From positions 4,094,001-4,158,000 of the forward strand of contig NZ_CP028923.1 of the NCBI RefSeq assembly GCF_005166025.1: DNA of 64,000 bases. The letters are read 5' to 3'. The position numbers and the translations under genes were made by a program. Origin of the DNA: Mangrovivirga cuniculi. Lineage in GTDB: Bacteria; Bacteroidota; Bacteroidia; Cytophagales; Cyclobacteriaceae. Positions 1 through 64,000 of the stretch are shown one piece after another. The notes beneath the pieces were generated by a model, which saw only the letters and a program-made list of their open reading frames with translations, was not told where the DNA came from and did no database searches. The stretch's first letter is position 1, and each line of letters begins with the position of its first letter.

Positions 1-1
1 C

Positions 2-2110
2 GAACTAAAAGGATTAACTGGTAAAAATCACAACCTACAGGTCAGTTGTCTTGGATTTAAGACACAAATGGTAAAAGCGTCAGGAAATAAACCGCTTAAA
101 ATTGAATTACAGGAAAATATTCTAGGGTTAAATGAAGTAACTGTAACCGGGACGATGATGCCTAATGCACGAAAGAATTCACCAGTTAAAGTTGAAGTCA
201 TTTCTTCCCGGCAACTGAATAATTTTATTCCATCAGGTGGTTCATCATTAATGGAATCATTTAAGATGATCAATGGAGTCAATGAGGTTGTTGCATGCGG
301 AGTTTGTTATACAAATTCTGTCAGTATCAATGGCCTGCCTGGCGCATACACTGCTATATTGATCAATGGCACTCCTCTATTTGGCAACCTGGCCAGTGTT
401 TATGGTCTGAATAGTATTCCTTCTTCAGTTATTGAAAGGCTGGAAGTTGTCAGAGGCCCGGCTTCCACTCTTTATGGTTCGGAAGCGATGGCTGGAGTTA
501 TTAATGTGATTACTAAAGATGATTACCATATGCCTAAAGCCTCTATCGATTTGATGGGAACCAGCTTTGGAGAAGTTTATGGAAATGCTGTTTACAGCAC
601 TAAAATTGGAGAGACTGACGGTGTTATCGCATTAAATGGTGGATATAAAAGATCTTTCATCGATAAAAATGAAGATCTTTTCAATGACATGATCGATTTT
701 GAAAGAATATCCATGTATACCAACTGGAACATAGCTCAAAAACAAGGTAATAATTTTGAATTAGGCGCCCAGGTATATTATGAAGACAGAAGAAACGGAA
801 TTGAACCCTATTTAAAAGATAATGCCTATAGAGAAATAAGAGGAAATGATTCAATCTATGGTGAAAGCATCTATACAAAAAGAGTAATGATCTTTGGGGA
901 ATATGAAGTCCCTGGTGCTAAAAATTTAAACATCAACTTTTCACTGAGTAATCATGAGCAGAACTCTTATTACGGGAGTGATTTCTATGAAGCCACTCAG
1001 AGAACAGGATTTATTACTTTAAGTAAAAATTTTAATATAACAAATCACAATATACTCTCCGGAGCGACTTTCAGATTGAATCATTATGATGACAACACCG
1101 TAGCAACCGAGGAAACCGTTGGATCAGGACAGGTGATCAACAATCCTTCGGCTCAATATAATCCTGGAATATTCATCGAAGATAACTGGGAAATAAATGA
1201 TTCATGGAATCTTCTTACCGGATTGAGACTTGATTATTACAATGCTCATGGGTTGATACCATCTCCACGAGTGCACTTAAAGAAAAAGTTTTCTCCCGTT
1301 ACCTCCTCTTCGCTGAGTTTTGGTACTGGCTTTAGAATTGTAAACTTATTTACAGAAGATCACGCCTTTGTTTCCGGTCAGAGAGAAATTGTTATTGAGG
1401 AGGATCTAAAGCCTGAGCAATCGTATAACATTGCGTGGAACCTGAATCACGTTTATACATTTAATAATAACCAGGGAATGCTTGATCTGGATGTATTTTA
1501 TACCCGGTTTTCAAACCGTATCACTCCTGATTACGATACTCCCGGGCAAATCATATATGCTAACACCCAGGGTCATTTTATATCGAGAGGTATAAATCTT
1601 TCCAACGTTATAGATTTTCAAAACGGGATTACTATCAACCAGGGATTGAACATCCAGGAAGTTTATGAACAAACCGATGAGGGATATCAATCAATTGAAT
1701 TTGCACCGAAATGGACAGCCTTAACTTCGATCGCATATACAATTCCTAAAGCTGGTTGGACTCTGGGATTAAACATGAGATTAAATGGCCCGGTCAGGAT
1801 GCCATTGACTTTTGATCAATCTCCAAGCGAAGAATTGGTCGCCAGACCAAGATGGACACCAACCTATTTCGTCGCTGACCTGAAGGTTGAAAAATCATTT
1901 AAAAAGGGTTTTGCTGCCTATGCAGGTGTAAATAACATTTTTGACTACATCCAGGAATACTCTCCGTTATCAGGAACAGGAGACCCAGATTCGCCAATTG
2001 GCTTTGCAGACAACTTCGATACTGCTTATAACTACGGGCCTGTTGCCGGAAGAAATTTTTTCCTGGGAATAAAATGGGAATTACCTCACAAGGATTCACA
2101 TTCTCATTAA
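2..2110 (+). CDS. TonB-dependent outer-membrane receptor, 5' end cut by window edge
   Basis: The reading frame is open from base 2, so the gene starts upstream of the window. The first 35 or so codons look like the tail of a CarboxypepD-regulatory-like domain (VSCLGFKTQMVK, then KIELQE). A plug domain follows, with EVTVTG, an unusual CGVC segment, SINGLPG, ILINGTPLFG and the conserved VVRGPASTLYGSEAMAGVINVITK region. The rest is a long beta-barrel rich in alternating aromatic residues, ending in a characteristic final strand. The product should import a ligand across the outer membrane using TonB energy. The substrate is not evident. The C-terminus ends in a His-containing tail (HKDSHSH), and the CGVC motif in the plug resembles a receptor subgroup often discussed in connection with metals; that link is inference. 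No sign of disruption. Confidence 0.92.
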   Translation, partial: ELKGLTGKNHNLQVSCLGFKTQMVKASGNKPLKIELQENILGLNEVTVTGTMMPNARKNSPVKVEVISSRQLNNFIPSGGSSLMESFKMINGVNEVVACGVCYTNSVSINGLPGAYTAILINGTPLFGNLASVYGLNSIPSSVIERLEVVRGPASTLYGSEAMAGVINVITKDDYHMPKASIDLMGTSFGEVYGNAVYSTKIGETDGVIALNGGYKRSFIDKNEDLFNDMIDFERISMYTNWNIAQKQGNNFELGAQVYYEDRRNGIEPYLKDNAYREIRGNDSIYGESIYTKRVMIFGEYEVPGAKNLNINFSLSNHEQNSYYGSDFYEATQRTGFITLSKNFNITNHNILSGATFRLNHYDDNTVATEETVGSGQVINNPSAQYNPGIFIEDNWEINDSWNLLTGLRLDYYNAHGLIPSPRVHLKKKFSPVTSSSLSFGTGFRIVNLFTEDHAFVSGQREIVIEEDLKPEQSYNIAWNLNHVYTFNNNQGMLDLDVFYTRFSNRITPDYDTPGQIIYANTQGHFISRGINLSNVIDFQNGITINQGLNIQEVYEQTDEGYQSIEFAPKWTALTSIAYTIPKAGWTLGLNMRLNGPVRMPLTFDQSPSEELVARPRWTPTYFVADLKVEKSFKKGFAAYAGVNNIFDYIQEYSPLSGTGDPDSPIGFADNFDTAYNYGPVAGRNFFLGIKWELPHKDSHSH

Positions 2111-2117
2111 AATGCTA

Positions 2118-2125
2118 TAGTTTTG
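2118..2125 (+). promoter_or_regulatory. -7 promoter box for rnhB
   Basis: TAGTTTTG matches the Bacteroidota -7 consensus TAnnTTTG. It ends only four bases before the GTG start of rnhB, so a transcript starting here would be leaderless or nearly so. No clear -33 TTTG is seen. Confidence 0.4.
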
Positions 2126-2129
2126 TAAT

Positions 2130-2738
2130 GTGTTAAAGTCATTTTTTTCAGATACTTATCAATTTGAAGCGGGGTGCGATGAAGCAGGACGAGGATGCCT
2201 TGCAGGTCCGGTAGTTGCCGGGGCGGTGATCCTGCCCAAAGATTTTGAACACGATATACTTACCGATAGCAAAGCACTAAATAAAACAACCCGCGAATCA
2301 TTAGTCAATGACATTAAAGAAGTTGCAATAAGCTGGGCTATCGCTGTGGTGGAACCTGAAGAAATCGACCGAATTAATATCTTAAAAGCTTCATTTCTGG
2401 CTATGCATAAAGCCGTTGATCAATTAAAAACCAGACCAGACCTGTTATTAATTGATGGAAATCGCTTCACTCCTTACCCGGAGATCAGTCATGAATGCAT
2501 TATTAAAGGAGATTCAAAATATTTCTCAATAGCCGCTGCCTCTATACTTGCTAAAACACATAGAGATATGTTGATGGAACAGTATGCCGAGGTACATCCT
2601 TATTATGGCTGGGAAAGAAATTATGGATATCCAACCCGACAACACAGAGAGGGAATTCGCACCTATGGAATTTCTCCTTTACATCGAAAGAGCTTTCAAC
2701 TATTACCACGACAATTAGATTTATTTAAAGAAAAATGA
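2130..2738 (+). CDS. rnhB: Ribonuclease HII
   Basis: Removes RNA from RNA-DNA hybrids and excises misincorporated ribonucleotides. The N-terminal metal-binding motif GCDEAGRGCLAGPVVAGAV is intact (D and E of DEAGRG), followed by DSKALNK, a central Asp (LLIDGN) and the substrate-recognition segment KGDSKYFSIAAASILAK. At 202 residues it has the normal length. The start is GTG at 2130: the ATG two bases upstream is out of frame and stops at once, and no other start precedes the catalytic motif. Its stop overlaps the next start (ATGA), so the two genes are probably translationally coupled. Confidence 0.95.
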   Translation: MLKSFFSDTYQFEAGCDEAGRGCLAGPVVAGAVILPKDFEHDILTDSKALNKTTRESLVNDIKEVAISWAIAVVEPEEIDRINILKASFLAMHKAVDQLKTRPDLLLIDGNRFTPYPEISHECIIKGDSKYFSIAAASILAKTHRDMLMEQYAEVHPYYGWERNYGYPTRQHREGIRTYGISPLHRKSFQLLPRQLDLFKEK

Positions 2739-3046
2739 TCGCCAATACTCCTAAGCCTCCTTATTATGCTGTGATCTTCAGTTCTATTCGAACATCAGTT
2801 GATAATGGTTATGAAGAAACAGCAGAGAGAATGGTCGAATTAGCAAAAGATCAACCCGGGTTTTTAGGAGTCGAATACGCCAGAAACGAAGTAGGAATTA
2901 CCGTATCTTACTGGAAGGATCTGGAATCAATAAAAAACTGGAAAAATAATGTTGAACATTCTATTGCCAGAAAAAAAGGAAGGAAAGAATGGTATAGCTC
3001 TTTCAGATTAAGAATTGCGAAAGTAGAAAAAGATTACGGTATGTAA
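2735..3046 (+). CDS. Antibiotic biosynthesis monooxygenase (ABM) domain protein
   Basis: 103-residue ferredoxin-like alpha/beta-barrel protein of the ABM/YqjZ group. Segments that show this are YYAVIFSSIRT at the start, ERMVELAKDQPGFLGVEYAR (helix then second strand), ITVSYWKDLESIKNWKNNVEH and a C-terminal FRLRIAKVEKDYG strand. Such small proteins dimerise; some oxidise aromatic substrates or degrade heme, but many have no known substrate, and nothing here defines one. It overlaps rnhB by four bases and probably shares its transcript. Confidence 0.8.
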   Translation: MIANTPKPPYYAVIFSSIRTSVDNGYEETAERMVELAKDQPGFLGVEYARNEVGITVSYWKDLESIKNWKNNVEHSIARKKGRKEWYSSFRLRIAKVEKDYGM

Positions 3047-3050
3047 ATAT

Positions 3051-3073
3051 GGCCGTCTCAATTTGAGACGACC
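3051..3073. terminator. Hairpin between convergent genes
   Basis: GGCCGTCTCAA / TTGAGACGACC forms a near-perfect stem of about 10 bp with one G-U pair. It sits directly between the stop of the plus-strand ABM gene and the stop of the minus-strand protease gene. It has no good T-tract on either side, so function as a bidirectional terminator is inferred from position. Confidence 0.45.
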
Positions 3074-3095
3074 ACAAAAACAACCGGACTAATAG

Positions 3096-6000
3096 TTATT
3101 CTTTTAATATCTTTAATACCGTCACTTCCCCATCATAGTCTGTAAGTTTAAGGAAATAAGTTCCCCTGTATAAACCTCCAAACTTAAATGGCAATTCTGC
3201 AAAATCATCAGAGTTTAGCATAACCTCACTTGAACCATAAGAATTATATTGAGAATCATATAGCTCGACTGTCCACAGACCGTCTTTATTATTATTTACT
3301 TTCAGATTCACCACATCCTGAGGAGGATTTGGATAAGCCAGGACAGCCATATTCATCATCGAAGCAGATTCCGTGGATGGAGTACACACCCCATACACTT
3401 CAATTTCATTGATATTAAATCCCCATGGCCCTGACCTGGTGAAAGACCATAATCGAATAGCATCAGTAGAGACTGATCCATCAAAATCAATTTGATCATT
3501 GCCACCATCAGCACTTAAGTCTTTATAGAATACCCTCCAGATGCCATCAGAATCGCGATATTGGAGTTCATACCAGGTAGCAAAATTAACTCCCCAATCG
3601 ATATTGATCTCGTGGATATTATAAGTGTCTCCTAATTCAACATACCACCATTGATTATCTGCAAATTTTGATCGCCAGTCGGATTTTAAATTCCCATCAT
3701 TAGCCATTTCAGCTTCAAAGATTAGACTTTCTTCGCTAGAAGCCACTGAGGGTTTATTCAAAGACAGACTGCCCACAAGAGATACACTACATCCATTGCT
3801 TACTACTGATCCTGCTACTGATTTTGTTATTCCATCAGCTGTTAATGTTACTTCATATTCTCCGTCCATCAAACCGGTAAGCACACCGGTTTCTGAATCA
3901 ATATTTACATTTCCAGATGCCCCCCAGGTAGCATTAGAAGGGATATACTCTTTACCAAATTGATCTTTTGCAGTAAACTGATATTGTAATTCTTCTCCCG
4001 GGGCTAATGAATAATATTCTGGTGTAATATCAATTGTTGTAAGTATTGGATCACCTTCAGCACAACCTCCAAACAATTCGAATTCAAAAAGTGAATAACC
4101 AAATACTGTCGCAGGACTGTTAAGTTTTAACCTGACATATCGTGCATTAATTTGAGTAAGACTGAGTTCCGTTAGTTGTTCTGTATTATTTATTTTAGAA
4201 TACCATTTGGTCCACTCCTCTGATTTAGAAGAGCGAACTAGAATATCAAAAGATGATGCATAATTATAATCCCATAGTATTCTCACACTATCGATCATAT
4301 TAACCTTACCCAGATCGACATCATAATATTGTTCTGTATCAAAAGTTGAATGCCATTTGGTATAAGGAAGGCCATCTGCTGCTCTGTTTGCAATCTGCCA
4401 TTCTGAAGCAAAAGAACTTGCCGATACGTTACCGGTCATTGTTTGATTTGTTTTTGAATTAATTTTACAGGGCTCATCAATAACTTCAAAATCAAAATTG
4501 ATATCCAAAGATTCTAATTCATATCCCATATATGATGCCTTTAATATCTCATTAAACTCTCCAATATTTAATCTCCCCGCATCAACAATAAGATTTACTG
4601 GTTTGGATTCTCCGGGATTAAGGTTTAAAATTTGGGTTTCAGATCTTACAATCGGGAATTTGGGTTTACCATTAATCAATTCAATATTATCTATTTTAGC
4701 TTCATCTGTATCCTCAATTAAATATCTATTAGCAAAATTAAAATAGAATATAGGCTGCCTGTAATCCAGAATCGTTTTAATAAGCTTTCCATTATAATAG
4801 ATCTTATTTTCTTTAGTGGTCTTGTTATAGGTTAAAACAATATGTTTATATCCTTTTTCGTCACCATATTCTAATAATTTCTCATTATCAATACTCAAAC
4901 TCCTACTACCAAATTCTATATCCTCAGTAAAAATCCTGGAATTGTTATTGTTAGTAGATAAATACCAAGCATAATTAATTAAATCAGTTTTGATGAACAT
5001 AGAAAAACTGGAAACAGAGTCAGTGGGATATTCGATAGTAGGATATACTTCTGATCTGATCGATCCGGTAGCCTTCATTACCAAATGGTTATTTGGAGTA
5101 TAAGGATCAATGTTATCAATTATTACACGATCGTTAGCAATAATTTCATGCTTTTGTTTTATAGCTCCTGTCTCAAGGTCATCAAAATCTTCTGATAAGA
5201 TTTCTTCTTTAAAATTAAGCTTAGCCTCAGGTGGCAAGTTATATTCAAAGTCTAATTTGACAGGACTTTGACCCTTATTAGTAATAATAACCTGTTGACT
5301 TACATCAGTTCCATGACCAATCGAAAAATCAAAGTATGACTGATCAATTATTGGAATTCCAGGACCAAGCACTTCAATATTTAAATCGAAATTTTGAGAA
5401 AATTCTTCTCCCGAGGTAATGACTTCTGATTTCACCAAATAATCTCCATCTTTAACATCTGTAGAATTGATGGAAAGTGGAAAGGTTTTGATTGCACCAA
5501 TTGGAAGAAAAACTCCGCCGCTATTATTTGAGACTAAAGCACTTTCTTTTGCTACAATTTTTATTTCGTCCAGGTAACCTTCACTTGCATAACCAATTCC
5601 ATAGGAATGCCATCTAAGTTTAAACTTTCTTTCTTCTCCTAATATTGGTTTCAGGTCTACCTCTACCCTTTCACATTCATGCCTTACTCTGTAATCATCC
5701 CATCTTAACACATTATTCCATGTTTGTCCATTGTCGTAAGAAATATCCAGATCCATGACATTTCCTCCCAATCCATTACCATGGGTGGTCAAATAAGAGA
5801 CGGTCACCTCGTTTGTATTTACTATCACCTCGGGCGAGATAACTTCCGTATCCAGATCACCGACTGCTCCTTCAATTATATCGCTATACCAAAGCCCGGA
5901 TCCATAACTAAATTCAATACATTTCAAATTATCAGGAATTTCCTGTCCGTGATCGGATTGTGTTCCCCATACAATACCTGAACCTGAATTATCTATAAAA

Positions 6001-9000
6001 TACCATGCATCAAATGAAAAAAGAGATTGGAATTGTTGGTAAAGGACTACTGTTTCTTTTTTATCAGATTGATCAAACTGATCAGAAAAATTCATATTCA
6101 CCCATAAATCCTTTCCGCCAGTATTTTCTACATCAACATATCTCAAAGTGTCGTTGTTGAAGTAAACTTTCTGATATATTTCAGTAGGACTGACTTCAAT
6201 TTTCTCATCATCGAACAACTCAATTTTCGCTGTATGACTTAATGAAGGTTTATTACCTGAAAGCATAAAAATATCCTTATAGAATACTCCTGAAGTTGCA
6301 TTTTCGGTATTGATTTTACCTGTTACTAATGCTTCCTCTCCTGGATTAATACTAGCAGGGAATTCAAAGTCTAGAAATGAATAATCAGAGGTTCTATATC
6401 CTCCATACACATTAATATAATTATCAATATCTACATATCCATCGCCATTATAAGTACTCGTGAGATAGAGTTTACTTACACCAAAAAAGGTTTGTAATTT
6501 TGCAACAACTTTACCGTTAATTAAAAGTTTTTGAAAGGACCCTTCAAAATTAGTCACAGCTAATTCAAAATACTCCCCTGGCACAAAAGCATTAGGTATA
6601 GTTATAGTTTCTGCCTGATAGTTGTCATACAAATAGTAAAATTCTAAACTCCCATCTGAAGGATCAAAATATGCATATGCACCTGGCCAATTATCATCAA
6701 CAAACTCAACAGACCAGGGATTATCGCCCACAATTCTCATATTAATCTTAACCATAGTAGGATTAGCATAAACATAAGGATTTAACTCATTTAATGGCAT
6801 CCTGTATTGGTCATATTCCGACAGTTCAAATACTCTTAAATGCTTTTCTCCTTCAAAAGGGTGCTCATCGGAGACTATAGCTTTCCCGGAATTATAAATT
6901 TCAATAGGAGTAGTTTCATCCAGACTTAATTTTTCAAAGCCATTAGAATAAAATACTTTTTCGTCCCCAAAGCCATATCCTCCGGGCTGGTGAATAACGG
7001 ATGGCTTTGCAGGCAATTCTCCAATATTTTTTACTCCAAAAGAAAATTCTTTATCCACGCCTTTATTAACAGAAATTGAGGATTTTTCAGATAAAACAAC
7101 CAATTCCGGCCCTAATACTTTAACATCAAAAAATAAGGTATCCACATTATCTACAGGTTCATTCGTTTCAAACCTAACACCATAATTATAAGTACCCCTG
7201 GGCACTCCCCTGGCATCGATTTTCATTCGTACCTGGTCTTCTGTATTGACAGGAGTTTCTCCGGTAATATTAACAATCGTATTGATCGGATATCCATCGC
7301 CCTGGGGTCCTACGAGAGATAATTTGTAGGTTAGCTTAACGTTTCCAGTATTTTTAAAATCAAACCGAAACTCATCAATAGTTGAATTATCGATCACTAC
7401 ATCTTCGTAGAAATCATTTAAAGTTAGAATAGGTGCAGAAAGAACATTCCCGGACACAATTATCTCCTTGACCGGATCATTTTCATCATTCGAATAGATC
7501 ATTAACTTTTCAGAAAAAGGACCCGAAGCATTTGGAATGAATTCAAAATTTATTTCAGTTCTAAAAAACGAACGAAGAGGTGACTTATTAAATTTAATTT
7601 TTTTAAAAACTCCAGATTCAGACTCTATCTTTGAAATATTCAGTTGTTCAAGTCCAAGATTACCAACGACTAAACTTATGGGTTTTGATGTACCAAAATA
7701 GATATCCTCCAAAATCAATTCTTCAAACTGAAAACTTAAAATGGCACCTCTGTTGACACTAGCTTTAAATCCTTTTTGCGCATTTAACCGTCCCCAACCC
7801 AGTGAACCAACAAAATCAGGATTTCTGGCATCAATATTATCAGCGGAAGAATACATTAAAGCTTTCACCTTTTCGGGCGTAAATCCCTGTTTTCCAAATG
7901 CAGAGACCATTAGGGCAGCTACTCCGGAAACATGAGGACATGACATGGAAGTCCCGGAAGAATAAGCGTAACTATTATTTATATATGTGCTTGCAATACT
8001 CACCCCGGGGGCCGAAATATCCACCCAATCGCCGTAATTGGAAAAACCTGCACGTTTATCTTCATTATCTGTTGCTGCCACGGCAATCACCTGGTCGAGA
8101 TATGAAGGAAAAATTCGTTCTTTAGTATTGCTATTACCTGCAGAAAACATCACCAAACCACCTGCCATTGGGCCAACCTGATTACCAAACTCATCCTTAC
8201 CTGCTTCATTGATGAAGTAATTAATAGCTACTTCATAAGAAGGCAAATAAATATTTGGGGTTCTGAAACTCCATGAATTCTGTGCAATAACGGCGCCGTT
8301 ATCAGCAGCATAAATAAAACTCTCCTGAAATCCGCCATTACCATTTGGACTAAATGTAGCACAAGACATTAATTGGACACCAGGCTTATCTCCTGATCCC
8401 CCGGCAAGTCCGGCCACTCCTATTCCATTGTTGCTTGATGCACCAACTGTTCCGCCTACATGTGTTCCATGACCATCTGGTGTGTAGTCACCCTTTCTCT
8501 CTCCAAAACCATAGCCGTTGTAATCATCTTTGTAACCATTATTATCATCATCAATTCCATTATTGGGAATTTCATCCTCGTTAACCCAAAGATTTTGCTT
8601 TAAATCCGGATGAGTTTTTTCAATACCTCCATCAATCACTGCCACTATAACTGCTTTATTTCCTGTATTTTGTTTCCATGTAGGCAAAATACCCACATCT
8701 CCACCATCATTCATAGTGGTATTTTCAAAAGAATATTGAAGATGAAATAAGGGATCGTTTGTCCCCTGTGGTAATGTGCCAGCTTCAGAATAATCTATTA
8801 AAGATTCAACAGGTTCTTCATAGTCTGGTATCATTACCGGTTCGGCAATTTCAACGTACTCCAGACCTTCATAACTTTTAACTACATCTTCAATCGATGC
8901 TCCTTCATCAATCCTGAGAGTAAACCATTGATGAAGTCCATATTTTCTGTGTTTTTGATCAAAACGTGGATTGAAGGGAAACAACCGTGTTATTTTTTGG

Positions 9001-9233
9001 CAAGAATATTCTGATGATAACTTATCAATTTCCGGATTCCCGGTCTGAACTACGGTTTCGGACATATTTCTCAGCGTTTCATTGAGCTGGCTTGCTACCT
9101 CTTCAGTAACTTTTATAGTCACCATTCCGGTTTTACAATGCTGCTGAGCAGATAAATTTAAATTGAATACTAATAGAATAATTAACAGGTAGAGTGATTT
9201 GGCTTCAACTCCTGGCAGGGTAAAGTTTTTCAT
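3096..9233 (-). CDS. Secreted subtilisin-like (S8) protease, multidomain, with T9SS sorting domain
   Basis: 2045-residue exported protease. Residues 1-29 are a signal peptide ending in LSAQQ; about 30-150 look like a propeptide. The S8 catalytic domain carries D201 (VIVAVIDGG), H255 (DGHGTHVGG), oxyanion N319 (AQNSW) and S429 (SSGTSMSCPHVSG), plus the Ca-site-like NGIDDDNNGYKDD stretch. Then come repeated Hydin/ASPM-like and LamG-like beta modules, an F5/8C (discoidin) domain about 1588-1723, a bacterial Ig-like domain, a second discoidin domain about 1824-1948, and a type A T9SS sorting domain (AYPNPPQDVV to the end). It should be secreted through T9SS and act on proteins outside the cell, the discoidin domains possibly binding glycans. 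It lies 46 bp downstream of a same-strand partner sharing the C-terminal module, probably in one operon. Confidence 0.93.
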   Translation of the reverse strand: MKNFTLPGVEAKSLYLLIILLVFNLNLSAQQHCKTGMVTIKVTEEVASQLNETLRNMSETVVQTGNPEIDKLSSEYSCQKITRLFPFNPRFDQKHRKYGLHQWFTLRIDEGASIEDVVKSYEGLEYVEIAEPVMIPDYEEPVESLIDYSEAGTLPQGTNDPLFHLQYSFENTTMNDGGDVGILPTWKQNTGNKAVIVAVIDGGIEKTHPDLKQNLWVNEDEIPNNGIDDDNNGYKDDYNGYGFGERKGDYTPDGHGTHVGGTVGASSNNGIGVAGLAGGSGDKPGVQLMSCATFSPNGNGGFQESFIYAADNGAVIAQNSWSFRTPNIYLPSYEVAINYFINEAGKDEFGNQVGPMAGGLVMFSAGNSNTKERIFPSYLDQVIAVAATDNEDKRAGFSNYGDWVDISAPGVSIASTYINNSYAYSSGTSMSCPHVSGVAALMVSAFGKQGFTPEKVKALMYSSADNIDARNPDFVGSLGWGRLNAQKGFKASVNRGAILSFQFEELILEDIYFGTSKPISLVVGNLGLEQLNISKIESESGVFKKIKFNKSPLRSFFRTEINFEFIPNASGPFSEKLMIYSNDENDPVKEIIVSGNVLSAPILTLNDFYEDVVIDNSTIDEFRFDFKNTGNVKLTYKLSLVGPQGDGYPINTIVNITGETPVNTEDQVRMKIDARGVPRGTYNYGVRFETNEPVDNVDTLFFDVKVLGPELVVLSEKSSISVNKGVDKEFSFGVKNIGELPAKPSVIHQPGGYGFGDEKVFYSNGFEKLSLDETTPIEIYNSGKAIVSDEHPFEGEKHLRVFELSEYDQYRMPLNELNPYVYANPTMVKINMRIVGDNPWSVEFVDDNWPGAYAYFDPSDGSLEFYYLYDNYQAETITIPNAFVPGEYFELAVTNFEGSFQKLLINGKVVAKLQTFFGVSKLYLTSTYNGDGYVDIDNYINVYGGYRTSDYSFLDFEFPASINPGEEALVTGKINTENATSGVFYKDIFMLSGNKPSLSHTAKIELFDDEKIEVSPTEIYQKVYFNNDTLRYVDVENTGGKDLWVNMNFSDQFDQSDKKETVVLYQQFQSLFSFDAWYFIDNSGSGIVWGTQSDHGQEIPDNLKCIEFSYGSGLWYSDIIEGAVGDLDTEVISPEVIVNTNEVTVSYLTTHGNGLGGNVMDLDISYDNGQTWNNVLRWDDYRVRHECERVEVDLKPILGEERKFKLRWHSYGIGYASEGYLDEIKIVAKESALVSNNSGGVFLPIGAIKTFPLSINSTDVKDGDYLVKSEVITSGEEFSQNFDLNIEVLGPGIPIIDQSYFDFSIGHGTDVSQQVIITNKGQSPVKLDFEYNLPPEAKLNFKEEILSEDFDDLETGAIKQKHEIIANDRVIIDNIDPYTPNNHLVMKATGSIRSEVYPTIEYPTDSVSSFSMFIKTDLINYAWYLSTNNNNSRIFTEDIEFGSRSLSIDNEKLLEYGDEKGYKHIVLTYNKTTKENKIYYNGKLIKTILDYRQPIFYFNFANRYLIEDTDEAKIDNIELINGKPKFPIVRSETQILNLNPGESKPVNLIVDAGRLNIGEFNEILKASYMGYELESLDINFDFEVIDEPCKINSKTNQTMTGNVSASSFASEWQIANRAADGLPYTKWHSTFDTEQYYDVDLGKVNMIDSVRILWDYNYASSFDILVRSSKSEEWTKWYSKINNTEQLTELSLTQINARYVRLKLNSPATVFGYSLFEFELFGGCAEGDPILTTIDITPEYYSLAPGEELQYQFTAKDQFGKEYIPSNATWGASGNVNIDSETGVLTGLMDGEYEVTLTADGITKSVAGSVVSNGCSVSLVGSLSLNKPSVASSEESLIFEAEMANDGNLKSDWRSKFADNQWWYVELGDTYNIHEINIDWGVNFATWYELQYRDSDGIWRVFYKDLSADGGNDQIDFDGSVSTDAIRLWSFTRSGPWGFNINEIEVYGVCTPSTESASMMNMAVLAYPNPPQDVVNLKVNNNKDGLWTVELYDSQYNSYGSSEVMLNSDDFAELPFKFGGLYRGTYFLKLTDYDGEVTVLKILKE

Positions 9234-9279
9234 GGCAGATAATTATGGGACCTTATACTTAACTATGTAATTATATTGA

Positions 9280-12200
9280 CTATTCCTTAACCAGTTTTAT
9301 ACTACTGGTATCCCCGTTTTCACTTACCAATTTTAATATGTAAACTCCAACCGGAAGTGCAGATAAATTATAGGGAAGATCAACGGGATCAAATCCTAGC
9401 TCAATTTCACTACTAAAATACAAATTAAAATTACTATCGTACAATTTTAACGTGTATTTTTCCTGCCTTTCCGTGCTTAATTTCAATTTTAAACTTTGAA
9501 TGATCGGGTTCGGGTATGCAAACACGCTTGTAGATATTGATTCGTTTGTGCTTTCCTGATCTGAACAGCTACCATAAACCTGAAATTCGTGAATTGAAAA
9601 TCCATACTCAGTATTTCTTTCGAATCCCCACAAACGTATAGCATCTGTCTGAATATTGCCTTCAAATTTAAGTTGTTCTGTTCCTCCATTTGCGTTCATA
9701 TTCTGATAAAACACATTCCATTTACCAGTCTTATCTCTGTATTGCAATTCATAAGAACTGGCAGCACTGTAATTCCAGTCAATATTAATCCCGAGTATTT
9801 TGTATACTTCGTTCAACTCAATATAATACCACTGATTATCTTTAAAATGGCTGGACCATCGGGAATTAAAGTTTCCATCATTCGCTTTGCTGGCCTGGAA
9901 GACCGGATTCTCCCAGCTGGAACCATAAGAAGGTTTGTTTAGAGCTAGATTAATAGTTGGATCTATATTACAATCTCCTGGTTTAACAAAGCCGGTTCGT
10001 TCCAGAGTAAGATTGTTGAATTGATAATAAACAGTAAAGACACCTGGTGATAAAGCGGTTAATATTCCGTTTTCATCGACAAATACATTTTCACCATCTA
10101 TACTCCACTCTCCATCAGGCATTTCAATCACCGTAAAGTCACTTCTGTAGATGTAGGCTTCCAATGCTAACTTTTCACCTACTTCCATATATAGTGAATA
10201 GGGAATTATATTTCCCCCAGCAGGTAATACCGGCTGATTCACACAACTACCATAGATTTCTAATTCTTTAATAGAATATCCATATGTTGTAAATGGTACT
10301 CGACAAACAATCTTAAGATATCTTACAGATATACTTTTAAATAATAATAAGTTATAAACCGCTTCATTATTCAGTGAGCTATAAATGAGTCCCCAATCAT
10401 CTTGTTCATTTATCTTAGAATAAATGGCATAACTCCTGGCCCTTGCGTAATCCCAATAAATTTTCATTTCATCTAACCCCACTACATTCTGCAAGTCTAA
10501 TAAAATTTCAGCCTGATCTTCAGAAGTGGACCATCGAGAGTGGGGATTCCCATCAATCATTCGATCTGCCTGCCACCAGGAAGCAGCACTTGAACTCGTG
10601 TTTATATTACTGGAAATACTTAAGTTTTGATTAGTGAAAGAGCATGCATTAAATTGTGCATTTGAGTAAATAGTTGTTCTTGCTACATTTTTCAATGTAT
10701 CATTTCCAATAATTTCATCTAAAAAAACTTTAGTATACTGAACACCGGGTATTGCTCTCCAATTAGCTTGTAATTCATTAATAATATTACTTTCTGCAGC
10801 TGAGTGAACTAATTCACCCGTTTGTATCAAAAGTGGATATCTGTCTTTAAAAATGTATATCTTTTGATTATTGAATGGTGCTATGGAATTAATATTCCTG
10901 TAAATATAATTTTCCCCATCCATGCTTTCCAATCCAACCGTTTTACGTATACCTGGAGTATTATCAAAGTCTCCTTCTTTTTCGATTAAAAGGTCACCAT
11001 TTTTTAAAATCAACAGCTTGCAAGAAAACAAAGCATCATCAAAACGCGATTTGAAATTATGAAAATACAACGCAGCAATTCTCTCACCCTGTATTAAGAC
11101 TTCATCGTAAAATATACCTGATAATTCATCTTCCTTATTAAACCTTATTTCTCCAACGAAAGGGACGATTAGACCATTAGGTTCACCAACGTCGCCGGGT
11201 TCAAAATCATACGGAGGATAATATTGAGAAGAAGGGGGTAGGTATCTGGCTAAATATCCATACTCACTTAAAGCCATATCTTTGAGATACGTTTCCCCAT
11301 CAAAAAAACTAAACTTGAAAGTACTATCAGGCCTATTGTTATAAGCTAAAATATCTCCAAATCGAGCCACTCCACCTCCAAGAGGTGTATAAAAACCAGG
11401 AAATGAAAGTTTATTTTCTGGTTTGATAATATCTGGAAACTTAAAGTTATAAGAAATGATTTCCCAGTTACCATTTTGCTTATCCAGAGTAATATCTTCA
11501 TACTCAAAAGAAGCATAGATACTATTATTAGAAACAAACTTATCCTTATCTATCAAATCATAACTGGATGGTGCAGTTTTAATAATAAAATCCCTTTCTT
11601 TAGTATCTGAATTAATAATCTTTACATCAATTGAGCTAAGATCATTACTTCCAACTGTCCAGGTAGCAATGGGGTCAGATTCTAATTTAACTTTGTTAGA
11701 TAACACGGTTGCAAATATGGGAACCTTGTATAATTCCTCATTACTTTTAGAAATTATAACATTGGTATTATACTGACCTTCACTTAAATTTATTCTTGGA
11801 TAAAAATCAATTGTTACTTCTTCATTCGGTTCAAGTGTTATTTGATCTATTTCCGGAACTAAAATGTTAGTAGGCTCATATTTAAAAGTTCTTGATAAAT
11901 CAGTAAAAGTAACAGTTTCCTCATATGGACATTCTGGACCGACAATATTAATCATATGCGTTGATTTACCATCAAGAGATTCCATTCCGGTAAATAAACC
12001 TACTGCATTACATGGTGGGTAATATTCTAACAATTTATAATTAAAAGAAATGTCTCCGTTACTCTCGATCTTTATTTGATAAATTGAACGGTTATTTCGT
12101 GATATCCAGGTTCTGAAATTAAATTGAAGAATAACAAAGTTTTCATATTCTTTATAAAATACAATCTCAATCTCAGGAACGACTGATAGAATGGGAAATA

Positions 12201-12801
12201 TAGCTCCATTGAGTACTGGATCATCAAAGGGATAACTATAAGAAAAAAAGTCACCATCAGCCTCTGGAAAATATCCAATTCCACCCTGAGCACCGATTGA
12301 AAAATTTTTCAAATTAACTTCTTCTCCAAAAAATGGAAAAACAAATTGCGAATCCTGCCCTTTGGTTAGTAAATCCTTAATTTTTGTTGTTGGTGGATCT
12401 GCTGTAGGATATCCCGGACTCCATAAAATATATTCTTCTTTTTCTATGTCATACCATTCAAATTGAGAAACTCCAGTATCTAATAACACATAATCAGTAT
12501 TTTGTATCAAAACACCATATAGTTCATGAATAAAATCGGATTGTGATTCATTATTAAGTACTTCAATATGGTAAACAGATGTTTCTCCTGAGACATTCTT
12601 TAACTTCAAAGAGTAAGCTGAAGTAGAATTATTGCCTTCTCTCCAAACCACTTCGTTTCCGGAGCTTTGAACCTGTATCTGATCATCTTGAAAGGCATAA
12701 ATCTGGTAGGTATTACCAGATAATAAACAAACGAATAGTAGTGCTACATCATATAATAAAGTTATATGGGATTTTAGTTTGTGGGTAGATAATGTTTTCA
12801 T
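9280..12801 (-). CDS. Giant secreted protein with two discoidin domains and T9SS sorting domain
   Basis: About 1173 residues if translation starts at ATG 12801 (MKTLSTHKLK), which gives a more typical signal peptide than ATG 12813 four codons upstream. No catalytic motif was found in the N-terminal 700 residues, which are beta-rich. The C-terminal part (residue numbers from 12813) repeats the architecture of the downstream protease: discoidin about 725-856, Ig-like about 865-950, discoidin about 950-1082, and a T9SS type A domain from about 1096 (AYPNPIIQSLKLKL...). It is probably exported and attached or released at the surface. As first gene of the pair it may be an adhesin or binding partner of the protease; that role is inference. 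Confidence 0.88.
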   Translation of the reverse strand: MKTLSTHKLKSHITLLYDVALLFVCLLSGNTYQIYAFQDDQIQVQSSGNEVVWREGNNSTSAYSLKLKNVSGETSVYHIEVLNNESQSDFIHELYGVLIQNTDYVLLDTGVSQFEWYDIEKEEYILWSPGYPTADPPTTKIKDLLTKGQDSQFVFPFFGEEVNLKNFSIGAQGGIGYFPEADGDFFSYSYPFDDPVLNGAIFPILSVVPEIEIVFYKEYENFVILQFNFRTWISRNNRSIYQIKIESNGDISFNYKLLEYYPPCNAVGLFTGMESLDGKSTHMINIVGPECPYEETVTFTDLSRTFKYEPTNILVPEIDQITLEPNEEVTIDFYPRINLSEGQYNTNVIISKSNEELYKVPIFATVLSNKVKLESDPIATWTVGSNDLSSIDVKIINSDTKERDFIIKTAPSSYDLIDKDKFVSNNSIYASFEYEDITLDKQNGNWEIISYNFKFPDIIKPENKLSFPGFYTPLGGGVARFGDILAYNNRPDSTFKFSFFDGETYLKDMALSEYGYLARYLPPSSQYYPPYDFEPGDVGEPNGLIVPFVGEIRFNKEDELSGIFYDEVLIQGERIAALYFHNFKSRFDDALFSCKLLILKNGDLLIEKEGDFDNTPGIRKTVGLESMDGENYIYRNINSIAPFNNQKIYIFKDRYPLLIQTGELVHSAAESNIINELQANWRAIPGVQYTKVFLDEIIGNDTLKNVARTTIYSNAQFNACSFTNQNLSISSNINTSSSAASWWQADRMIDGNPHSRWSTSEDQAEILLDLQNVVGLDEMKIYWDYARARSYAIYSKINEQDDWGLIYSSLNNEAVYNLLLFKSISVRYLKIVCRVPFTTYGYSIKELEIYGSCVNQPVLPAGGNIIPYSLYMEVGEKLALEAYIYRSDFTVIEMPDGEWSIDGENVFVDENGILTALSPGVFTVYYQFNNLTLERTGFVKPGDCNIDPTINLALNKPSYGSSWENPVFQASKANDGNFNSRWSSHFKDNQWYYIELNEVYKILGINIDWNYSAASSYELQYRDKTGKWNVFYQNMNANGGTEQLKFEGNIQTDAIRLWGFERNTEYGFSIHEFQVYGSCSDQESTNESISTSVFAYPNPIIQSLKLKLSTERQEKYTLKLYDSNFNLYFSSEIELGFDPVDLPYNLSALPVGVYILKLVSENGDTSSIKLVKE

Positions 12802-12961
12802 GAAAAGGGGCATGTAAATTCATAAATTCCTGATTTTTAATTAACAATATGATTCCCTGAAAAACAGGTAGATGAACGCTCTTTAACTACCTATAAATTA
12901 ATCATTTACTATAATTATTCCAATACTTCATTGTACTTTAATTGTAAATTTAAATTAGACT

Positions 12962-12995
12962 AAATAAAAAAACCGCCTGTTACCACATCAGGCGG
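12962..12995 (-). terminator. Intrinsic terminator or attenuator on the minus strand
   Basis: ACCGCCTG and CAGGCGGT form a perfect 8-bp GC-rich stem. Read on the minus strand it is followed by a run of seven T. There is no annotated minus-strand gene upstream of it, and the T9SS operon starts about 150 bp downstream. It either ends a small RNA made from 13000-13400 or is an attenuator in the T9SS operon leader. Confidence 0.65.
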
Positions 12996-13133
12996 TCAGC
13001 TTCTCAGCCATCATGAAAATTAAACCTATACCACACCACAGTTTAATTATCTTTATAACATCAAACAGATATTTTTGTTTCCAAAAAAAGAAAAATATTT
13101 GAAGCATTTTAAGAAAAAGGAAAAACAATCGGC

Positions 13134-13155
13134 GGTACCTTAAAAATAAGGTACC
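13134..13155. other. Perfect 9-bp stem-loop of unknown role
   Basis: GGTACCTTA, loop AAAA, TAAGGTACC. No T-tract follows on either strand, so it is not an obvious terminator; it could be an operator or part of a small RNA. Confidence 0.4.
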
Positions 13156-13404
13156 ATATATTCAGAAAAACAACTGAGTTGAATGGGATCAATCCGAATA
13201 TGCCGATATGAATCTCTTTCAATAAATTAAGTATTTGATTACTTGCTTATTGAGATAAATATTTTCGGAATGAAAGATAGTGTTGACACTAAAGTCCGAC
13301 AATTATTTATCAAAACCAAAATTCCCAGTTTATTAAATCATTAATTATGTTAATAAATCATCACTTAATATATAATTCCCTAAACGAGATTTAAGCTTTT
13401 TTAC

Positions 13405-13412
13405 TACCTTTG
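13405..13412 (+). promoter_or_regulatory. -7 promoter box for gcvT
   Basis: TACCTTTG, an exact TAnnTTTG match. Transcription would begin near 13418. It overlaps the upstream in-frame TTG at 13410, which excludes that start and supports ATG at 13440. Confidence 0.65.
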
Positions 13413-13439
13413 TGCCGATTTTCAATAAACATAAACGAC

Positions 13440-14531
13440 ATGGAGCTCAAAAAAATTGCATTAAACGATGTTCATGAAAAATTAGGGGCTAAAATGATGC
13501 CTTTTGCCGGTTATAATATGCCTGTGAGATATTCATCAGACATCGAAGAACATAAAACAGTTCGCGAAGGTGTTGGTGTATTTGACGTTTCTCACATGGG
13601 CGAATTTTGGGTTGAAGGGCCTAAAGCTATCGAATTGATACAGAAGGTATCTTCAAACGACGCTTCTAAACTGGTCGACGGTCAGGCACAATACAGCTGT
13701 CTGCCGAATGAAGATGGAGGAATTGTTGATGACCTGATCATCTACCGATTTAATCAAGAAAAATACCTTCTCGTAGTTAATGCAAGCAATATTGAAAAAG
13801 ATTTTGCTCACATACAGAAATATAACGAGTCGATCGGGGCTGACTTAAAAGATGTTTCTGACGATTATTCTCTTTTTGCAGTACAAGGACCAAAAGCGGT
13901 AGAAGTACTTCAAAAGCTTACTGAAATTGACCTTTCGGCAATCAAGTTCTATCACTTTACTGTAGGTAGTATTGGTGGAGCGAATGATGTGATCATTTCC
14001 GGAACCGGGTATACAGGATCAGGTGGATTTGAGCTTTATGTAAAAAATGACCTGGCTCTTCCTCTTTGGGATGCAATTTTCAAAGCTGGTAAAGAAGCAC
14101 ATATCAAACCGATCGGCCTTGGAGCCAGGGATACTTTAAGACTGGAAAAAGGTTACTGCCTGTATGGTAACGACATCGATGAAACTACTTCTCCCCTTGA
14201 AGCAGGACTTGGATGGATCACCAAATTCACAAAAGACTTTGTGAACTCTGAAAATCTTAAAAAGCAAAAAGAAGAAGGTGTTGACAGAAAATTAGTTGGC
14301 TTTATTTTAGAAGAAAAAGGAATTCCGAGAAAAGATTACCCGATCGAAGATGCAGAAGGTAATGAGATCGGAATGGTAACTTCAGGATCACAATCTCCAA
14401 TGCTTGAGAAAGGAATCGGCCTCGGGTATGTTAAGAAAGAATTCTCAGCTCCAGGAACTGAAATTTTCATTGCGATCAGAAAAAGAAAACTGAAAGCAAA
14501 GGTAGAAAAATTACCACTTTACAAAGGATAA
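13440..14531 (+). CDS. gcvT: Aminomethyltransferase, glycine cleavage system T protein
   Basis: Transfers the methylene group of the aminomethyl-lipoyl H-protein to tetrahydrofolate, releasing ammonia, in cytosolic glycine cleavage. 363 residues from ATG 13440 ([19 protein letters not shown]), the normal length. Typical segments include [37 protein letters not shown], the [13 protein letters not shown] motif, [21 protein letters not shown] and the C-terminal [25 protein letters not shown] ten codons upstream is in frame but sits on the promoter box. The comB-like gene follows after 3 bp and is probably cotranscribed. Confidence 0.96.
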
Positions 14532-14534
14532 TTT

Positions 14535-15242
14535 ATGAGTAAAACGATCGATGTTTGCCTTTCACCGGAACTACTTCACCTGTATTCTTTTGGGGAGAAG
14601 TTGGTAGTGGTTGTAGACATTCTAAGGGCTACTTCGTGTATGACAGCAGGAATCGCCAATGGTGTTGAAAGCATTACTCCAAAAGCAAACCTTGAAGAAT
14701 GCCGTGCATTAAAGTCTGAAGGATATATCATTGCCGGAGAACGAAATGGCGAAAAGGTAGAAGATTTTGATCTTGGGAATTCTCCATTCGGATACATGAA
14801 CGAAGATCTAAAGGGTAAAAAAGTAGCTGTAACCACTACTAACGGTACCGTAGCTATAAATAAAAGCCGGAATGCAAAAGAAGTGATCATTGGATCATTT
14901 TTGAATTTAAGTGCTGTAGCCGATCATTGTAAAAACAGTCCGCATAATGTGTTAATCTTATGTGCCGGATGGAAGGGTAGAGTAAACATGGAAGACTCGC
15001 TATTTGCCGGAGCATTAGTTGAGGCATTATCTGATACACATGAAAGTGCATGTGACCCTCCATTGATGACAGCAAAAATGTATGAGGCTGCAAAGCATGA
15101 TCTGATCGGTTTTGTTGAAAAATCATCGCATGTAAACAGGTTGAAGCGAATTGGAATTGGTAAGGACATAGAATTTTGCCTGTCGATCGATAAATACTCT
15201 GAAATTCCGGTACTGAAAGGCGAAAAATTGATTAAATTATAG
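14535..15242 (+). CDS. comB: 2-phosphosulfolactate phosphatase family protein (ComB-like)
   Basis: 235 residues. Family hallmarks are VVVDILRATSCMTAGIANG near the N-terminus, IAGERNGEKVEDFDLGNSPF, VAVTTTNGTVAI, and CAGWKGRVNMEDSLFAGALVEAL. Characterised ComB proteins hydrolyse 2-phospho-3-sulfolactate in coenzyme M synthesis; in Bacteroidota the substrate is probably different or related to sulfolactate metabolism, which the sequence cannot settle. It lies 3 bp after gcvT and is followed by a strong terminator, so the two form a bicistronic unit. Confidence 0.88.
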   Translation: MSKTIDVCLSPELLHLYSFGEKLVVVVDILRATSCMTAGIANGVESITPKANLEECRALKSEGYIIAGERNGEKVEDFDLGNSPFGYMNEDLKGKKVAVTTTNGTVAINKSRNAKEVIIGSFLNLSAVADHCKNSPHNVLILCAGWKGRVNMEDSLFAGALVEALSDTHESACDPPLMTAKMYEAAKHDLIGFVEKSSHVNRLKRIGIGKDIEFCLSIDKYSEIPVLKGEKLIKL

Positions 15243-15274
15243 TAAGAAAGGTAATTAACCTAGATTAATAATCG

Positions 15275-15306
15275 CCGGGTAGCTTTTTAGCTATCCGGTT
15301 TTTTTT
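15275..15306 (+). terminator. Terminator of the gcvT-comB operon
   Basis: CCGGGTAGCT, loop TTTT, AGCTATCCGG (10-bp stem with one G-U pair) followed by eight T. Confidence 0.9.
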
Positions 15307-15335
15307 ATTTTGAATCGTTTGATCAAATAAAATTT

Positions 15336-15365
15336 AAAACACGCCCCGATCAGAAGGCGTGTTTT
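15336..15365 (-). terminator. Terminator of ssb (minus strand)
   Basis: AAAACACGCC and GGCGTGTTTT form a perfect 10-bp stem with a 10-nt loop. On the minus strand it is followed by AAATTTTATTT. It lies 27 bp past the ssb stop and may also back up termination from the other side. Confidence 0.8.
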
Positions 15366-15392
15366 TGGTTAAAGGGTGTCTATCAATTTAAC

Positions 15393-15755
15393 CTAATCTA
15401 ATTCTGCGACTGCTTCTTTTTTCGCATTATTGAGCATTAGCATATCCTGCGCTACTACCTCGGTAACAAATTTCTTATTGCCATTATTATCCTCATAAGA
15501 TCGGTGAATCAACTTTCCATCGATAACTATTTCACGGCCTTTGGTTAAGTATTTACCTGCGATCTCAGCGAGCTTGTCCCAAAGCACGATGCGGTGCCAT
15601 TGAGTATCGTTAATTCTTTCTCCTTTATTATTCAAATAGGATTCCGTTGTGGCAAGACTTAAAGTTGTCATCTTCTTGCCGGAGTTGAACTCCTTAATTT
15701 CAGGATCTGCACCTAGATTTCCAATTAATTGTACTCTGTTTCTTAGCGAATTCAT
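15393..15755 (-). CDS. ssb: Single-stranded DNA-binding protein, short form
   Basis: OB-fold protein that coats single-stranded DNA. The start is placed at ATG 15755 (MNSLRNRVQLIGNLGADPEIKEF), giving 120 residues; the longer frame to 15806 has a non-conserved 17-residue extension and overlaps a promoter-like box. Typical motifs: VQLIGNLGADPE, FSLA-like LSLATTESYLN, WHRIVLWDKLAEIAGKYLTKGREIVIDGKL. It lacks the acidic C-terminal tip (DDDIPF type) that recruits partner proteins in housekeeping SSBs, ending ...KKEAVAELD, so it may be a secondary SSB, for example for DNA uptake or an accessory element. It is monocistronic with its own terminator. Confidence 0.93.
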   Translation of the reverse strand: MNSLRNRVQLIGNLGADPEIKEFNSGKKMTTLSLATTESYLNNKGERINDTQWHRIVLWDKLAEIAGKYLTKGREIVIDGKLIHRSYEDNNGNKKFVTEVVAQDMLMLNNAKKEAVAELD

Positions 15756-15802
15756 AATAAATAAATGTTTTGGTTGAACATGAATTGTCGTTTGACAGTG
15801 AT

Positions 15803-15810
15803 ACAAAGGA
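15803..15810 (-). promoter_or_regulatory. -7-like promoter box for ssb
   Basis: On the minus strand the sequence reads TTCCTTTG, a one-mismatch TAnnTTTG box. Transcription from here would start within the N-terminal extension of the longest ssb frame, supporting the downstream ATG at 15755. Confidence 0.4.
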
Positions 15811-15842
15811 AGGTCGAAAGATTTGAAATAAGAAAATACAAA

Positions 15843-15883
15843 CGTCTACTAACCGGTTACTTTCGTTTACTAACGTTTACTAA
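15843..15883. repeat. CGTTTACTAA short direct repeats between ssb and phnA-like gene
   Basis: Two tandem copies of CGTTTACTAA (15864-15873 and 15874-15883) with a one-mismatch copy at 15843-15852. The 10-bp period puts the copies on one face of the helix, as for a regulator site. The same 10-mer in inverted form recurs at 36059-36068. Confidence 0.45.
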
Positions 15884-16005
15884 CGGATAATCTACTTTTA
15901 ATCCCTCATATTATATCCTACCGGATTACCAGTTTTAGTTCCATTATTACTAACTTCATGACAACAAACTATAGTACAACTCCAATAATCAAATTAACCA
16001 GTATC

Positions 16006-16590
16006 ATGGATTTAAAATTGGAACTATTAGAACGTAGCGGAAATAAATGTGAATTATGTGAAGGGAGTAACCCGGAGCATACCTTTTTAGTTCCACCCGA
16101 TAACGAAGAAAATATTGATAAAGCGATCATATTATGCGACACTTGTTTTAAGCATATAAATGACCCCGCATCGGGAAAGATCAACCACTGGCGGAGCCTG
16201 GGTAATACCATGTGGAGTCCAACGCCAGCAGTTCAGGTTGTTGCCTGGCGAACGTTAAATAAACTCAAATCTGAAAACTGGGCGCAAGACCTTCTAAACA
16301 TCATTTACCTGGATGAGCCAACGATGGCGTGGGCAAATAAAGATTCGGCAAAAGAAGAAGAAGATCAAACTAATGTCATTCACAAAGACAGTAACGGGGC
16401 TACCCTGGAGGCAGGAGATACAGTCGTTCTAACCAAAGACCTCAATGTTAGTGGTGCTGGATTTACTGCTAAACGAGGAACAGCTGTCAGGAACATATCT
16501 CTCGTCGATGATCATGCGGAGCAGATTGAAGGAAAAGTAAATGGTCAGCAGATCGTGATCCTTACTAAGTACGTAAAGAAATCAAAATAG
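16006..16590 (+). CDS. PhnA/YjdM-like zinc-ribbon protein
   Basis: The N-terminal zinc ribbon uses CELC (residues after ERSGNK) and a second pair CDTC; the C-terminal PhnA domain is GDTVVLTKDLNVSGAGFTAKRGTAVRNISLVDDHAEQIEGKVNGQQIVILTKYVKK, with the expected strong conservation. The role of this family is unresolved despite the historic PhnA name. Start chosen at ATG 16006 (MDLKLELLERSGNKCELC), which matches how family members begin; an ATG 16 codons upstream (15958) is also possible. Confidence 0.85.
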   Translation: MDLKLELLERSGNKCELCEGSNPEHTFLVPPDNEENIDKAIILCDTCFKHINDPASGKINHWRSLGNTMWSPTPAVQVVAWRTLNKLKSENWAQDLLNIIYLDEPTMAWANKDSAKEEEDQTNVIHKDSNGATLEAGDTVVLTKDLNVSGAGFTAKRGTAVRNISLVDDHAEQIEGKVNGQQIVILTKYVKKSK

Positions 16591-16702
16591 CACCTCGAGA
16601 TAAAATTGAGTTTCTGGAATTGACTTTCACGCCAGATTGTACAATATTTATAATTGATCATATATTTCAACAAAACATTAAGAATTAAATCAATCCTTTA
16701 AA

Positions 16703-17401
16703 GTGGCATTAAAAAAGCAAGATTGGAAAAATTATACAATCGAATTTTTATCCGTTTTTATCGCGGTAATCTCAGCATTCGCCTTAAATAACTGGAACGA
16801 CAATCGTAGAGATAATAACGCTGAAGAAAAAATTTTAGCAGAAATCTTAAATGGACTGGAAAAAGACGCGGAGGATGTGAATGTGAATATAGACGGCCAT
16901 AAACAAGGAATTAAAGCGTGCCAGTATTGGAGAAATATAGTAATGGATCAAGAGGTTAAAAAAGATTCATTGACAAGATATTATTTCATGATAACCCGTG
17001 ACCTGATTTCCATACAAAACACTTCTGGTTATGAAACCCTTAAATCAAGAGGGTTTGAGCTGATCAAAAATGACTCTTTAAGAAGTGATATAATTTCCCT
17101 TTATGAATACGATTATCAGATGTTAAGAAAATTAGAGGAAGAATACCCGGAATCTCAACTTCATGCATCCTATTATGAAAACTTTAATAAATCTATCGCT
17201 CCCAATTTTGAATTTGATGAGGAAGGGAATTTAATTGACATCAAACTTCCTTTAGAGATTACAACAGCTGATCATAAAATTCTTTTATCCAACCTCTGGA
17301 GAATCGAAGTCAACCGAAGGTTTATTTTAGCAATCTATGAACAGGTTCAGCAAAACATCGATAATTTGGTGACCAGAATCAATTCGGAATTGGATAATTA
17401 A
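16703..17401 (+). CDS. DUF6090-like membrane-anchored protein
   Basis: 232 residues, starting at GTG. A single N-terminal transmembrane segment (about 12-28, TIEFLSVFIAVISAFALNNW) carries the NNWNDNRRDN motif that typifies Bacteroidota DUF6090-like proteins. The rest is a helical, charged domain, probably periplasmic. The function is unknown. It stands alone, with a weak terminator-like hairpin after it. Confidence 0.7.
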   Translation: MALKKQDWKNYTIEFLSVFIAVISAFALNNWNDNRRDNNAEEKILAEILNGLEKDAEDVNVNIDGHKQGIKACQYWRNIVMDQEVKKDSLTRYYFMITRDLISIQNTSGYETLKSRGFELIKNDSLRSDIISLYEYDYQMLRKLEEEYPESQLHASYYENFNKSIAPNFEFDEEGNLIDIKLPLEITTADHKILLSNLWRIEVNRRFILAIYEQVQQNIDNLVTRINSELDN

Positions 17402-17449
17402 ATTCCATTATTTCAAACTAAAAAGATTCCTTTTCCAGCTAGAATAAAA

Positions 17450-17470
17450 CCTAAAAAATTAGGGCTTTTT
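17450..17470 (+). terminator. Weak terminator after the DUF6090-like gene
   Basis: CCTAA, loop AAAA, TTAGG followed by GCTTTTT; the stem is short and AT-rich, so this is tentative. Confidence 0.4.
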
Positions 17471-17531
17471 GGCTTTTTGTTGTATATAATTAGAGAAAAG
17501 ACCAATAATCAACAAAAAGTCATTCAGATCC

Positions 17532-18389
17532 ATGAAAAATATTCTAGTCGGACTTGATTTAACTTCTACAGATGATTCCATCCTATCCTTTCTTGATGAA
17601 AACCAGGACATTCTCCTGAATAATAAAATCTATTTTATTCACGTCACTGAAAAAGTAGATTCCGGAAAACGAGAAGAAATTGAGCAAAAACTATCTGAGA
17701 GCATAGAAGGGTATGTTCCTAAAGACAAATTAGATTATGATCTACGGGTAGTCGAAGGTGATCCGGGTGATGAAATATTAAAATGGAGCCTTGAGAAGAA
17801 ATCAGACCTGATGATCATCGGACACAAGAAAAAAGATGACCACCAGGTTAAACCGCATAAACTGGTCGAAAAAGCAGCCTGTTCGATAGCACTCATTCCG
17901 GAGAGGGATCACTACAAACTTAACAAGGTAGCAGTTGCAGTAGACTTTTCTGATAAGTCTTACCAGGCACTGAAAGAAGCAGAAGAGATCGCTACCTCAG
18001 CAAATGCAAAATTCATTGGTATTCATACTTACGAGGTTCCTTCAGGGTATCATTATTCGGGCAAGGATCACAAAGAGTTTTCCAAAGAAATGGAAGAAAA
18101 TGCACGGGAAGATGCTGAAAAATTCCTTAAAGGCTCAGGAATAAAGGATATTGAGATGGTCTACATTTATGAAGAAGGTGATGACTCATCTAAAACCATC
18201 GCTGAGTATATTAAAGAAAACGAAATTGATCTTTTCGTGACCGGCTCTAAAGGAAGAACGGACGCTGCCTCGATAATAAAAGGAAGCGTAGCCAAGGACA
18301 TCATCAAATCGATCGATAAGATCCCAACCGTTATTGTTAAGGATGAGGATAACAAAATGGATTTGCTAGATGCATTAAAAGAGATATAA
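17532..18389 (+). CDS. Universal stress protein, tandem UspA domains
   Basis: 285 residues forming two Usp domains: 1-130 (MKNILVGLDLTSTDDSILSFL, HVTEK, LMIIGHKKKDDHQVKPHKLVEKAACSIALIP) and 135-275 (LNKVAVAVDFSDKSYQALKEAEEIA, IHTYEVP, DLFVTGSKGRTDAASIIKGSVAKDIIKSIDKIPTVIV). The second domain has the G-x-x-G-x9-G-S/T nucleotide-binding pattern more clearly than the first. It ends 7 bp before mrpA, so it is probably the first gene of the antiporter operon and may link the antiporter to stress or energy state. Confidence 0.92.
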   Translation: MKNILVGLDLTSTDDSILSFLDENQDILLNNKIYFIHVTEKVDSGKREEIEQKLSESIEGYVPKDKLDYDLRVVEGDPGDEILKWSLEKKSDLMIIGHKKKDDHQVKPHKLVEKAACSIALIPERDHYKLNKVAVAVDFSDKSYQALKEAEEIATSANAKFIGIHTYEVPSGYHYSGKDHKEFSKEMEENAREDAEKFLKGSGIKDIEMVYIYEEGDDSSKTIAEYIKENEIDLFVTGSKGRTDAASIIKGSVAKDIIKSIDKIPTVIVKDEDNKMDLLDALKEI

Positions 18390-18396
18390 AAGCCTA

Positions 18397-20697
18397 ATGC
18401 TCATTTCAATTTTTCTAATTTTTTTAGCCAGTTTAATCACCTCATACTTTTATAAAAAGTTTGAAAGAGGAATACAGGTAATTCTCTCAGCATTAACGCT
18501 GGGAATAATAATTTACTACTGCACTTTTATCGCACCTGTTTCCGGTGGAGAAACCTTTACTTTTTACCATGCCTGGGTAGATTCACTCAACATCCATTTA
18601 TCCTTTTACATCGATGGACTGAGTTTGTTTTTTACCTTGTTGATCAGCATTTTCGGGCTCCTGGTACTCTTGTATTCTTTCAAATACATGGAGGAATACA
18701 AACAAAGAAACCGATTTTTCGGATACCTCCTGTTTTTTATGGGATCAATGCTCGGGCTGGTACAATCTTCGAATCTCATAAGTCTTTTTATATTCTGGGA
18801 ACTCACAAGCTTTAGTTCTTTTCTTTTAATTGGATTTAACGCCCATAAAGAGGAATCAAGAAGAGCTGCCAGGCAAGCGCTTCTCGTTACAGCAGGTGGC
18901 GGACTCGCCTTAATGGCAGGATTTATTTTCCTGGAAATCATTACGAATAGCGGTTTTAACCTTGTTGAAATACTCAATAGCTCAGATAAAATCGTTGATA
19001 GCAGCCTGGCTCCTGCAGCACTGGTACTCATTGCCATCGGTGCGATATCAAAATCGGCCCAGTTTCCACTTCATTTTTGGTTACCAAATGCGATGGCCGC
19101 ACCAACACCGGTAAGCGCCTACCTGCACTCGGCTACCATGGTTAAAGCGGGTGTTTACCTGATCTTTCGCTTAAACCCGATCTTCCAGGATATTCCTCTA
19201 TGGGGATATTTAATTGGCATAACCGGTGCGGTAACAATGACCTTTGGTGCTTTTAAAGCTTTTCAGGAGGATGATCTGAAAAGGATCCTGGCCTATACTA
19301 CCATTAGTGCACTGGGAATATTCTTTATGATGACCGGTGCAGGAGGAAAAGAAGCCTTTAATGCCGTAATTCTTTACGTATTGGCTCATGCCCTATACAA
19401 AGGTGGATTGTTTCTCACCGCCGGAAGTATTGACCACCAGGCCGGAACCCGGAATGTCTCTCAGCTTTCGGACCTATCCAGGAAGATGCCCTATACTTCA
19501 ATAGCATTAACGTTGTGTTTTGCTTCGATGGCAGGGATTATCCCATTTATCGGTTTTGTTGGTAAAGAATCACTCTATGAGGTGCTATATCATTCCAATG
19601 AACCATTAGCCACTGTTTACCTGGTCCTTCTGTTTATCGCCGGCGCATTATTCACAGCAATATCTATTGATGTAGTCTATAATGCTTTACTGGTAAAAGG
19701 AAAATTACACGATAAAAAGATATCAGAGGCTAAATTCCTAATGGTTCTGTCTCCCCTGGTTCTTGCAACAGGTGGTTTTATCATGGGTCTTATTCCCGGA
19801 GTTAGTGTCGAACCATTATTGAAATGGGCTTCCGTAAGCATTTACCCGGCTGATCCATCGATGAAATTGAAATTATGGCATGGATTCAACTTTGTGTTAT
19901 TACTAAGTGTGCTTACAATCTTCACCGGGGTGGGAATATATTTCATTCGGAAAACGTTAATAAAATTCACCAAACCAGAATTGCTTAAAGCTGATTTCTG
20001 GTATGATAAAACCATTCAGGGCATTGGTACCTCCTCCAGGGTTCTCACCGATATCGTACAGAATGGCTATCTGAGAAACTATGTTTCCATGGTCATCATG
20101 ACCTTTTCGATAATCATTATCCTTGTTCTTATCAAAGAGAACCTCCTCTTTTTACCGGCTTTGGAGGCCATTACCGAAGGGATGGAGATCTATGAAATAG
20201 TGATAATTTCCCTGATTACAATTGCAGTAATCATTCTTTTTAATACCAAATCACGGTTGATCGTTACAGCTACCTTTGGCATAATCGGGTACAGCATTGC
20301 CCTGGCCTATACTCTTTTTAGTGCGCCGGATGTAGCCATCACTCAATTCCTGGCAGAGACCCTGACGCTAATCCTGCTGATTCTGATCTTGCATAAGCTA
20401 CCAGCTTATACACTCAAACGACTTAAGTCACATAGAAAATATTTACCGATAGCAGTAGTATTCGGGTCGATCATGACTTTTATATCCTATACGATGCTGA
20501 ATTATGAAAAAGATTCTGATCTAAAGACCTTTTTCCTGGAAAAAAGTATCTCTGAGGGTAAGGGAGAAAATGCAGTGAATGTTATTCTGGTTGATTTCAG
20601 AGCACTCGATACCCTCGGTGAAATCACCGTGCTGACCATTACGATGATAGGGATTATTGCCCTGTTAAGAGTTCAATACAAGAAGCGAAAAATATGA
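18397..20697 (+). CDS. mrpA: Mrp Na+/H+ antiporter subunit A
   Basis: 766-residue polytopic protein homologous to NuoL with the MrpA-specific C-terminal extension. Conserved proton-channel segments: FWELTSFSSFLLIGF, KSAQFPLHFWLPNAMAAPTPVSAYLHSATMVKAGVYLIFRL, AYTTISALGIF, and HALYKGGLFLTAGSIDH. The C-terminus has the VTATFGIIGYSIALAYTLFSAPDVAITQFLAETLTLIL segment and the ...VILVDFRALDTLGEITVLTI signature. With the other Mrp subunits it exchanges cytoplasmic Na+ (or other cations) for protons in the inner membrane. The stop overlaps the mrpB start (ATGA). Confidence 0.95.
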   Translation: MLISIFLIFLASLITSYFYKKFERGIQVILSALTLGIIIYYCTFIAPVSGGETFTFYHAWVDSLNIHLSFYIDGLSLFFTLLISIFGLLVLLYSFKYMEEYKQRNRFFGYLLFFMGSMLGLVQSSNLISLFIFWELTSFSSFLLIGFNAHKEESRRAARQALLVTAGGGLALMAGFIFLEIITNSGFNLVEILNSSDKIVDSSLAPAALVLIAIGAISKSAQFPLHFWLPNAMAAPTPVSAYLHSATMVKAGVYLIFRLNPIFQDIPLWGYLIGITGAVTMTFGAFKAFQEDDLKRILAYTTISALGIFFMMTGAGGKEAFNAVILYVLAHALYKGGLFLTAGSIDHQAGTRNVSQLSDLSRKMPYTSIALTLCFASMAGIIPFIGFVGKESLYEVLYHSNEPLATVYLVLLFIAGALFTAISIDVVYNALLVKGKLHDKKISEAKFLMVLSPLVLATGGFIMGLIPGVSVEPLLKWASVSIYPADPSMKLKLWHGFNFVLLLSVLTIFTGVGIYFIRKTLIKFTKPELLKADFWYDKTIQGIGTSSRVLTDIVQNGYLRNYVSMVIMTFSIIIILVLIKENLLFLPALEAITEGMEIYEIVIISLITIAVIILFNTKSRLIVTATFGIIGYSIALAYTLFSAPDVAITQFLAETLTLILLILILHKLPAYTLKRLKSHRKYLPIAVVFGSIMTFISYTMLNYEKDSDLKTFFLEKSISEGKGENAVNVILVDFRALDTLGEITVLTITMIGIIALLRVQYKKRKI

Positions 20698-21100
20698 GAA
20701 CATTAATAGTAGCTACAATACTCAGGATTCTTGTCCCGCTATTTATTGCTTTTGCGATCTATATGTTTTTCAGGGGCATGATAAACCCGGTGGAGGATTT
20801 ATCGCCGGACTGATCGCTGCGATACCATTCATGATTCATTCCATGGTTTTCGGATATGATTACACGACAAAAAATTTCAGAATAAATCCCAGGCTAATTG
20901 CCGGATTGGGACTCCTACTGGCATTTATTAGCGGAATGTTTGCCGTATTTAATTTCGAACCCTATATGACCCCGGTCTGGGTGGAAGAAAAATTACCATT
21001 TATCGGAAAATTGGGAAGTCCAATATTTTTCGATATCGGAGTTTTCTTTGTGGTTTTTGGTGTCGTACTGCAAATCACCTTTTTATTAACTGAAGAATAA
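20694..21100 (+). pseudogene. mrpB: Mrp antiporter subunit B, interrupted by a 1-base frameshift
   Basis: The first frame (MRTLIVATILRILVPLFIAFAIYMFFRG) runs from ATG 20694 and stops early. Adding one base in the GGGG run at 20773-20776 restores FRGHDKPGGGFIAGLIAAIPFMIHS, the hallmark RGHxxPGGGF motif of MrpB, and the frame continues to 21100 for a normal 135 residues with four transmembrane segments. Either a homopolymer base-calling error or a true inactivating deletion. It sits in the expected place between mrpA and mrpC with overlapping ends, so I expect a functional gene in the organism. Confidence 0.85.
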
Positions 21101-21105
21101 TCAAT

Positions 21106-21453
21106 ATGAACCTGATTATATCATTAATAGTGGGAATATTATTTACAGCCAGTGTCTACCTGATGTTTCAGAAAAGCTTTTTTAAGCTGATCATCGGGGT
21201 GATCCTTTTCGGTTATGCCACGATCTTTTTTCTTTTTACTGTGGGTGGCATTACCAAGGATTCTCCTCCGATCTTATCAGCCCAGCAAGCATCAGAAGGT
21301 ATCGCTGACCCGTTACCCCAGGCACTGACCCTAACGGCCATCGTCATCAGTATTGGTGTGCAAATTTTTGTCATTGTTCTTTTAAAGAAAGTATATCAAA
21401 ACTTAGGCACCGAAGATCTGGACGAATTAAACACAACTGATAAAATAGATTAA
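21106..21453 (+). CDS. mrpC: Mrp antiporter subunit C
   Basis: 115 residues, three transmembrane helices, NuoK-like. Diagnostic stretch: LIIGVILFGYATIFFLFTVGG followed by DPLPQALTLTAIVISIGVQIFVIVLL, including the conserved DPLPQALVLTAIVI pattern. 5 bp after mrpB and 6 bp before mrpD. Confidence 0.94.
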   Translation: MNLIISLIVGILFTASVYLMFQKSFFKLIIGVILFGYATIFFLFTVGGITKDSPPILSAQQASEGIADPLPQALTLTAIVISIGVQIFVIVLLKKVYQNLGTEDLDELNTTDKID

Positions 21454-21459
21454 TTTTTT

Positions 21460-22979
21460 ATGTCAGATATCCCGACGATATTATTTCCCTTATGGATACT
21501 CATTGCAGGATTTGTGTTCTGCATACTGTTCTGGAATCTTTATAAAATTCAGATTGGGATTGCAATTACTGCTATCACATTGTTTTTTGTTTCCGCCATA
21601 GCCTTATTGGTAGACGTTTATAAAAACGGAATCCAGGTAGTACAGATCGGCGGTTGGCCGGCTCCTTATGGCATCACCCTGGTGGCAGATATGCTGGCCG
21701 CAATTATGGTGCTTATTTCAGCGATCATTGCCTTTGCAATTGCCTTCTATTCTACCCAGGAAATATCTAAAAGACGAAAGAAATTTGGTTTCTACCCCGT
21801 ATTGATCGCAATGATGTTTGGTGTTTGCGGTTCTTTTCTTACCGGTGACATATTCAACCTTTATGTTTGGTTTGAGGTGATGCTGGTATCCTCTTTTGTA
21901 TTGATCGTGCTGGGAAATAAAAAGGCACAACTCGAGGGCGCAGTTAAATATGTGATACTCAGTTTTATTTCATCAGGATTCTTATTGACCGGGGTGGGTA
22001 TTTTATACCGATTAACCGGTGCCTTAAATATGGCCGAGCTGGCAACCATTATTCCCAATCATCCGGACAAAGGTCTGATCACGGTGGCCGGAGTATTCTT
22101 TTTTATGGGTTTTGGTATTAAAGCAGCGTTATTTCCGCTGTTTTCATGGTTGCCTGCCTCCTATCCGACTCCACCCATGTCGATTGCCGGACTAATGGCC
22201 GGGTTGCTTACCAAAGTGGGTGTATATGCGCTGATTCGCTTTTTACCCTACTTTATACTTATGATATTCCGCTTACCCATACCTTCTTGCTGGTGGTGTC
22301 CGGATTGACTATGTTTTTTGGAGTAATGGGAGCGATTGCACAAAACGACATTCGAAAAGTGCTGTCATTTCACATCGTCAGTCAGATCGGATATATGGTG
22401 ATGGGACTGGCCCTGTTTACTCCACTGGCATTGGCGGGATCAATATTTTATATCATTCACCATATACTGGTAAAAACCAACCTGTTTTTAATCAGTGGAA
22501 TTATAAAAGAGACCAACGGATATTATAAGCTCAAAAAGCTGGGCAGCGTGTATAATTTATTCCCGTTTGTGACCTTATTGTTTGTGATCTCTGCGTTTTC
22601 CCTTGCCGGAATTCCTCCCCTTTCAGGGTTTTGGGGTAAATTTATTCTGGCAAAAGCCGGTTTGGAACTGGAGCAATATTTCATCGTAGCGGTCTCCTTA
22701 TTAGTGGGATTTCTGACATTATTTTCCATGTCAAAAATATGGCGATCAGTCTTCTGGTCTCCGGCCCCTGCTAAATATAAAAAAGAAATCAGGTACGACG
22801 GCAGGTCATTATTCAAGTCAAAATATGCGATGATCCTGTCTTCTGCTTTCCTGGCCGCCTTTACGCTTTTGCTTAGCTTTTTTCCCGATCTGCTCAGCAC
22901 ATTTTCACAAGAAGCTGCCGAGCAGTTGCTGAATCCTTCAATTTATGTTGATGCTGTGTTAAAAACGAATTATAAATAA
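21460..22979 (+). pseudogene. mrpD: Mrp antiporter subunit D, interrupted by a 1-base frameshift
   Basis: NuoN-like proton-channel subunit, about 506 residues when repaired. Frame 1 (21460-22308) holds the N-terminal half: WPAPYGITLVADMLAAIMVLISA, GDIFNLYVWFEVMLVSSFVLIVLG, KAALFPLFSWLPASYPTPPMSIAGLMAGLLTKVGVYALIR. One extra T in the T5 run at 22240-22244 joins it to FFTLLYTYDIPLTHTFLLVVSGLTMFFGVMGAIAQNDIRKVLSFHIVSQIGYMVMGLALF and the rest, ending at 22979. Both halves are well conserved with no other damage, so a base-calling error is the simplest explanation. Confidence 0.88.
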
Positions 22980-22980
22980 T

Positions 22981-23484
22981 ATGTACATTATAATAAACCT
23001 CATACTTACTGCCCTGATGACCTGGTTTACACTCAGGATCTATCCGGAAATTCCTTCATCGGGGTTTATGGTTTTACTTGTTTTTATCATTTGGAATGTC
23101 GCTCTCTGGCTGATTTCCTTCTTTTACAACAAAAAAGCCTTTTATAAAACCCCGAAGATCGGTGCTCTGATACTCTTTTACTTTAAAGAACTTCTCATCG
23201 CATCCGGAAGGGTAGCCTATGAAGTGGTTACGCCTACCGACCACATGCGACCGGCTGTGGTGGCAATTCCACTGGAAGCAAAAACAGACCTGGAAATAAC
23301 ATTACTTGCCAATTTCATCACCTTAACACCCGGCACGTTGAGCATCGATGTTTCCAGGGATCGCAAGACTTTGTACATTCATGAATTGTATGTCAAATCG
23401 GGAGATAAAGAACGGCTGAGAAGACAAATAAAAGATGGATTTGAAAAGAAAATTTTAAAAATAACCAGGCGACATTATCAATGA
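22981..23484 (+). CDS. mrpE: Mrp antiporter subunit E
   Basis: 167 residues. Two or three N-terminal membrane helices, then the soluble MrpE part with [59 protein letters not shown], where NFITLTPGT is the family signature. Starts 1 bp after the mrpD stop and overlaps mrpF by 4 bp. Confidence 0.94.
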
Positions 23485-23768
23485 GTTTTTTTCTACTATC
23501 AGCATATATAGCCATAGCAATTATCAGTGTAAGCATGATCTTAACACTGATACGGTTTATCCTGGGGCCCAGTTTACCAGACCGTGTCATCTCGCTGGAT
23601 GTTTTTTCGGCAAACCTGCTGGCAATACTAGCCATTTATTCAGTGCTTGCTGAAGAAAAGACCTATTTAAACGTTGCATTGACCATGTCGCTCGTGGCCT
23701 TTGTGGGGACGATGACTTTTGCCTATTACCTGGTTCAGAAACGAGATAAAAATCGAGAAAATGAATGA
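23481..23768 (+). CDS. mrpF: Mrp antiporter subunit F
   Basis: 95 residues, three transmembrane helices, with LIRFILGPSLPDRVISLDVFSANLLAILAIY, the standard GPSLPDRVxALD signature of MrpF/MnhF. Overlaps both mrpE and mrpG starts. Confidence 0.93.
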   Translation: MSFFLLSAYIAIAIISVSMILTLIRFILGPSLPDRVISLDVFSANLLAILAIYSVLAEEKTYLNVALTMSLVAFVGTMTFAYYLVQKRDKNRENE

Positions 23769-24114
23769 TATTTTAAGTTCCATATTTATCCTGATCGGTG
23801 CAGTATTTATGCTGATTTCAGCAATAGGAATGATCAGATTACCTGATTTTTATATACGGAACTCCGCCAGTACGAAGTCTGTAGTTCTGGGAGTATTTCT
23901 CATTCTTGTCGGGGTGGCATTTCACTATAACGACATAATGGTATTTATTGAAATCATTGCCATTATGTTTTTCATATTTCTTATTGCTCCCCTTGCCGCA
24001 CATATTGTAGCGAGAGCCGCAGTAATAACAAAAGTAAAATTCTGGGAAAAGACCGACATCAAAGACCTCGAAGACTACGATAAACAGCGAACCCCGGAAG
24101 ACGAAGAAATTTAA
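23761..24114 (+). CDS. mrpG: Mrp antiporter subunit G
   Basis: 117 residues from ATG 23761 (MNDILSSIFILIGAVFMLISAIGMIRLPDFYIR), overlapping the end of mrpF by 8 bp; a frame upstream to 23719 lies inside mrpF and is unlikely to be used. Three transmembrane helices with GMIRLPDFYIRNSASTKSVVLGVFLILVG, the MrpG signature. Last gene of the antiporter operon. Confidence 0.93.
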   Translation: MNDILSSIFILIGAVFMLISAIGMIRLPDFYIRNSASTKSVVLGVFLILVGVAFHYNDIMVFIEIIAIMFFIFLIAPLAAHIVARAAVITKVKFWEKTDIKDLEDYDKQRTPEDEEI

Positions 24115-24168
24115 ATTACCTGTCCGATACTACAGATTGACTAAAAACAATAACTAACCAGGAAAAAC

Positions 24169-24834
24169 ATGGCGACATATGCAATAGGAGATATACATGG
24201 CAGTCTGAAAGCACTAACCACCCTCTTTGATCAGAATACCATAAAAAAAGATGACCTGGTTGTTTTCCTGGGAGACTATATCGACCGGGGTCCGGATAGC
24301 AAAGGGGTGATTGACTGGCTGATCTCGAAGGATAAAGACTACAATTTTAAGTTCATCCTTGGAAACCACGAGATCATGATGCTCAATGCGATGGAAGGGC
24401 CTAAAATATTAAAAGACTGGCTTGAATCTGGTGGCAAAAGCACCTTGGAATCCTATAACATCAAAAACTATCAGAAATGGGTAAAGGAAATCGATAATTC
24501 ACACTGGAAATTTCTCGAATCCTGCCTGCCTTATTACGAAAAAGGTGATCACATCTTTGTCCATGCCGGATTAGAACCGGGAAAGAAACCCAAAGAACAG
24601 GATGACTTCCACCTGTTCTGGAAAAAATACGAACAACCGGAAGAATACGACGCTTCAAAAACAGTGATTTGCGGACATACCTCCAGGAAAGACGGCGAAA
24701 TCGCTGACTTTGGCCATACGATCTGCATCGACACCTTTGCACACGGTGGTGGATGGCTGACCTGTCTTAATGTCGAAACCAAGGAATATATCAAAACCAA
24801 TAACAAAGGAAATGTTGACGAAGGACAGTTATAA
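24169..24834 (+). CDS. PPP-family serine/threonine protein phosphatase-like metallophosphoesterase
   Basis: 221 residues with the full two-metal motif set: GDIHG (residues 7-11), GDYIDRGPDSKGVIDWL, GNHE, a later VHAG (HAGLEPGKKP) and a CGHT plus a C-terminal His in FAHGGGW. The GDxHG / GDxxDRG / GNHE spacing is that of the PPP family (PrpA/PrpB, ApaH-like). It may dephosphorylate proteins or dinucleotide polyphosphates; 221 residues fits PrpA-like enzymes better than ApaH. Separate transcription unit after mrpG. Confidence 0.88.
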   Translation: MATYAIGDIHGSLKALTTLFDQNTIKKDDLVVFLGDYIDRGPDSKGVIDWLISKDKDYNFKFILGNHEIMMLNAMEGPKILKDWLESGGKSTLESYNIKNYQKWVKEIDNSHWKFLESCLPYYEKGDHIFVHAGLEPGKKPKEQDDFHLFWKKYEQPEEYDASKTVICGHTSRKDGEIADFGHTICIDTFAHGGGWLTCLNVETKEYIKTNNKGNVDEGQL

Positions 24835-24912
24835 ATGAATTTGCATTTATTTAAGCAACTATTGAACATTTCCGATGTGATCATAGTTACATATACTAAG
24901 CTCTTTGAAGAG

Positions 24913-24920
24913 TAATTTTG
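24913..24920 (+). promoter_or_regulatory. -7 promoter box for thioredoxin gene
   Basis: TAATTTTG, exact TAnnTTTG. Predicted transcription start near 24926, downstream of the TTG at 24905 and upstream of ATG 24938, so it decides the start codon. Confidence 0.6.
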
Positions 24921-24937
24921 TAAAAAACGATCATGTT

Positions 24938-25294
24938 ATGGCGACGATAAATTTAACAACCGACAAATTCAAGGAAGAAATATTTGATTATACAACAGGC
25001 AAAGAATGGAATTACAAGGGAGATGTTCCTGCGATAATCGACTTTTATGCCGACTGGTGCGGACCGTGTAAAATGGTCGCCCCGATTTTAGAAGAACTCT
25101 CAGAAGAGTACGACGGCAAAGTAAATATTTACAAAGTCGATACGGAGGCCGAGGAAGAACTCTCAGCAGTATTTCAGATCCGAAGCATTCCGAGTATGCT
25201 ATTCATTCCGAAGGAAAAACAGCCAATGATGCAGGCCGGAGCATTACCAAAAAACACCCTGGAAGAAATAATTAACAAAGAACTTATTGATTAA
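24938..25294 (+). CDS. trxA: Thioredoxin
   Basis: 118 residues from ATG 24938 (MATINLTTDKFKEEIFDY). Thioredoxin fold with the WCGPCK active site in FYADWCGPCKMVAPILEELSEEY, then VDTEAEEELSAVFQIRSIPSMLFIPK with the cis-Pro before SMLF. Reduces cytosolic disulfides. A slightly longer N-terminal loop (TGKEWNYKGDVPA) is common in Bacteroidota thioredoxins. Monocistronic, with a strong terminator. Confidence 0.94.
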   Translation: MATINLTTDKFKEEIFDYTTGKEWNYKGDVPAIIDFYADWCGPCKMVAPILEELSEEYDGKVNIYKVDTEAEEELSAVFQIRSIPSMLFIPKEKQPMMQAGALPKNTLEEIINKELID

Positions 25295-25324
25295 ATGATA
25301 TAACAAGAAAAAGTTGGAGTTAGG

Positions 25325-25351
25325 AGGAAGCGGTAACGCTTCCTTTTTTTA
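25325..25351 (+). terminator. Terminator of the thioredoxin gene
   Basis: AGGAAGCG, loop GTAA, CGCTTCCT with seven or more T after it. Confidence 0.9.
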
Positions 25352-25504
25352 TGGATTATTTTTTGATTCAATCATATTATTATCGCTAATTAGCAATAGT
25401 TAAAAGATTTGAAAATTAGAATAATTAATTGGTTACTATATTTCATTAATAAGAATTAATAAAGAAAAATACTTTCAAATTGAGCTGTAGAGAGCCTACC
25501 CCAT

Positions 25505-27478
25505 ATGAATAGAGCTTATTATTCAGATACAATAAACAATTTTCTAAATACTGATGATTCAAGTATTATTGGAGACCTTACAATTTCTCATAATCATTCG
25601 TTGGAGGACTTACAAAAAAATGCTTGGAGGCAACAAATATCAATTTTAAAATCAACCTTAAATAATTTATCTGGATTTGTATTCTTTGAATTTGCGATTC
25701 CGAGAATGGGGAAGCGAGTCGATAATGTAGTAATAATTAACGACTTAATTTTTGTAATTGAATTTAAGGTTGGTTCAACTACTTTTGATAATTATGCCAT
25801 TGAACAAGTCATTGATTATTCTTTGGATTTAAAAAATTTCCATGAAGGTAGTCATCATAGAAAACTAATTCCAATTTTAGTAGCGACTAATGGTCCAAAC
25901 TTAAAAACTGAATTCATAAAATTTGAGGATGATTTATATGAACCCTTATTAGCTACTGAAACTAATCTAAGAAAAACTATTGTAGAAGCTTTAATTAGAT
26001 CAAATGGAAATCTAGTTAATGGCTTTGATTGGGCAGATTCTTTATACAAACCAACGCCTACAATCATTGAAGCCGCCCAGGCTTTATATAAAGGCCATAA
26101 TGTAAAAGAAATTTCACGGTCTGATTCAGGTGCAAAAAACTTATCAATCACTGCTAATTGTATTTCTGACATTATCGATTATTCTAAAAATAATAGCAGA
26201 AAATCCATATGTTTTGTTACAGGTGTGCCAGGTGCCGGAAAAACTCTTGCTGGTCTTAATATCGCAAGTTTAAGAACTAAAATTGCTGAAGATGAACATG
26301 CTGTATTTCTATCTGGAAATGGTCCCCTTGTAGATGTCCTTAAGGAAGCCTTAGCTCGAGACAAAGTTTTAGAAGCAAAAGAATCTGGTGAAAGATTACT
26401 TAAGAAAAAAGCAGATTCTCAAGTGAAATCGTTTATTCAGAACATTCATCATTTTAGAGATGATGCATTAAGAACTAATGAACCTCCAATTGAAAAAGTT
26501 GCTGTTTTTGATGAGGCGCAAAGGGCTTGGACTAAAGAGCAAGCTTCAAAGTTTATGCAGCAGAAAAAAGGAAGAGCTAATTTTAATATGTCAGAACCTG
26601 AATTTTTGATTGAGGTTATGGATAGACATAAAGATTGGTGTACAATTATATGTTTAATTGGGGGCGGGCAAGAAATTAATACTGGCGAAGCTGGCTTAGA
26701 AGAATGGTTTAGAGCTTTTGAAAATAGATTTGATGAATGGGATTTATATTATTCATCAAAAATTGTTGAAGACAAAAATTATTTAAAAGACGATGTAGTC
26801 ATAAACCAAATTGATAAGCTCAATACTCAATCTAAAGATGAATTACATCTTGCGGTATCTGTAAGATCATTTCGTGCTGAGAAACTCTCTGATTTAATAC
26901 AATTAATCATTGATTTAGATATAAATAAAGCACAGAGTATTTATAGCTCACTCAAAAAGAACTATCCAATTGTCTTAACACGTGATTTTGAAAAAGCTAA
27001 AAATTGGTTAAAAAGCACTGCACGAGGAAGTGAGCGTTTTGGAGTTCTTGCTTCATCAGGCGCTTATAGATTAAGACCACACGGATTGAATGTCAAAGCA
27101 AAAATTAATGCTCCAGTATGGTTTTTAAATCCAAAAGATGATATTCGTTCCTCTTATTTTTTGGAAGAAGTTGCCACAGAGTTTGATATTCAAGGTTTAG
27201 AATTAGACTGGACGTGTATAGCTTGGGACATTGACTTCTATTTTAAAGATGGAAAATGGAATTACAAGAAATTTAAAGGCACCAAATGGCAAAATGTAAA
27301 TAGTCCAATAATGATTGAGTATTTAATAAATGCCTATCGGGTTTTACTTACAAGGGCACGACAAGGAATGGTTTTATTTATACCTCATGGTGACCCAGAA
27401 GATGAAACTAGAAATCCAGATTTATACGATTCTACATTTGAACTATTAAAAGAGATAGGATTTGAAGAGCTAGAATAA
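25505..27478 (+). CDS. PD-(D/E)XK nuclease fused to a DUF2075 (Schlafen-type) helicase/ATPase
   Basis: 657 residues. The N-terminal 120 residues fit a restriction-like nuclease: D73 (KRVDNVV), E86-x-K88 (FVIEFKVG) and Q101-x3-Y105 (EQVIDY), the D...ExK...QxxxY series of RecB-like nucleases. A superfamily 1 motor follows: Walker A GVPGAGKT (240-247), Walker B VFDEAQ (D336-Q339), a motif III-like GGGQEINTGEAG, motif V-like QGLELDWTCIAWD and motif VI YRVLLTRARQGM near the C-terminus, the DUF2075 pattern. It lies alone in an AT-rich stretch directly before the repeat-rich accessory region, with no methylase next to it. A phage-defence or DNA-processing role is inference; helicase-nuclease activity rests on the motifs. 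Confidence 0.85.
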   Translation: MNRAYYSDTINNFLNTDDSSIIGDLTISHNHSLEDLQKNAWRQQISILKSTLNNLSGFVFFEFAIPRMGKRVDNVVIINDLIFVIEFKVGSTTFDNYAIEQVIDYSLDLKNFHEGSHHRKLIPILVATNGPNLKTEFIKFEDDLYEPLLATETNLRKTIVEALIRSNGNLVNGFDWADSLYKPTPTIIEAAQALYKGHNVKEISRSDSGAKNLSITANCISDIIDYSKNNSRKSICFVTGVPGAGKTLAGLNIASLRTKIAEDEHAVFLSGNGPLVDVLKEALARDKVLEAKESGERLLKKKADSQVKSFIQNIHHFRDDALRTNEPPIEKVAVFDEAQRAWTKEQASKFMQQKKGRANFNMSEPEFLIEVMDRHKDWCTIICLIGGGQEINTGEAGLEEWFRAFENRFDEWDLYYSSKIVEDKNYLKDDVVINQIDKLNTQSKDELHLAVSVRSFRAEKLSDLIQLIIDLDINKAQSIYSSLKKNYPIVLTRDFEKAKNWLKSTARGSERFGVLASSGAYRLRPHGLNVKAKINAPVWFLNPKDDIRSSYFLEEVATEFDIQGLELDWTCIAWDIDFYFKDGKWNYKKFKGTKWQNVNSPIMIEYLINAYRVLLTRARQGMVLFIPHGDPEDETRNPDLYDSTFELLKEIGFEELE

Positions 27479-27589
27479 TTCCTTAATCAAATTCTATCAA
27501 GGGCATTTCGCTAGAACTAGATTAGTATTATACTTTTTATCTCAATGAAGATTTATAAGATTAAAAGATGACAGGTTAACCTCAATTCA

Positions 27590-28075
27590 ATGAAAACAAA
27601 CTTTATCCCATATTTATTAATTCTACTGTTTGTATTTGGTTGTAATTCCAAAGCTGAACACCAAAGTATTAAAAACCAGATCTTACTCAATGAAGACCGG
27701 AATAACCAATCATTAGCGCTCCTGAGAAGGACTGTACATGAATCTGGTAATCGTAAAAGAGACCCTCAAACACTATCTAAAGCTGAAAGTATATTTGAAT
27801 TACGTAGTGAATTGAAGATTGATAAACTCAATTTGGATTTTCACAAAAAAAATAATTTCGAAAATGTATCAATCTATCTAGACACTATCTCTTCGAAATT
27901 AAATGCTAAAAAACCTCATAATTTAGAGCAAATTGAATTGGCGAATAATCTTTTGAGGTCTTCCAAAAAAGAAGAACATCAATTTTACCATTTGATGCTC
28001 CAGATATCATATTTAGAAACCCTAAGCATCAAACAATACTCCCTATTTTGTATAGGGGATTTGAAATATGATTAA
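27590..28075 (+). CDS. Hypothetical lipoprotein
   Basis: 161 residues with a type II signal peptide (MKTNFIPYLLILLFVFGC, lipobox LFVFGC, mature Cys 18). The rest is charged and helical with no recognisable domain; it probably sits in the periplasm or on the outer membrane. I do not recognise the family. Confidence 0.65.
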   Translation: MKTNFIPYLLILLFVFGCNSKAEHQSIKNQILLNEDRNNQSLALLRRTVHESGNRKRDPQTLSKAESIFELRSELKIDKLNLDFHKKNNFENVSIYLDTISSKLNAKKPHNLEQIELANNLLRSSKKEEHQFYHLMLQISYLETLSIKQYSLFCIGDLKYD

Positions 28076-28114
28076 ATTGGCCAAAGCATTAATCGCCTTC
28101 CTCACATTAAATAA

Positions 28115-28708
28115 ATGACACCAATATTAATCCTCATAGGCCTTATCATTGCTCTCAACTGCGTTCCGCTTCTGACAAAAAGGAGGTTTCCAAAAGCGGA
28201 GAAAGCGGTAATGCGGATATTGGTGGCTACGACTATTTTGTTTTTGATTTTTACAGTGTTCAGGTTTTTTGGTTATAACCTAAAGGGGAATTACACCTTT
28301 CAAGCAATCTCCTGGTCATTTTTAGTTTCGGCAATCTTGTTTTTCACTCTCCTCAAAAACACTAAAAAGAAATTATTGACAGTCCTCTTTCTCATTCCTT
28401 TAGTTGCCTGGGGTGTTATAACTTTTACAACCGACCGGGTGGTATATGAAGATAAATTTGACGATCAAAGAAATATAGTTGTTACTACCGGTGGATTTCT
28501 GGCCTGCGGGGAAAATATACATATCACACAGACTAAATTTGGCATATTTGACAAGGAAGTCCTTCATATCGACCACCTTTGCTTAACTGGAATAGATAAA
28601 ATTGAAATCTCTTCTGACTCAAAACACCTTGATTTTTTAATCTATCACGATGGAGAACTAGATTCTGAAAACCCTTATAATTACACTCTTGATAGAGAGA
28701 AATATTAG
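28115..28708 (+). CDS. Hypothetical membrane protein
   Basis: 197 residues: about four transmembrane helices in the first 110 (LILIGLIIALNCVPLL, VMRILVATTILFLIFTVFRFFG, AISWSFLVSAILFFTLL, LLTVLFLIPLVAWGVITF), then a soluble beta-rich C-terminal domain of about 85 residues. No known family recognised. Forty base pairs after the preceding lipoprotein and 22 bp before the TPM-domain gene, possibly one transcription unit. Confidence 0.65.
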   Translation: MTPILILIGLIIALNCVPLLTKRRFPKAEKAVMRILVATTILFLIFTVFRFFGYNLKGNYTFQAISWSFLVSAILFFTLLKNTKKKLLTVLFLIPLVAWGVITFTTDRVVYEDKFDDQRNIVVTTGGFLACGENIHITQTKFGIFDKEVLHIDHLCLTGIDKIEISSDSKHLDFLIYHDGELDSENPYNYTLDREKY

Positions 28709-28730
28709 AAATAAGATTTTCTAAACATAT

Positions 28731-29258
28731 ATGAATAACCTTAAACACATTTTACTTTTAACACTCCTTCTCATAGCAGGGTATAATGCCAAATCTCAGC
28801 ATGATAATCAACAAACAAATCCGGATATACCAGAAATAAAGTCTTATGTTAATGATTATGCTGATATCTTAACCGAGAAAGAAGAAGGTCAGTTAACCGT
28901 ACTTCTGAGGTCTTTGGAAGACTCTATTGGTTCTCAACTTGTTATTTTGTCTATAGATTCATTAAGTGGGCATACAATTAAAGAGTTTTCACTTCAAATA
29001 GCCTCCATAGCCAAAATTGGAAGAGCTAATTATGACGATGGTATTCTAATAACATTTGCCAGGTATGACAGACAGGTTCGCATCGAAGTAGGATATGGTC
29101 TTGAACAAATTATCCGGGATGAAATAGCCAAAAAGATAATTGATAGCACCATGATTCCTGAATTCCGAAATGGTGATTTCTATGCAGGATTAAGAAAAGG
29201 ATCTGAAGAAATAATCCATTTGATTTGTAGCAATCCCGAATTAGTTGGGAAAAGGTAG
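28731..29258 (+). CDS. TPM-domain protein (YgcG-like), exported
   Basis: 175 residues. A signal peptide (KHILLLTLLLIAGYNAKSQ) precedes a TPM domain: VNDYADILTEKEEGQLTVLLRSLEDSIGSQLVILSIDSLSGHTIKEFS...IGRANYDDGILITFARYDRQVRIEVGYGLEQIIRDEIAKKII. TPM domains are periplasmic folds, some with acid phosphatase-like activity. Most relatives carry a C-terminal membrane segment or Gly-rich tail; this one stops after the domain, so it is a short, probably soluble version. Confidence 0.82.
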   Translation: MNNLKHILLLTLLLIAGYNAKSQHDNQQTNPDIPEIKSYVNDYADILTEKEEGQLTVLLRSLEDSIGSQLVILSIDSLSGHTIKEFSLQIASIAKIGRANYDDGILITFARYDRQVRIEVGYGLEQIIRDEIAKKIIDSTMIPEFRNGDFYAGLRKGSEEIIHLICSNPELVGKR

Positions 29259-29275
29259 GAGTCGGGTAAATAATT

Positions 29276-29375
29276 GTCTGAATCAGGATTTACAGGATTA
29301 AAGGATGATAGGATGGTGTATAATCCTGTTAATGTTTTTTAAATCCGGATCAATCGTGGTTCACCACCTGACATT
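29276..29375. repeat. Palindromic interspersed repeat, copy A
   Basis: Begins GTCTGAATCAGGATT, runs through GGATTAAAGGATGATAGGAT and AATCCTGTTAAT, and ends ...AATCCGGATCAATCGTGGTTCA. The two ends are inverted relative to each other (TGAAtCAGGATT versus AATCnTGGTTCA). Related copies lie at 31279, 34679, 35966 and 36754. It sits directly upstream of the hipB operators. Confidence 0.7.
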
Positions 29376-29525
29376 AGTTCATTGTGTTTTACTTTCCACC
29401 ATAGTTGTTAATAAACGGTTTAAAAAGGGCCTAGATTAGCGTTAATGTTTGATTTTGAGCTTTTATACCCCCCAACTCAAATTAGACTATATTGAAAAGC
29501 ATATAAAAGAGTTTTAATGGATAAT

Positions 29526-29547
29526 ATTATATCTAATTGCATATAAT
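29526..29547. promoter_or_regulatory. HipB-type operator 1
   Basis: Palindrome ATTATAT-N8-ATATAAT, the same half-site spacing (N8) as the classic HipB operator TATCC-N8-GGATA. First of three copies at exact 40-bp intervals. Confidence 0.75.
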
Positions 29548-29565
29548 TTCAATCATATAGACACT

Positions 29566-29587
29566 ATTATATCTAATTACATATAAT
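29566..29587. promoter_or_regulatory. HipB-type operator 2
   Basis: Identical arms ATTATAT and ATATAAT around an 8-bp spacer that differs from operator 1 at one base. Confidence 0.75.
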
Positions 29588-29592
29588 TTATG

Positions 29593-29600
29593 TATATTTA
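29593..29600 (+). promoter_or_regulatory. -7-like box for hipB
   Basis: TATATTTA, one mismatch to TAnnTTTG, between operators 2 and 3, so operator binding would block it. The leader would be short (about 20 nt). Confidence 0.4.
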
Positions 29601-29605
29601 CCTGA

Positions 29606-29627
29606 ATTATATTTAATTACATATAAT
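29606..29627. promoter_or_regulatory. HipB-type operator 3, overlapping the hipB start codon
   Basis: ATTATAT-N8-ATATAAT; its last two bases are the first two of the hipB ATG (29626). Repressor bound here would cover the transcription start. Confidence 0.75.
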
Positions 29628-29835
29628 GCAGAATTTAGCAAAGTTTGTTAAAGAACGAAGAAAGGAAGTAAACCTGACTCAGGAAGAATTTGCTGAGCGG
29701 GCAGGAGTCGCACTCACTGTTATACGTAAAATCGAACAGGGTAAAACCAATCTGAATTTGGATAAGGTAAACCTGGTACTTCAGATGTTTGGACATGAAC
29801 TAGCACCTGTAAATAGTAAAAATCTAAATGAATGA
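29626..29835 (+). CDS. hipB: HipB-like XRE-family antitoxin/repressor
   Basis: 69-residue helix-turn-helix protein: VKERRKEVNLTQEEFAERAGVALTVIRKIEQGKTNLNLDKVNLVLQMFGHELAPV is a canonical HTH_3 domain. It should dimerise, bind the three palindromes upstream and repress its own operon, and contribute to toxin neutralisation. The stop overlaps the start of the next gene (ATGA). Confidence 0.9.
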   Translation: MQNLAKFVKERRKEVNLTQEEFAERAGVALTVIRKIEQGKTNLNLDKVNLVLQMFGHELAPVNSKNLNE

Positions 29836-30167
29836 GACAGGGCAAAGTATTTTATAAAGATTATTTAGCTGGTATCATTACAGAAACGGATGATGGTGAA
29901 TATGTATTTCAGTATGATGAAGAGTACGTAAAAGATCATCCAGATGAATTCATCACCTTTACAATGCCGGTAACAACAAAACCTTATACCGAAAAAAGAC
30001 TTTTTCCATTTTTTGAAGGATTGATTCCAGAAGGATGGTTATTAGAAATTGCTTCAGAAAACTGGAAAATTAATAAAAATGACCGTATGGGATTACTACT
30101 TGCTTGTTGTCAAAATTGTATTGGTGCAGTGAGTGTCAAACCTATTGAAGAGGAAGATGGAAAATAG
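29832..30167 (+). CDS. hipS: HipS-like protein (stand-alone HipA N-terminal subdomain)
   Basis: 111 residues matching only the Couple_hipA N-terminal subdomain 1: GKVFYKDYLAGIITETDDGEYVFQYDEEYV, FTMPVTTKPYTEKRLFPFFEGLIPEGWLLEIA, NDRMGLLLACCQNCIGAVSV. In classical HipA this is fused to the kinase core; here it is a separate gene overlapping the kinase by 11 bp. In the characterised E. coli HipBST system the equivalent free subdomain (HipS) is the antitoxin. The antitoxin role here is by analogy. Confidence 0.85.
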   Translation: MRQGKVFYKDYLAGIITETDDGEYVFQYDEEYVKDHPDEFITFTMPVTTKPYTEKRLFPFFEGLIPEGWLLEIASENWKINKNDRMGLLLACCQNCIGAVSVKPIEEEDGK

Positions 30168-31104
30168 ATGTTTATATTGTTACGAACCTATTAAAGACGA
30201 ACATGACTTTCATGAGAAATGTTCCATGGTATTCTTTGGAACACCAACTCCTCCGGAAATTGAATATTCCATTAATCAAATGGATGAACTTGCTAAAAAA
30301 GTAGTTGAACGAAGTGTAGCTGTTCCTGGTGTTCAGGCAAAACTGTCAATGTCCATCGTCAAAGAAACCAAAGGAAAATCTGACACAAGGTTAACTGTGG
30401 TTGGGGCATTGGATGGACAATATATATTTAAACCCCCTTCTGACAAATTTCCCGAAATGCCAGAAAACGTACATGTAACCATGCGAATTGCAGAATCTTT
30501 TGGAATCCGGGTAGTCCTATCATCATTGTGTCGATTAGCATCAGGAGAACTTTCATATATAACGAAACGAGTTGATCGAACAGATACTGGTTCTAAGATT
30601 CACATGCTCGATATGTTTCAAATCACAGAGGCATTTGATAAATACAAAAGTTCTATGGAGAAAGTTGGAAAAGCACTAGGTCAATATTCAAGCAACACGT
30701 TACTTGACAAAACTTTTTACTTTGATCTGGCTATTTTTTCTTTTTTAACCGGGAATAACGATATGCACCTGAAAAACTTCTCAATGATCGAAGGTCCTTC
30801 AGGACGGGTGTTATCCCCTGCTTATGATTTGTTAAATGTCGGTATAATCTTCCCGGAAGACACAGAAGAACTTGCGCTGACACTGGTTAGAAAGAAAAAA
30901 AAGCTTAAGAAGGAACACTTTGAAAAATTGGGGAATGAACTTGGATTGACTCCTAAACAGGTCAAAGGAAGCTTTAATAGAATGATAAAAAATAAATCAA
31001 AAGCATTCGAATGGATCAACCGATCATTCCTTTCAAAGGAAATGAAAACAGCCTATAAAGAATTACTAGAAAAAAGGTATACCCAATTGGGACTACAAGA
31101 ATAG
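30157..31104 (+). CDS. hipT: HipT/HipA-like Ser/Thr kinase toxin with N-terminal Cys/His motif
   Basis: 315 residues from ATG 30157 (MENRCLYCYEP), which overlaps the hipS stop; the frame upstream lies inside hipS. The core kinase is intact: Gly-rich-loop serine motif VQAKLS (59-64), catalytic NNDMHLKN (D202, N207) and metal-binding AYDLL (D224). The first 28 residues hold C5-x2-C8 and H19-x2-C22, a possible small zinc knuckle absent from E. coli HipA. HipA-type kinases phosphorylate aminoacyl-tRNA synthetases and halt growth; the target here is unknown. Lacks the N-terminal subdomain, which is supplied by the preceding gene. Confidence 0.88.
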   Translation: MENRCLYCYEPIKDEHDFHEKCSMVFFGTPTPPEIEYSINQMDELAKKVVERSVAVPGVQAKLSMSIVKETKGKSDTRLTVVGALDGQYIFKPPSDKFPEMPENVHVTMRIAESFGIRVVLSSLCRLASGELSYITKRVDRTDTGSKIHMLDMFQITEAFDKYKSSMEKVGKALGQYSSNTLLDKTFYFDLAIFSFLTGNNDMHLKNFSMIEGPSGRVLSPAYDLLNVGIIFPEDTEELALTLVRKKKKLKKEHFEKLGNELGLTPKQVKGSFNRMIKNKSKAFEWINRSFLSKEMKTAYKELLEKRYTQLGLQE

Positions 31105-31251
31105 CAACGGTCAAAATATAGTTCACAAATCAATCCTCATCCCTCGTTGTTTGAAGTTTTCCGCAGGACAACTTCAAATTTTTTCATGAAATGCAGAGTC
31201 TGAAAATCGGTCATTCTAAAACAAAATAATATCAATAATATTTGTTCCACC

Positions 31252-31278
31252 AGCGCAAGTTTAAACTTGTGCTTTTTT
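31252..31278 (+). terminator. Terminator of the hipBST locus
   Basis: AGCGCAAGTTT and AAACTTGTGCT pair over about 10 bp (one G-U), followed by T6. It lies about 150 bp after the hipT stop and abuts repeat copy D. Confidence 0.65.
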
Positions 31279-31308
31279 GTCTGAATCAGGATTTGTGGAT
31301 TAATAGGT
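31279..31308. repeat. Palindromic interspersed repeat, partial copy D
   Basis: GTCTGAATCAGGATT is identical to the start of copy A at 29276, then the similarity fades (GTGGATTAATAGG). Truncated copy at the right border of the hipBST locus. Confidence 0.55.
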
Positions 31309-31316
31309 GATTCTCT

Positions 31317-32369
31317 TCAACCAGCAGCAAAATCCGCAGCCAGTTTACCAGCTATCACTGCTCCTTCCATGAAGCCTCCACTCTGAGGAGCGGTTTCTGT
31401 ACAAGCAAACATCAGCCTATCATCGAAATAGCTTTTTTGATATAATCCGTGACCATATAAGTGTTTCGATGGCATGAGCTGATCTCCCTGCACAGCCGAA
31501 TACGGATCAGAACTCCAGTTTTTCTCATAATACGCAGCATAGTCTCCGGCTTCCGGACCGAAAAGACCTTCCAACTGCCGTATGATCAATTTTTCTCTTT
31601 CAGATTTTGACAGGCTCACATATTGTTTATCGGGACTCACAAAGCCCTGAAGGGCATATCCATCATCATTTATATCTGTGTGATCGTGTAATTCAGTCAT
31701 TGGTCCATCCTGACTAAATGCCATACCCGAGAATCCTTTTTCCTTCCAGAAAGGCTGATCATAGACAATGGCACTTTTGATATAACTGCTCATCCAGGTA
31801 TAGGTAGAATGCATCAGCTTTTGAAGGTCACCAGGTAGTTCAGGATCAAAAGAAATATTTTCAACAATCAGCCGAGGCGGAAGGGTGACAATTACTTTCT
31901 TCCCATAATATTCATTTCCTTCCCGGTCTTTAATTAAAAGTGCCCCATCCTGATTGGTGATTGATCTAACATAGGTAGATAACCGGAACTGATCTTCATT
32001 AAGATGCTTACTCAACTGATCGGTAAGCTTTTCGGTACCTCCTCCAATTCGGTAACTGGGAGCCTGACCTTCGGGAGGAATAAAGGACTGCACCTGCCCA
32101 TGCATCTCATACCTTGCAATGCCTTTATTGTATTGAGGGAAGACCGGGATTTCAATTTCTTTTAAAAGTGTTAACAATTCAGTGTGGTCTGCATGCACCC
32201 AGGTAGGCCCTAGTTCTATTGGAAGATTATTATGATTGAATGTATCAATTCTTCCTCCCCACCTGTTTTGTGCTTCGAGAACTAAAAAATTATTTATTCC
32301 TTTTTGTTTAAGCCTGTATGCAGCAATCAACCCTGTCAATCCACCCCCAACAATTATAATATCTTTCAT
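31317..32369 (-). CDS. Flavin-containing amine oxidase (monoamine oxidase-like)
   Basis: 350 residues. N-terminal FAD-binding Rossmann motif IIIVGGGLTGLIAAYRLKQKG...VLEAQNRWGGRIDTF (GxGxxG plus the GGR motif) and the C-terminal FAD-contact region ACTETAPQSGGFMEGAVIAGKLAAD. The middle (IELGPTWVHADHTELLTLLKE; YRIGGGTEKLTDQLSKHL) fits the MAO family. It is about 100 residues shorter than eukaryotic MAO and lacks a signal peptide, so it is a cytosolic oxidase of unknown amine or amino-acid substrate. It points leftward, convergent with hipT. Confidence 0.88.
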   Translation of the reverse strand: MKDIIIVGGGLTGLIAAYRLKQKGINNFLVLEAQNRWGGRIDTFNHNNLPIELGPTWVHADHTELLTLLKEIEIPVFPQYNKGIARYEMHGQVQSFIPPEGQAPSYRIGGGTEKLTDQLSKHLNEDQFRLSTYVRSITNQDGALLIKDREGNEYYGKKVIVTLPPRLIVENISFDPELPGDLQKLMHSTYTWMSSYIKSAIVYDQPFWKEKGFSGMAFSQDGPMTELHDHTDINDDGYALQGFVSPDKQYVSLSKSEREKLIIRQLEGLFGPEAGDYAAYYEKNWSSDPYSAVQGDQLMPSKHLYGHGLYQKSYFDDRLMFACTETAPQSGGFMEGAVIAGKLAADFAAG

Positions 32370-32396
32370 AACTTATGATTTCTATTTACAGTACTG

Positions 32397-32428
32397 CAAA
32401 TACAATGATTAAGTTTAATGTGATCAAA
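32397..32428 (-). promoter_or_regulatory. Promoter of the amine oxidase gene
   Basis: On the minus strand TTTG (32425-32428) is followed after 20 bp by TGTATTTG (32397-32404), close to the Bacteroidota TTTG-N17-23-TAnnTTTG layout with one mismatch in the -7 box. The leader would be about 22 nt. Confidence 0.5.
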
Positions 32429-32669
32429 AAAATTTCACTTAATAACCGCCTCATTAAATTGAAAATAAAGCAATTATAGTTTGATCATAGATCTTTAATT
32501 GGCACAGGTTACAATTGCCTATTTAGCAGTATAAATATTCGATTACATTGAGATAAAAACGCTAATCAGATTTTTTTAACTATTGATTTTCCAGCATCCA
32601 GATCAACAAGTATCCAATTAAGTATATCCTGACTTCATTTTTTAGAATTCAAACTAATTACATTTTTTT
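32405..32669. other. Intergenic gap before two membrane-protein genes
   Basis: AT-rich and divergent (amine oxidase leftward, membrane protein rightward). Apart from the amine-oxidase promoter I see nothing further. A TGGCACA at about 32500 looks sigma54-like but has wrong spacing to the next TTGC. Confidence 0.4.
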
Positions 32670-33344
32670 ATGAATACTTCTCCATCAATTCAACCCCATC
32701 AAAAAATTAAATACTTCACACAAACCAATGGTGATGAGTCAGAAGGTTCTGGCGGAATTCAGGTGGTTTTAATGATGATTGGTATTGGGGCACTTTTCTT
32801 TTTCTTTTCTATGGTTGATGGCATTGAAGACATTAAAGAATATGGCTGGCAGCTACTGATTATTTTTGGTATGCTATTCAGTATCCTATACCGCATGTTT
32901 AAAAAGAATACGCACTCAACAAATGCTACTATTTATCTAAAAGAAGAAGGCATCTCGATTGCAGACATCGGATTGATTCCTTTCAAGGATTTACGTCTTG
33001 ACCTTTATTATGCTAAAGGAAGTTTTTGTCGATACCATTTATACGACACCAAAGGACAAATCGCATTTTACTCTATACTGGAAGATGATCTGTCGAAAAC
33101 CTTAGAAGCTGAAGGAAAAATTAAGGTACAAGACAGAAAAGAACGCAGTGTGAAGCTGAAAAATTCTACTATTTACTATGGTTTCAATGAGGAAGCCACA
33201 CTGATTTATGATCTTGATAACGGGGAATATACTTTTAAGGGAAAGGATGTGGATACTAAGTCTGTAAAGCCTTCACTATATGCCATAGATCCAAAATATA
33301 AACTAGAAGAAGCCAGTATTCCGCTAGACGCAATTCCTGCTTAA
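32670..33344 (+). CDS. Hypothetical membrane protein
   Basis: 224 residues with two adjacent transmembrane helices (about 30-49 and 57-71) followed by a soluble beta-rich domain. No family recognised. The next gene follows 34 bp later and has a comparable layout, so they may be a functional pair. Confidence 0.65.
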   Translation: MNTSPSIQPHQKIKYFTQTNGDESEGSGGIQVVLMMIGIGALFFFFSMVDGIEDIKEYGWQLLIIFGMLFSILYRMFKKNTHSTNATIYLKEEGISIADIGLIPFKDLRLDLYYAKGSFCRYHLYDTKGQIAFYSILEDDLSKTLEAEGKIKVQDRKERSVKLKNSTIYYGFNEEATLIYDLDNGEYTFKGKDVDTKSVKPSLYAIDPKYKLEEASIPLDAIPA

Positions 33345-33378
33345 AAAAACGTATCCTGAATTTTTTAAACTAACACAA

Positions 33379-34635
33379 ATGAATTCTTACTATCTACGGT
33401 TTGTATTCGGTATTATCGTCCTTATCGGCTGGACTTTGTATTGTTTTATTGTGGGACCTACACAAGGCGAAATTGATGAGAAATATGAAATTATCCGAGG
33501 TAAGGTTAGCGGTCCTTATCATCTTCTACGGATCAAAGGGAATTTAAGGGTGATAACTGAGGGTAGTAGTTTTAGAAGTTATGATTTCTTCTCTTCAATT
33601 TATGATGAAGAAGAAAAAGAAAATTTTTCTAAGCTTTGGAGGCATTACTATAATGGCATCTTTATCCAAGACACCGTTGCAACTTATGATTCAGCCTATT
33701 GGATCAGCGAAGTCGAAAAGATAAAAGCCGATACCGAAGTTGGAGATACATTATTCAGGGGAAAGCCCATAAGATTCATTATTAGTGATAAACCTGAAGT
33801 AGAGCAGTTTGTCACCTTCAAAATAGAAGGTCAGGATGGTTTGTTTGATCTAAGAGATTATCTATTCGATGTGGACTATAATCCATATTTCAAAACATTC
33901 AGGGAGAGTCAACCATCTTACAACCAGTATGTCAGCAAGGTGAAGGAATTGATAGAAGACAACCCTCAAATGGGTATTAAAGTATTGCGTTCTTCTTTAG
34001 CTGATAGCTCAGACTATCTTCCCCATCGGGTATACAGCGCATTCGACCATAAAGATGAACTTTTGCTGGAAGACGTCCGTGGATATGAATCCCGGGAAAC
34101 CAGGCTGATCAAAGAAGATGGTATGTACACCGAAGAAGATAATAATGAGTTCATTGTCTGGTACGACCAGTTCAATTTTAAATTGTATACCGGATTAATC
34201 TTAATATGGATATTTATATCATTTATTAAAAGTCGCAATAAAAATAGCAGGAAACCAGTTTTTGGACTTGATTTTCAATACCATCCTGATGGAAGGTTTA
34301 GCTGGGAAATAACAGACAGAAACGAAGCGAATGCGTATGAACTGCCAATTAATCAATTGCAGGTGCACGTTTACATGAATGAGGATAATAAAGCCGATAT
34401 CCTGGGGCTTGCTATCGAAGATACTTCGAGTGAAAACTTCTGGCATTTTTACGGAAAAGATTATCTAATCAATGAGTCTTTATTACAAAAACTGAAGGGA
34501 TTACCTGGTGAGACTATAAAAGTCCATACTGTAGAAAGAGTTTTTGAATCGATAATAGAGGAGCGAAGCTGGAAGCAGGTATATACCCTTGAAAGTGGGG
34601 AGGAACACTCCTACACCTCGCAATATGAGCGGTAA
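33379..34635 (+). CDS. Hypothetical membrane protein
   Basis: 418 residues. An N-terminal membrane helix (YLRFVFGIIVLIGWTLYCFIV), a soluble domain of about 240 residues, a second helix (FKLYTGLILIWIFISFI), then a C-terminal domain beginning PVFGLDFQYHPDGRFSWEI. The central domain would lie on the outer face of the inner membrane. No known family recognised. Confidence 0.65.
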   Translation: MNSYYLRFVFGIIVLIGWTLYCFIVGPTQGEIDEKYEIIRGKVSGPYHLLRIKGNLRVITEGSSFRSYDFFSSIYDEEEKENFSKLWRHYYNGIFIQDTVATYDSAYWISEVEKIKADTEVGDTLFRGKPIRFIISDKPEVEQFVTFKIEGQDGLFDLRDYLFDVDYNPYFKTFRESQPSYNQYVSKVKELIEDNPQMGIKVLRSSLADSSDYLPHRVYSAFDHKDELLLEDVRGYESRETRLIKEDGMYTEEDNNEFIVWYDQFNFKLYTGLILIWIFISFIKSRNKNSRKPVFGLDFQYHPDGRFSWEITDRNEANAYELPINQLQVHVYMNEDNKADILGLAIEDTSSENFWHFYGKDYLINESLLQKLKGLPGETIKVHTVERVFESIIEERSWKQVYTLESGEEHSYTSQYER

Positions 34636-35027
34636 TAATAAATTATTTCATTAAATTCGGAGCCTCTTTCGGCTTTTATCTGAATTAGAATGGGTGATAG
34701 AATAATTAATATCCTGATATCTTTTTAATCCATTTCAATCCTAATTCACCTCATATTGTTAGTTCTTTAAACATTCACGTCCATTTCTAATGGTTTGCGA
34801 ACATTTTGTGATGGATTAATTAAATAAACAGTTTGAAAATTCTCTGGATACAACTATTTTCAGTATTCAGGCTAGGACATCTGTGACTATGACATCTTAG
34901 TTCCTGACAACCGTTGCTTTATAGTCGACATTTTGCTCTGTATTTGGTTCAAATACTTAATGATGTTGAAGATAAAATTATTGAGTAACTGTTATTTAAT
35001 CGATATGCTCACCCAAAAAACATTGCT
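34636..35027. other. Intergenic stretch containing repeat copy C
   Basis: Contains a weak hairpin (AGCC-tctttc-GGCT then TTTT, about 34660-34676), repeat copy C (34679-34752) and then 270 bp in which I see no gene or strong signal except a TgtaTTTG box-like sequence near 34939. Confidence 0.4.
34679..34752. repeat. Palindromic interspersed repeat, copy C
   Basis: TCTGAATTAGAATGGGTGATAGAAT...ATCCTGATATCTTTTTAATCCATTTCAATCCTAATTCA: a diverged copy, with inverted ends TGAATTAG / CTAATTCA intact. Confidence 0.6.
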
Positions 35028-35329
35028 ATGAGAGAAGATTTGAAAAATAGACTTCTACAAAAGGCTAAAACAAAAGCAAGTATACTTGGAGTTGAAATAA
35101 CATCAGAACTTGAATCGGATTTGGTTTCATTTATCAGCCAGGGTGTTGATCGAATGTCTTCATCCGAATATGATTCGACAGATGACAGATTAACTGCTGA
35201 AAAAATATAGAAACTCTGGTTGAAAACATGTCTTTTAACGCCAGCTCAAGAAATTTAAATGAAAGTCTGGATTCAAGAAGTTTTTCAACTGCTAAATCCA
35301 ATATTTGTCCACTTTGGCCATTTTGCTAA
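35028..35329 (+). pseudogene. Small protein ending in CPLWPFC, apparent 1-base frameshift
   Basis: The raw frame stops after 60 codons (MREDLKNRLLQKAKTKASILGVEITSELESDLVSFISQGVDRM...). Restoring one A in the A6 run at 35200-35205 extends it to 100 residues: ...LTAEKNIETLVENMSFNASSRNLNESLDSRSFSTAKSNICPLWPFC, stopping at TAA 35327-35329, which overlaps the ATG of the next gene (TAATG). That exact junction strongly supports the repair. Helical N-terminus, Ser/Asn-rich linker, and a C-terminal CPLWPFC with two Cys, one being the last residue. No signal peptide. Function unknown. Confidence 0.65.
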
Positions 35330-35805
35330 TGAAACCGAACGAACAAAAAGCATTTGATTTTGCTGCTGATACTTCAAAACAGTTGATTACTTTATCAACT
35401 GCGATTATCACTCTGACAATTACATTTTCTAAAGACATTATCGGAGTCGCAAATATTTCAAACTCTTCATCAATTTTCTGGGCCTGGGGAATTTTTATCT
35501 TATCGGTAATATTTGGGATTTGGACTCTTATGGCATTAACTGGTAGTTTACAACCCATGAAAAATGTTAAGACCATTGAAGAATCGAATTCTTCAACTAA
35601 TGATTCCAGCAATGAAGAGTCGATAACCATAAATGGGCTAAATGTAAAAATTCCAGCCGGACTTCAAATTTTAAGCTTTATTGCAGGTTTAATTTTAACT
35701 GTTAATTATGGAATAACATCTATAAACTCGCAAAAAGAAGAATCACAAATGGAAGCTTTCAGTAAAAAAAAATGTGTAGGAATAATTAAAAAATTAGAAT
35801 GGTAA
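35329..35805 (+). CDS. Small membrane protein coupled to the CPLWPFC gene
   Basis: 158 residues from ATG 35329 (MKPNEQKAFDFAADTSKQL), overlapping the preceding stop by one base. Three predicted transmembrane segments: QLITLSTAIITLTITFSKDI, IFWAWGIFILSVIFGIWTLMAL and LQILSFIAGLILTVNYGI, with a charged Ser-rich loop between the second and third. No recognised family. The coupling implies a stoichiometric partnership with the small CPLWPFC protein. Confidence 0.65.
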   Translation: MKPNEQKAFDFAADTSKQLITLSTAIITLTITFSKDIIGVANISNSSSIFWAWGIFILSVIFGIWTLMALTGSLQPMKNVKTIEESNSSTNDSSNEESITINGLNVKIPAGLQILSFIAGLILTVNYGITSINSQKEESQMEAFSKKKCVGIIKKLEW

Positions 35806-36132
35806 GCAACAAAGCCAATTTCTATAGATATAGATCCAAATAAGGCAGAAAAACAATAAGCACCTCACAATAACCAATTTAAATAATAGTGATTTTAAAT
35901 AAAAAATTTATTTTCCCATTACTTGTCAGGGGCAATATTCTACCTTTTTATTTACTTTAATTATAGATGATTGGATAATATAAACCCCATCATCCTTTTC
36001 AATTCCAGTCAATCCTGGTTCACTGGCTTTATAAGAATTTACTTTTTCGTTCTATCCGTTAGTAAACGTTTACTTTCGACTAACTGAATACTATGCTGTG
36101 AAAAATTCATAAATCTGAATTAATTTAATAGT
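35806..36132. other. Intergenic stretch with repeat copy E and a CGTTTACTAA-type palindrome
   Basis: Holds repeat copy E (35966-36025) and, at 36057-36076, an inverted CGTTTACTAA copy joined to CGTTTACTTT, related to the repeats at 15843-15883. No other gene seen. Confidence 0.4.
35966..36025. repeat. Palindromic interspersed repeat, copy E (5' part eroded)
   Basis: GATGATTGGATAAT...CATCATCCTTTTCAATTCCAGTCAATCCTGGTTCACTGG. The right end (AATCCTGGTTCA) is the best-preserved in the window; the left end is lost. Confidence 0.55.
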
Positions 36133-36249
36133 ATGGAAATACTAATTATTGGCTCAGCAATTTTATTTAAAGTAACCATAGTCGCTTCCATTATTTACCT
36201 GATATGGAAACATGGCTTTAAAAAAGGAAAGCATTCAACGAATTATTAA
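36133..36249 (+). CDS. Possible 38-residue single-pass membrane peptide
   Basis: ATG at 36133, TAA at 36247. The product has one strong hydrophobic helix (ILIIGSAILFKVTIVASIIYLIW) and a basic C-terminal tail (KHGFKKGKHSTNY), a positive-inside layout. Small peptides of this shape occur both as chance ORFs and as type I toxins or membrane regulators; nothing here decides. Confidence 0.35.
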   Translation: MEILIIGSAILFKVTIVASIIYLIWKHGFKKGKHSTNY

Positions 36250-36364
36250 CAAATTACTTTTAACGTGAGACTTATCATTTTTCACGCCTAAAAACTTATT
36301 AATACTCATATTTAATGCTAAACAGCAATTAGCAATGCTTTATTGTACCTTCACTTCACCTCAC

Positions 36365-36685
36365 TAATGAATTCCTATTAATCCCTCCTACCTTACTCAC
36401 CCCGGTTTGCTGCATCACCAGTTTGAATTCTTCTTTTAGTATTTTGAGTACCATTTCTACTCCCGGCTGACCAAAAGCTGCCAGCCCCCATAAGTAAGGC
36501 CTGCCAATGCCCACAGCTGTGGTGCCTAGTGCAGAAGCCTTTTAAATATCTCCTCCTCTTCGAATACCCCGTCTAAAATAACAGGGGTCGTGTTTTTGGC
36601 CACTGCATTGACTTCGGGTAAGCATTCAATGGTTGCGCTGCCAACGCTGTCCGGATTTTAACTTCAAAATAACTCCGGGCTTTTA
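36365..36685 (-). pseudogene. Remnant of an FMN-dependent alpha-hydroxy acid dehydrogenase (lactate oxidase type)
   Basis: Read leftward, two frames carry consecutive pieces of the C-terminal third of an LldD/lactate oxidase barrel: DSVGSATIECLPEVNAVAKNTTPVILDG, then in another frame ALGTTAVGIGRPYLWGLAAFGQPGVEMVLKILKEEFKLVMQQTGVSKVGGIN. GIGRPYLWGLAAFGQ is a family hallmark. The N-terminal two-thirds are absent and a frameshift or stop splits the pieces, so it is a dead fragment. Confidence 0.8.
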
Positions 36686-36753
36686 ATGAAAAGCAGAGAT
36701 TATATTACAGTCATTCAATAAAGTGATTGTATCTTATTTATAATTTAATATAA

Positions 36754-36853
36754 GTCTGAACTACGATTCACAAGATTAAAGGATGATAGAATGAATTAAT
36801 AAATCCTGTTAATCATTGTTTTAATCCGTATCAATCATAGTTCATTAATTGAC
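36754..36853. repeat. Palindromic interspersed repeat, copy B
   Basis: GTCTGAACTACGATTCACAAGATTAAAGGATGATAGAATG...AAATCCTGTTAATCATTGTTTTAATCCGTATCAATCATAGTTCATTAATTGAC; full-length copy closely parallel to copy A. Directly followed by a GC-rich patch (36860-36908). Confidence 0.7.
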
Positions 36854-36939
36854 ATTCTCAGCATACGCGTATTGCTTCGCTACGCGCGACAGTGGCGGGC
36901 GCCGTTAGCAAGATATATTCACTTATCACCCCATAATAT

Positions 36940-38232
36940 TTACTTCTGCATAACCTTATAAAAAACTAATTCTTTTACTTTATTATGAAAAATGGTATCC
37001 TTCTCCTGGTTGTAAAAATCATAATATAGTTCCAGCTTGTGTTTGCCTTTTTTCAAATGTGAGATATCAACAATAGATAATAATCCATCCTGTCCTGTTT
37101 GAGACCTCCTTTGATATACAAAATCGTCTTCCAGCAGTTTACCATCTAATGCCACTCCGTAAAATTTTTCCAGGCAGTTCATTTTTAAAGAATCAGGATT
37201 GATATCAGGATTCTCTTTGAATTTTTCATAATCACACGCCGGGAAGATCCAGTTTTGCTCATATCTTGAAGTGTGGACTATAAATAGTTCAAGGTAATCT
37301 TCCTCGACGACATAATCTCCTATATGCATATACTTCGAATATACTCCATCATCCACTTCACTTCGATACTGATTTTCATCTAATCGGTACTTTTCATCAG
37401 TCGGAACCAGAGCAATAGCCCGACCCAATACAAAGCCTTTGGAATTCAATGATTGAACTGAAAAAAAGGCAGCTAGACTAAAGATTATTAAGATCAGGCT
37501 AATAACCCATTTTTTATGATTTGTAATTAATCCATAATATATATTTCTATAAAGAAAGGATAAGGTTAACCAACTGGCTACTAAATGGATCGGATAGTAA
37601 ACTTTATTGGTATAAGGGATTTTTCTCAGGCCACCTAAACTAATAAAATCAATAAATACAATAATGAAAAAAGTGATTAATGTATAATTTAAGACGGAAT
37701 AGTCATAATTACCCGGAAAGATGGTTTGAAAAATACCGATTCCCGATGCTATAATTAAGAAAAAGACACTCAGCCCAACCAGCCACATAAATACAAGAAA
37801 GCTGAAGGCGAAAATCACACTGCAAACCTTCTCCAGTGCAATTATTTGACGACGATAATCACCTGACTTCTCAACCAGACGCAGGTATTTATCCGGATAA
37901 TTTAACTTTTGATATTTAATGCCAGACTTGTACACATAACTTAACCCCACAAATGCCGCCCATACAGACCGAAGTAAAATATGACTTAAAAAGCCGATTA
38001 TTAGAATGATATTGGCAAATTTTAAAATAGAAGTGAACACCTCATTAACTGTCCCATTAGAGAACATTTTCGAAGAATTCATTTCAAGGAAGTAATTCAG
38101 ATCACCTATAAGGGGGTAAATTTTAAATAGTCCAAAAAGTACAATCCCTGAAATCAATATTTCCGGCTCCCAACTGGCTTCCTGTATCCTTTTTAACCAT
38201 GCCGGAACTTTAAACTCCTCTTCTTTCTGCAT
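36940..38232 (-). CDS. Hypothetical polytopic membrane protein
   Basis: 430 residues. About six to eight transmembrane helices in the first 270 (ILISGIVLFGLFKIYPLI, FANIILIIGFLSHILLRSVWAAFVGL, VCSVIFAFSFLVFMWLVGLSVFFLIIASGIGIF, YTLITFFIIVFIDFISLGG, VISLILIIFSLAAFFSV), then a soluble C-terminal domain of about 150 residues with DISHLKKGKHKLELYYDF, a beta-sandwich-like end. I do not recognise the family. Monocistronic on the minus strand. Confidence 0.65.
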   Translation of the reverse strand: MQKEEEFKVPAWLKRIQEASWEPEILISGIVLFGLFKIYPLIGDLNYFLEMNSSKMFSNGTVNEVFTSILKFANIILIIGFLSHILLRSVWAAFVGLSYVYKSGIKYQKLNYPDKYLRLVEKSGDYRRQIIALEKVCSVIFAFSFLVFMWLVGLSVFFLIIASGIGIFQTIFPGNYDYSVLNYTLITFFIIVFIDFISLGGLRKIPYTNKVYYPIHLVASWLTLSFLYRNIYYGLITNHKKWVISLILIIFSLAAFFSVQSLNSKGFVLGRAIALVPTDEKYRLDENQYRSEVDDGVYSKYMHIGDYVVEEDYLELFIVHTSRYEQNWIFPACDYEKFKENPDINPDSLKMNCLEKFYGVALDGKLLEDDFVYQRRSQTGQDGLLSIVDISHLKKGKHKLELYYDFYNQEKDTIFHNKVKELVFYKVMQK

Positions 38233-38435
38233 TATAAAAAAATTGGTTGATAAGATTTTAATAATAACTGTTTATCTATCGAAGTTCAAGCTAATCAACT
38301 ATTTAATACCCGTTTTTCTCAGAAAACCTGGTCAGCATTTTAATTAAAACTGCCATTATCCATTCGGTGTATATCCCCTTAAAAGCCATTGAAAACAATA
38401 TTTAAAGCTAATTAAATTAATCGAATTTTAGGTTT

Positions 38436-38452
38436 TTGGCATGGCTTTTGAA
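38436..38452 (+). promoter_or_regulatory. Candidate sigma54 (-24/-12) promoter
   Basis: TTGGCATGGCTTTTGAA matches the -24/-12 consensus TGGCAYG-N4-TTGC at all positions except the final C (A here), with exact spacing. Predicted transcription start near 38463, 23 bp before the start codon. Confidence 0.45.
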
Positions 38453-38485
38453 ATATCCGGCAAAAACACTTAAATAAAATCTATC

Positions 38486-39046
38486 ATGAAAAAACTAATA
38501 ATCTTATCAATCATTACCTTATTAGGTTTATCATCAAAAATTAATGCCCAGGATGTCAGCTATGGACTGAAAACGGGTCTTAATATTGCTAACGTTATCG
38601 GTGGAGATGCTGATAGGAATAACTTATTTACTTTTCATGCAGGTGGATTTGTTGAATTTGGAGTAAATGAAAAGTTTTCCATTCAGCAAGAGATATTATT
38701 TTCCAGACAAGGCTCTGAAATAGACAATTCCCAGGAAGTAAGATTAGATTACCTGGCTTTTCCCATATTGGCAAAATATTATTTAACAGACTATATAAGT
38801 ATTGAAGCAGGACCACAAATATCATTTCTAGTTGAAGATAAAGTGGTTTACAATGAAAATGGATATCCCCCATCCGAATTAGATGCAAACAGCTTTGATT
38901 TAGGGCTAAATATCGGATTTGGCTACAATATAAGCTCCAGGCTACTTGCGCAAATGCGATATAATTATGGCATCACAACGATAAGCGAAAACCCGGATTC
39001 TAACAATAGTGTATTTCAGATTTCGGTAGGATATAAATTCAAATAG
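38486..39046 (+). CDS. Outer-membrane beta-barrel (porin-family) protein
   Basis: 186 residues. Signal peptide ending in INAQ, then VSYGLKTGLNIANVIGGD and repeated amphipathic strands (FHAGGFVEFGVNEKFSIQQEILFSRQGSE, YLAFPILAKYYLTDYISIEAGPQISFLVEDK, FDLGLNIGFGYNISSRLLAQMRYNYGIT), ending in VFQISVGYKFK, a C-terminal aromatic strand. This is the PorT/OMP_b-brl-type eight-strand barrel common in Bacteroidota. Single gene with its own candidate sigma54 promoter and a strong terminator. Confidence 0.88.
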   Translation: MKKLIILSIITLLGLSSKINAQDVSYGLKTGLNIANVIGGDADRNNLFTFHAGGFVEFGVNEKFSIQQEILFSRQGSEIDNSQEVRLDYLAFPILAKYYLTDYISIEAGPQISFLVEDKVVYNENGYPPSELDANSFDLGLNIGFGYNISSRLLAQMRYNYGITTISENPDSNNSVFQISVGYKFK

Positions 39047-39063
39047 CACCAAACTACTTCTAC

Positions 39064-39099
39064 AACAAAAGCCCTTAGATATAGGGGCTTTTGTTTTTT
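39064..39099 (+). terminator. Terminator of the beta-barrel gene
   Basis: AACAAAAGCCC and GGGCTTTTGTT form an 11-bp stem; five or more T follow. Confidence 0.88.
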
Positions 39100-39278
39100 A
39101 CAGATAATTTATAAAAAGAAACTTTCTATTACCCTGTAGGAAGTTTAAACTTTTACGTTTATAAAAATCCTAAATGTATATTTGACTAAGAATACATTCT
39201 AAAGAAATAAAAAAGTATTTAATATTTAATTCAAGGATATACTAACTCTTCAACCATACGGATAGTAAAAAAACAACC

Positions 39279-40394
39279 ATGAAATACCCTTTGATTCTAT
39301 TTTTCCTTATTATTCATTTTCCAGTGGTTTCCCAAACCCAACTTCAATGGAAAGGCCGGATACTTGCTAAAAAAGATTCTACTCCTGTTTTTAATGCCCA
39401 CATTTATATAAAAAATTCGAACATCAGCACCTCCACCAACGAGCAGGGATATTTTCAATTGAACTATTCTGAAACGAATTCCAATTCTCCGATATTGATA
39501 TCCTGCATAGGATATAAGCCGGTTATCATTCAGAAAACAAAAAATACCAGAACGATTTACCTGGAGGAAAATACCTACACTCTTATGGAAATAGTGGTCA
39601 GAGCGATTGATCCTAAGAAAATATTAAAGACAGCCCAGGAGAATTTTACCAGAAATTATTATAAAGGCGACATCACGAAAAACATCTACTATTACGAAAA
39701 TATTGTGTCGAATGATGAGCCATTGCGCAGACTGGAAATAATGACTAAAGTGGGCTCTAAGGGATTTCAAAACCACCATAAAAAACCTGATTTTTATGTC
39801 TATCAGAAAAGACCAGTTTTCAATAATGACCAAAGCTTTTATGGAGCAAATGGTATTGACGTTCTTTACTCCCTCGCCTGGACCCAAACATATCTGGATA
39901 AAAGTGTATTTAAAAAATTCAGGTTTTCGTTAAAAAGAAAATCAAATTTCCTCGGATTTGAGGCTTATCACCTCCTTTTAGAATCAAAACAAAGACCTGA
40001 TCATAAGACGTCTATCTATATTACTGTCAAAGATAATGCTATAATTGCTATAAATGAGTCATTTCAAAATGATATAAAAAAGGAAGCAGAACCTGAACAC
40101 TTTTACTTTCTGGAATCCATTCAATATGTGGATTTCATCAAATCAAAAAGTGGTAAATGGCATGTGAATTCTATCGATGATTACAGGGTTTCCATACGTA
40201 ATCAACTAGTAAATAAAACCCGAAGATATATTAAGGTGCTTTCTACAAAAGAAGCTAAGATCGAAACTGATCTACCGAAAGTAAAAAGAGAAACAGATCT
40301 TTACGATTATGATGTCACTTACGATGAGGGATTCTGGAAAGATTTTAATGCACCTCCTTTAATAAAAGTTGAGTCTATGGAAGGGGTTAATTGA
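39279..40394 (+). CDS. Carboxypeptidase-regulatory-like domain protein, exported
   Basis: 371 residues. A signal peptide (MKYPLILFFLIIHFPVVSQ) is followed by a CarboxypepD_reg-like beta-sandwich (WKGRILAKKDSTPVFNAHIYIKNSNISTSTNEQGYFQL...ILISCIGYKPV), the N-terminal module of many Bacteroidota outer-membrane proteins. The remaining 270 residues (VVRAIDPKKILKTAQENFTRNYY...) resemble the DUF5686-associated region but have no barrel, so this is a soluble or surface-attached protein. Substrate unknown. Confidence 0.75.
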   Translation: MKYPLILFFLIIHFPVVSQTQLQWKGRILAKKDSTPVFNAHIYIKNSNISTSTNEQGYFQLNYSETNSNSPILISCIGYKPVIIQKTKNTRTIYLEENTYTLMEIVVRAIDPKKILKTAQENFTRNYYKGDITKNIYYYENIVSNDEPLRRLEIMTKVGSKGFQNHHKKPDFYVYQKRPVFNNDQSFYGANGIDVLYSLAWTQTYLDKSVFKKFRFSLKRKSNFLGFEAYHLLLESKQRPDHKTSIYITVKDNAIIAINESFQNDIKKEAEPEHFYFLESIQYVDFIKSKSGKWHVNSIDDYRVSIRNQLVNKTRRYIKVLSTKEAKIETDLPKVKRETDLYDYDVTYDEGFWKDFNAPPLIKVESMEGVN

Positions 40395-40508
40395 AAGTTA
40401 AAAGATTTTAAAAAATTAAATACAGTTTCCTGGTTTCTAAATACCTTCAAATTTCAAACATATTAGTTCTGCGAACCATTCAACAAACCAAAATACAATA
40501 ACGTATCA

Positions 40509-41459
40509 ATGAAAACCCTGATCAAAATTCTCAAAATCGTATTTATAAGCATTATTCTTATCAGTGCTTTTGTTGCCTTAATTTTCGGTCATTCCAGCAT
40601 TCCTCTGGACGAACTAAAAGCGGAATACGCAAACGAAGAATCTGAATTTATGTCTATTGATGGTGCCAATGTCCACTATCGCGACGTAGGAAATCCCGGT
40701 GATTCGCTACCCATTATTCTAATTCACGGCACCGGCGCGAGTCTTCACACTTTTAATGACTGGACAAAAGAATTAAAGACAAACCACCGTGTTATAAGAA
40801 TGGATCTTCCGGGCTACGGTCTTACCGGTCCTTTTGAAAACCGGGATTATTCAATCCATCACTACGTAAACTTCCTCAATACTTTCCTCGATTCGCTAAG
40901 TATAGATCAATGCGTAATGGGTGGAAATTCACTTGGAGGACACATCGCCTGGAGGTTTACCCTTAAGCATCCTGAAAAGGTAAACAAACTAATCCTCATC
41001 GATGCTTCTGGTTATCCTTTCAAATCAAAAAGTAGTCCGATAGCGTTTAAAATGGCTAAAGTACCAGTGGTGAAAAATGCTTTTACCTATATCACACCCC
41101 GATTTGTTGTCGAATCGAGTGTCGAAAATGTTTATGCTGATGATTCTAAAGTAACCGAAGAAGTGGTTGACCGATATTTCGAACTTACCTTAAGGAAAGG
41201 AAACAGACAGGCCTTTGTTGATCGCTTCTCAACGTCGAATAATCTTAAAGCCTACAAAAAATTGAATACCATCAAAACAGAAACGCTGATTCTTTGGGGA
41301 GAGCAAGACGATTTAATTCCCGTTGAAATTGCCTATCAATTTCATGAGGCACTTCCTAATGATACATTGGTTATTTTACCAAATGCAGGTCATATTCCCA
41401 TGGAAGAAATACCTGAAAAAAGCCTGGATGTAGTATTTGATTTTTTAAATGACAAATAA
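40509..41459 (+). CDS. Alpha/beta hydrolase
   Basis: 316 residues. An N-terminal hydrophobic anchor (about 10-27) is followed by an alpha/beta-hydrolase fold: oxyanion segment IILIHGTGASLHTFNDW, nucleophile elbow GGNSLGGHIAWR (S141), acid in ILWGEQDDLIPVE and catalytic His in NAGHIPMEE. Probably anchored on the periplasmic side of the inner membrane, hydrolysing an ester, epoxide or similar substrate; the sequence does not tell which. Confidence 0.9.
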   Translation: MKTLIKILKIVFISIILISAFVALIFGHSSIPLDELKAEYANEESEFMSIDGANVHYRDVGNPGDSLPIILIHGTGASLHTFNDWTKELKTNHRVIRMDLPGYGLTGPFENRDYSIHHYVNFLNTFLDSLSIDQCVMGGNSLGGHIAWRFTLKHPEKVNKLILIDASGYPFKSKSSPIAFKMAKVPVVKNAFTYITPRFVVESSVENVYADDSKVTEEVVDRYFELTLRKGNRQAFVDRFSTSNNLKAYKKLNTIKTETLILWGEQDDLIPVEIAYQFHEALPNDTLVILPNAGHIPMEEIPEKSLDVVFDFLNDK

Positions 41460-41503
41460 CCTGATAGACTTTATAAAAGTCTTTTCTTAAAACATTTTAA
41501 TTC

Positions 41504-41542
41504 AAAAAAAAAGGTAGCCAGAAGAATCTACCAGCTACCTCT
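41504..41542 (-). terminator. Terminator of the OmpA-domain gene (minus strand)
   Basis: AGGTAGC ... GCTACCT, a 7-bp stem with a 15-nt loop; on the minus strand nine T follow. Confidence 0.7.
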
Positions 41543-41560
41543 TTTCCGACTCTTTAATTC

Positions 41561-42778
41561 TTATTTCTTAACCCCTTCAAGTCCTTTTTCATCGGCAGGA
41601 CTATCACAATATCCCCAGAACATGGTGAATGTAGAATAGTCCTTACTGAACTTAAGCTTTAAACTACCCCAGTGATTACGATCGTAAACATATGAGTCAC
41701 ATTCTTTTCGGGATCCATTTTCAACCCACTTACCCTCTATAGTGTAAGGGTCGGTTAGCTCTCCAACGATTTCTCCTCCATCGCTTTCATACCATCCTGC
41801 AATTTTATCACCATAGCGATAAATATGAAGATCCCCCCATTTACCGGCATCCCAGGTACCAACAACGCCTTTTCTCTCTTCATTTTCATTTGGGAATACG
41901 ATAATCTCTACCCGGCGGTTTTTGCTTCTGCCTTCTTCAGTAGTATTATCAGCGACCGGATTTTTCTCACCAAAAGCATATACCTTTATTTTTCCCTCAT
42001 CGATATTATGATTATTGATCAGATAGCTTCTTATTTCTTCTGCTCGTCTTTTAGACAGGTCGATATTACTTTCCTGGCTTCCTACATTATCTGTATATCC
42101 TTCTATAACAGTCAATCCATTTATTTCAGATACTTTTTCACCTATAGACTTTAATTCTGTCTTATCTTCTCCAAGGGTAGCCTTTCCAAAATCAAATAAA
42201 ACTGAGCTGCTCAATTGAAAATTTATACTTGATCCGATCGCACCTATAGCATCGACATCTGCACCCGGCCAGCGGCCACTTTTGCCATCTTTAACATCGA
42301 CGATCTTGACATATCTGAAAATATCCGATTCATTAACATACTCCGAAATATCAACTTCAGACAATCCTCCACCGGTTTTTCCCACATTGATCCAATCATT
42401 TCCGTTTTTAGAGATATGAACTTCGACAGGTTCTACATCAGGACCTATTTCGAAGATGTATAAATCAGGCCCCGGAATATCATAGAGAATATTATCAGTA
42501 AACTTTATGGTAAGCGAACCCCCATATCCAAGGGTTGTATATTTTTTCTCAAAATCCCCTGTGTAATCCGGAATCCCCAAGATGGGCTCAGGTATGCCAT
42601 ATCCTTCAATCGGTCCCGGATCGCCTACCTGGAACTCAACTACTTCATCAGCAAAAGAGATATCACCAAAAGGAAAAAATACCCTTCCTCCATGACCATC
42701 CGGATAGGTTCGCCCTATTTGAGCTGATAGTGAAAAAGAAATAAGCAATAGCTGAATTGTAATAAAAATTGGTTTCAT
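41561..42778 (-). CDS. OmpA-domain exported protein with N-terminal ligand-binding-like and C-terminal beta domain
   Basis: 405 residues. Signal peptide (MKPIFITIQLLLISFSLSAQ). Residues 20-175 form a beta module seen in cell-surface proteins (GRVFFPFGDISFADEVVEF...GADVDAIGAIG). An OmpA peptidoglycan-binding domain follows: SVLFDFGKATL, VIEGYTDNVGSQESNIDLSKRRAEEIRSYLINNHNID, FGEKNPVADNTTEEGRSKNRRVEI. The last 110 residues (GTWDAGKWGDLHIYRYGDKIAGWYESDGG...) are an extra beta domain. It likely tethers to peptidoglycan in the periplasm. Unusual order: OmpA domain in the middle. Confidence 0.85.
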   Translation of the reverse strand: MKPIFITIQLLLISFSLSAQIGRTYPDGHGGRVFFPFGDISFADEVVEFQVGDPGPIEGYGIPEPILGIPDYTGDFEKKYTTLGYGGSLTIKFTDNILYDIPGPDLYIFEIGPDVEPVEVHISKNGNDWINVGKTGGGLSEVDISEYVNESDIFRYVKIVDVKDGKSGRWPGADVDAIGAIGSSINFQLSSSVLFDFGKATLGEDKTELKSIGEKVSEINGLTVIEGYTDNVGSQESNIDLSKRRAEEIRSYLINNHNIDEGKIKVYAFGEKNPVADNTTEEGRSKNRRVEIIVFPNENEERKGVVGTWDAGKWGDLHIYRYGDKIAGWYESDGGEIVGELTDPYTIEGKWVENGSRKECDSYVYDRNHWGSLKLKFSKDYSTFTMFWGYCDSPADEKGLEGVKK

Positions 42779-42907
42779 AAAAATTGGTTAATAGATTTAA
42801 GTTATGAGGCACATAAACTATATAATAGATTTAGAAATCAAAAAAAATATTAATTCATCTAAAGCACTTTCGTCAAAACAGGTATAAAACTTATTTTTTC
42901 GGTTAAC

Positions 42908-43525
42908 ATGAATAAAAACTTAGTATTTGCATCAGGTATCTTAGGAGCAGCGTTTTTTATATTTTCAGCTTTTATCGGGGGATTCTCAATTGAAGATTAC
43001 AGCCACATTTCCCAATATATAAGTGAGTCGTATGCATATGGTACTCCTTATGGTAAGTATCTACGATATTTTGGATATATACCGAGTGGATTTTTTCTGA
43101 CTATCTTTGCTTTTTCAGCGCCCGCCTATTTCAAAAAGTCAGGTTTAGCTCGAATTGGATTCTGGGGAATAGGAATATTTTATGGCATTGCTACAATTAT
43201 TACCAGCATCTTCCCCTGTGATGAAGGGTGTAACAAAGAAATGATAGATCCCTCCATTTCACAGATAATTCATAATGCAACTGGAGCATTTACCTATATC
43301 TTCGTTCCAATAAGTTTGCTTTTAATTGGCTTTGGACTGCGAAATGATCGAAGAACTTTATTTTTGTCGTATCTGAGCATTGGGGCAGGGTTATTTTCAA
43401 TACTTTTTGTGCTGATTTTAATGTCAGACCCGGCATCAAACCATATTGGACTACTGCAAAGAATTATTGAAGCATCAATTCTTTTCTGGATAGTCATGTG
43501 TTCAATTTATATAAAAATTAAGTAG
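42908..43525 (+). CDS. DUF998-family membrane protein
   Basis: 205 residues, about six transmembrane helices. Family features: DYSHISQYISESYAYGTPYGKYLRYFGYIPSGFFLTIFAFSA near the N-terminus, IFPCDEGCNKEMIDPSISQIIHNATGAFTY in the middle, with the conserved FPCD and H-N. Function not established for the family. Single gene. Confidence 0.78.
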   Translation: MNKNLVFASGILGAAFFIFSAFIGGFSIEDYSHISQYISESYAYGTPYGKYLRYFGYIPSGFFLTIFAFSAPAYFKKSGLARIGFWGIGIFYGIATIITSIFPCDEGCNKEMIDPSISQIIHNATGAFTYIFVPISLLLIGFGLRNDRRTLFLSYLSIGAGLFSILFVLILMSDPASNHIGLLQRIIEASILFWIVMCSIYIKIK

Positions 43526-43578
43526 CTCTTATCAAGCAATAAATAATCAGTTGCTTTTAGATTTTATAACCATAATCG

Positions 43579-43585
43579 TACTTTG
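43579..43585 (+). promoter_or_regulatory. -7-like box for the NTF2-like gene
   Basis: TACTTTG, a TAnTTTG variant 24 bp ahead of the start codon. Confidence 0.35.
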
Positions 43586-43609
43586 ATAAGGAAAAAATAA
43601 TTAATAGTT

Positions 43610-43972
43610 ATGAAAGAATTAGTAGAAACATGGTTTACCAAATGGGAAAAAGGTGATTATCAAAATCTGCCCATTACAGAAAACTTTAAGCACTCCAGTC
43701 CATTTGGAACGATTGATGGTAAAAAAGCTTACCTGAATCTGGTTAAAGAAAATGAAGATAAGTTCCTCGGGCAAACCTTCGTAATCCACGATGTTATTTA
43801 TGAAAAAGATAAAGCCTGTGTCCGATATACTGCCAGACAGGGAAAGGATTTTTCTTTAGATGTGAGTGAGTGGTATTATGTGAAAAACAACTTAATCGAA
43901 AAAATAGTCGCTTATTATCACATTGGAGAAATAAGGGAGGAACGAAGGCTTGATAAACCAGATTTAAATTGA
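43610..43972 (+). CDS. NTF2-like (SnoaL-type) protein
   Basis: 120 residues with the cone-like NTF2 fold pattern: VETWFTKWEKGDYQNLPITENFKHSSPFGTIDGKKAYLNLVKENEDKFLGQTFVIHDVIYEKDKACVRYTARQG...SEWYYVKNNLIEKIVAYYH. Cytosolic, single domain. Such proteins are isomerases, hydrolases or binding proteins; no catalytic set can be assigned. Confidence 0.78.
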   Translation: MKELVETWFTKWEKGDYQNLPITENFKHSSPFGTIDGKKAYLNLVKENEDKFLGQTFVIHDVIYEKDKACVRYTARQGKDFSLDVSEWYYVKNNLIEKIVAYYHIGEIREERRLDKPDLN

Positions 43973-44115
43973 ACTCAGCCTACGCTACATTTCAATCATA
44001 GGTTATTTGATTTTAATAAGCTATTTTCGGATTTCAACCAGGATGGATTTTTGCAATTTTTTAATTGCAATTAAGCATAAACCTGGTATACCATTATATT
44101 TACAAATCAGAGTAA

Positions 44116-44928
44116 ATGAACAAGTCAAGCAGAAGGAAATTTATAAAAGGAGGAATATTTGCTGCTATCGGCTTGACTTTTTTAGATTCATTATGGTTTG
44201 AAAAATATATAATCGATTGGAACTACTTTGACATATCCAAATCAGCAAAAAATAAAATCAAATTCATTCAAATTTCAGATTTGCATATTAATGAGTTAAA
44301 GTCCTTTCATGAATCCATTGCTGAAAAGATCAACTCAAAAAAACCAGATATAATTTTTATTACAGGAGACTCTGTTGATTCAACTGATAAGATCGAGTCT
44401 CTAAATAAATTCCTGGAATTAATTGATACGTCAATCCGAAAATATGCAATAACCGGAAACTGGGAATACTGGGGCAATGTTAACCTGGATAAACTAAAGG
44501 CTGTTTATTCTAACAACAATTGTGAATTATTGATCAATGAAAACAGGTCAGTTAAAATAAAGGATCGTGAAATATCGATAATCGGAATAGATGATCTGGT
44601 AGGTGGTGAGGCTGACTTTCCGAAAGCAGTTGAGAATCTTAAAAAGACAGATACAACGATAGTTTTATCGCATTGTCCGGTGCACCGGGACATAATCACA
44701 AAACAAAAAGGTGATTTAAAGATTGATCTGGTTCTCTCCGGTCATACCCATGGAGGACAAATTACTTTATTAGGAATGGTACCGTTCAAACCAAGGGGTA
44801 GTGGAAAATATTTAAAAGGATGGTATAAAAATTCTGATCTCAAAATGTATATCTCAAAAGGAATTGGCACAAGCATTTTACCAATTCGATTTGGTGCACG
44901 GGCAGAAATGGTCGAAATGGAGGTCTGA
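44116..44928 (+). CDS. Calcineurin-like metallophosphoesterase with Tat-type N-terminus and altered GNH motif
   Basis: 270 residues. The N-terminus SRRKFIKGGIFAAIGLTFL is a Tat-like twin-arginine signal or anchor. Metal motifs: ISDLH (D-x-H), ITGDSVD, a GNWEYW where GNH(D/E) is expected, LSHCP, and GHTHGGQI. This fits the YkuE/YaeI group of periplasmic phosphoesterases that act on lipid-linked substrates. The His-to-Trp change in the GNH motif removes the usual general-acid histidine, so activity or specificity may differ. Single gene, convergent with hmuY. Confidence 0.85.
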   Translation: MNKSSRRKFIKGGIFAAIGLTFLDSLWFEKYIIDWNYFDISKSAKNKIKFIQISDLHINELKSFHESIAEKINSKKPDIIFITGDSVDSTDKIESLNKFLELIDTSIRKYAITGNWEYWGNVNLDKLKAVYSNNNCELLINENRSVKIKDREISIIGIDDLVGGEADFPKAVENLKKTDTTIVLSHCPVHRDIITKQKGDLKIDLVLSGHTHGGQITLLGMVPFKPRGSGKYLKGWYKNSDLKMYISKGIGTSILPIRFGARAEMVEMEV

Positions 44929-45000
44929 TCGAAAATTGTGTGATAAGTTTTTATAGTTGCTTTATAGATGGTCAAATGAGGTGGATCCTTCCTTGTAATC

Positions 45001-45032
45001 AAAAAAATATCGCTCCATCTGAATGGAGCGAT
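45001..45032 (-). terminator. Terminator of the hmuR-hmuY operon (minus strand)
   Basis: ATCGCTCCAT, loop CTGA, ATGGAGCGAT: perfect 10-bp stem; on the minus strand it runs into seven T. Confidence 0.88.
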
Positions 45033-45063
45033 CATAAAGGCAGGTAAACTAAAACCTATTCAA

Positions 45064-45681
45064 TCAAAATGATTCTTTTTCTGAGTCCGGTTGATAAGTA
45101 TAATTAAATGTATAATGCTGACTGTCACTAGAAGTATCACTATCCTTGTAATAACTCAAAATCTCTACTTTTGCATAATTGTTGTCTGCAGTCCTGAATA
45201 CCAGTACTCTTCCTGGTATCGCAGATACAATATTATTAGCCGGATTATAATTATACCAACCGTTACCCGACCCAGTAGGAATAGCGAGTCCGTTTTCTCC
45301 ATCCTGCGAAAACTTTAATTCATCAATATTATTAACCTCACTGAAGGTTCCTTCCATTATGTATGCAGCAGCATTTCCAATTCTCTCTGGCTCTGAAGAC
45401 AAACCAGTTGATGACCCTCCATTAACCAGAATAGTTGTTCCTCTAAAAGCAATATCCCAATCAGTTTGGTGGGTGGTAACAGCTCCAGATGAAAAATCAA
45501 ACTTCACAAAATCGCCTGAAATAGTTGGAGGATTAGTAGTGTAATCTGAAGTCTGAGGAGCATGCAGATTTGCAATGGTTTCAGATTGCACAGCCTCAGT
45601 TTCAGGTGCCTGATCGTCTGTACATGAAAAAATTAGTAATTGAACTACTACAGCAAATGAAAATAATCTAAAGTTTATCAT
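45064..45681 (-). CDS. hmuY: HmuY-family heme-binding lipoprotein
   Basis: 205 residues from ATG 45681 (MINFRLFSFAVVVQLLIFSC, lipobox LIFSC). The longer frame to 45738 runs into hmuR and is unlikely. HmuY-fold signatures: FVKFDFSSGAVTTHQTDWDIAFRGTTILVNGGSSTG, PGRVLVFRTADNNYAKVEILSYYKD, YTFNYTYQ. In Porphyromonas HmuY captures heme at the surface and passes it to HmuR; the pairing here is the same. The gene starts 10 bp after the hmuR stop. Confidence 0.87.
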   Translation of the reverse strand: MINFRLFSFAVVVQLLIFSCTDDQAPETEAVQSETIANLHAPQTSDYTTNPPTISGDFVKFDFSSGAVTTHQTDWDIAFRGTTILVNGGSSTGLSSEPERIGNAAAYIMEGTFSEVNNIDELKFSQDGENGLAIPTGSGNGWYNYNPANNIVSAIPGRVLVFRTADNNYAKVEILSYYKDSDTSSDSQHYTFNYTYQPDSEKESF

Positions 45682-45691
45682 TTTTATATAT

Positions 45692-47773
45692 TTAAAAGTT
45701 AACATTAATTGTTGAATACAAAATTCTTCCGGGGACATTGGTGATATTTTGAGGATCTGTAAAATTGAAAATATTGTCTGCTCCTAATCCAATTTTATAT
45801 CGCTTCTTGATTTTTTTATTGATGGCAATATCTATTATGGAATAACCATTGACAAAATCATCGTAACGATCCAGGTAGGAATTGCCATTAGAATCCACAA
45901 TACCATATTTACTTCGGTAGGTAGTTCTCAGGTTCACATCCACTTTCCACTCAGGTATTGTGTAAAACACCTTAAAATTGAACATGTGCCTGGAGCGATT
46001 TAATAATCCAAAATAATCGGAAACCTCTAATCGAAAAGTAGGAGAATCGGGCGATGTCCTTGCAAAAACCAACCCTTCATCAAACACATCGAGAGCATTC
46101 CTGTCAACAGCATATAAGAGCTGATATCCTCCCGTTAATTTAAGATCTTCACTATAATTGTATGAAAAATTAAACTCAACTCCCTGGGTAGTAACACGGT
46201 TGATATTGTAATAGCTAAAGACATTTTGTCCATTAGTTTTTCTGGCTACGACCCTCGTATCAATCAGATTATTTATATCATTCCTGAAAAGATTCAGACT
46301 CAAATCTATATTTGAAACCGGGTTAAACTCGAAGCCTAAATTATAACCTATAGAGCTCTCAGGCTTTAAATCGTTTTCAAAATCAGACAATGGTACTTCG
46401 ATACTTACCAGCTGGCCTTCCGATTCAAGCTGGGGAATGCGGGTAGTTACTGCATTATAGCCCAAAACCGTATAACCGATGGTCGCATTAGAAAAATCGA
46501 AATATAGTTGCCTGAAATCCGGGGTTTTGAATCCGTAACCAACAGAGGCCTTAACTGCAAATTTATGGTTTAAAGAATAACGAATCGCCCCTTTGGGACT
46601 AAACTGGGACTTGTAAACACTGTGGCTATCAAACCTGGCACCTAATATCAGGTTTAAGTTTCTATTTATGGTCCCGTCATACTGTATATAAAAATAGGGT
46701 GAACTGAATTGGGGCGTTCCAAAAAAATCATCCCGTTCCAGTCGCTCATGGGTAAGCCCTGCACCGCCATAAAATGAATTATTTTTATTTACCTGGTAGT
46801 TTAACCGAATTTCGGGTCTTAAAAACAACTGATCAAACTCGCTGTGAGTAAACCTTTCTCCGCTAGCTTGATTTAAATATTCTTCAGACTGATAGTTAGT
46901 TGCATATAATTCCAAATATGCGTCAAGCTTATTATTAAATATATGATCTACCTTCAATAAGGTATTCCAATCCCTGGTCTGACTTTCGCCTCTTAAACTA
47001 TCTGAAGCAACATTATCCTGGTTTTGATAGTAAAGCCTGCCTGATAATAAAAATTTGGTACGTTTATTAAAATCATAGGTTAGCTTGTTAGAAAGGGTAT
47101 AATTATAAAACTCTTCTACCGTATTTACCAGGTCCCCCTCCTGAAGGTCATATCCATTGCTGCTGAATCGGTTAAAAAATGTACTTAGTCCAATTTTCTC
47201 TTTTTTAAAATTTAAATTGGTACTTAAATCATGACTATTAAATGTTGAATACCTATAGTTAACATCCCCATTAAAACCTTCTTGCGGACGTTCAGTGATG
47301 ATATTAATTACTCCGCCTAAAGCCTCATTACCATATAAACTAGATGAAGCTCCTTTTATAATTTCAATTTGTTTAATATTTCCGACACTTATCCTGCTTA
47401 AATCCAGCGTCCCTGCCCTTCTTCCAATTAATGGAACCCCATCAATTAAAATCAGGGTATACTGACTGTCTAACCCTTGTAATTGAATTCCTTCCCCATT
47501 GCCAAAATCAGGGATTGTTATCAGCCCGGTTTGCTCATTTAAAATATCGGATAACCTTACAGAGTTAATCTTAGAAATTTCCTCTTTTGTTACAATGTCA
47601 ACCGGCATAGGTAAAGATGTCAATTGCCTTTCTGTTCGAGTGGCAGTAATCACAATTTCGGGCAACTCCTTTATAGAAATAGAATCAATTACACCCTGAT
47701 CTGCAGACTGAGAAAAAGCTGTCTGAATAGAAAAAAACCATATAAAAATTAACGCTCTATTATTTGTAATCAT
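45692..47773 (-). CDS. hmuR: TonB-dependent heme receptor (HmuR-like)
   Basis: 693 residues from ATG 47773; the frame extends to a TTG at 47785 but that codon overlaps the operator/promoter palindrome. Signal peptide, then plug domain with MPVDIVTKEEISKINSVRLSDILNEQTGLI, IQLQGLDSQYTLILIDGVPLIGRR and IEIIKGASSSLYGNEALGGVINIITERP, followed by the beta-barrel ending in VPGRILYSTINVNF. Assignment as heme receptor comes from the adjacent hmuY. Imports heme or hemoprotein-derived iron with TonB. Confidence 0.9.
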   Translation of the reverse strand: MITNNRALIFIWFFSIQTAFSQSADQGVIDSISIKELPEIVITATRTERQLTSLPMPVDIVTKEEISKINSVRLSDILNEQTGLITIPDFGNGEGIQLQGLDSQYTLILIDGVPLIGRRAGTLDLSRISVGNIKQIEIIKGASSSLYGNEALGGVINIITERPQEGFNGDVNYRYSTFNSHDLSTNLNFKKEKIGLSTFFNRFSSNGYDLQEGDLVNTVEEFYNYTLSNKLTYDFNKRTKFLLSGRLYYQNQDNVASDSLRGESQTRDWNTLLKVDHIFNNKLDAYLELYATNYQSEEYLNQASGERFTHSEFDQLFLRPEIRLNYQVNKNNSFYGGAGLTHERLERDDFFGTPQFSSPYFYIQYDGTINRNLNLILGARFDSHSVYKSQFSPKGAIRYSLNHKFAVKASVGYGFKTPDFRQLYFDFSNATIGYTVLGYNAVTTRIPQLESEGQLVSIEVPLSDFENDLKPESSIGYNLGFEFNPVSNIDLSLNLFRNDINNLIDTRVVARKTNGQNVFSYYNINRVTTQGVEFNFSYNYSEDLKLTGGYQLLYAVDRNALDVFDEGLVFARTSPDSPTFRLEVSDYFGLLNRSRHMFNFKVFYTIPEWKVDVNLRTTYRSKYGIVDSNGNSYLDRYDDFVNGYSIIDIAINKKIKKRYKIGLGADNIFNFTDPQNITNVPGRILYSTINVNF

Positions 47774-47784
47774 TCTAAATAACA

Positions 47785-47805
47785 ATATATTTGTGTCAAA
47801 TATAT
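47785..47805. promoter_or_regulatory. 21-bp perfect palindrome over the hmuR promoter
   Basis: Arms ATATATTTG and CAAATATAT around a TGT centre. The right arm contains the minus-strand -7 box TATATTTG (47797-47804). A repressor bound here would block hmuR transcription. An iron or heme regulator is likely from context; the sequence is not a classical Fur box. Confidence 0.65.
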
Positions 47806-47862
47806 GTACTATTTATATTTAATCTAAATTAAAATAAAGAATTTTTAAAAAAATCTACACAG

Positions 47863-48762
47863 ATGAAAAAACTAACTTTATTCTTATTATTAGGCGCTTT
47901 TTCACTTAGTATTTTGGCTCAGAGCAAAAAGCAAAAAGACCTGGAAGCCATTAAAAACATGTGCGGCTGCTACGAGGTCAGCTTCAATTTTGCCGAGACA
48001 TTTAATTATTCAGAAGATTCAACATATAAAGGCTCTGAGGTCAAGCATTCTGGTGCAATCGAGTGGGTTCAGCTGGTAGAAGATTCTGATAATAAACTAG
48101 TATTACAACATTTATTAGTCGTTGGTAGTCCCGAATCTCAAAAGGTAATTAAACACTGGCGTCAGGACTGGTTGTATGAAAATCCTGATTTGTATATGTA
48201 TCAGGCTTCAAATAAATGGAAATATGTAAAAAAAGCAGACGATGAAGTCAAAGGGCAATGGACTCAAAAAGTATATCAGGTAGACGACAGTCCTCGATAC
48301 GAAGGTTCAGCTACCTGGGTCCACGTTGACGGTAAAAGTTATTGGGAAAATACCACAGACGCACCATTACCAAGGAGAGAATACACCAAGCGAGATGATT
48401 ATAACTTAACCGTAAGAACCAACAGGCATCAGATTACGGAAACAGGTTGGATTCACGAACAGGATAATGATAAAGTAATTAGAACCGATGAAAAGGATTT
48501 CGTTCTGGCACAGGAAAAAGGATATAATTTTTATACCAGAGTCGACGATGAAAAATGCAAAAAAGCTAAAGACTGGTGGAAGAACAATCAGAATACCTGG
48601 AAATTAATTCGCAGTAATTGGGACGAAATTTTCGCAATGAAACAAGATGTGGAATTAAAAAATAAGGTAGAAGGGAAAAGGCTTTTTGAATATATTTTCG
48701 CATTAGATAAATCAGCAACTAATGAAGATATTAAAAATATACTCGAAAGCTTTATTAATTAA
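47863..48762 (+). CDS. DUF6607-like exported protein
   Basis: 299 residues with a signal peptide (MKKLTLFLLLGAFSLSILAQ). Strongly patterned sequence: IKNMCGCYEVSFNFAETFNYSEDSTYKGSEVKHSGAIEWVQLVEDSDNKLVLQHLLVV, IKHWRQDWLYENPDLYMY, WTQKVYQVDDSPRYEGSATWVHVDGKSYWENTTDAPLPRREYTKRDDYNL. I take it as DUF6607; the family is found next to iron/heme receptors in Bacteroidota. Here it is divergent from hmuR and may be coregulated through the shared intergenic region. Function unknown. Confidence 0.7.
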   Translation: MKKLTLFLLLGAFSLSILAQSKKQKDLEAIKNMCGCYEVSFNFAETFNYSEDSTYKGSEVKHSGAIEWVQLVEDSDNKLVLQHLLVVGSPESQKVIKHWRQDWLYENPDLYMYQASNKWKYVKKADDEVKGQWTQKVYQVDDSPRYEGSATWVHVDGKSYWENTTDAPLPRREYTKRDDYNLTVRTNRHQITETGWIHEQDNDKVIRTDEKDFVLAQEKGYNFYTRVDDEKCKKAKDWWKNNQNTWKLIRSNWDEIFAMKQDVELKNKVEGKRLFEYIFALDKSATNEDIKNILESFIN

Positions 48763-48815
48763 TTCTATCATTTCTATATCAAATTTCCTTTCTTTTAAAG
48801 AATCTAATTATTGAT

Positions 48816-48845
48816 GGTCCTGGGATTAACCAGGACCTTTTTTTA
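48816..48845 (+). terminator. Terminator of the DUF6607-like gene
   Basis: GGTCCTGG, loop GATTAA, CCAGGACC followed by T7-8. Confidence 0.92.
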
Positions 48846-48904
48846 TACCCATTTACCAAAAATCCTGGTAATTGTAACATAGGCTAAAATCTTTTAGTTA
48901 CAAT

Positions 48905-49066
48905 ATGATCTTTACCTCTAATGATGTAATTATTAACACAGGTGTGATTCTTGCCGGTTTATTAGTTCACTGGTTAGATTCCAATAAACCTGACCTGATT
49001 ATCGGTACCATCGTCTTTATAGTAGTTATACGTGGAGCGATAAGAATTTTAAAACTTGGTAAATAA
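48905..49066 (+). pseudogene. Fragment of a cation diffusion facilitator transporter
   Basis: 53 residues, NDVIINTGVILAGLLVHWLDSNKPDLIIGTIVFIVVIRGAIRILKLGK, matching the last two transmembrane helices of a CDF (CzcD/ZitB-type) transporter (NDV..N.GV, PDLIIGxIVFxxVxRGA). The first helices and the cytosolic domain are missing, so it is a decayed remnant or, less likely, a free-standing two-helix protein. It has an ATG and a clean stop. Confidence 0.6.
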
Positions 49067-49162
49067 AAAACTCTATCAGCCTCAGTTTACCCTTTAATTC
49101 TTAAATTTGGACCGCATTTTTTGATTGCTATTAAAACAGACATTTAAAACCTGACACTTTTT

Positions 49163-49863
49163 ATGAATAAGATAAATTCATTAATCATATTTATTACCCT
49201 TTTTATTCTTCCAGGAGTAGTTAACGCGCAAATCGAAGATGATAAGCTGGGAGCCTGGTATATGTATTTTTTCAACACGACTTTCAAAGATGGACCGTGG
49301 GGATTTCAGGGTGATATCCAATACAGAAACTGGAACCTGGGGGAGATCTTGAACAACTACTTCTTCGCGGTGGAGTGACATATAAACCAAAAAAGACCAA
49401 CGTAAAATTCACTCTCGGATACGGTAATATCACTACAGGCCAATACGGGAAAGAATTGACTGAAACCGTCAATGAAAGCAGAATTTACCAGGAAATATTA
49501 TATCCTGTAGTTTTTGGTGAGAGAGTTTATACTAACCACCGCTTCAGATATGAGCAAAGATTTGTAGAGGATCAGGATTTCAGAACCCGTTATCGATACA
49601 ACCTGTTTATAAATATTCCTTTAAATCAAAAAACGATCGATCCGGGTGGACTGTATCTGGCTTTATACAATGAAATTTTTATCAATGGTCAGCGAGATAT
49701 CGGTGATGGTAATACCGTAGAGATTTTTGACAGAAACCGTTTTTATTCAGCTCTTGGATACGTGATTAAAAAAGGAATTAAAGTTCAGTGTGGAGTTATG
49801 AGACAGTCGACCAACAACTGGAACAAAAATCAGCTTCAATTTAGCCTGCATCATAAATTTTAA
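49163..49863 (+). pseudogene. DUF2490 outer-membrane protein, apparent 1-base frameshift
   Basis: The frame from ATG 49163 (signal peptide ending in NAQ, then DDKLGAWYMYFFNTTFKDGPWGFQGDIQYRNWNLG) stops at 49378. One extra G in the G5 run at 49339-49343 joins it to GDLEQLLLRGGVTYKPKKTNVKFTLGYGNITTG...RYEQRFVEDQDFRTRYRYNLFINIPL, giving a normal 233-residue DUF2490 barrel ending in NQLQFSLHHKF. Probably intact in the organism. Confidence 0.82.
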
Positions 49864-49903
49864 TCTGATCTATTCACAGAATATTTTTTAATTCACCTTA
49901 TAA

Positions 49904-50584
49904 ATGAATCAAAAATTAATCGCATTAATTGCCTTGGTTTTAATCTTTCAAGGTTGTAATAAACAGGAAAAAGAAACTTCAAAAACAGTTGAAACACAGT
50001 TTAACTAGGAACTGGCTGACGAATTAGAAAGACTAGTAGAAATTGATCAAACAGCTGCAAATGTTCCAAAGGGTAAATTCAAAGAATATAGCATTGAAGA
50101 ATTTAATAACTACAAAGACAGTGTTTTTACTTCCAATAAAAAAAGAGCTGAGGAAATTTTAGACCAATATGGATACCCCGGAATTAACCTTGTCGGTAAA
50201 GAAGGCTCCTCAAATTACTGGTTAATCGTTCAACATTGTGATTTCGATCCCGACTTTCAAAAAAGAGTTTTGAAAATGATGAAGAAAGAAATTGAAAAGG
50301 ATAATGCTGATGGAAGAAATTACGCCTATTTAACTGATAGAGTTAGAAAAAATACCGGTAAAAAATTGCTGTATGGCACACAGGTGGTGTACAACAGCAA
50401 GGGACAGGCAGTTTCCAGGCCATTGGAAGATAGCGCAAATGTTAATATACGCAGATCTGAAGTTGGTCTCCAACCTCTGGAAGCCTATTTAAATCAAATG
50501 ACTAAGTTACATTTTGAAGTAAACAAGGAATTGATGCTTAAAAAGGGCATTACTGAACCGATCCTATACGAAGTACCTAAGTAA
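49904..50584 (+). pseudogene. DUF6624-type lipoprotein with an in-frame TAG
   Basis: ATG 49904 starts a lipoprotein signal (LIALIALVLIFQGC). At 50006-50008 a TAG interrupts after 34 codons, and the same frame continues without further damage to 50584 (227 codons). Downstream residues are typical DUF6624: NYWLIVQHCDFDPDFQKRVLKMM, NYAYLTDRVRKN..KKLLYGTQVVYNSKGQAVSRPLEDSANVNIRRSEVGLQPLEAYLNQM. CAG, AAG, GAG or TTG to TAG would explain it. Either a recent nonsense mutation, a base error, or leaky readthrough. Confidence 0.72.
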
Positions 50585-50758
50585 TAATTAAGGAAAGGCC
50601 ACAACATTGGAATTCAAAACCCCTGAGCAACTAAAAAACATCGGGCATTTCGATAAAAATCAAAAATAGACCGTTGATATAAAAAATATTGCCTTTTCAT
50701 TATTTATGAGCAATAATTAAGACATAAATAACCAGACAGCCATTTAATATTTATCAAT

Positions 50759-51223
50759 ATGAAAATTAAATCTTTGAATCTTCAAGTTGGTGAAACAGAA
50801 GATAAAAAATTTTTGAAAGCCAAATCTCAGCTTGAATTATTGATTGAAGATCTAAAAGGCCGTGAGTTACCGGATAAAGTTATTGAAGAAATAAATAATG
50901 AAATTGACGATTTGAATTCTATTTCCGGTTCACATAAAGAAATCCGCCGAAGTATTAAAAAGAAACAATCGAATATTCTAAAAATATTAGAAACAGAATT
51001 GAAGCTCGTTCCTAAAAACCATTATAGAAATACCTGGATGGCCATCGGAATGGCAGCTTTCGGACTACCTTTTGGAGTGATTTTCAGCTTTTTGATCGGA
51101 AATATGGCTTTTTTAGGTATTGGCTTGCCAATCGGTTTAGCTGTTGGCATGGGTATAGGTGCTGAAAAAGATAAAGAATCTCAAAACAACAATAAGCAAT
51201 TGAATTTTGAAATAACTTATTGA
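50759..51223 (+). CDS. Hypothetical protein with coiled-coil and two transmembrane helices
   Basis: 154 residues. The first 90 are highly charged and helical (ELLIEDLKGRELPDKVIEEINNEIDDL...), then WMAIGMAAFGLPFGVIFSFLIG and LGIGLPIGLAVGMGIGA form a hairpin of two Gly-rich helices. The C-terminus is cytosolic. Family not recognised. Confidence 0.68.
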   Translation: MKIKSLNLQVGETEDKKFLKAKSQLELLIEDLKGRELPDKVIEEINNEIDDLNSISGSHKEIRRSIKKKQSNILKILETELKLVPKNHYRNTWMAIGMAAFGLPFGVIFSFLIGNMAFLGIGLPIGLAVGMGIGAEKDKESQNNNKQLNFEITY

Positions 51224-51262
51224 TCTAAATAAGTAATTAGAAGATTTTTCCTTGTCGAATAT

Positions 51263-51547
51263 TTAAGTCCCCGCAATAGGAGTCCCGAAAATTCCTACTG
51301 CCAGTTCAACCCATACTAGAAAAAATAGCCCCAGAATAGCTAAACAAAGTATCAAACGGTACTTAAAACCTTTTACTTTTCGTAGGATTAGCTCGATCAC
51401 CAATCCTGTTCCGGTTAGTAAAATCCCCATAACAATAAAATCAAAAAGCGACCAGCTAACTTCAGTGGTAAACTGCATGGCCGTAAATGGTATTAATAAT
51501 AATACAGCAACGAGACTTAAGATGAATATCAACCTGGAATTTTTCAT
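51263..51547 (-). CDS. Small membrane protein
   Basis: 94 residues, three transmembrane helices (LIFILSLVAVLLLIPFTAMQF, WSLFDFIVMGILLTGTGLVIELIL, YRLILCLAILGLFFLVWVELAVGIFGTP). The WSLFDF and AVGIFGTPIAG motifs recur in a common small Bacteroidota family of unknown function. Its upstream region contains a 19-bp palindrome (51613-51631). Confidence 0.75.
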   Translation of the reverse strand: MKNSRLIFILSLVAVLLLIPFTAMQFTTEVSWSLFDFIVMGILLTGTGLVIELILRKVKGFKYRLILCLAILGLFFLVWVELAVGIFGTPIAGT

Positions 51548-51612
51548 AATCTAAAATTTATATCTATATATTTTCTGTCGGTAACTTTTAATATATTAAA
51601 GATAATAAAAAG

Positions 51613-51631
51613 TACTTTGCATTTCAAAGTA
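51613..51631. promoter_or_regulatory. 19-bp palindrome with back-to-back -7-like boxes
   Basis: TACTTTG-CATTT-CAAAGTA. Each arm is a TAnTTTG -7-like box, one per strand, 66 bp upstream of the small membrane protein gene and 145 bp upstream of the methyltransferase gene. Could be a divergent promoter or an operator. Confidence 0.4.
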
Positions 51632-51775
51632 TGTAGCAACAATTTTATGTATACAACTTATAAACAGCTATTTATTGCATAAAATGAAATAATAACCTCA
51701 ATAATTCTATGTCTTAAAAAGATTTTGTTTTAGCTTGACAACCTGAATTTACATTAACTCTTATTATTGACATAA

Positions 51776-52606
51776 ATGTTTAATTATTTAATTGAAAGCT
51801 TCAAAAGAAAAAGAGCCAGAAGGGTAACTCAGGAATATCCACACAGGATCGATGAATTTAATCTTTCGGAAGAAGGACCAGTGAAATTTGCTAATTGGGA
51901 AAATCCTTTGGTTCCACAAATTGAACTTACTCAATCTGAAATTAATTTTTTTAAAAAGTTTATTAGAAAAGGAGACGTAGCTATCGACATTGGAACTAAT
52001 ATAGGAGACACAACTGTTCCGATGGCATTAGCTGCAGGTAAGGAAGGAGTAGTTTTTGGTTTTGACCCCAACCCTTATGTCTACAAAATTTTGGAGGCGA
52101 ATTCTGAATTAAATAAGGATAAAACCAATATTGTACCGATGCTTAATGCTATATCATCTGATGAAGGAGAATATTATTATTCATCTTCGGAAGCATCATT
52201 TGCAAATGGAGGTATTTCACCCACAAAAGAAAACAGCCACGGAAAATTTGTTTATCCTGAAAAGATAAAAGGAATAGATTTAACAAAATATCTCAAAGAA
52301 AAGCACAGTGAACTTCTGGATAAATTGACTTTCATAAAAATTGATACAGAAGGTTATGATAAAGAAATCATCAAATCAATAGCTCCTTTAATTAAAGAAT
52401 ACAAACCGTATCTTGTTGCTGAGAGCTTTGGCAAAAGTTCCGATGAAGCTAAAAAAGAGTTGTTTGAAGTTATTAAAAAGCTTGATTACGATATTTTTTA
52501 TTTCGAAGATTTTATCGAAAACGCTAAAACCAGTGAGATAAAAACTCCTGAAGAAATGGCAGAGTGGAAGCAAACAATAAATGTTTACGCGATGCCTAAG
52601 AATTAA
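51776..52606 (+). CDS. FkbM-family methyltransferase
   Basis: 276 residues. SAM-binding motif DVAIDIGTNIGDTTVPMALAAGKEGVVFGFDPNPYVYKILEANSELN, motif II-like LNAISSDEGEYYYSS, and the FkbM-specific LTFIKIDTEGYDKEIIKSIAPLIKEYKPYLVAES. An O-methyltransferase, usually acting on sugars or secondary metabolites; target unknown. Single gene. Confidence 0.9.
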   Translation: MFNYLIESFKRKRARRVTQEYPHRIDEFNLSEEGPVKFANWENPLVPQIELTQSEINFFKKFIRKGDVAIDIGTNIGDTTVPMALAAGKEGVVFGFDPNPYVYKILEANSELNKDKTNIVPMLNAISSDEGEYYYSSSEASFANGGISPTKENSHGKFVYPEKIKGIDLTKYLKEKHSELLDKLTFIKIDTEGYDKEIIKSIAPLIKEYKPYLVAESFGKSSDEAKKELFEVIKKLDYDIFYFEDFIENAKTSEIKTPEEMAEWKQTINVYAMPKN

Positions 52607-52666
52607 TAATCTGACAAAAAAATATAACCGCTGACGTAATTTATCCTATAATATATAATGCTAATT

Positions 52667-52708
52667 CATAATTTATGCTTACTGAAAAATCCAGAAGCAT
52701 AAATTATG
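52667..52708 (+). promoter_or_regulatory. 14-bp perfect inverted repeat ending on a start codon
   Basis: CATAATTTATGCTT, 14-nt loop, AAGCATAAATTATG; the last three bases are the ATG of the serine hydrolase gene (52706). In mRNA the hairpin would sequester the start codon; as DNA it could be an operator. Confidence 0.6.
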
Positions 52709-53728
52709 AGAGCATCTTTTTTCCCATCATTCTCTTTCCTCCTTTTCATTTTGATATGTGGTTGCAATAAACAGCAGACCATTGATTCCTATATTAAATC
52801 CAAATATGAAGAAGGTGAGTTTAATGGTAACATATTAGTCTTAAAAAATGATTCTATCATATACAGTAATAGTCTTGGAGTTGTAGACCAGAATCAAACA
52901 CCATTAACACAAAATCATTTTTTTGGAATAGGTTCTATATATAAAGAGTTTCCTGCTGTGGCAATCATGCAGCTAGAAGAAAATGGGATCTTATCTTTGA
53001 AAGACCCAATTTCTAATTTTTTAGATGATTTACCTTCCTGGAGTTCTCAAGTCACAATTACACATCTCTTGCAATATTCCAGCGGACTACCAAAAGTTGA
53101 TTGGGAATCTCATTTTAAAAATAATTCTGCAAACCTACATGCTATTTTAAATCATATAAAAACAATAGAAAATTTGTCATTTACTCCTGGGACAGATTAC
53201 CTCTATTCAAACTACAATCCTTTCTTACTGATCAGAATAATCGAAAAGGTCAGCAATAAAAGCTTTAATGAATATGTAGAACAAAACATTTTGAAGCCAC
53301 ACAAAATTGAAGGAATTGTCATTAAAAGTATATATCCATACAAGGATAATCGGTTGATGGCTTTACCTGTCAATAGTAATTTACAACCTGATGAAATAAA
53401 ATATGAACTTCCTACATTTTGTTCTACTACTACAGGAATGTACCATTGGTTTAAATTATTGGATAACTATGAAATTGTATCAAAAGAATCAGTAAAAAAA
53501 TTATCTGAAGAAGTCATTGAGGGAGATAATATCCAGGCTCCACTTGGAAGATGTGACTGGGAAAATGGTGATATTGCTTTACACCTGCATCATGGCAGTA
53601 CTGGTAATTATGAAGTGCTGGTTAGAAACCATAAAAAGGAAGATATCATGATTATTTTATTAACTAACCAGAAACACGAAAACCTCAACGATATTGCTGA
53701 TCGCATTATTGAACTTACTAATAATTAA
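52706..53728 (+). CDS. Beta-lactamase-like serine hydrolase, lipoprotein
   Basis: 340 residues. Lipobox LILICGC (Cys 19). Class C/penicillin-binding fold: S77-x-x-K80 in IGSIYKEF, Y167-x-N169 in YLYSNYNP, and HHGSTGNYE in place of KTG (HxG). Such lipoproteins are peptidases or esterases rather than beta-lactamases; substrate unknown. Its start codon lies inside a perfect inverted repeat. Confidence 0.88.
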   Translation: MRASFFPSFSFLLFILICGCNKQQTIDSYIKSKYEEGEFNGNILVLKNDSIIYSNSLGVVDQNQTPLTQNHFFGIGSIYKEFPAVAIMQLEENGILSLKDPISNFLDDLPSWSSQVTITHLLQYSSGLPKVDWESHFKNNSANLHAILNHIKTIENLSFTPGTDYLYSNYNPFLLIRIIEKVSNKSFNEYVEQNILKPHKIEGIVIKSIYPYKDNRLMALPVNSNLQPDEIKYELPTFCSTTTGMYHWFKLLDNYEIVSKESVKKLSEEVIEGDNIQAPLGRCDWENGDIALHLHHGSTGNYEVLVRNHKKEDIMIILLTNQKHENLNDIADRIIELTNN

Positions 53729-53847
53729 AAAGTGAGTTTACAAATCACGGAAAAAATAGAACAGGTTAAAACCTTTAAAGGGGTTACATATAAACTTTAA
53801 ATGGTATCTAAATTTGGATTTACCTACTATAAATTTTTTGGAGCTTT

Positions 53848-54425
53848 ATGAAAAAAATTGAATTTGCAATCAGTGCAATCACCGTCATCGTCATTATACT
53901 TAATTTGTTCTTGGTGCCTGGCACAAGCGTAATTATGATAATATCATTATCGTCTTTGTCTTTTATTTATATGTATATGTCATTTATTATTTTAAATGAT
54001 ATCCCTTTAAAAAAGTATTCAAAAGTGCTTCTTATAATGATATATCTACTCTCAGAATTCTCGGATCAATTGCAACCGGATTACCATTATCGATCATTAC
54101 AGTAGGAATACTATTCTGGCTACTTTATTTCCAGGGCATTAACATAATGTTGAAAGTTGGATTGGTGATTCTGGCAATTATTTTAATTGTTGCTTTAATA
54201 AAATACTTTATGACCAAATCTGAATTTTACTCCCGGGTCTTAAAGCGGGCTCTCATTTGGGGAGCTCTTGGATTGACTACATTACTAATTCAACCTGAAA
54301 AATGGCTGGAAATTAAATATTCAGATCACCCGGACTATGTTAGTGCCGTTAAAAATCTTAGAGAACATCCTGATGATCCCGAAGCTTTAGAGAAGCTGAA
54401 GGAAGAACAAAGAAAATTAAATTGA
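53848..54425 (+). pseudogene. Polytopic membrane protein, apparent 1-base frameshift
   Basis: The frame from ATG 53848 stops at 54105. One extra A in the A6 run at 54009-54014 gives PLKKVFKSASYNDISTLRILGSIATGLPLSIITVGILFWLLYFQGINIMLKVGLVILAIILIVALIKYF..., a 192-residue protein with about five helices and the C-terminal EIKYSDHPDYVSAVKNLREHPDDPEALEKLKEE. This fits a small Bacteroidota family of unknown function with an HPDY...tail. A perfect terminator follows directly. Confidence 0.75.
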
Positions 54426-54426
54426 A

Positions 54427-54456
54427 AAAAAGCCATTCAGATTTGAATGGCTTTTT
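54427..54456 (+). terminator. Terminator before the IS element
   Basis: AAAAAGCCATTCA, loop GATT, TGAATGGCTTTTT: perfect 13-bp stem with its own T-tract. The IS begins 13 bp after it. Confidence 0.9.
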
Positions 54457-54469
54457 CTTTGGAAACTTT

Positions 54470-54494
54470 TGTCTCGTCCTGAAATAGCGTTACA
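54470..54494 (+). repeat. IS left terminal inverted repeat
   Basis: Starts TGTCTCGTCCTGAA and ends CGTTACA; pairs with 55829-55853. Confidence 0.85.
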
Positions 54495-54508
54495 CAAAAA
54501 GTAATGTT

Positions 54509-54943
54509 ATGAAGCAAAAAGATGAGAACCAGTACGTTAAGCGAACACAAAAAGACTACAGTTACACTTTTAAATTATCAGTGGTCGAAGAGATAGAAAG
54601 AGGAGAGCTTGGCATAAGAGCCGCATCCAGGAAGTATGGAATACAATCTCACTCTACCATTACAAATTGGTTAAGAAAATATGGTACCTTTGATTGGTAC
54701 AACAAAACCCATTTAAACTTGTCAAAGAGCCCAGAACAGAAATTATTGGAGCTTGAACAAAAAGTCAAGCTCTTGGAGAAACAGAAAGCTTCATTGGAAA
54801 AGAAACTAGAGTTTACTGATAAAAAGGCTATTTTCTTTGATATGATGATCGATATTGCAGAAGAAGAGCTAAAGATTCCTATTAGAAAAAAGTACTCACC
54901 CGAACAATCGAACGATTCAAAGAACAGTACAAAGAAAGCTTAA
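54509..54943 (+). CDS. IS3-family transposase OrfA
   Basis: 144 residues. Helix-turn-helix for end binding (YSYTFKLSVVEEIERGELGIRAASRKYGIQSHSTITNWLRKYG) and a leucine-zipper-like coiled coil (QKLLELEQKVKLLEKQKASLEKKLEFTDKKAIFFDMMIDIAEEE). Contains the programmed frameshift site near its 3' end. Confidence 0.92.
   Translation: MKQKDENQYVKRTQKDYSYTFKLSVVEEIERGELGIRAASRKYGIQSHSTITNWLRKYGTFDWYNKTHLNLSKSPEQKLLELEQKVKLLEKQKASLEKKLEFTDKKAIFFDMMIDIAEEELKIPIRKKYSPEQSNDSKNSTKKA
54886..54892 (+). promoter_or_regulatory. Programmed -1 ribosomal frameshift site of the IS
   Basis: A_AAA_AAG in the orfA frame (codons AGA AAA AAG). Slipping back one base enters the frame of orfB, open from this point (VLTRTIERFKEQYKESLTATCRLFGKSRQ...), giving the OrfAB transposase. 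Confidence 0.85.
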
Positions 54944-55824
54944 CAGCTACCTGTAGATTGTTTGGGAAGAGTAGGCAGGTTTATTATCGAGCAAAGAAAT
55001 CTGAGGCTAAAAGAAGAGAAACAGCTTCTGTAGTAGTGAAAAAGGTTCAACAAGTACGGATGAGAATGTCTGAATTAGGCACAAGAAAGCTCTACGAAAA
55101 GCTTTATGATGAGCTTCGGGAACTTGGGGTTGGTAGAGACCGGTTGTTTGCCATTATGAAAGCTAATCACATGCAAATACTCCCAAAACGGCAATACCAC
55201 ATCACGACCGACTCCCATCATAGATTCAGAAAACATCGCAACTTGGTTGAGAACTTAACCCTTAATAGGCCCGAGCAGTTGTGGGTTAGTGATATTACCT
55301 ATATAGGGAACCGACAAAATCCAATGTATCTATCTCTGGTGACAGATGCTTATTCAAAGAAAATAATGGGGTTTAATGTATCTAACAGCCTCCATGCGCA
55401 AGGGGCAATCAAGGCATTAAAACAAGCGATTAAAAATAGAAAGTATTATGATCGAGAACTAATTCATCATTCAGACCGAGGTTTGCAATACTGTTGTGAT
55501 GATTACCAAAAGGAACTTGATAAAGGTAATCTGTTGTGTAGTATGACAGAAAAGTATGATCCCTACCAAAATGCTATTGCAGAACGAGTGAATGGTATTT
55601 TAAAGCAAGAATTTATTAAGGGCATACTGGTAAATGATATAGTTCTAATGAATAAATTGATCAAACAATCTATTGATATTTATAACAGAGAACGTCCTCA
55701 TTACAGCTGCTATATGAAGACTCCAGAATTTATGCATGGACAAGAAAAAATTAAAATAAGAACCTATAAAAAAATAGCACCGCAAAATTGTGCGATGCTA
55801 CTTAATTATTATTTATCCTTGTAA
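54892..55824 (+). CDS. IS3-family transposase OrfB (DDE integrase domain), expressed as OrfAB fusion
   Basis: Frame open from the slip site; a stand-alone TTG start at 54958 is less likely than frameshifting. rve/DDE catalytic residues: D in LWVSDITYIG, D in HHSDRGLQY, E in NAIAERVNGILKQEF, with the IS3-type K after E. C-terminal INRERPHYS-like YNRERPHYSCYMKTPEF. Complete and probably active. Confidence 0.92.
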   Translation, partial: VLTRTIERFKEQYKESLTATCRLFGKSRQVYYRAKKSEAKRRETASVVVKKVQQVRMRMSELGTRKLYEKLYDELRELGVGRDRLFAIMKANHMQILPKRQYHITTDSHHRFRKHRNLVENLTLNRPEQLWVSDITYIGNRQNPMYLSLVTDAYSKKIMGFNVSNSLHAQGAIKALKQAIKNRKYYDRELIHHSDRGLQYCCDDYQKELDKGNLLCSMTEKYDPYQNAIAERVNGILKQEFIKGILVNDIVLMNKLIKQSIDIYNRERPHYSCYMKTPEFMHGQEKIKIRTYKKIAPQNCAMLLNYYLSL

Positions 55825-55828
55825 AAAC

Positions 55829-55853
55829 TGTAACGTTTATTCAGGACTAGTCA
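55829..55853 (+). repeat. IS right terminal inverted repeat
   Basis: Reads TGTAACG...TTCAGGACTAGTCA on the plus strand; inverse of the left end with 5 mismatches in 25. Confidence 0.85.
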
Positions 55854-55861
55854 TTTTTTAA

Positions 55862-56872
55862 TTAAAGAGTTGGCAATATCACCCTGTCGATAACATGAAC
55901 AACACCGTTAGTTGCCTGTAAATTAAGTTGTGGTAAAACTAGATTTGATTCTCTACCATTAACATCTGTTAAAGTTAAATTATCTAAATCTACAGTAAAG
56001 GAATCCCCATTTAGTGTTGGCACCATTTGTTCATCAGTAAGTTCATTACTACAAATTTTTCCGCCTACCACATGATATAATAATACAGCAGTGAGGGTTT
56101 CATCATCAATCTCATCCAGGGAACCATATCCTAATTCTCCTAATAAGTCTAAAAAGGCAGCATTAGTCGGAGCAAATACAGTAAGATTATCCTCTCCACT
56201 TAAAGCACCATCTAAACCAACCCGGGTTACTGCATCAACAAGAATTGAGAAGTCAGGATTACTCATTGCCAGTTCGACAATATTTTTATCAGGCGGGAAA
56301 ATCACATTATCAATTATATGAAATACACCATTAAAAGCTTTTACATCCGCTTTTATCACCTGGGCATCGTTAATGAAAACTCCTTCGGTGAGGTCAACTC
56401 GTACCTCTTCTCCGCTTAAAGTAGGAAAACATCCATAAGTCAGATCAGATGAATAGACCTTTCCTCCAATCACGTGGTAAAGTAAAATATCCTTAAGATT
56501 TGGAACATCACCAATGTTGGTAGGATTAAGACCCAGTTTAGCAAAAGCCTCGTCAGTAGGAGCAAATACTGTAATATTGGCTCTAACTACAGTTGAGATC
56601 AATTTAGTTTTAGCAAGGGCTACGGTTAAGGTTTTAAATGTTGGACGTTTAGACATCCACATGCCTTTACCTCTTCCTCTTCTCTCATTTTCTCCGGGAT
56701 TCTCAAATTCCGGATATCCAAAATACTTTATCTCTTCATCAAAAGAAGAAAGTGCTTCATAAATGTTATCCTCCTGTGCAGGAGCTACATTATCAACTTC
56801 CTGATTACAGCCAACAAGGAATAAACCTGTGAAGGCAATCATCATAAACAAATGCTTATTCAAACGTTTCAT
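55862..56872 (-). CDS. Fasciclin (FAS1) domain lipoprotein, two domains
   Basis: 336 residues. Lipobox GLFLVGC (Cys 22). Two FAS1 domains: about 80-200 (TFKTLTVALAKTKLISTVVRANITVFAPTDEAFAKLG...DILLYHVIGGKVYSSDL...NGVFHIIDNVIFPP) and 200-335 (SILVDAVTRVGLDGALSGEDNLTVFAPTNAAFLDLL...AVLLYHVVGGKICSNEL...NGVVHVIDRVILP). FAS1 proteins mediate adhesion or binding at the surface. Minus strand, convergent with the IS. Confidence 0.93.
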   Translation of the reverse strand: MKRLNKHLFMMIAFTGLFLVGCNQEVDNVAPAQEDNIYEALSSFDEEIKYFGYPEFENPGENERRGRGKGMWMSKRPTFKTLTVALAKTKLISTVVRANITVFAPTDEAFAKLGLNPTNIGDVPNLKDILLYHVIGGKVYSSDLTYGCFPTLSGEEVRVDLTEGVFINDAQVIKADVKAFNGVFHIIDNVIFPPDKNIVELAMSNPDFSILVDAVTRVGLDGALSGEDNLTVFAPTNAAFLDLLGELGYGSLDEIDDETLTAVLLYHVVGGKICSNELTDEQMVPTLNGDSFTVDLDNLTLTDVNGRESNLVLPQLNLQATNGVVHVIDRVILPTL

Positions 56873-57288
56873 AGTGGTTAGTTTTTTATTTTTATAACCA
56901 CCGTAAAAAGTAAATTGTTTTATTGCTTTATAACAATTTTAAAAAAATACAAACATCAGAAGCTACTGAAAATAAGGTAATTATAAACTTTTAACCATAT
57001 TTAAATCGGCTAAATATATTTAAAATAGCAATGATTGATTAGAATAATACAATAATTAGTTGATTAAATATAAAAACAAACTTCTTGAAAAAACTATATC
57101 CCAAAAAGCATCAAATAATTAAAATCAATTCTTTTTTAATTGTCAAACATAAGTAATAATGGGGTTCTTAAGATTGCCTCCGCATACGAGTATATGATCA
57201 CATAATTATTAAGGTCTTTATTAAATCATTAAGTAATAATTCTTCTTTTATTAATCGTTTATTCTATTAATTCTTTCAACATAATTAT
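56873..57288. other. AT-rich intergenic gap
   Basis: Divergent gap between the fasciclin gene and a secreted protein gene. I see no gene or repeat in it; only the promoter box at its right end. Confidence 0.4.
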
Positions 57289-57296
57289 TATTTTTG
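57289..57296 (+). promoter_or_regulatory. -7 promoter box for the next secreted protein
   Basis: TATTTTTG, exact TAnnTTTG, about 24 bp before ATG 57320; transcription would start near 57303. Confidence 0.5.
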
Positions 57297-57319
57297 AGTA
57301 ACCAGCAATTTATTTTTTG

Positions 57320-58243
57320 ATGAGTAAGTATCTATTTTTTTTATGTATCCTGATTGGATCGATAAAGTCATTTGCACAAACCAAACCGGCAGGAACTCCC
57401 GTTCAGATTCTGGCAAATTGGATGCTGCACGACAATAAAACCTACACTATCACCGAAAATAAATTTAAGGTAATTGAGAAGGATACCGTTGTAAATGAAT
57501 CGATAACTTATGAAGTCTCTATTGAGGTATCAGATTCTACGACAACCTCATATACAGTTGAATGGACTTATGATAATTTCCAGGTAAATTCAAATGACAT
57601 TTCTTTAAATCAGTTAAGTTATATATTAAAAGGTCTTTCAATCGAATTTAAAACTGACGAACTAGGCATTTTTGAACGACTTAGTAACTATGAGGAAATT
57701 CAGGAATTCTTAAATGACAATCTTTACACTATCCGAGATCAATTCGATGATCAGGAAAGTTACGTCAAATTTAAAACCCGGATTGAGAAGGAATATTTAG
57801 TACAAAATAACTTTGAAACGAAAGTAATCAGGGACATTCTTCAGTTTCATCAATTTCATGGTACAGAGTTTTATGATGATGAAACTTACTTTGGTGAAAT
57901 TCAGGTTCCAAACATGTATGGTGGTGAGCCTTTTGACTCGGATGTGACGTTTTGGTTAGAGGATAATGACTATTCAAAAGGGGTTTTCGAGGTTAAAATG
58001 CAAGAAATAATAAACTCTCAGCAATTAACCAGGGCTACGTACGACTTTTTGAAAAATAATTACTCTGGAATTGAGGAGATCACTCCGGAAAACGCTGATA
58101 ATTTCCCTACCCTGACTAAGGCAATATTTACCACAGCCAGTGTAAATGCATCCGGATGGGTAATCCAATCGGTTCAGACCTCTGAAACACGGGCAAACAA
58201 GACTAGCAGAATAGAAGTTCGTAAGATCGAACTAAATAATTAA
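57320..58243 (+). CDS. Hypothetical exported protein
   Basis: 307 residues from ATG 57320 (the TTG just before it is not needed). Signal peptide (YLFFLCILIGSIKSFAQ), then a mixed alpha/beta protein beginning KPAGTPVQILANWMLHDNKTYTITENKFKVIEKDTVVNESITYEVSIEV. No family assigned. Possibly in the same unit as the DUF4919 gene 106 bp downstream. Confidence 0.65.
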   Translation: MSKYLFFLCILIGSIKSFAQTKPAGTPVQILANWMLHDNKTYTITENKFKVIEKDTVVNESITYEVSIEVSDSTTTSYTVEWTYDNFQVNSNDISLNQLSYILKGLSIEFKTDELGIFERLSNYEEIQEFLNDNLYTIRDQFDDQESYVKFKTRIEKEYLVQNNFETKVIRDILQFHQFHGTEFYDDETYFGEIQVPNMYGGEPFDSDVTFWLEDNDYSKGVFEVKMQEIINSQQLTRATYDFLKNNYSGIEEITPENADNFPTLTKAIFTTASVNASGWVIQSVQTSETRANKTSRIEVRKIELNN

Positions 58244-58349
58244 TTTACTGAAATATTATATATAAAATTTATATCACATCCGATCGTTGAGAATATACTT
58301 ATTATCAAATAATATCGAAATTAATAGTATCTACAGAAAATACTAATCT

Positions 58350-59033
58350 ATGAGAATAACATTATTCATATTACTAATACTAATCACAAGTATAGAATCT
58401 TATTCTCAACAGGATAAATTTTCTGATCCTGATTACGAAAGCATAAAACAGGAAATAAAAAAACAAGAATCTCCATTTAACTACCAGCGTTTATTAAAAC
58501 GATATGATCAGGGCGATTCCACAATGACTCTTCAGGAAAAGCGCCATTTATACTATGGACACTCTTTTCGACCAGAATATAGTCCTTATAGCAAGTCCAT
58601 ATATATGGATAGTATAAATACTATTTTAGCAAGCTCTGACTCTGTGATTATTAACAATAAAAAGTTTTTGAGTTATTCCGATTCTGTTCTTTTAGACTTC
58701 CCTTTCAATTTGTTCATTCTTGATAAGCTTTATTATTATCACCTGGCTGATAATAATTCTGAAAAGGCCGATATAATTCTGGCTAAAATCAATATTATTC
58801 TCGATGCAATGCTTAGTACCGGCGACGGTATAACAAGGGAAACTGCTATCCATGTGACCTACACTTCTCATGAATACTTCGTGATCAATGTTTTAGGGCT
58901 TGAGTATGGTGGTAAACAAAAAAATATCGACCACTATGATTTTCTTTCAGTCCAGCCAAATGAATTTCAACTAAAAGGGTTAATCTTTGATATTACTCCC
59001 CTTTATCGTTCAGCAATAGAAGGCCAAAATTGA
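58350..59033 (+). CDS. DUF4919-family exported protein
   Basis: 227 residues. Signal peptide (MRITLFILLILITSIESYSQ), then the DUF4919 pattern: DPDYESIKQEIKKQESPFNYQRLLKRYDQGDSTMTLQEKRHLYYGHSFRPEYSPY, ending with the conserved GDGITRETAIHVTYTSHEYFVINVLGLEYGGKQ. Function unknown. Confidence 0.82.
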   Translation: MRITLFILLILITSIESYSQQDKFSDPDYESIKQEIKKQESPFNYQRLLKRYDQGDSTMTLQEKRHLYYGHSFRPEYSPYSKSIYMDSINTILASSDSVIINNKKFLSYSDSVLLDFPFNLFILDKLYYYHLADNNSEKADIILAKINIILDAMLSTGDGITRETAIHVTYTSHEYFVINVLGLEYGGKQKNIDHYDFLSVQPNEFQLKGLIFDITPLYRSAIEGQN

Positions 59034-59438
59034 TTTTTAAACTCATTACCCATTTTACTACTTATAGTTAATCTATATCTTTTCTTATCAAAAGACGATT
59101 TCATCGAAATATATCTGTAATTACCTAAAATGGATGAAAAATCAGGTTTAAATTATTTTAACGCACAAAGCAAGAGAGCTTTAATTATTACAATTAAAAC
59201 TTAATATAATTAAATACGTTAAAAGTACCACGACATAATCTAAACCGACCTTTAATAGGTAAAAAAGCAAAATTTAGCCCCCCTAAATTTGCCATTGGCT
59301 GTTAAATAAATCCCGTACATTAAGGCTATTTATAGCTAATGAGTTTGATCGCATAAATATTGCCAAAAAAGATTTGTTCATAAGCAACCCTTAAAAGCAA
59401 ACTTGAATCTTTTTTATATAAAATATATTTAACTCACT
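59034..59438. other. Intergenic gap with a C-rich hairpin
   Basis: 405 bp with no gene. Holds a perfect 8-bp stem AAATTTAG / CTAAATTT around five C (59270-59290), and AT-rich sequence otherwise. Confidence 0.4.
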
Positions 59439-60875
59439 ATGAATTTTGATCTAAACCTGATTCGATTTTCGTTAGTAATCCTGATTACCTTATCTGGTTG
59501 TGAACAAAAAAGTGATTCCCTGGAAAATTTACCAATTGGAACATGGAAGTCAATCGGATACGGTAGAATTTTAGAAATTGATTCGTCAGAATATAAACTA
59601 TACGATCTCACCAAAATCTCATGTATTCCGGTTAAAACAGGAAACTTCACCGACATAAGGAAAGCTATTCAAATAAAAAGTGACACACTCTATTATAAAA
59701 TAGGGTTTGATATATACTCATTTAATAAGATGAACCAGACTCCATATTCCTGCCTGGAAAATCAAAAAGGCTCGACTGATCCAAAAGAAAACTTTGAAAT
59801 ATTTGCTCAGACAGTAAAAGAAAATTATGCATATTTTGAATTAAACAGCATTGACTGGGAATTTATTTATCCTGTTTATGAAGAACAAATAACATCAAAT
59901 ACAACAGAAGAAGAACTCTATTTACTTTTTGAGGATTTGCTGGATACTTTAAAAGATAACCATGGATACATTGAACCTTCTGAAGAAGTACTTAATCAAA
60001 TGGATTCTATAAATGAAATGCCAGAAGAAATAGGTGATTTTGTAGTTGCCGGGGTAATTGCAGAAGAATATTTAAAAAAAGATCTAACCCATGATTCAAA
60101 GGTAGCCAGATGGGGATTAATGGATGATAATATTGGCTATATTCAAATCAATGCGATGTGGCTCCATGGCAACCTCCACATACCCGATAGTGTAAAAAAC
60201 AATTTAGGTTATGTTGAAGCATATGTTAACGAAATGGAATCACTTTCAGAACCAGAAATTTTGCAAATAGAAGTTGATGGAATCAGGCAAACGATGAATA
60301 AAGCGATGAAAGATCTATACAACACCAAATGCATTATCCTGGATGTTCGCTTCAATGGTGGTGGGCATGATGATGTAAGCCTTGAAATTTTACGTTGGTT
60401 TAATAGTGAAAAGAAAAAAATCGCAAGTAAACAAGCCCGAATTAATAATTCCTTTACCGAGGAACTCCCAATCTATCTCGACGGAATAAACACTCCTTAT
60501 TCTAATCCGCTAATCTTGCTTACTTCACAGCAATCTGCAAGCGCAACAGATTTTCTTGCTCTTGCTTCTTTATCTATGGAAAATACCATTAGGATCGGAT
60601 CAAATACTCAGGGTGCTATTTCAGATGCATTAGAAAAAAAACTGCCTAATGGTTGGTATTTCACAATCTCAAACGAGAAATATTTCGACCTGGAAGGCAA
60701 CTGCTATGAAAACACAGGAATACCCGTGGACTTTGAACTTAACTACCCAGAAGAGAGGCAAAAGTTCTTTAGTTCTTTAATTGAAGCCCCGTGCAAAGAC
60801 AAACAAAAAACCTTATTTGCAGTTGAAAATGTGTTAATATATAACCTGATCAATGTGGGAATGCCCCAAATGTAA
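59439..60875 (+). CDS. S41-family peptidase, lipoprotein
   Basis: 478 residues. Lipobox ITLSGC (Cys 21). S41 core: LKDNHGYIEPS (catalytic His region), NIGYIQINAMW, CIILDVRFNGGGHDD, ILLTSQQSASATDFLALASLSM (catalytic Ser in SASAT) and IGSNTQGAISD. No PDZ domain is clear, and the CtpA-type lysine is not at its usual place (TQGAI instead of TFGKG), so it belongs with the Tricorn/IRBP-like subgroup. The gene end overlaps the DUF5655 gene by 23 bp. Confidence 0.86.
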   Translation: MNFDLNLIRFSLVILITLSGCEQKSDSLENLPIGTWKSIGYGRILEIDSSEYKLYDLTKISCIPVKTGNFTDIRKAIQIKSDTLYYKIGFDIYSFNKMNQTPYSCLENQKGSTDPKENFEIFAQTVKENYAYFELNSIDWEFIYPVYEEQITSNTTEEELYLLFEDLLDTLKDNHGYIEPSEEVLNQMDSINEMPEEIGDFVVAGVIAEEYLKKDLTHDSKVARWGLMDDNIGYIQINAMWLHGNLHIPDSVKNNLGYVEAYVNEMESLSEPEILQIEVDGIRQTMNKAMKDLYNTKCIILDVRFNGGGHDDVSLEILRWFNSEKKKIASKQARINNSFTEELPIYLDGINTPYSNPLILLTSQQSASATDFLALASLSMENTIRIGSNTQGAISDALEKKLPNGWYFTISNEKYFDLEGNCYENTGIPVDFELNYPEERQKFFSSLIEAPCKDKQKTLFAVENVLIYNLINVGMPQM

Positions 60876-61250
60876 TAGGAAATTTAAGAATAACAATCAG
60901 TTTCATATGTGCTCCACCAAAGGAATCGGAGAATTATTTCTTGGAAAATCTGATGAAATGGTTATTGCATATGATGATCTAACAAATAAAATATCTCAAT
61001 GGAAGCCTTATAGTGCAGGAGCCTCTACACACAGCATAGTTGTGACTAGCAAAAAAGCCTGGCTTATTATTAAGCCGATGAAAAATGAGCTTGATCTGAA
61101 GTTTTATTATGATGAAAAGCTGGTTTCTCCAAGGATTAAAAAATCACCAATTACTCAAATAAATATGCCCATCATCTGCGCATAAAAGATACCTATAGCC
61201 TCAACACAGAGGTTTTTGAACTGTTGAAAAAGGATTTGAATTTTCATTGA
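60853..61250 (+). pseudogene. DUF5655-family protein with zinc finger, apparent 1-base frameshift
   Basis: Starts ATG 60853 inside the end of the S41 gene. N-terminal finger MWECPKCNRKFKNNNQFHMC (C-x2-C...H-x-C), then DDLTNKISQWKPYSAGASTHSIVVTSKKAWLIIKPMKNELDLKFYY. The frame ends at 61185, but one extra C in the CCC at 61168-61170 restores MPHHLRIKDTYSLNTEVFELLKKDLNFH to TGA 61250 (132 residues), the normal DUF5655 end. Function unknown, possibly DNA-related. Confidence 0.75.
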
Positions 61251-61259
61251 AATAATCTA

Positions 61260-62255
61260 CTAATCAATTACTTCCAGAAGCTTTTTTTCCGATGGTGATA
61301 AGCTATACTTACCTTTCCTATGTTTTTGGTATTTTAATTCGTCTTCTTTATCTGATTCAATCAGTTCGATGATGTTTGGATGAATATAATAATCTCTGCA
61401 AATAGATACTGTGTTCCCCAATTCTTTGGCAACCAGCTTAATTAAAGTGGTGCTCAATTTCAATCGTTTATTTTCTTTAGTCATTTGAATAGCTTCAGGT
61501 AATTTTTCTATCGCCAAAGTTGACCCACCCCAGGTTCTGAAATCTTTCGCGGTAAAATCATGTCCGGAAATTTCTCTCAAATAATCGTTTACGTCATTAG
61601 AAGTTACCTGTCGAAATCCTTTACCTGATTTGTATCGAAACAATTCATAACCCGGCAGTTCAGAACATTTTCTAATTAGGTTTACTAATTGATTATTATC
61701 AACCCTGACTTTTCGATACTTATTCCTTTTTCCCTTATAGCTAAATAAAATCTCACCTTTTTTAAACTCTAGGTGTTTTCTTCTTAATGTGGTAAGTCCA
61801 TAGGTTTGATTTTCATTTTGATAACTGACATTCCCGATCCGAACATACGTTTCGTCCAAAGTTAAAATCACCACTCCCACCACCTTAGATTTACTCCATT
61901 CTTTAAGCGAAGCATCTTTGTGAGCCCTTTTTCTAATTTCCGGAAGGAAGCGACCGAATTCGGCCATCTTCTTAAACTTTTCCCGGTTTTGCTGCTCCAT
62001 CCACTTCTCATGATAGATGTATTGCTTCCTGCCTTTGTCATCATACCCTATAGCACGGATGTGTTTACAATCATCAGAACAAATCAATACATCCTTCCAG
62101 TTGGGAGGAATTACCAGTGCATTAATCTCTTCAATTAAGGTTTTATTATCAATTTTACGCCCATCGGAAAATTCATACTTGAATCCGGAAGAATGCTGTA
62201 CGCGGACTATATCAAAATCCTCCTCATTGGTATGTTGAATAATTGTTTTTTGCAT
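61260..62255 (-). CDS. DNA topoisomerase IB
   Basis: 331 residues, bacterial/poxvirus-type topoisomerase I. N-terminal IPPNWKDV and YIYHEKW region; catalytic R139 (YVRIGN), Lys in the KGK loop (FSYKGKRNK), R240 (KDFRTWGGS) and the nucleophilic Y290 (RDYYIHPNII). Relaxes supercoils of either sign via a 3'-phosphotyrosine link. Single gene on the minus strand. Confidence 0.92.
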   Translation of the reverse strand: MQKTIIQHTNEEDFDIVRVQHSSGFKYEFSDGRKIDNKTLIEEINALVIPPNWKDVLICSDDCKHIRAIGYDDKGRKQYIYHEKWMEQQNREKFKKMAEFGRFLPEIRKRAHKDASLKEWSKSKVVGVVILTLDETYVRIGNVSYQNENQTYGLTTLRRKHLEFKKGEILFSYKGKRNKYRKVRVDNNQLVNLIRKCSELPGYELFRYKSGKGFRQVTSNDVNDYLREISGHDFTAKDFRTWGGSTLAIEKLPEAIQMTKENKRLKLSTTLIKLVAKELGNTVSICRDYYIHPNIIELIESDKEDELKYQKHRKGKYSLSPSEKKLLEVID

Positions 62256-62466
62256 CCGGGATTAGACTTTGCTATAGTAATAGAATTGAAAAGTTGATCT
62301 TTAGTTTATAAATTAATCATTTCAAGTCAAATCATAGATATAACAAGTGGGTATAGTGATATTAATATCTAAATAATCCTGAAAGTAGACAAAGCCTATT
62401 TTCGGACTCATTATCTTGAATTCTAATTATGAGTTATCCGGAAGAAATAATTTAACTATATTGTCT

Positions 62467-62871
62467 ATGTCTAAAATCAATACCAAAAAATCAATTATGG
62501 CGCTTTTCGAATCAAACATCAGTAAAATCAGACGACTCTCAGGGTTAATCCTATCTATTTTACCGAGCCTGGTGTTATTCTTTAGCGGAATAATGAAACT
62601 TGGAGGTGCTGAACAACTGGCCGGAAGTTTAGAATCGATCAACCTGTTGCAATACATGGAAATTATCGGGGTGATCGAATTACTGGTGGTAATCGCTTAT
62701 TGGGTTCCCAAATTTTCTAATATTGGCTTCCTGTTGATCTGCTGCTATTGTGGTGGCATTATAGTGGCCGAGCTATCCATGGGTAACTTTCCGCTTCCCG
62801 GGTTCATGGTGACTACTCTATTTTTTATCGGTACTTATTTAAGAAAACCGGGAATGTTTGGGATCTCATGA
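62467..62871 (+). CDS. DoxX/MauE-like membrane protein
   Basis: 134 residues if ATG 62467 is used; ATG 62416 and ATG 62497 are other options, and I see no signal that decides. Four transmembrane helices: LSGLILSILPSLVLFFSGIMKLGGAEQLAG, LQYMEIIGVIELLVVIAYWVP, IGFLLICCYCGGIIVAELSMG and PGFMVTTLFFIGTYLRKP. This is the DoxX-like fold, roles ranging from redox to unknown. Confidence 0.82.
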   Translation: MSKINTKKSIMALFESNISKIRRLSGLILSILPSLVLFFSGIMKLGGAEQLAGSLESINLLQYMEIIGVIELLVVIAYWVPKFSNIGFLLICCYCGGIIVAELSMGNFPLPGFMVTTLFFIGTYLRKPGMFGIS

Positions 62872-62882
62872 AATGGTTTGAT

Positions 62883-63467
62883 TTATCCTGATACCCTGAT
62901 TAATTCAACTAATATCAGAGGTAAGTAGCATAATAGTATATTTACCAAGGCTATTTTATAACTAAATTTCTGAACCCTGGATACCCCAATGACCAGGAGA
63001 ATGAATGACCATAATCTTAGTAAATAATCTAACACACTATTCACCTGATCTAAGGATGGTTCCTTTCCAAAAGCTAATAATGCTAATTGATAAAATATTA
63101 TAAAAGTGTAAGGAATGAAAGCAATGGAACAAATGTTGATTAGTTGACGAAAAGTCGCTGGTCCATTCCAGAAATTACCTACCAATTTTATTAATCCGGG
63201 TAAAACCAAACCCAGCCAAAAAAAAGTAAAAATTAATCCAAATGCTAAACTCATTATCCAGCTCAATAATTTATTCTCTCCTCCAAAAATATTGGATAAT
63301 GCAGGAGTGAAATCCAATCCATAAACCAACCCAAGAATTATAAAAGGAACAATAAATATGGACTTCAGATAACTCCTACCTTTCAGTTCTTCAAAAGTTT
63401 GCCCTGGACTCAGCCAGATGTTTTTGTATATTAATTTAATCCGTTTTTTTCTATCGCTTGAGTACAT
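62883..63467 (-). CDS. Yip1-family membrane protein
   Basis: 194 residues, five or six transmembrane helices. N-terminal NIWLSPGQTFEELKGRSYLKSIFIVPFIILGLVYGLDF and FGLIFTFFWLGLVLPGLIKLVGNFWNGPATFRQLINICSIAFIPYT match the YIP1 domain (W..P..TF..., FRQ...ICSIAFIP). Function in bacteria unknown. Directly follows the gene to its right by 8 bp. Confidence 0.82.
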   Translation of the reverse strand: MYSSDRKKRIKLIYKNIWLSPGQTFEELKGRSYLKSIFIVPFIILGLVYGLDFTPALSNIFGGENKLLSWIMSLAFGLIFTFFWLGLVLPGLIKLVGNFWNGPATFRQLINICSIAFIPYTFIIFYQLALLAFGKEPSLDQVNSVLDYLLRLWSFILLVIGVSRVQKFSYKIALVNILLCYLPLILVELIRVSG

Positions 63468-63474
63468 CTTTAGC

Positions 63475-64000
63475 TCATTTGGTTAAATAATATAGTTCTC
63501 TCTCCAGGTCATACTTTAGTTTTTTAGTTGACCTTCTCATCATTAAGTAAGGAATACCCATCATGAAAACAGCATGGATTAATACAAAGGGTACAAAAGC
63601 CCCAATCGTAAGTGATGGATTATCATTAATAAGAAAGATGTTAATTATAAAAAAAATATATATAGACGGTCCGATAATGTAAAAAGGCATCATAATCCTT
63701 TTAAAACCATTAATTTCAATATTAATAAGGAGATGATTCTCTTTTTGATTGAAAGTTCCTTTAGCAACGGCAAAATTGTTGTAGGTATCAAAGAACCTTC
63801 TTCTTCTTTTTATTTTGAATCCGGCCTCGTCTACTTCCCCTTTAAATTCATTTTTGCTCGACGAGAAAATATCGAAGAAATCAGAAAAGGCTCCGGAGCT
63901 TCCTTCATCAATATTACTTCTCATCCTGCTAATAAACTCATTCTTTTCTATATTGAGCTCAGTGCGTAAATGATCAATTAGTTTTATCTTTTTTAAAAAT
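63475..64000 (-). CDS. Membrane protein, N-terminus beyond the right edge
   Basis: The frame is open to the window edge: upstream of the first ATG (63924) it continues without stop as LKKIKLIDHLRTELNIEKNEFISR, which looks coding, so the gene starts outside the window. The visible 175 codons hold GAFSDFFDIFSSSKNEFKGEVDEAGFKIKRRRRFFDTYNNFAVAKGTF and two transmembrane helices (PFYIIGPSIYIFFIINIFLI, IGAFVPFVLIHAVFMMGIPYLMM). Family not named. Forms an operon with the Yip1-like gene. Confidence 0.72.
   Translation of the reverse strand, partial: FLKKIKLIDHLRTELNIEKNEFISRMRSNIDEGSSGAFSDFFDIFSSSKNEFKGEVDEAGFKIKRRRRFFDTYNNFAVAKGTFNQKENHLLINIEINGFKRIMMPFYIIGPSIYIFFIINIFLINDNPSLTIGAFVPFVLIHAVFMMGIPYLMMRRSTKKLKYDLERELYYLTK

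Follow-up and report, generated by a model that had tools for sequence, protein, structure and literature searches.

Among the described systems closest to the gene reported here, Nhi (SERP2475, nuclease-helicase immunity) combines nuclease and helicase in a single polypeptide; it nicks and unwinds DNA, and its activity depends on variation of the phage SSB (PMC12904381). Group III Schlafens (SLFN11, SLFN14) carry an N-terminal Schlafen core and a motor of the Pfam family PF09848, and McrC, Can2, NucC, SduA and Upx are defence nucleases of the PD-(D/E)XK fold. The PDC class goes back to the guilt-by-embedding work of Payne et al. (preprint 10.1101/2024.01.29.577857, cited in PMC12988326); our literature search found no paper that names PDC-S41, the family of interest here.

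We analysed a 64,000-nucleotide stretch of Mangrovivirga cuniculi DNA (the window), in which direct reading reveals an intact ORF of 657 aa with an ATG start at 25505-27478 on the forward strand. By profile, the encoded protein is a member of PDC-S41, which PADLOC already names as a candidate single-gene antiviral system: its residues 1-656 align with positions 1-653 of the 657 in profile PDLC05014 (E 1.6e-294, 976 bits), an end-to-end match with like length and domain order. The second PADLOC match of the protein is to Cas4_II only, weak and confined to residues 69-162, and a search of the 4.66-Mb genome recovered one full-length PDC-S41 member. The features referred to below are as follows.

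25505..27478, forward strand: PDC-S41-family single-protein nuclease-helicase, 657 aa (intact ORF; PADLOC PDLC05014 match; sole full-length copy in the genome)
25505..26059, forward strand: predicted PD-(D/E)XK nuclease domain, residues 1-185 (AlphaFold2 model with pLDDT 94.1; Can2, McrC and NucS folds; invariant D73, E86, K88, Q101 and Y105)
26090..27475, forward strand: SF1 helicase/translocase motor, residues about 196-657 (PF09848; UvrD, SLFN11 and SLFN14 folds; Walker A, DEAQ and motif VI)
25323..25349, forward strand: terminator-like hairpin after trxA, AGGAAGCG-GTAA-CGCTTCCT followed by a T run (direct sequence reading)

Domains of the PDC-S41 protein

The original prediction had read a nuclease set, D73...E86-x-K88...Q101xxxY105, ahead of a complete SF1 motor, and had proposed a fold comparison of the N-terminal region. 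An alignment of 70 sequences from several phyla, with 57-64% identity to the window protein, bears out all five nuclease residues, as R67-M68-G69, D73, E86-x-K88, G90, Q101 and Y105 are invariant across it. Residues 1-185 also fold confidently in an AlphaFold2 model (pLDDT 94.1, pTM 0.91), whose best matches among solved structures are Can2 (Z 9.0), McrC (8.2), NucS/EndoMS (8.0) and Upx (7.6), followed by Hjc (6.5), NucC (6.0) and SduA (5.8); almost all top matches are PD-(D/E)XK nucleases, and in a Foldseek search NucS of P. abyssi was the sole match below 1e-3. In PD-(D/E)XK nucleases the catalytic residues occupy characteristic places in the core, and the secondary structure of the model places D73 in core strand two, E86 and K88 in strand three and Q101 and Y105 in the helix after it, as expected for this superfamily. 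A sequence search against solved structures returned no convincing relative, its few weak matches being P-loop stretches or unrelated constructs. A Z score near 8 could by itself reflect a common arrangement of secondary structure elements; because the hits agree in family and the catalytic set is invariant, we regard the assignment of residues 1-185 to the PD-(D/E)XK nuclease fold, predicted from model and alignment, as strong. The protein thus has its nuclease fold in common with McrC, Can2, NucC, SduA and Upx (Z 5.8-9.0), but differs from these in having nuclease and SF1 motor in one chain, and neither a CARF (cyclic-nucleotide-binding) domain nor an McrB GTPase partner was found for it.

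The motor motifs are conserved as well. Pfam PF09848 (SLFN-g3_helicase), which we take to be the present name of DUF2075, matches residues 233-627 with 263 bits, in agreement with the Schlafen-type DUF2075 motor originally proposed. In the same 70-sequence alignment K246 of the Walker A motif GVPGAGKT (residues 240-247) and the DEAQ box (336-339) are invariant; Walker A as a whole, a motif III-like GGGQE (386-390), a motif V-like QGLE (563-566) and motif VI (YRVLLTRAR, 611-619) vary little if at all, upholding the claim of a complete SF1 motor. The full-length model (pLDDT 86.6) matches solved structures over residues about 181-657, with UvrD (Z 13.4), SLFN11 (13.1) and SLFN14 (12.9) and also HelD and Dda, while a Foldseek ranking of the whole model puts the RNA-acting motors SLFN14 and Upf1 on top.

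The protein has motor family and fold in common with group III Schlafens (Z 12.9-13.1), but where those have an N-terminal Schlafen core it has a predicted PD-(D/E)XK nuclease; it is not a true Schlafen, as the Pfam scan at E<=0.001 returned PF09848 and generic ATPase/helicase families only, with no Schlafen core. Nor does its N-terminal domain correspond to a Schlafen linker, since the SLFN11 and SLFN14 linkers were reached only at an rmsd of 9.5-10 in whole-model alignments; among the matches listed for the isolated domain there are PD-(D/E)XK nucleases and no SLFN, although absence from such a list is no proof. Akin to Nhi, the protein is a single chain joining nuclease to helicase (PMC12904381), yet it matches neither the PADLOC profile for Nhi (PDLC02372) nor that for AbiO (PDLC02350) at E<=0.1, and the Nhi profile gave weak matches at other loci of the genome only, with none at the PDC-S41 locus. 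A prophage relative of PDC-S41 does show weak Nhi and AbiO profile matches over its motor (E about 3e-7 and 2e-7, respectively). By sequence comparison, the motor is distantly related to those of Nhi, AbiO and the Schlafens, while by profile the protein is none of them. By analogy, PDC-S41 may plausibly work like Nhi, though it is no Nhi member by profile.

Site of the gene and spread of the family

The PDC-S41 gene starts 210 bp past trxA and is followed by a small lipoprotein gene. The hairpin after trxA, with a comparable one 3' of trxA in a genome of the same genus, suggests that transcription of the gene is separate from that of trxA; the hairpin is not among the terminators listed by a consensus scan. 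As originally noted, the gene is AT-rich: at 32.1% its GC content is the third lowest among the 42 ORFs of the window, with a GC3 z of -2.2 relative to these ORFs. G001, a genome of the same genus, has both sides of the site, that of trxA with 78% nucleotide identity and that of the lipoprotein gene with 83%, but not the PDC-S41 gene, which is therefore specific to this lineage. G001 does not offer a clean empty site, as its flanks lie about 7 kb apart with unrelated ordinary genes between them, leaving no exact insertion junction, and around the PDC-S41 gene itself the only boundary repeats are short and chance-like.

The PADLOC scan of the window found no methylase, as predicted, and no second defence gene except a HipA-like kinase and generic matches; the window copy is outside any defence island. 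The prediction had also placed the gene at the border of a repeat-rich accessory stretch with a toxin-antitoxin locus: a HipB-HipS-HipT-like set and repeats do exist, but the repeats are not specific to the PDC-S41 gene. The Hip-like set is tripartite (29626-31104, forward strand), with overlapping genes for an XRE protein of 69 aa, a HipA N-terminal domain protein of 111 aa (Couple_hipA) and a HipA_C kinase of 323 aa. Three 22-nt near-palindromic repeats with 40-nt spacing run up to the hipB start (29526-29627) and are likely operator sites, and a short dispersed repeat at about 29260-29380 has about 20 copies in the genome and is present in two genomes of the same genus. Elsewhere in the window, a Mrp-antiporter-like membrane subunit is split over two overlapping frames (21460-22979, forward strand), which suggests a frameshift or a sequencing error, and 54509-55824 (forward strand) holds the ORF pair of an IS3-type transposase.

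A genome scan recovered 331 relatives of the window protein, the best 80 of which come from Bacteroidota, Campylobacterota, Pseudomonadota isolates (Acinetobacter, Neisseria), Thermodesulfobacteriota, Planctomycetota, Acidobacteriota and candidate phyla. Within Bacteroidota the family is sporadic, with one copy each in 20 of 296 sampled genomes; only 4 of 59 near genomes, the organism's own included, have it, and it is absent from both same-genus genomes and from 33 of the 34 other genomes of the same family. The tree mixes phyla, and for Campylobacterota its well-supported branches require three label changes or more, though isolated cases that come from metagenome bins could reflect mis-binning. 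Two Persicobacter plasmids and one phage record carry copies, and relatives occur on nine viral contigs, five of them distant (29-30% identity) and on contigs of 44-65 kb. In one genus, green-sulphur-like as inferred from its gene content, the PDC-S41 gene and a small neighbouring gene form a 2.7-kb cassette with 78-80% identity from genome to genome, while the DNA farther out on either side does not align. Five copies (our loci L011, L016 and L036 and genomes G051 and G346) are broken. By its sequence, the family is thus widely but sporadically shared among bacteria, its antiviral role being a candidate one, and a distribution that is sporadic and cross-phylum, with plasmid, viral and sometimes broken copies, is what would be expected for a mobile defence gene, not for a repair enzyme.

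A fixed site is seen in Hymenobacter, where five copies (L008, L011, L031, L047 and L052) lie 28-56 nt 3' of the same prenyltransferase-like (menA-like) gene; because the L011 copy is interrupted, this site appears stable while the PDC-S41 gene is not always kept.

Neighbours and partners of relatives

The surroundings of homologues, which the original prediction had proposed to inspect, are not uniformly housekeeping. PADLOC matches, taken at 1e-10 and tallied by family without per-gene counts, include type I restriction-modification (R-M), R-M control proteins, AbiE and SoFic among the 280 genes within two places of relatives, and also type IV restriction, DRT, Gabija GajB and several other candidates. 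Matches among the 140 genes more than 8 kb from relatives are limited to R-M systems, one or two of them, and a few candidates; arbitrary stretches of related genomes, sampled with 118 genes, match only 12 families, mostly generic ATPase, sigma-54 or recombination-type. Defence genes thus appear enriched near PDC-S41 relatives in qualitative terms; the enrichment of near over far genes is modest, and the far flanks also lie above the background of arbitrary stretches.

Where the upstream DNA could be read, an XRE regulator of 68-92 aa abuts the PDC-S41 gene in 23 of 76 copies, ending between -8 and +8 nt from its start codon. In PADLOC these regulators match the control proteins of R-M systems (E 3e-24 in L030), an arrangement akin to an R-M unit with a C protein. 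Fifteen of the 23 belong to one Flavobacterium clade; the others are spread over further lineages, among them the family of the window's own organism (L081) and its order (L092), where the regulator lies just upstream of a more distant relative. Inspection of the DNA upstream of the window copy revealed no abutting controller; this copy has the domain content of the family but is solitary where many relatives have such a regulator.

Another partner is a MutT-like NUDIX domain. It forms the N-terminal part of the L121 protein (8125-10497; Pfam 69 bits) and, judged by uninterrupted reading frames, of the L057 (4541-6892) and L062 (9617-11938) proteins as well, while a convergent NUDIX gene is adjacent in L068, L072 and L077 and another lies close to the split, more remote relative in L093. 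This linkage, in seven loci only, led us to reject the idea that PDC-S07 and PDC-S41 form one system in general. The PADLOC profile for PDC-S07 (PDLC04899) has matches in E. coli and in half of the Bacteroidota genomes sampled, and it is probably not separable from housekeeping MutT/MutY. Other associations include a GreA/GreB C-terminal domain in L038 (10001-12706), ahead of a C-terminal extension common to L038, L033, L037, L055 and L066, and a small 'YRDxGNYK' protein beside several PDC-S41 copies. The associations with XRE controllers and NUDIX domains are the only new parts of this description, and neither applies to the window copy, which stands alone without an XRE or NUDIX partner. They raise the possibility, which we regard as tentative and rather improbable, that PDC-S41, instead of being a true single-gene system, is the effector of a regulated module whose level would be set by the R-M-type XRE controller, which in some lineages would be tied to the nucleotide pool by the fused or adjacent NUDIX domain, and which phage-altered nucleotides or replication intermediates would switch on.

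Proposed function

We consider it likely that the window gene is a stand-alone, horizontally acquired PDC-S41 defence gene encoding a motor-coupled nuclease that acts on invading DNA, because a predicted nuclease with its full catalytic set is fused to a complete SF1 motor, and because the family, though strongly conserved, is sporadic and mobile, with some copies broken. The motor would engage nucleic acid that is foreign or specific to phage, with DNA ends, forks or single-stranded regions as the likeliest sites, and translocate with ATP along the invading DNA, while the tethered metal-dependent nuclease would cut during translocation and so degrade the genome of the invader or intermediates of its replication. 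DNA as the substrate, as opposed to RNA, is inferred from the predicted PD-(D/E)XK fold. Because there is no methylase, self-protection would lie in substrate structure or in controlled expression; the latter is probably provided by the abutting XRE controller in about 30% of relatives, although the window copy is without one.

An accessory nuclease-helicase of DNA repair or recombination, protecting the organism's own chromosome in an AddAB- or Dna2-like role, would use the same kinds of domains, would account for the fold matches to NucS/EndoMS and Holliday-junction resolvases and would fit copies beside core genes, such as the menA-like gene in five Hymenobacter species. We nevertheless consider such a role unlikely in view of the absence of the gene from most close relatives, its spread across phyla, its plasmid, viral and broken copies and the R-M-type controllers. 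Plasmid-borne copies and those on a small number of viral contigs, together with a mobile cassette at different sites, could instead point to an element directed against plasmids or conjugation, or to mobile-element cargo that eliminates competitors, with phage restriction secondary or absent; as most copies are chromosomal and the recurrent neighbours of relatives revealed no link with conjugation genes, there is in our view little chance that this is the main role. An RNA-directed, Schlafen-like abortive effector, whose motor would sense aberrant RNA and whose nuclease would cleave RNA so that the infected cell stops growing, is suggested by the Schlafen group-3 motor and the top Foldseek ranks of SLFN14 and Upf1, but is very improbable given a PD-(D/E)XK nuclease in place of the Schlafen core RNase and a DNA motor, UvrD, that scores as high.

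The reading of the window gene as a candidate defence gene is thus supported by sequence and model, and neither the fold of the N-terminal region nor the neighbourhoods of homologues refutes it. The resemblance to compact, self-contained antiviral genes noted in the original prediction stands, with the qualifications that PADLOC had already listed the family as a candidate, that the window copy is outside any defence island and that some homologues lie beside a fixed core gene. The candidate family is present in about 7% of the sampled Bacteroidota genomes (20/296) and in several other phyla, and the XRE controllers and NUDIX partners of relatives provide specific hypotheses on how a methylase-free nuclease-helicase may spare its host. 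Intact, solitary and compact, the M. cuniculi copy would be a clean test case for whether PDC-S41 restricts phage.
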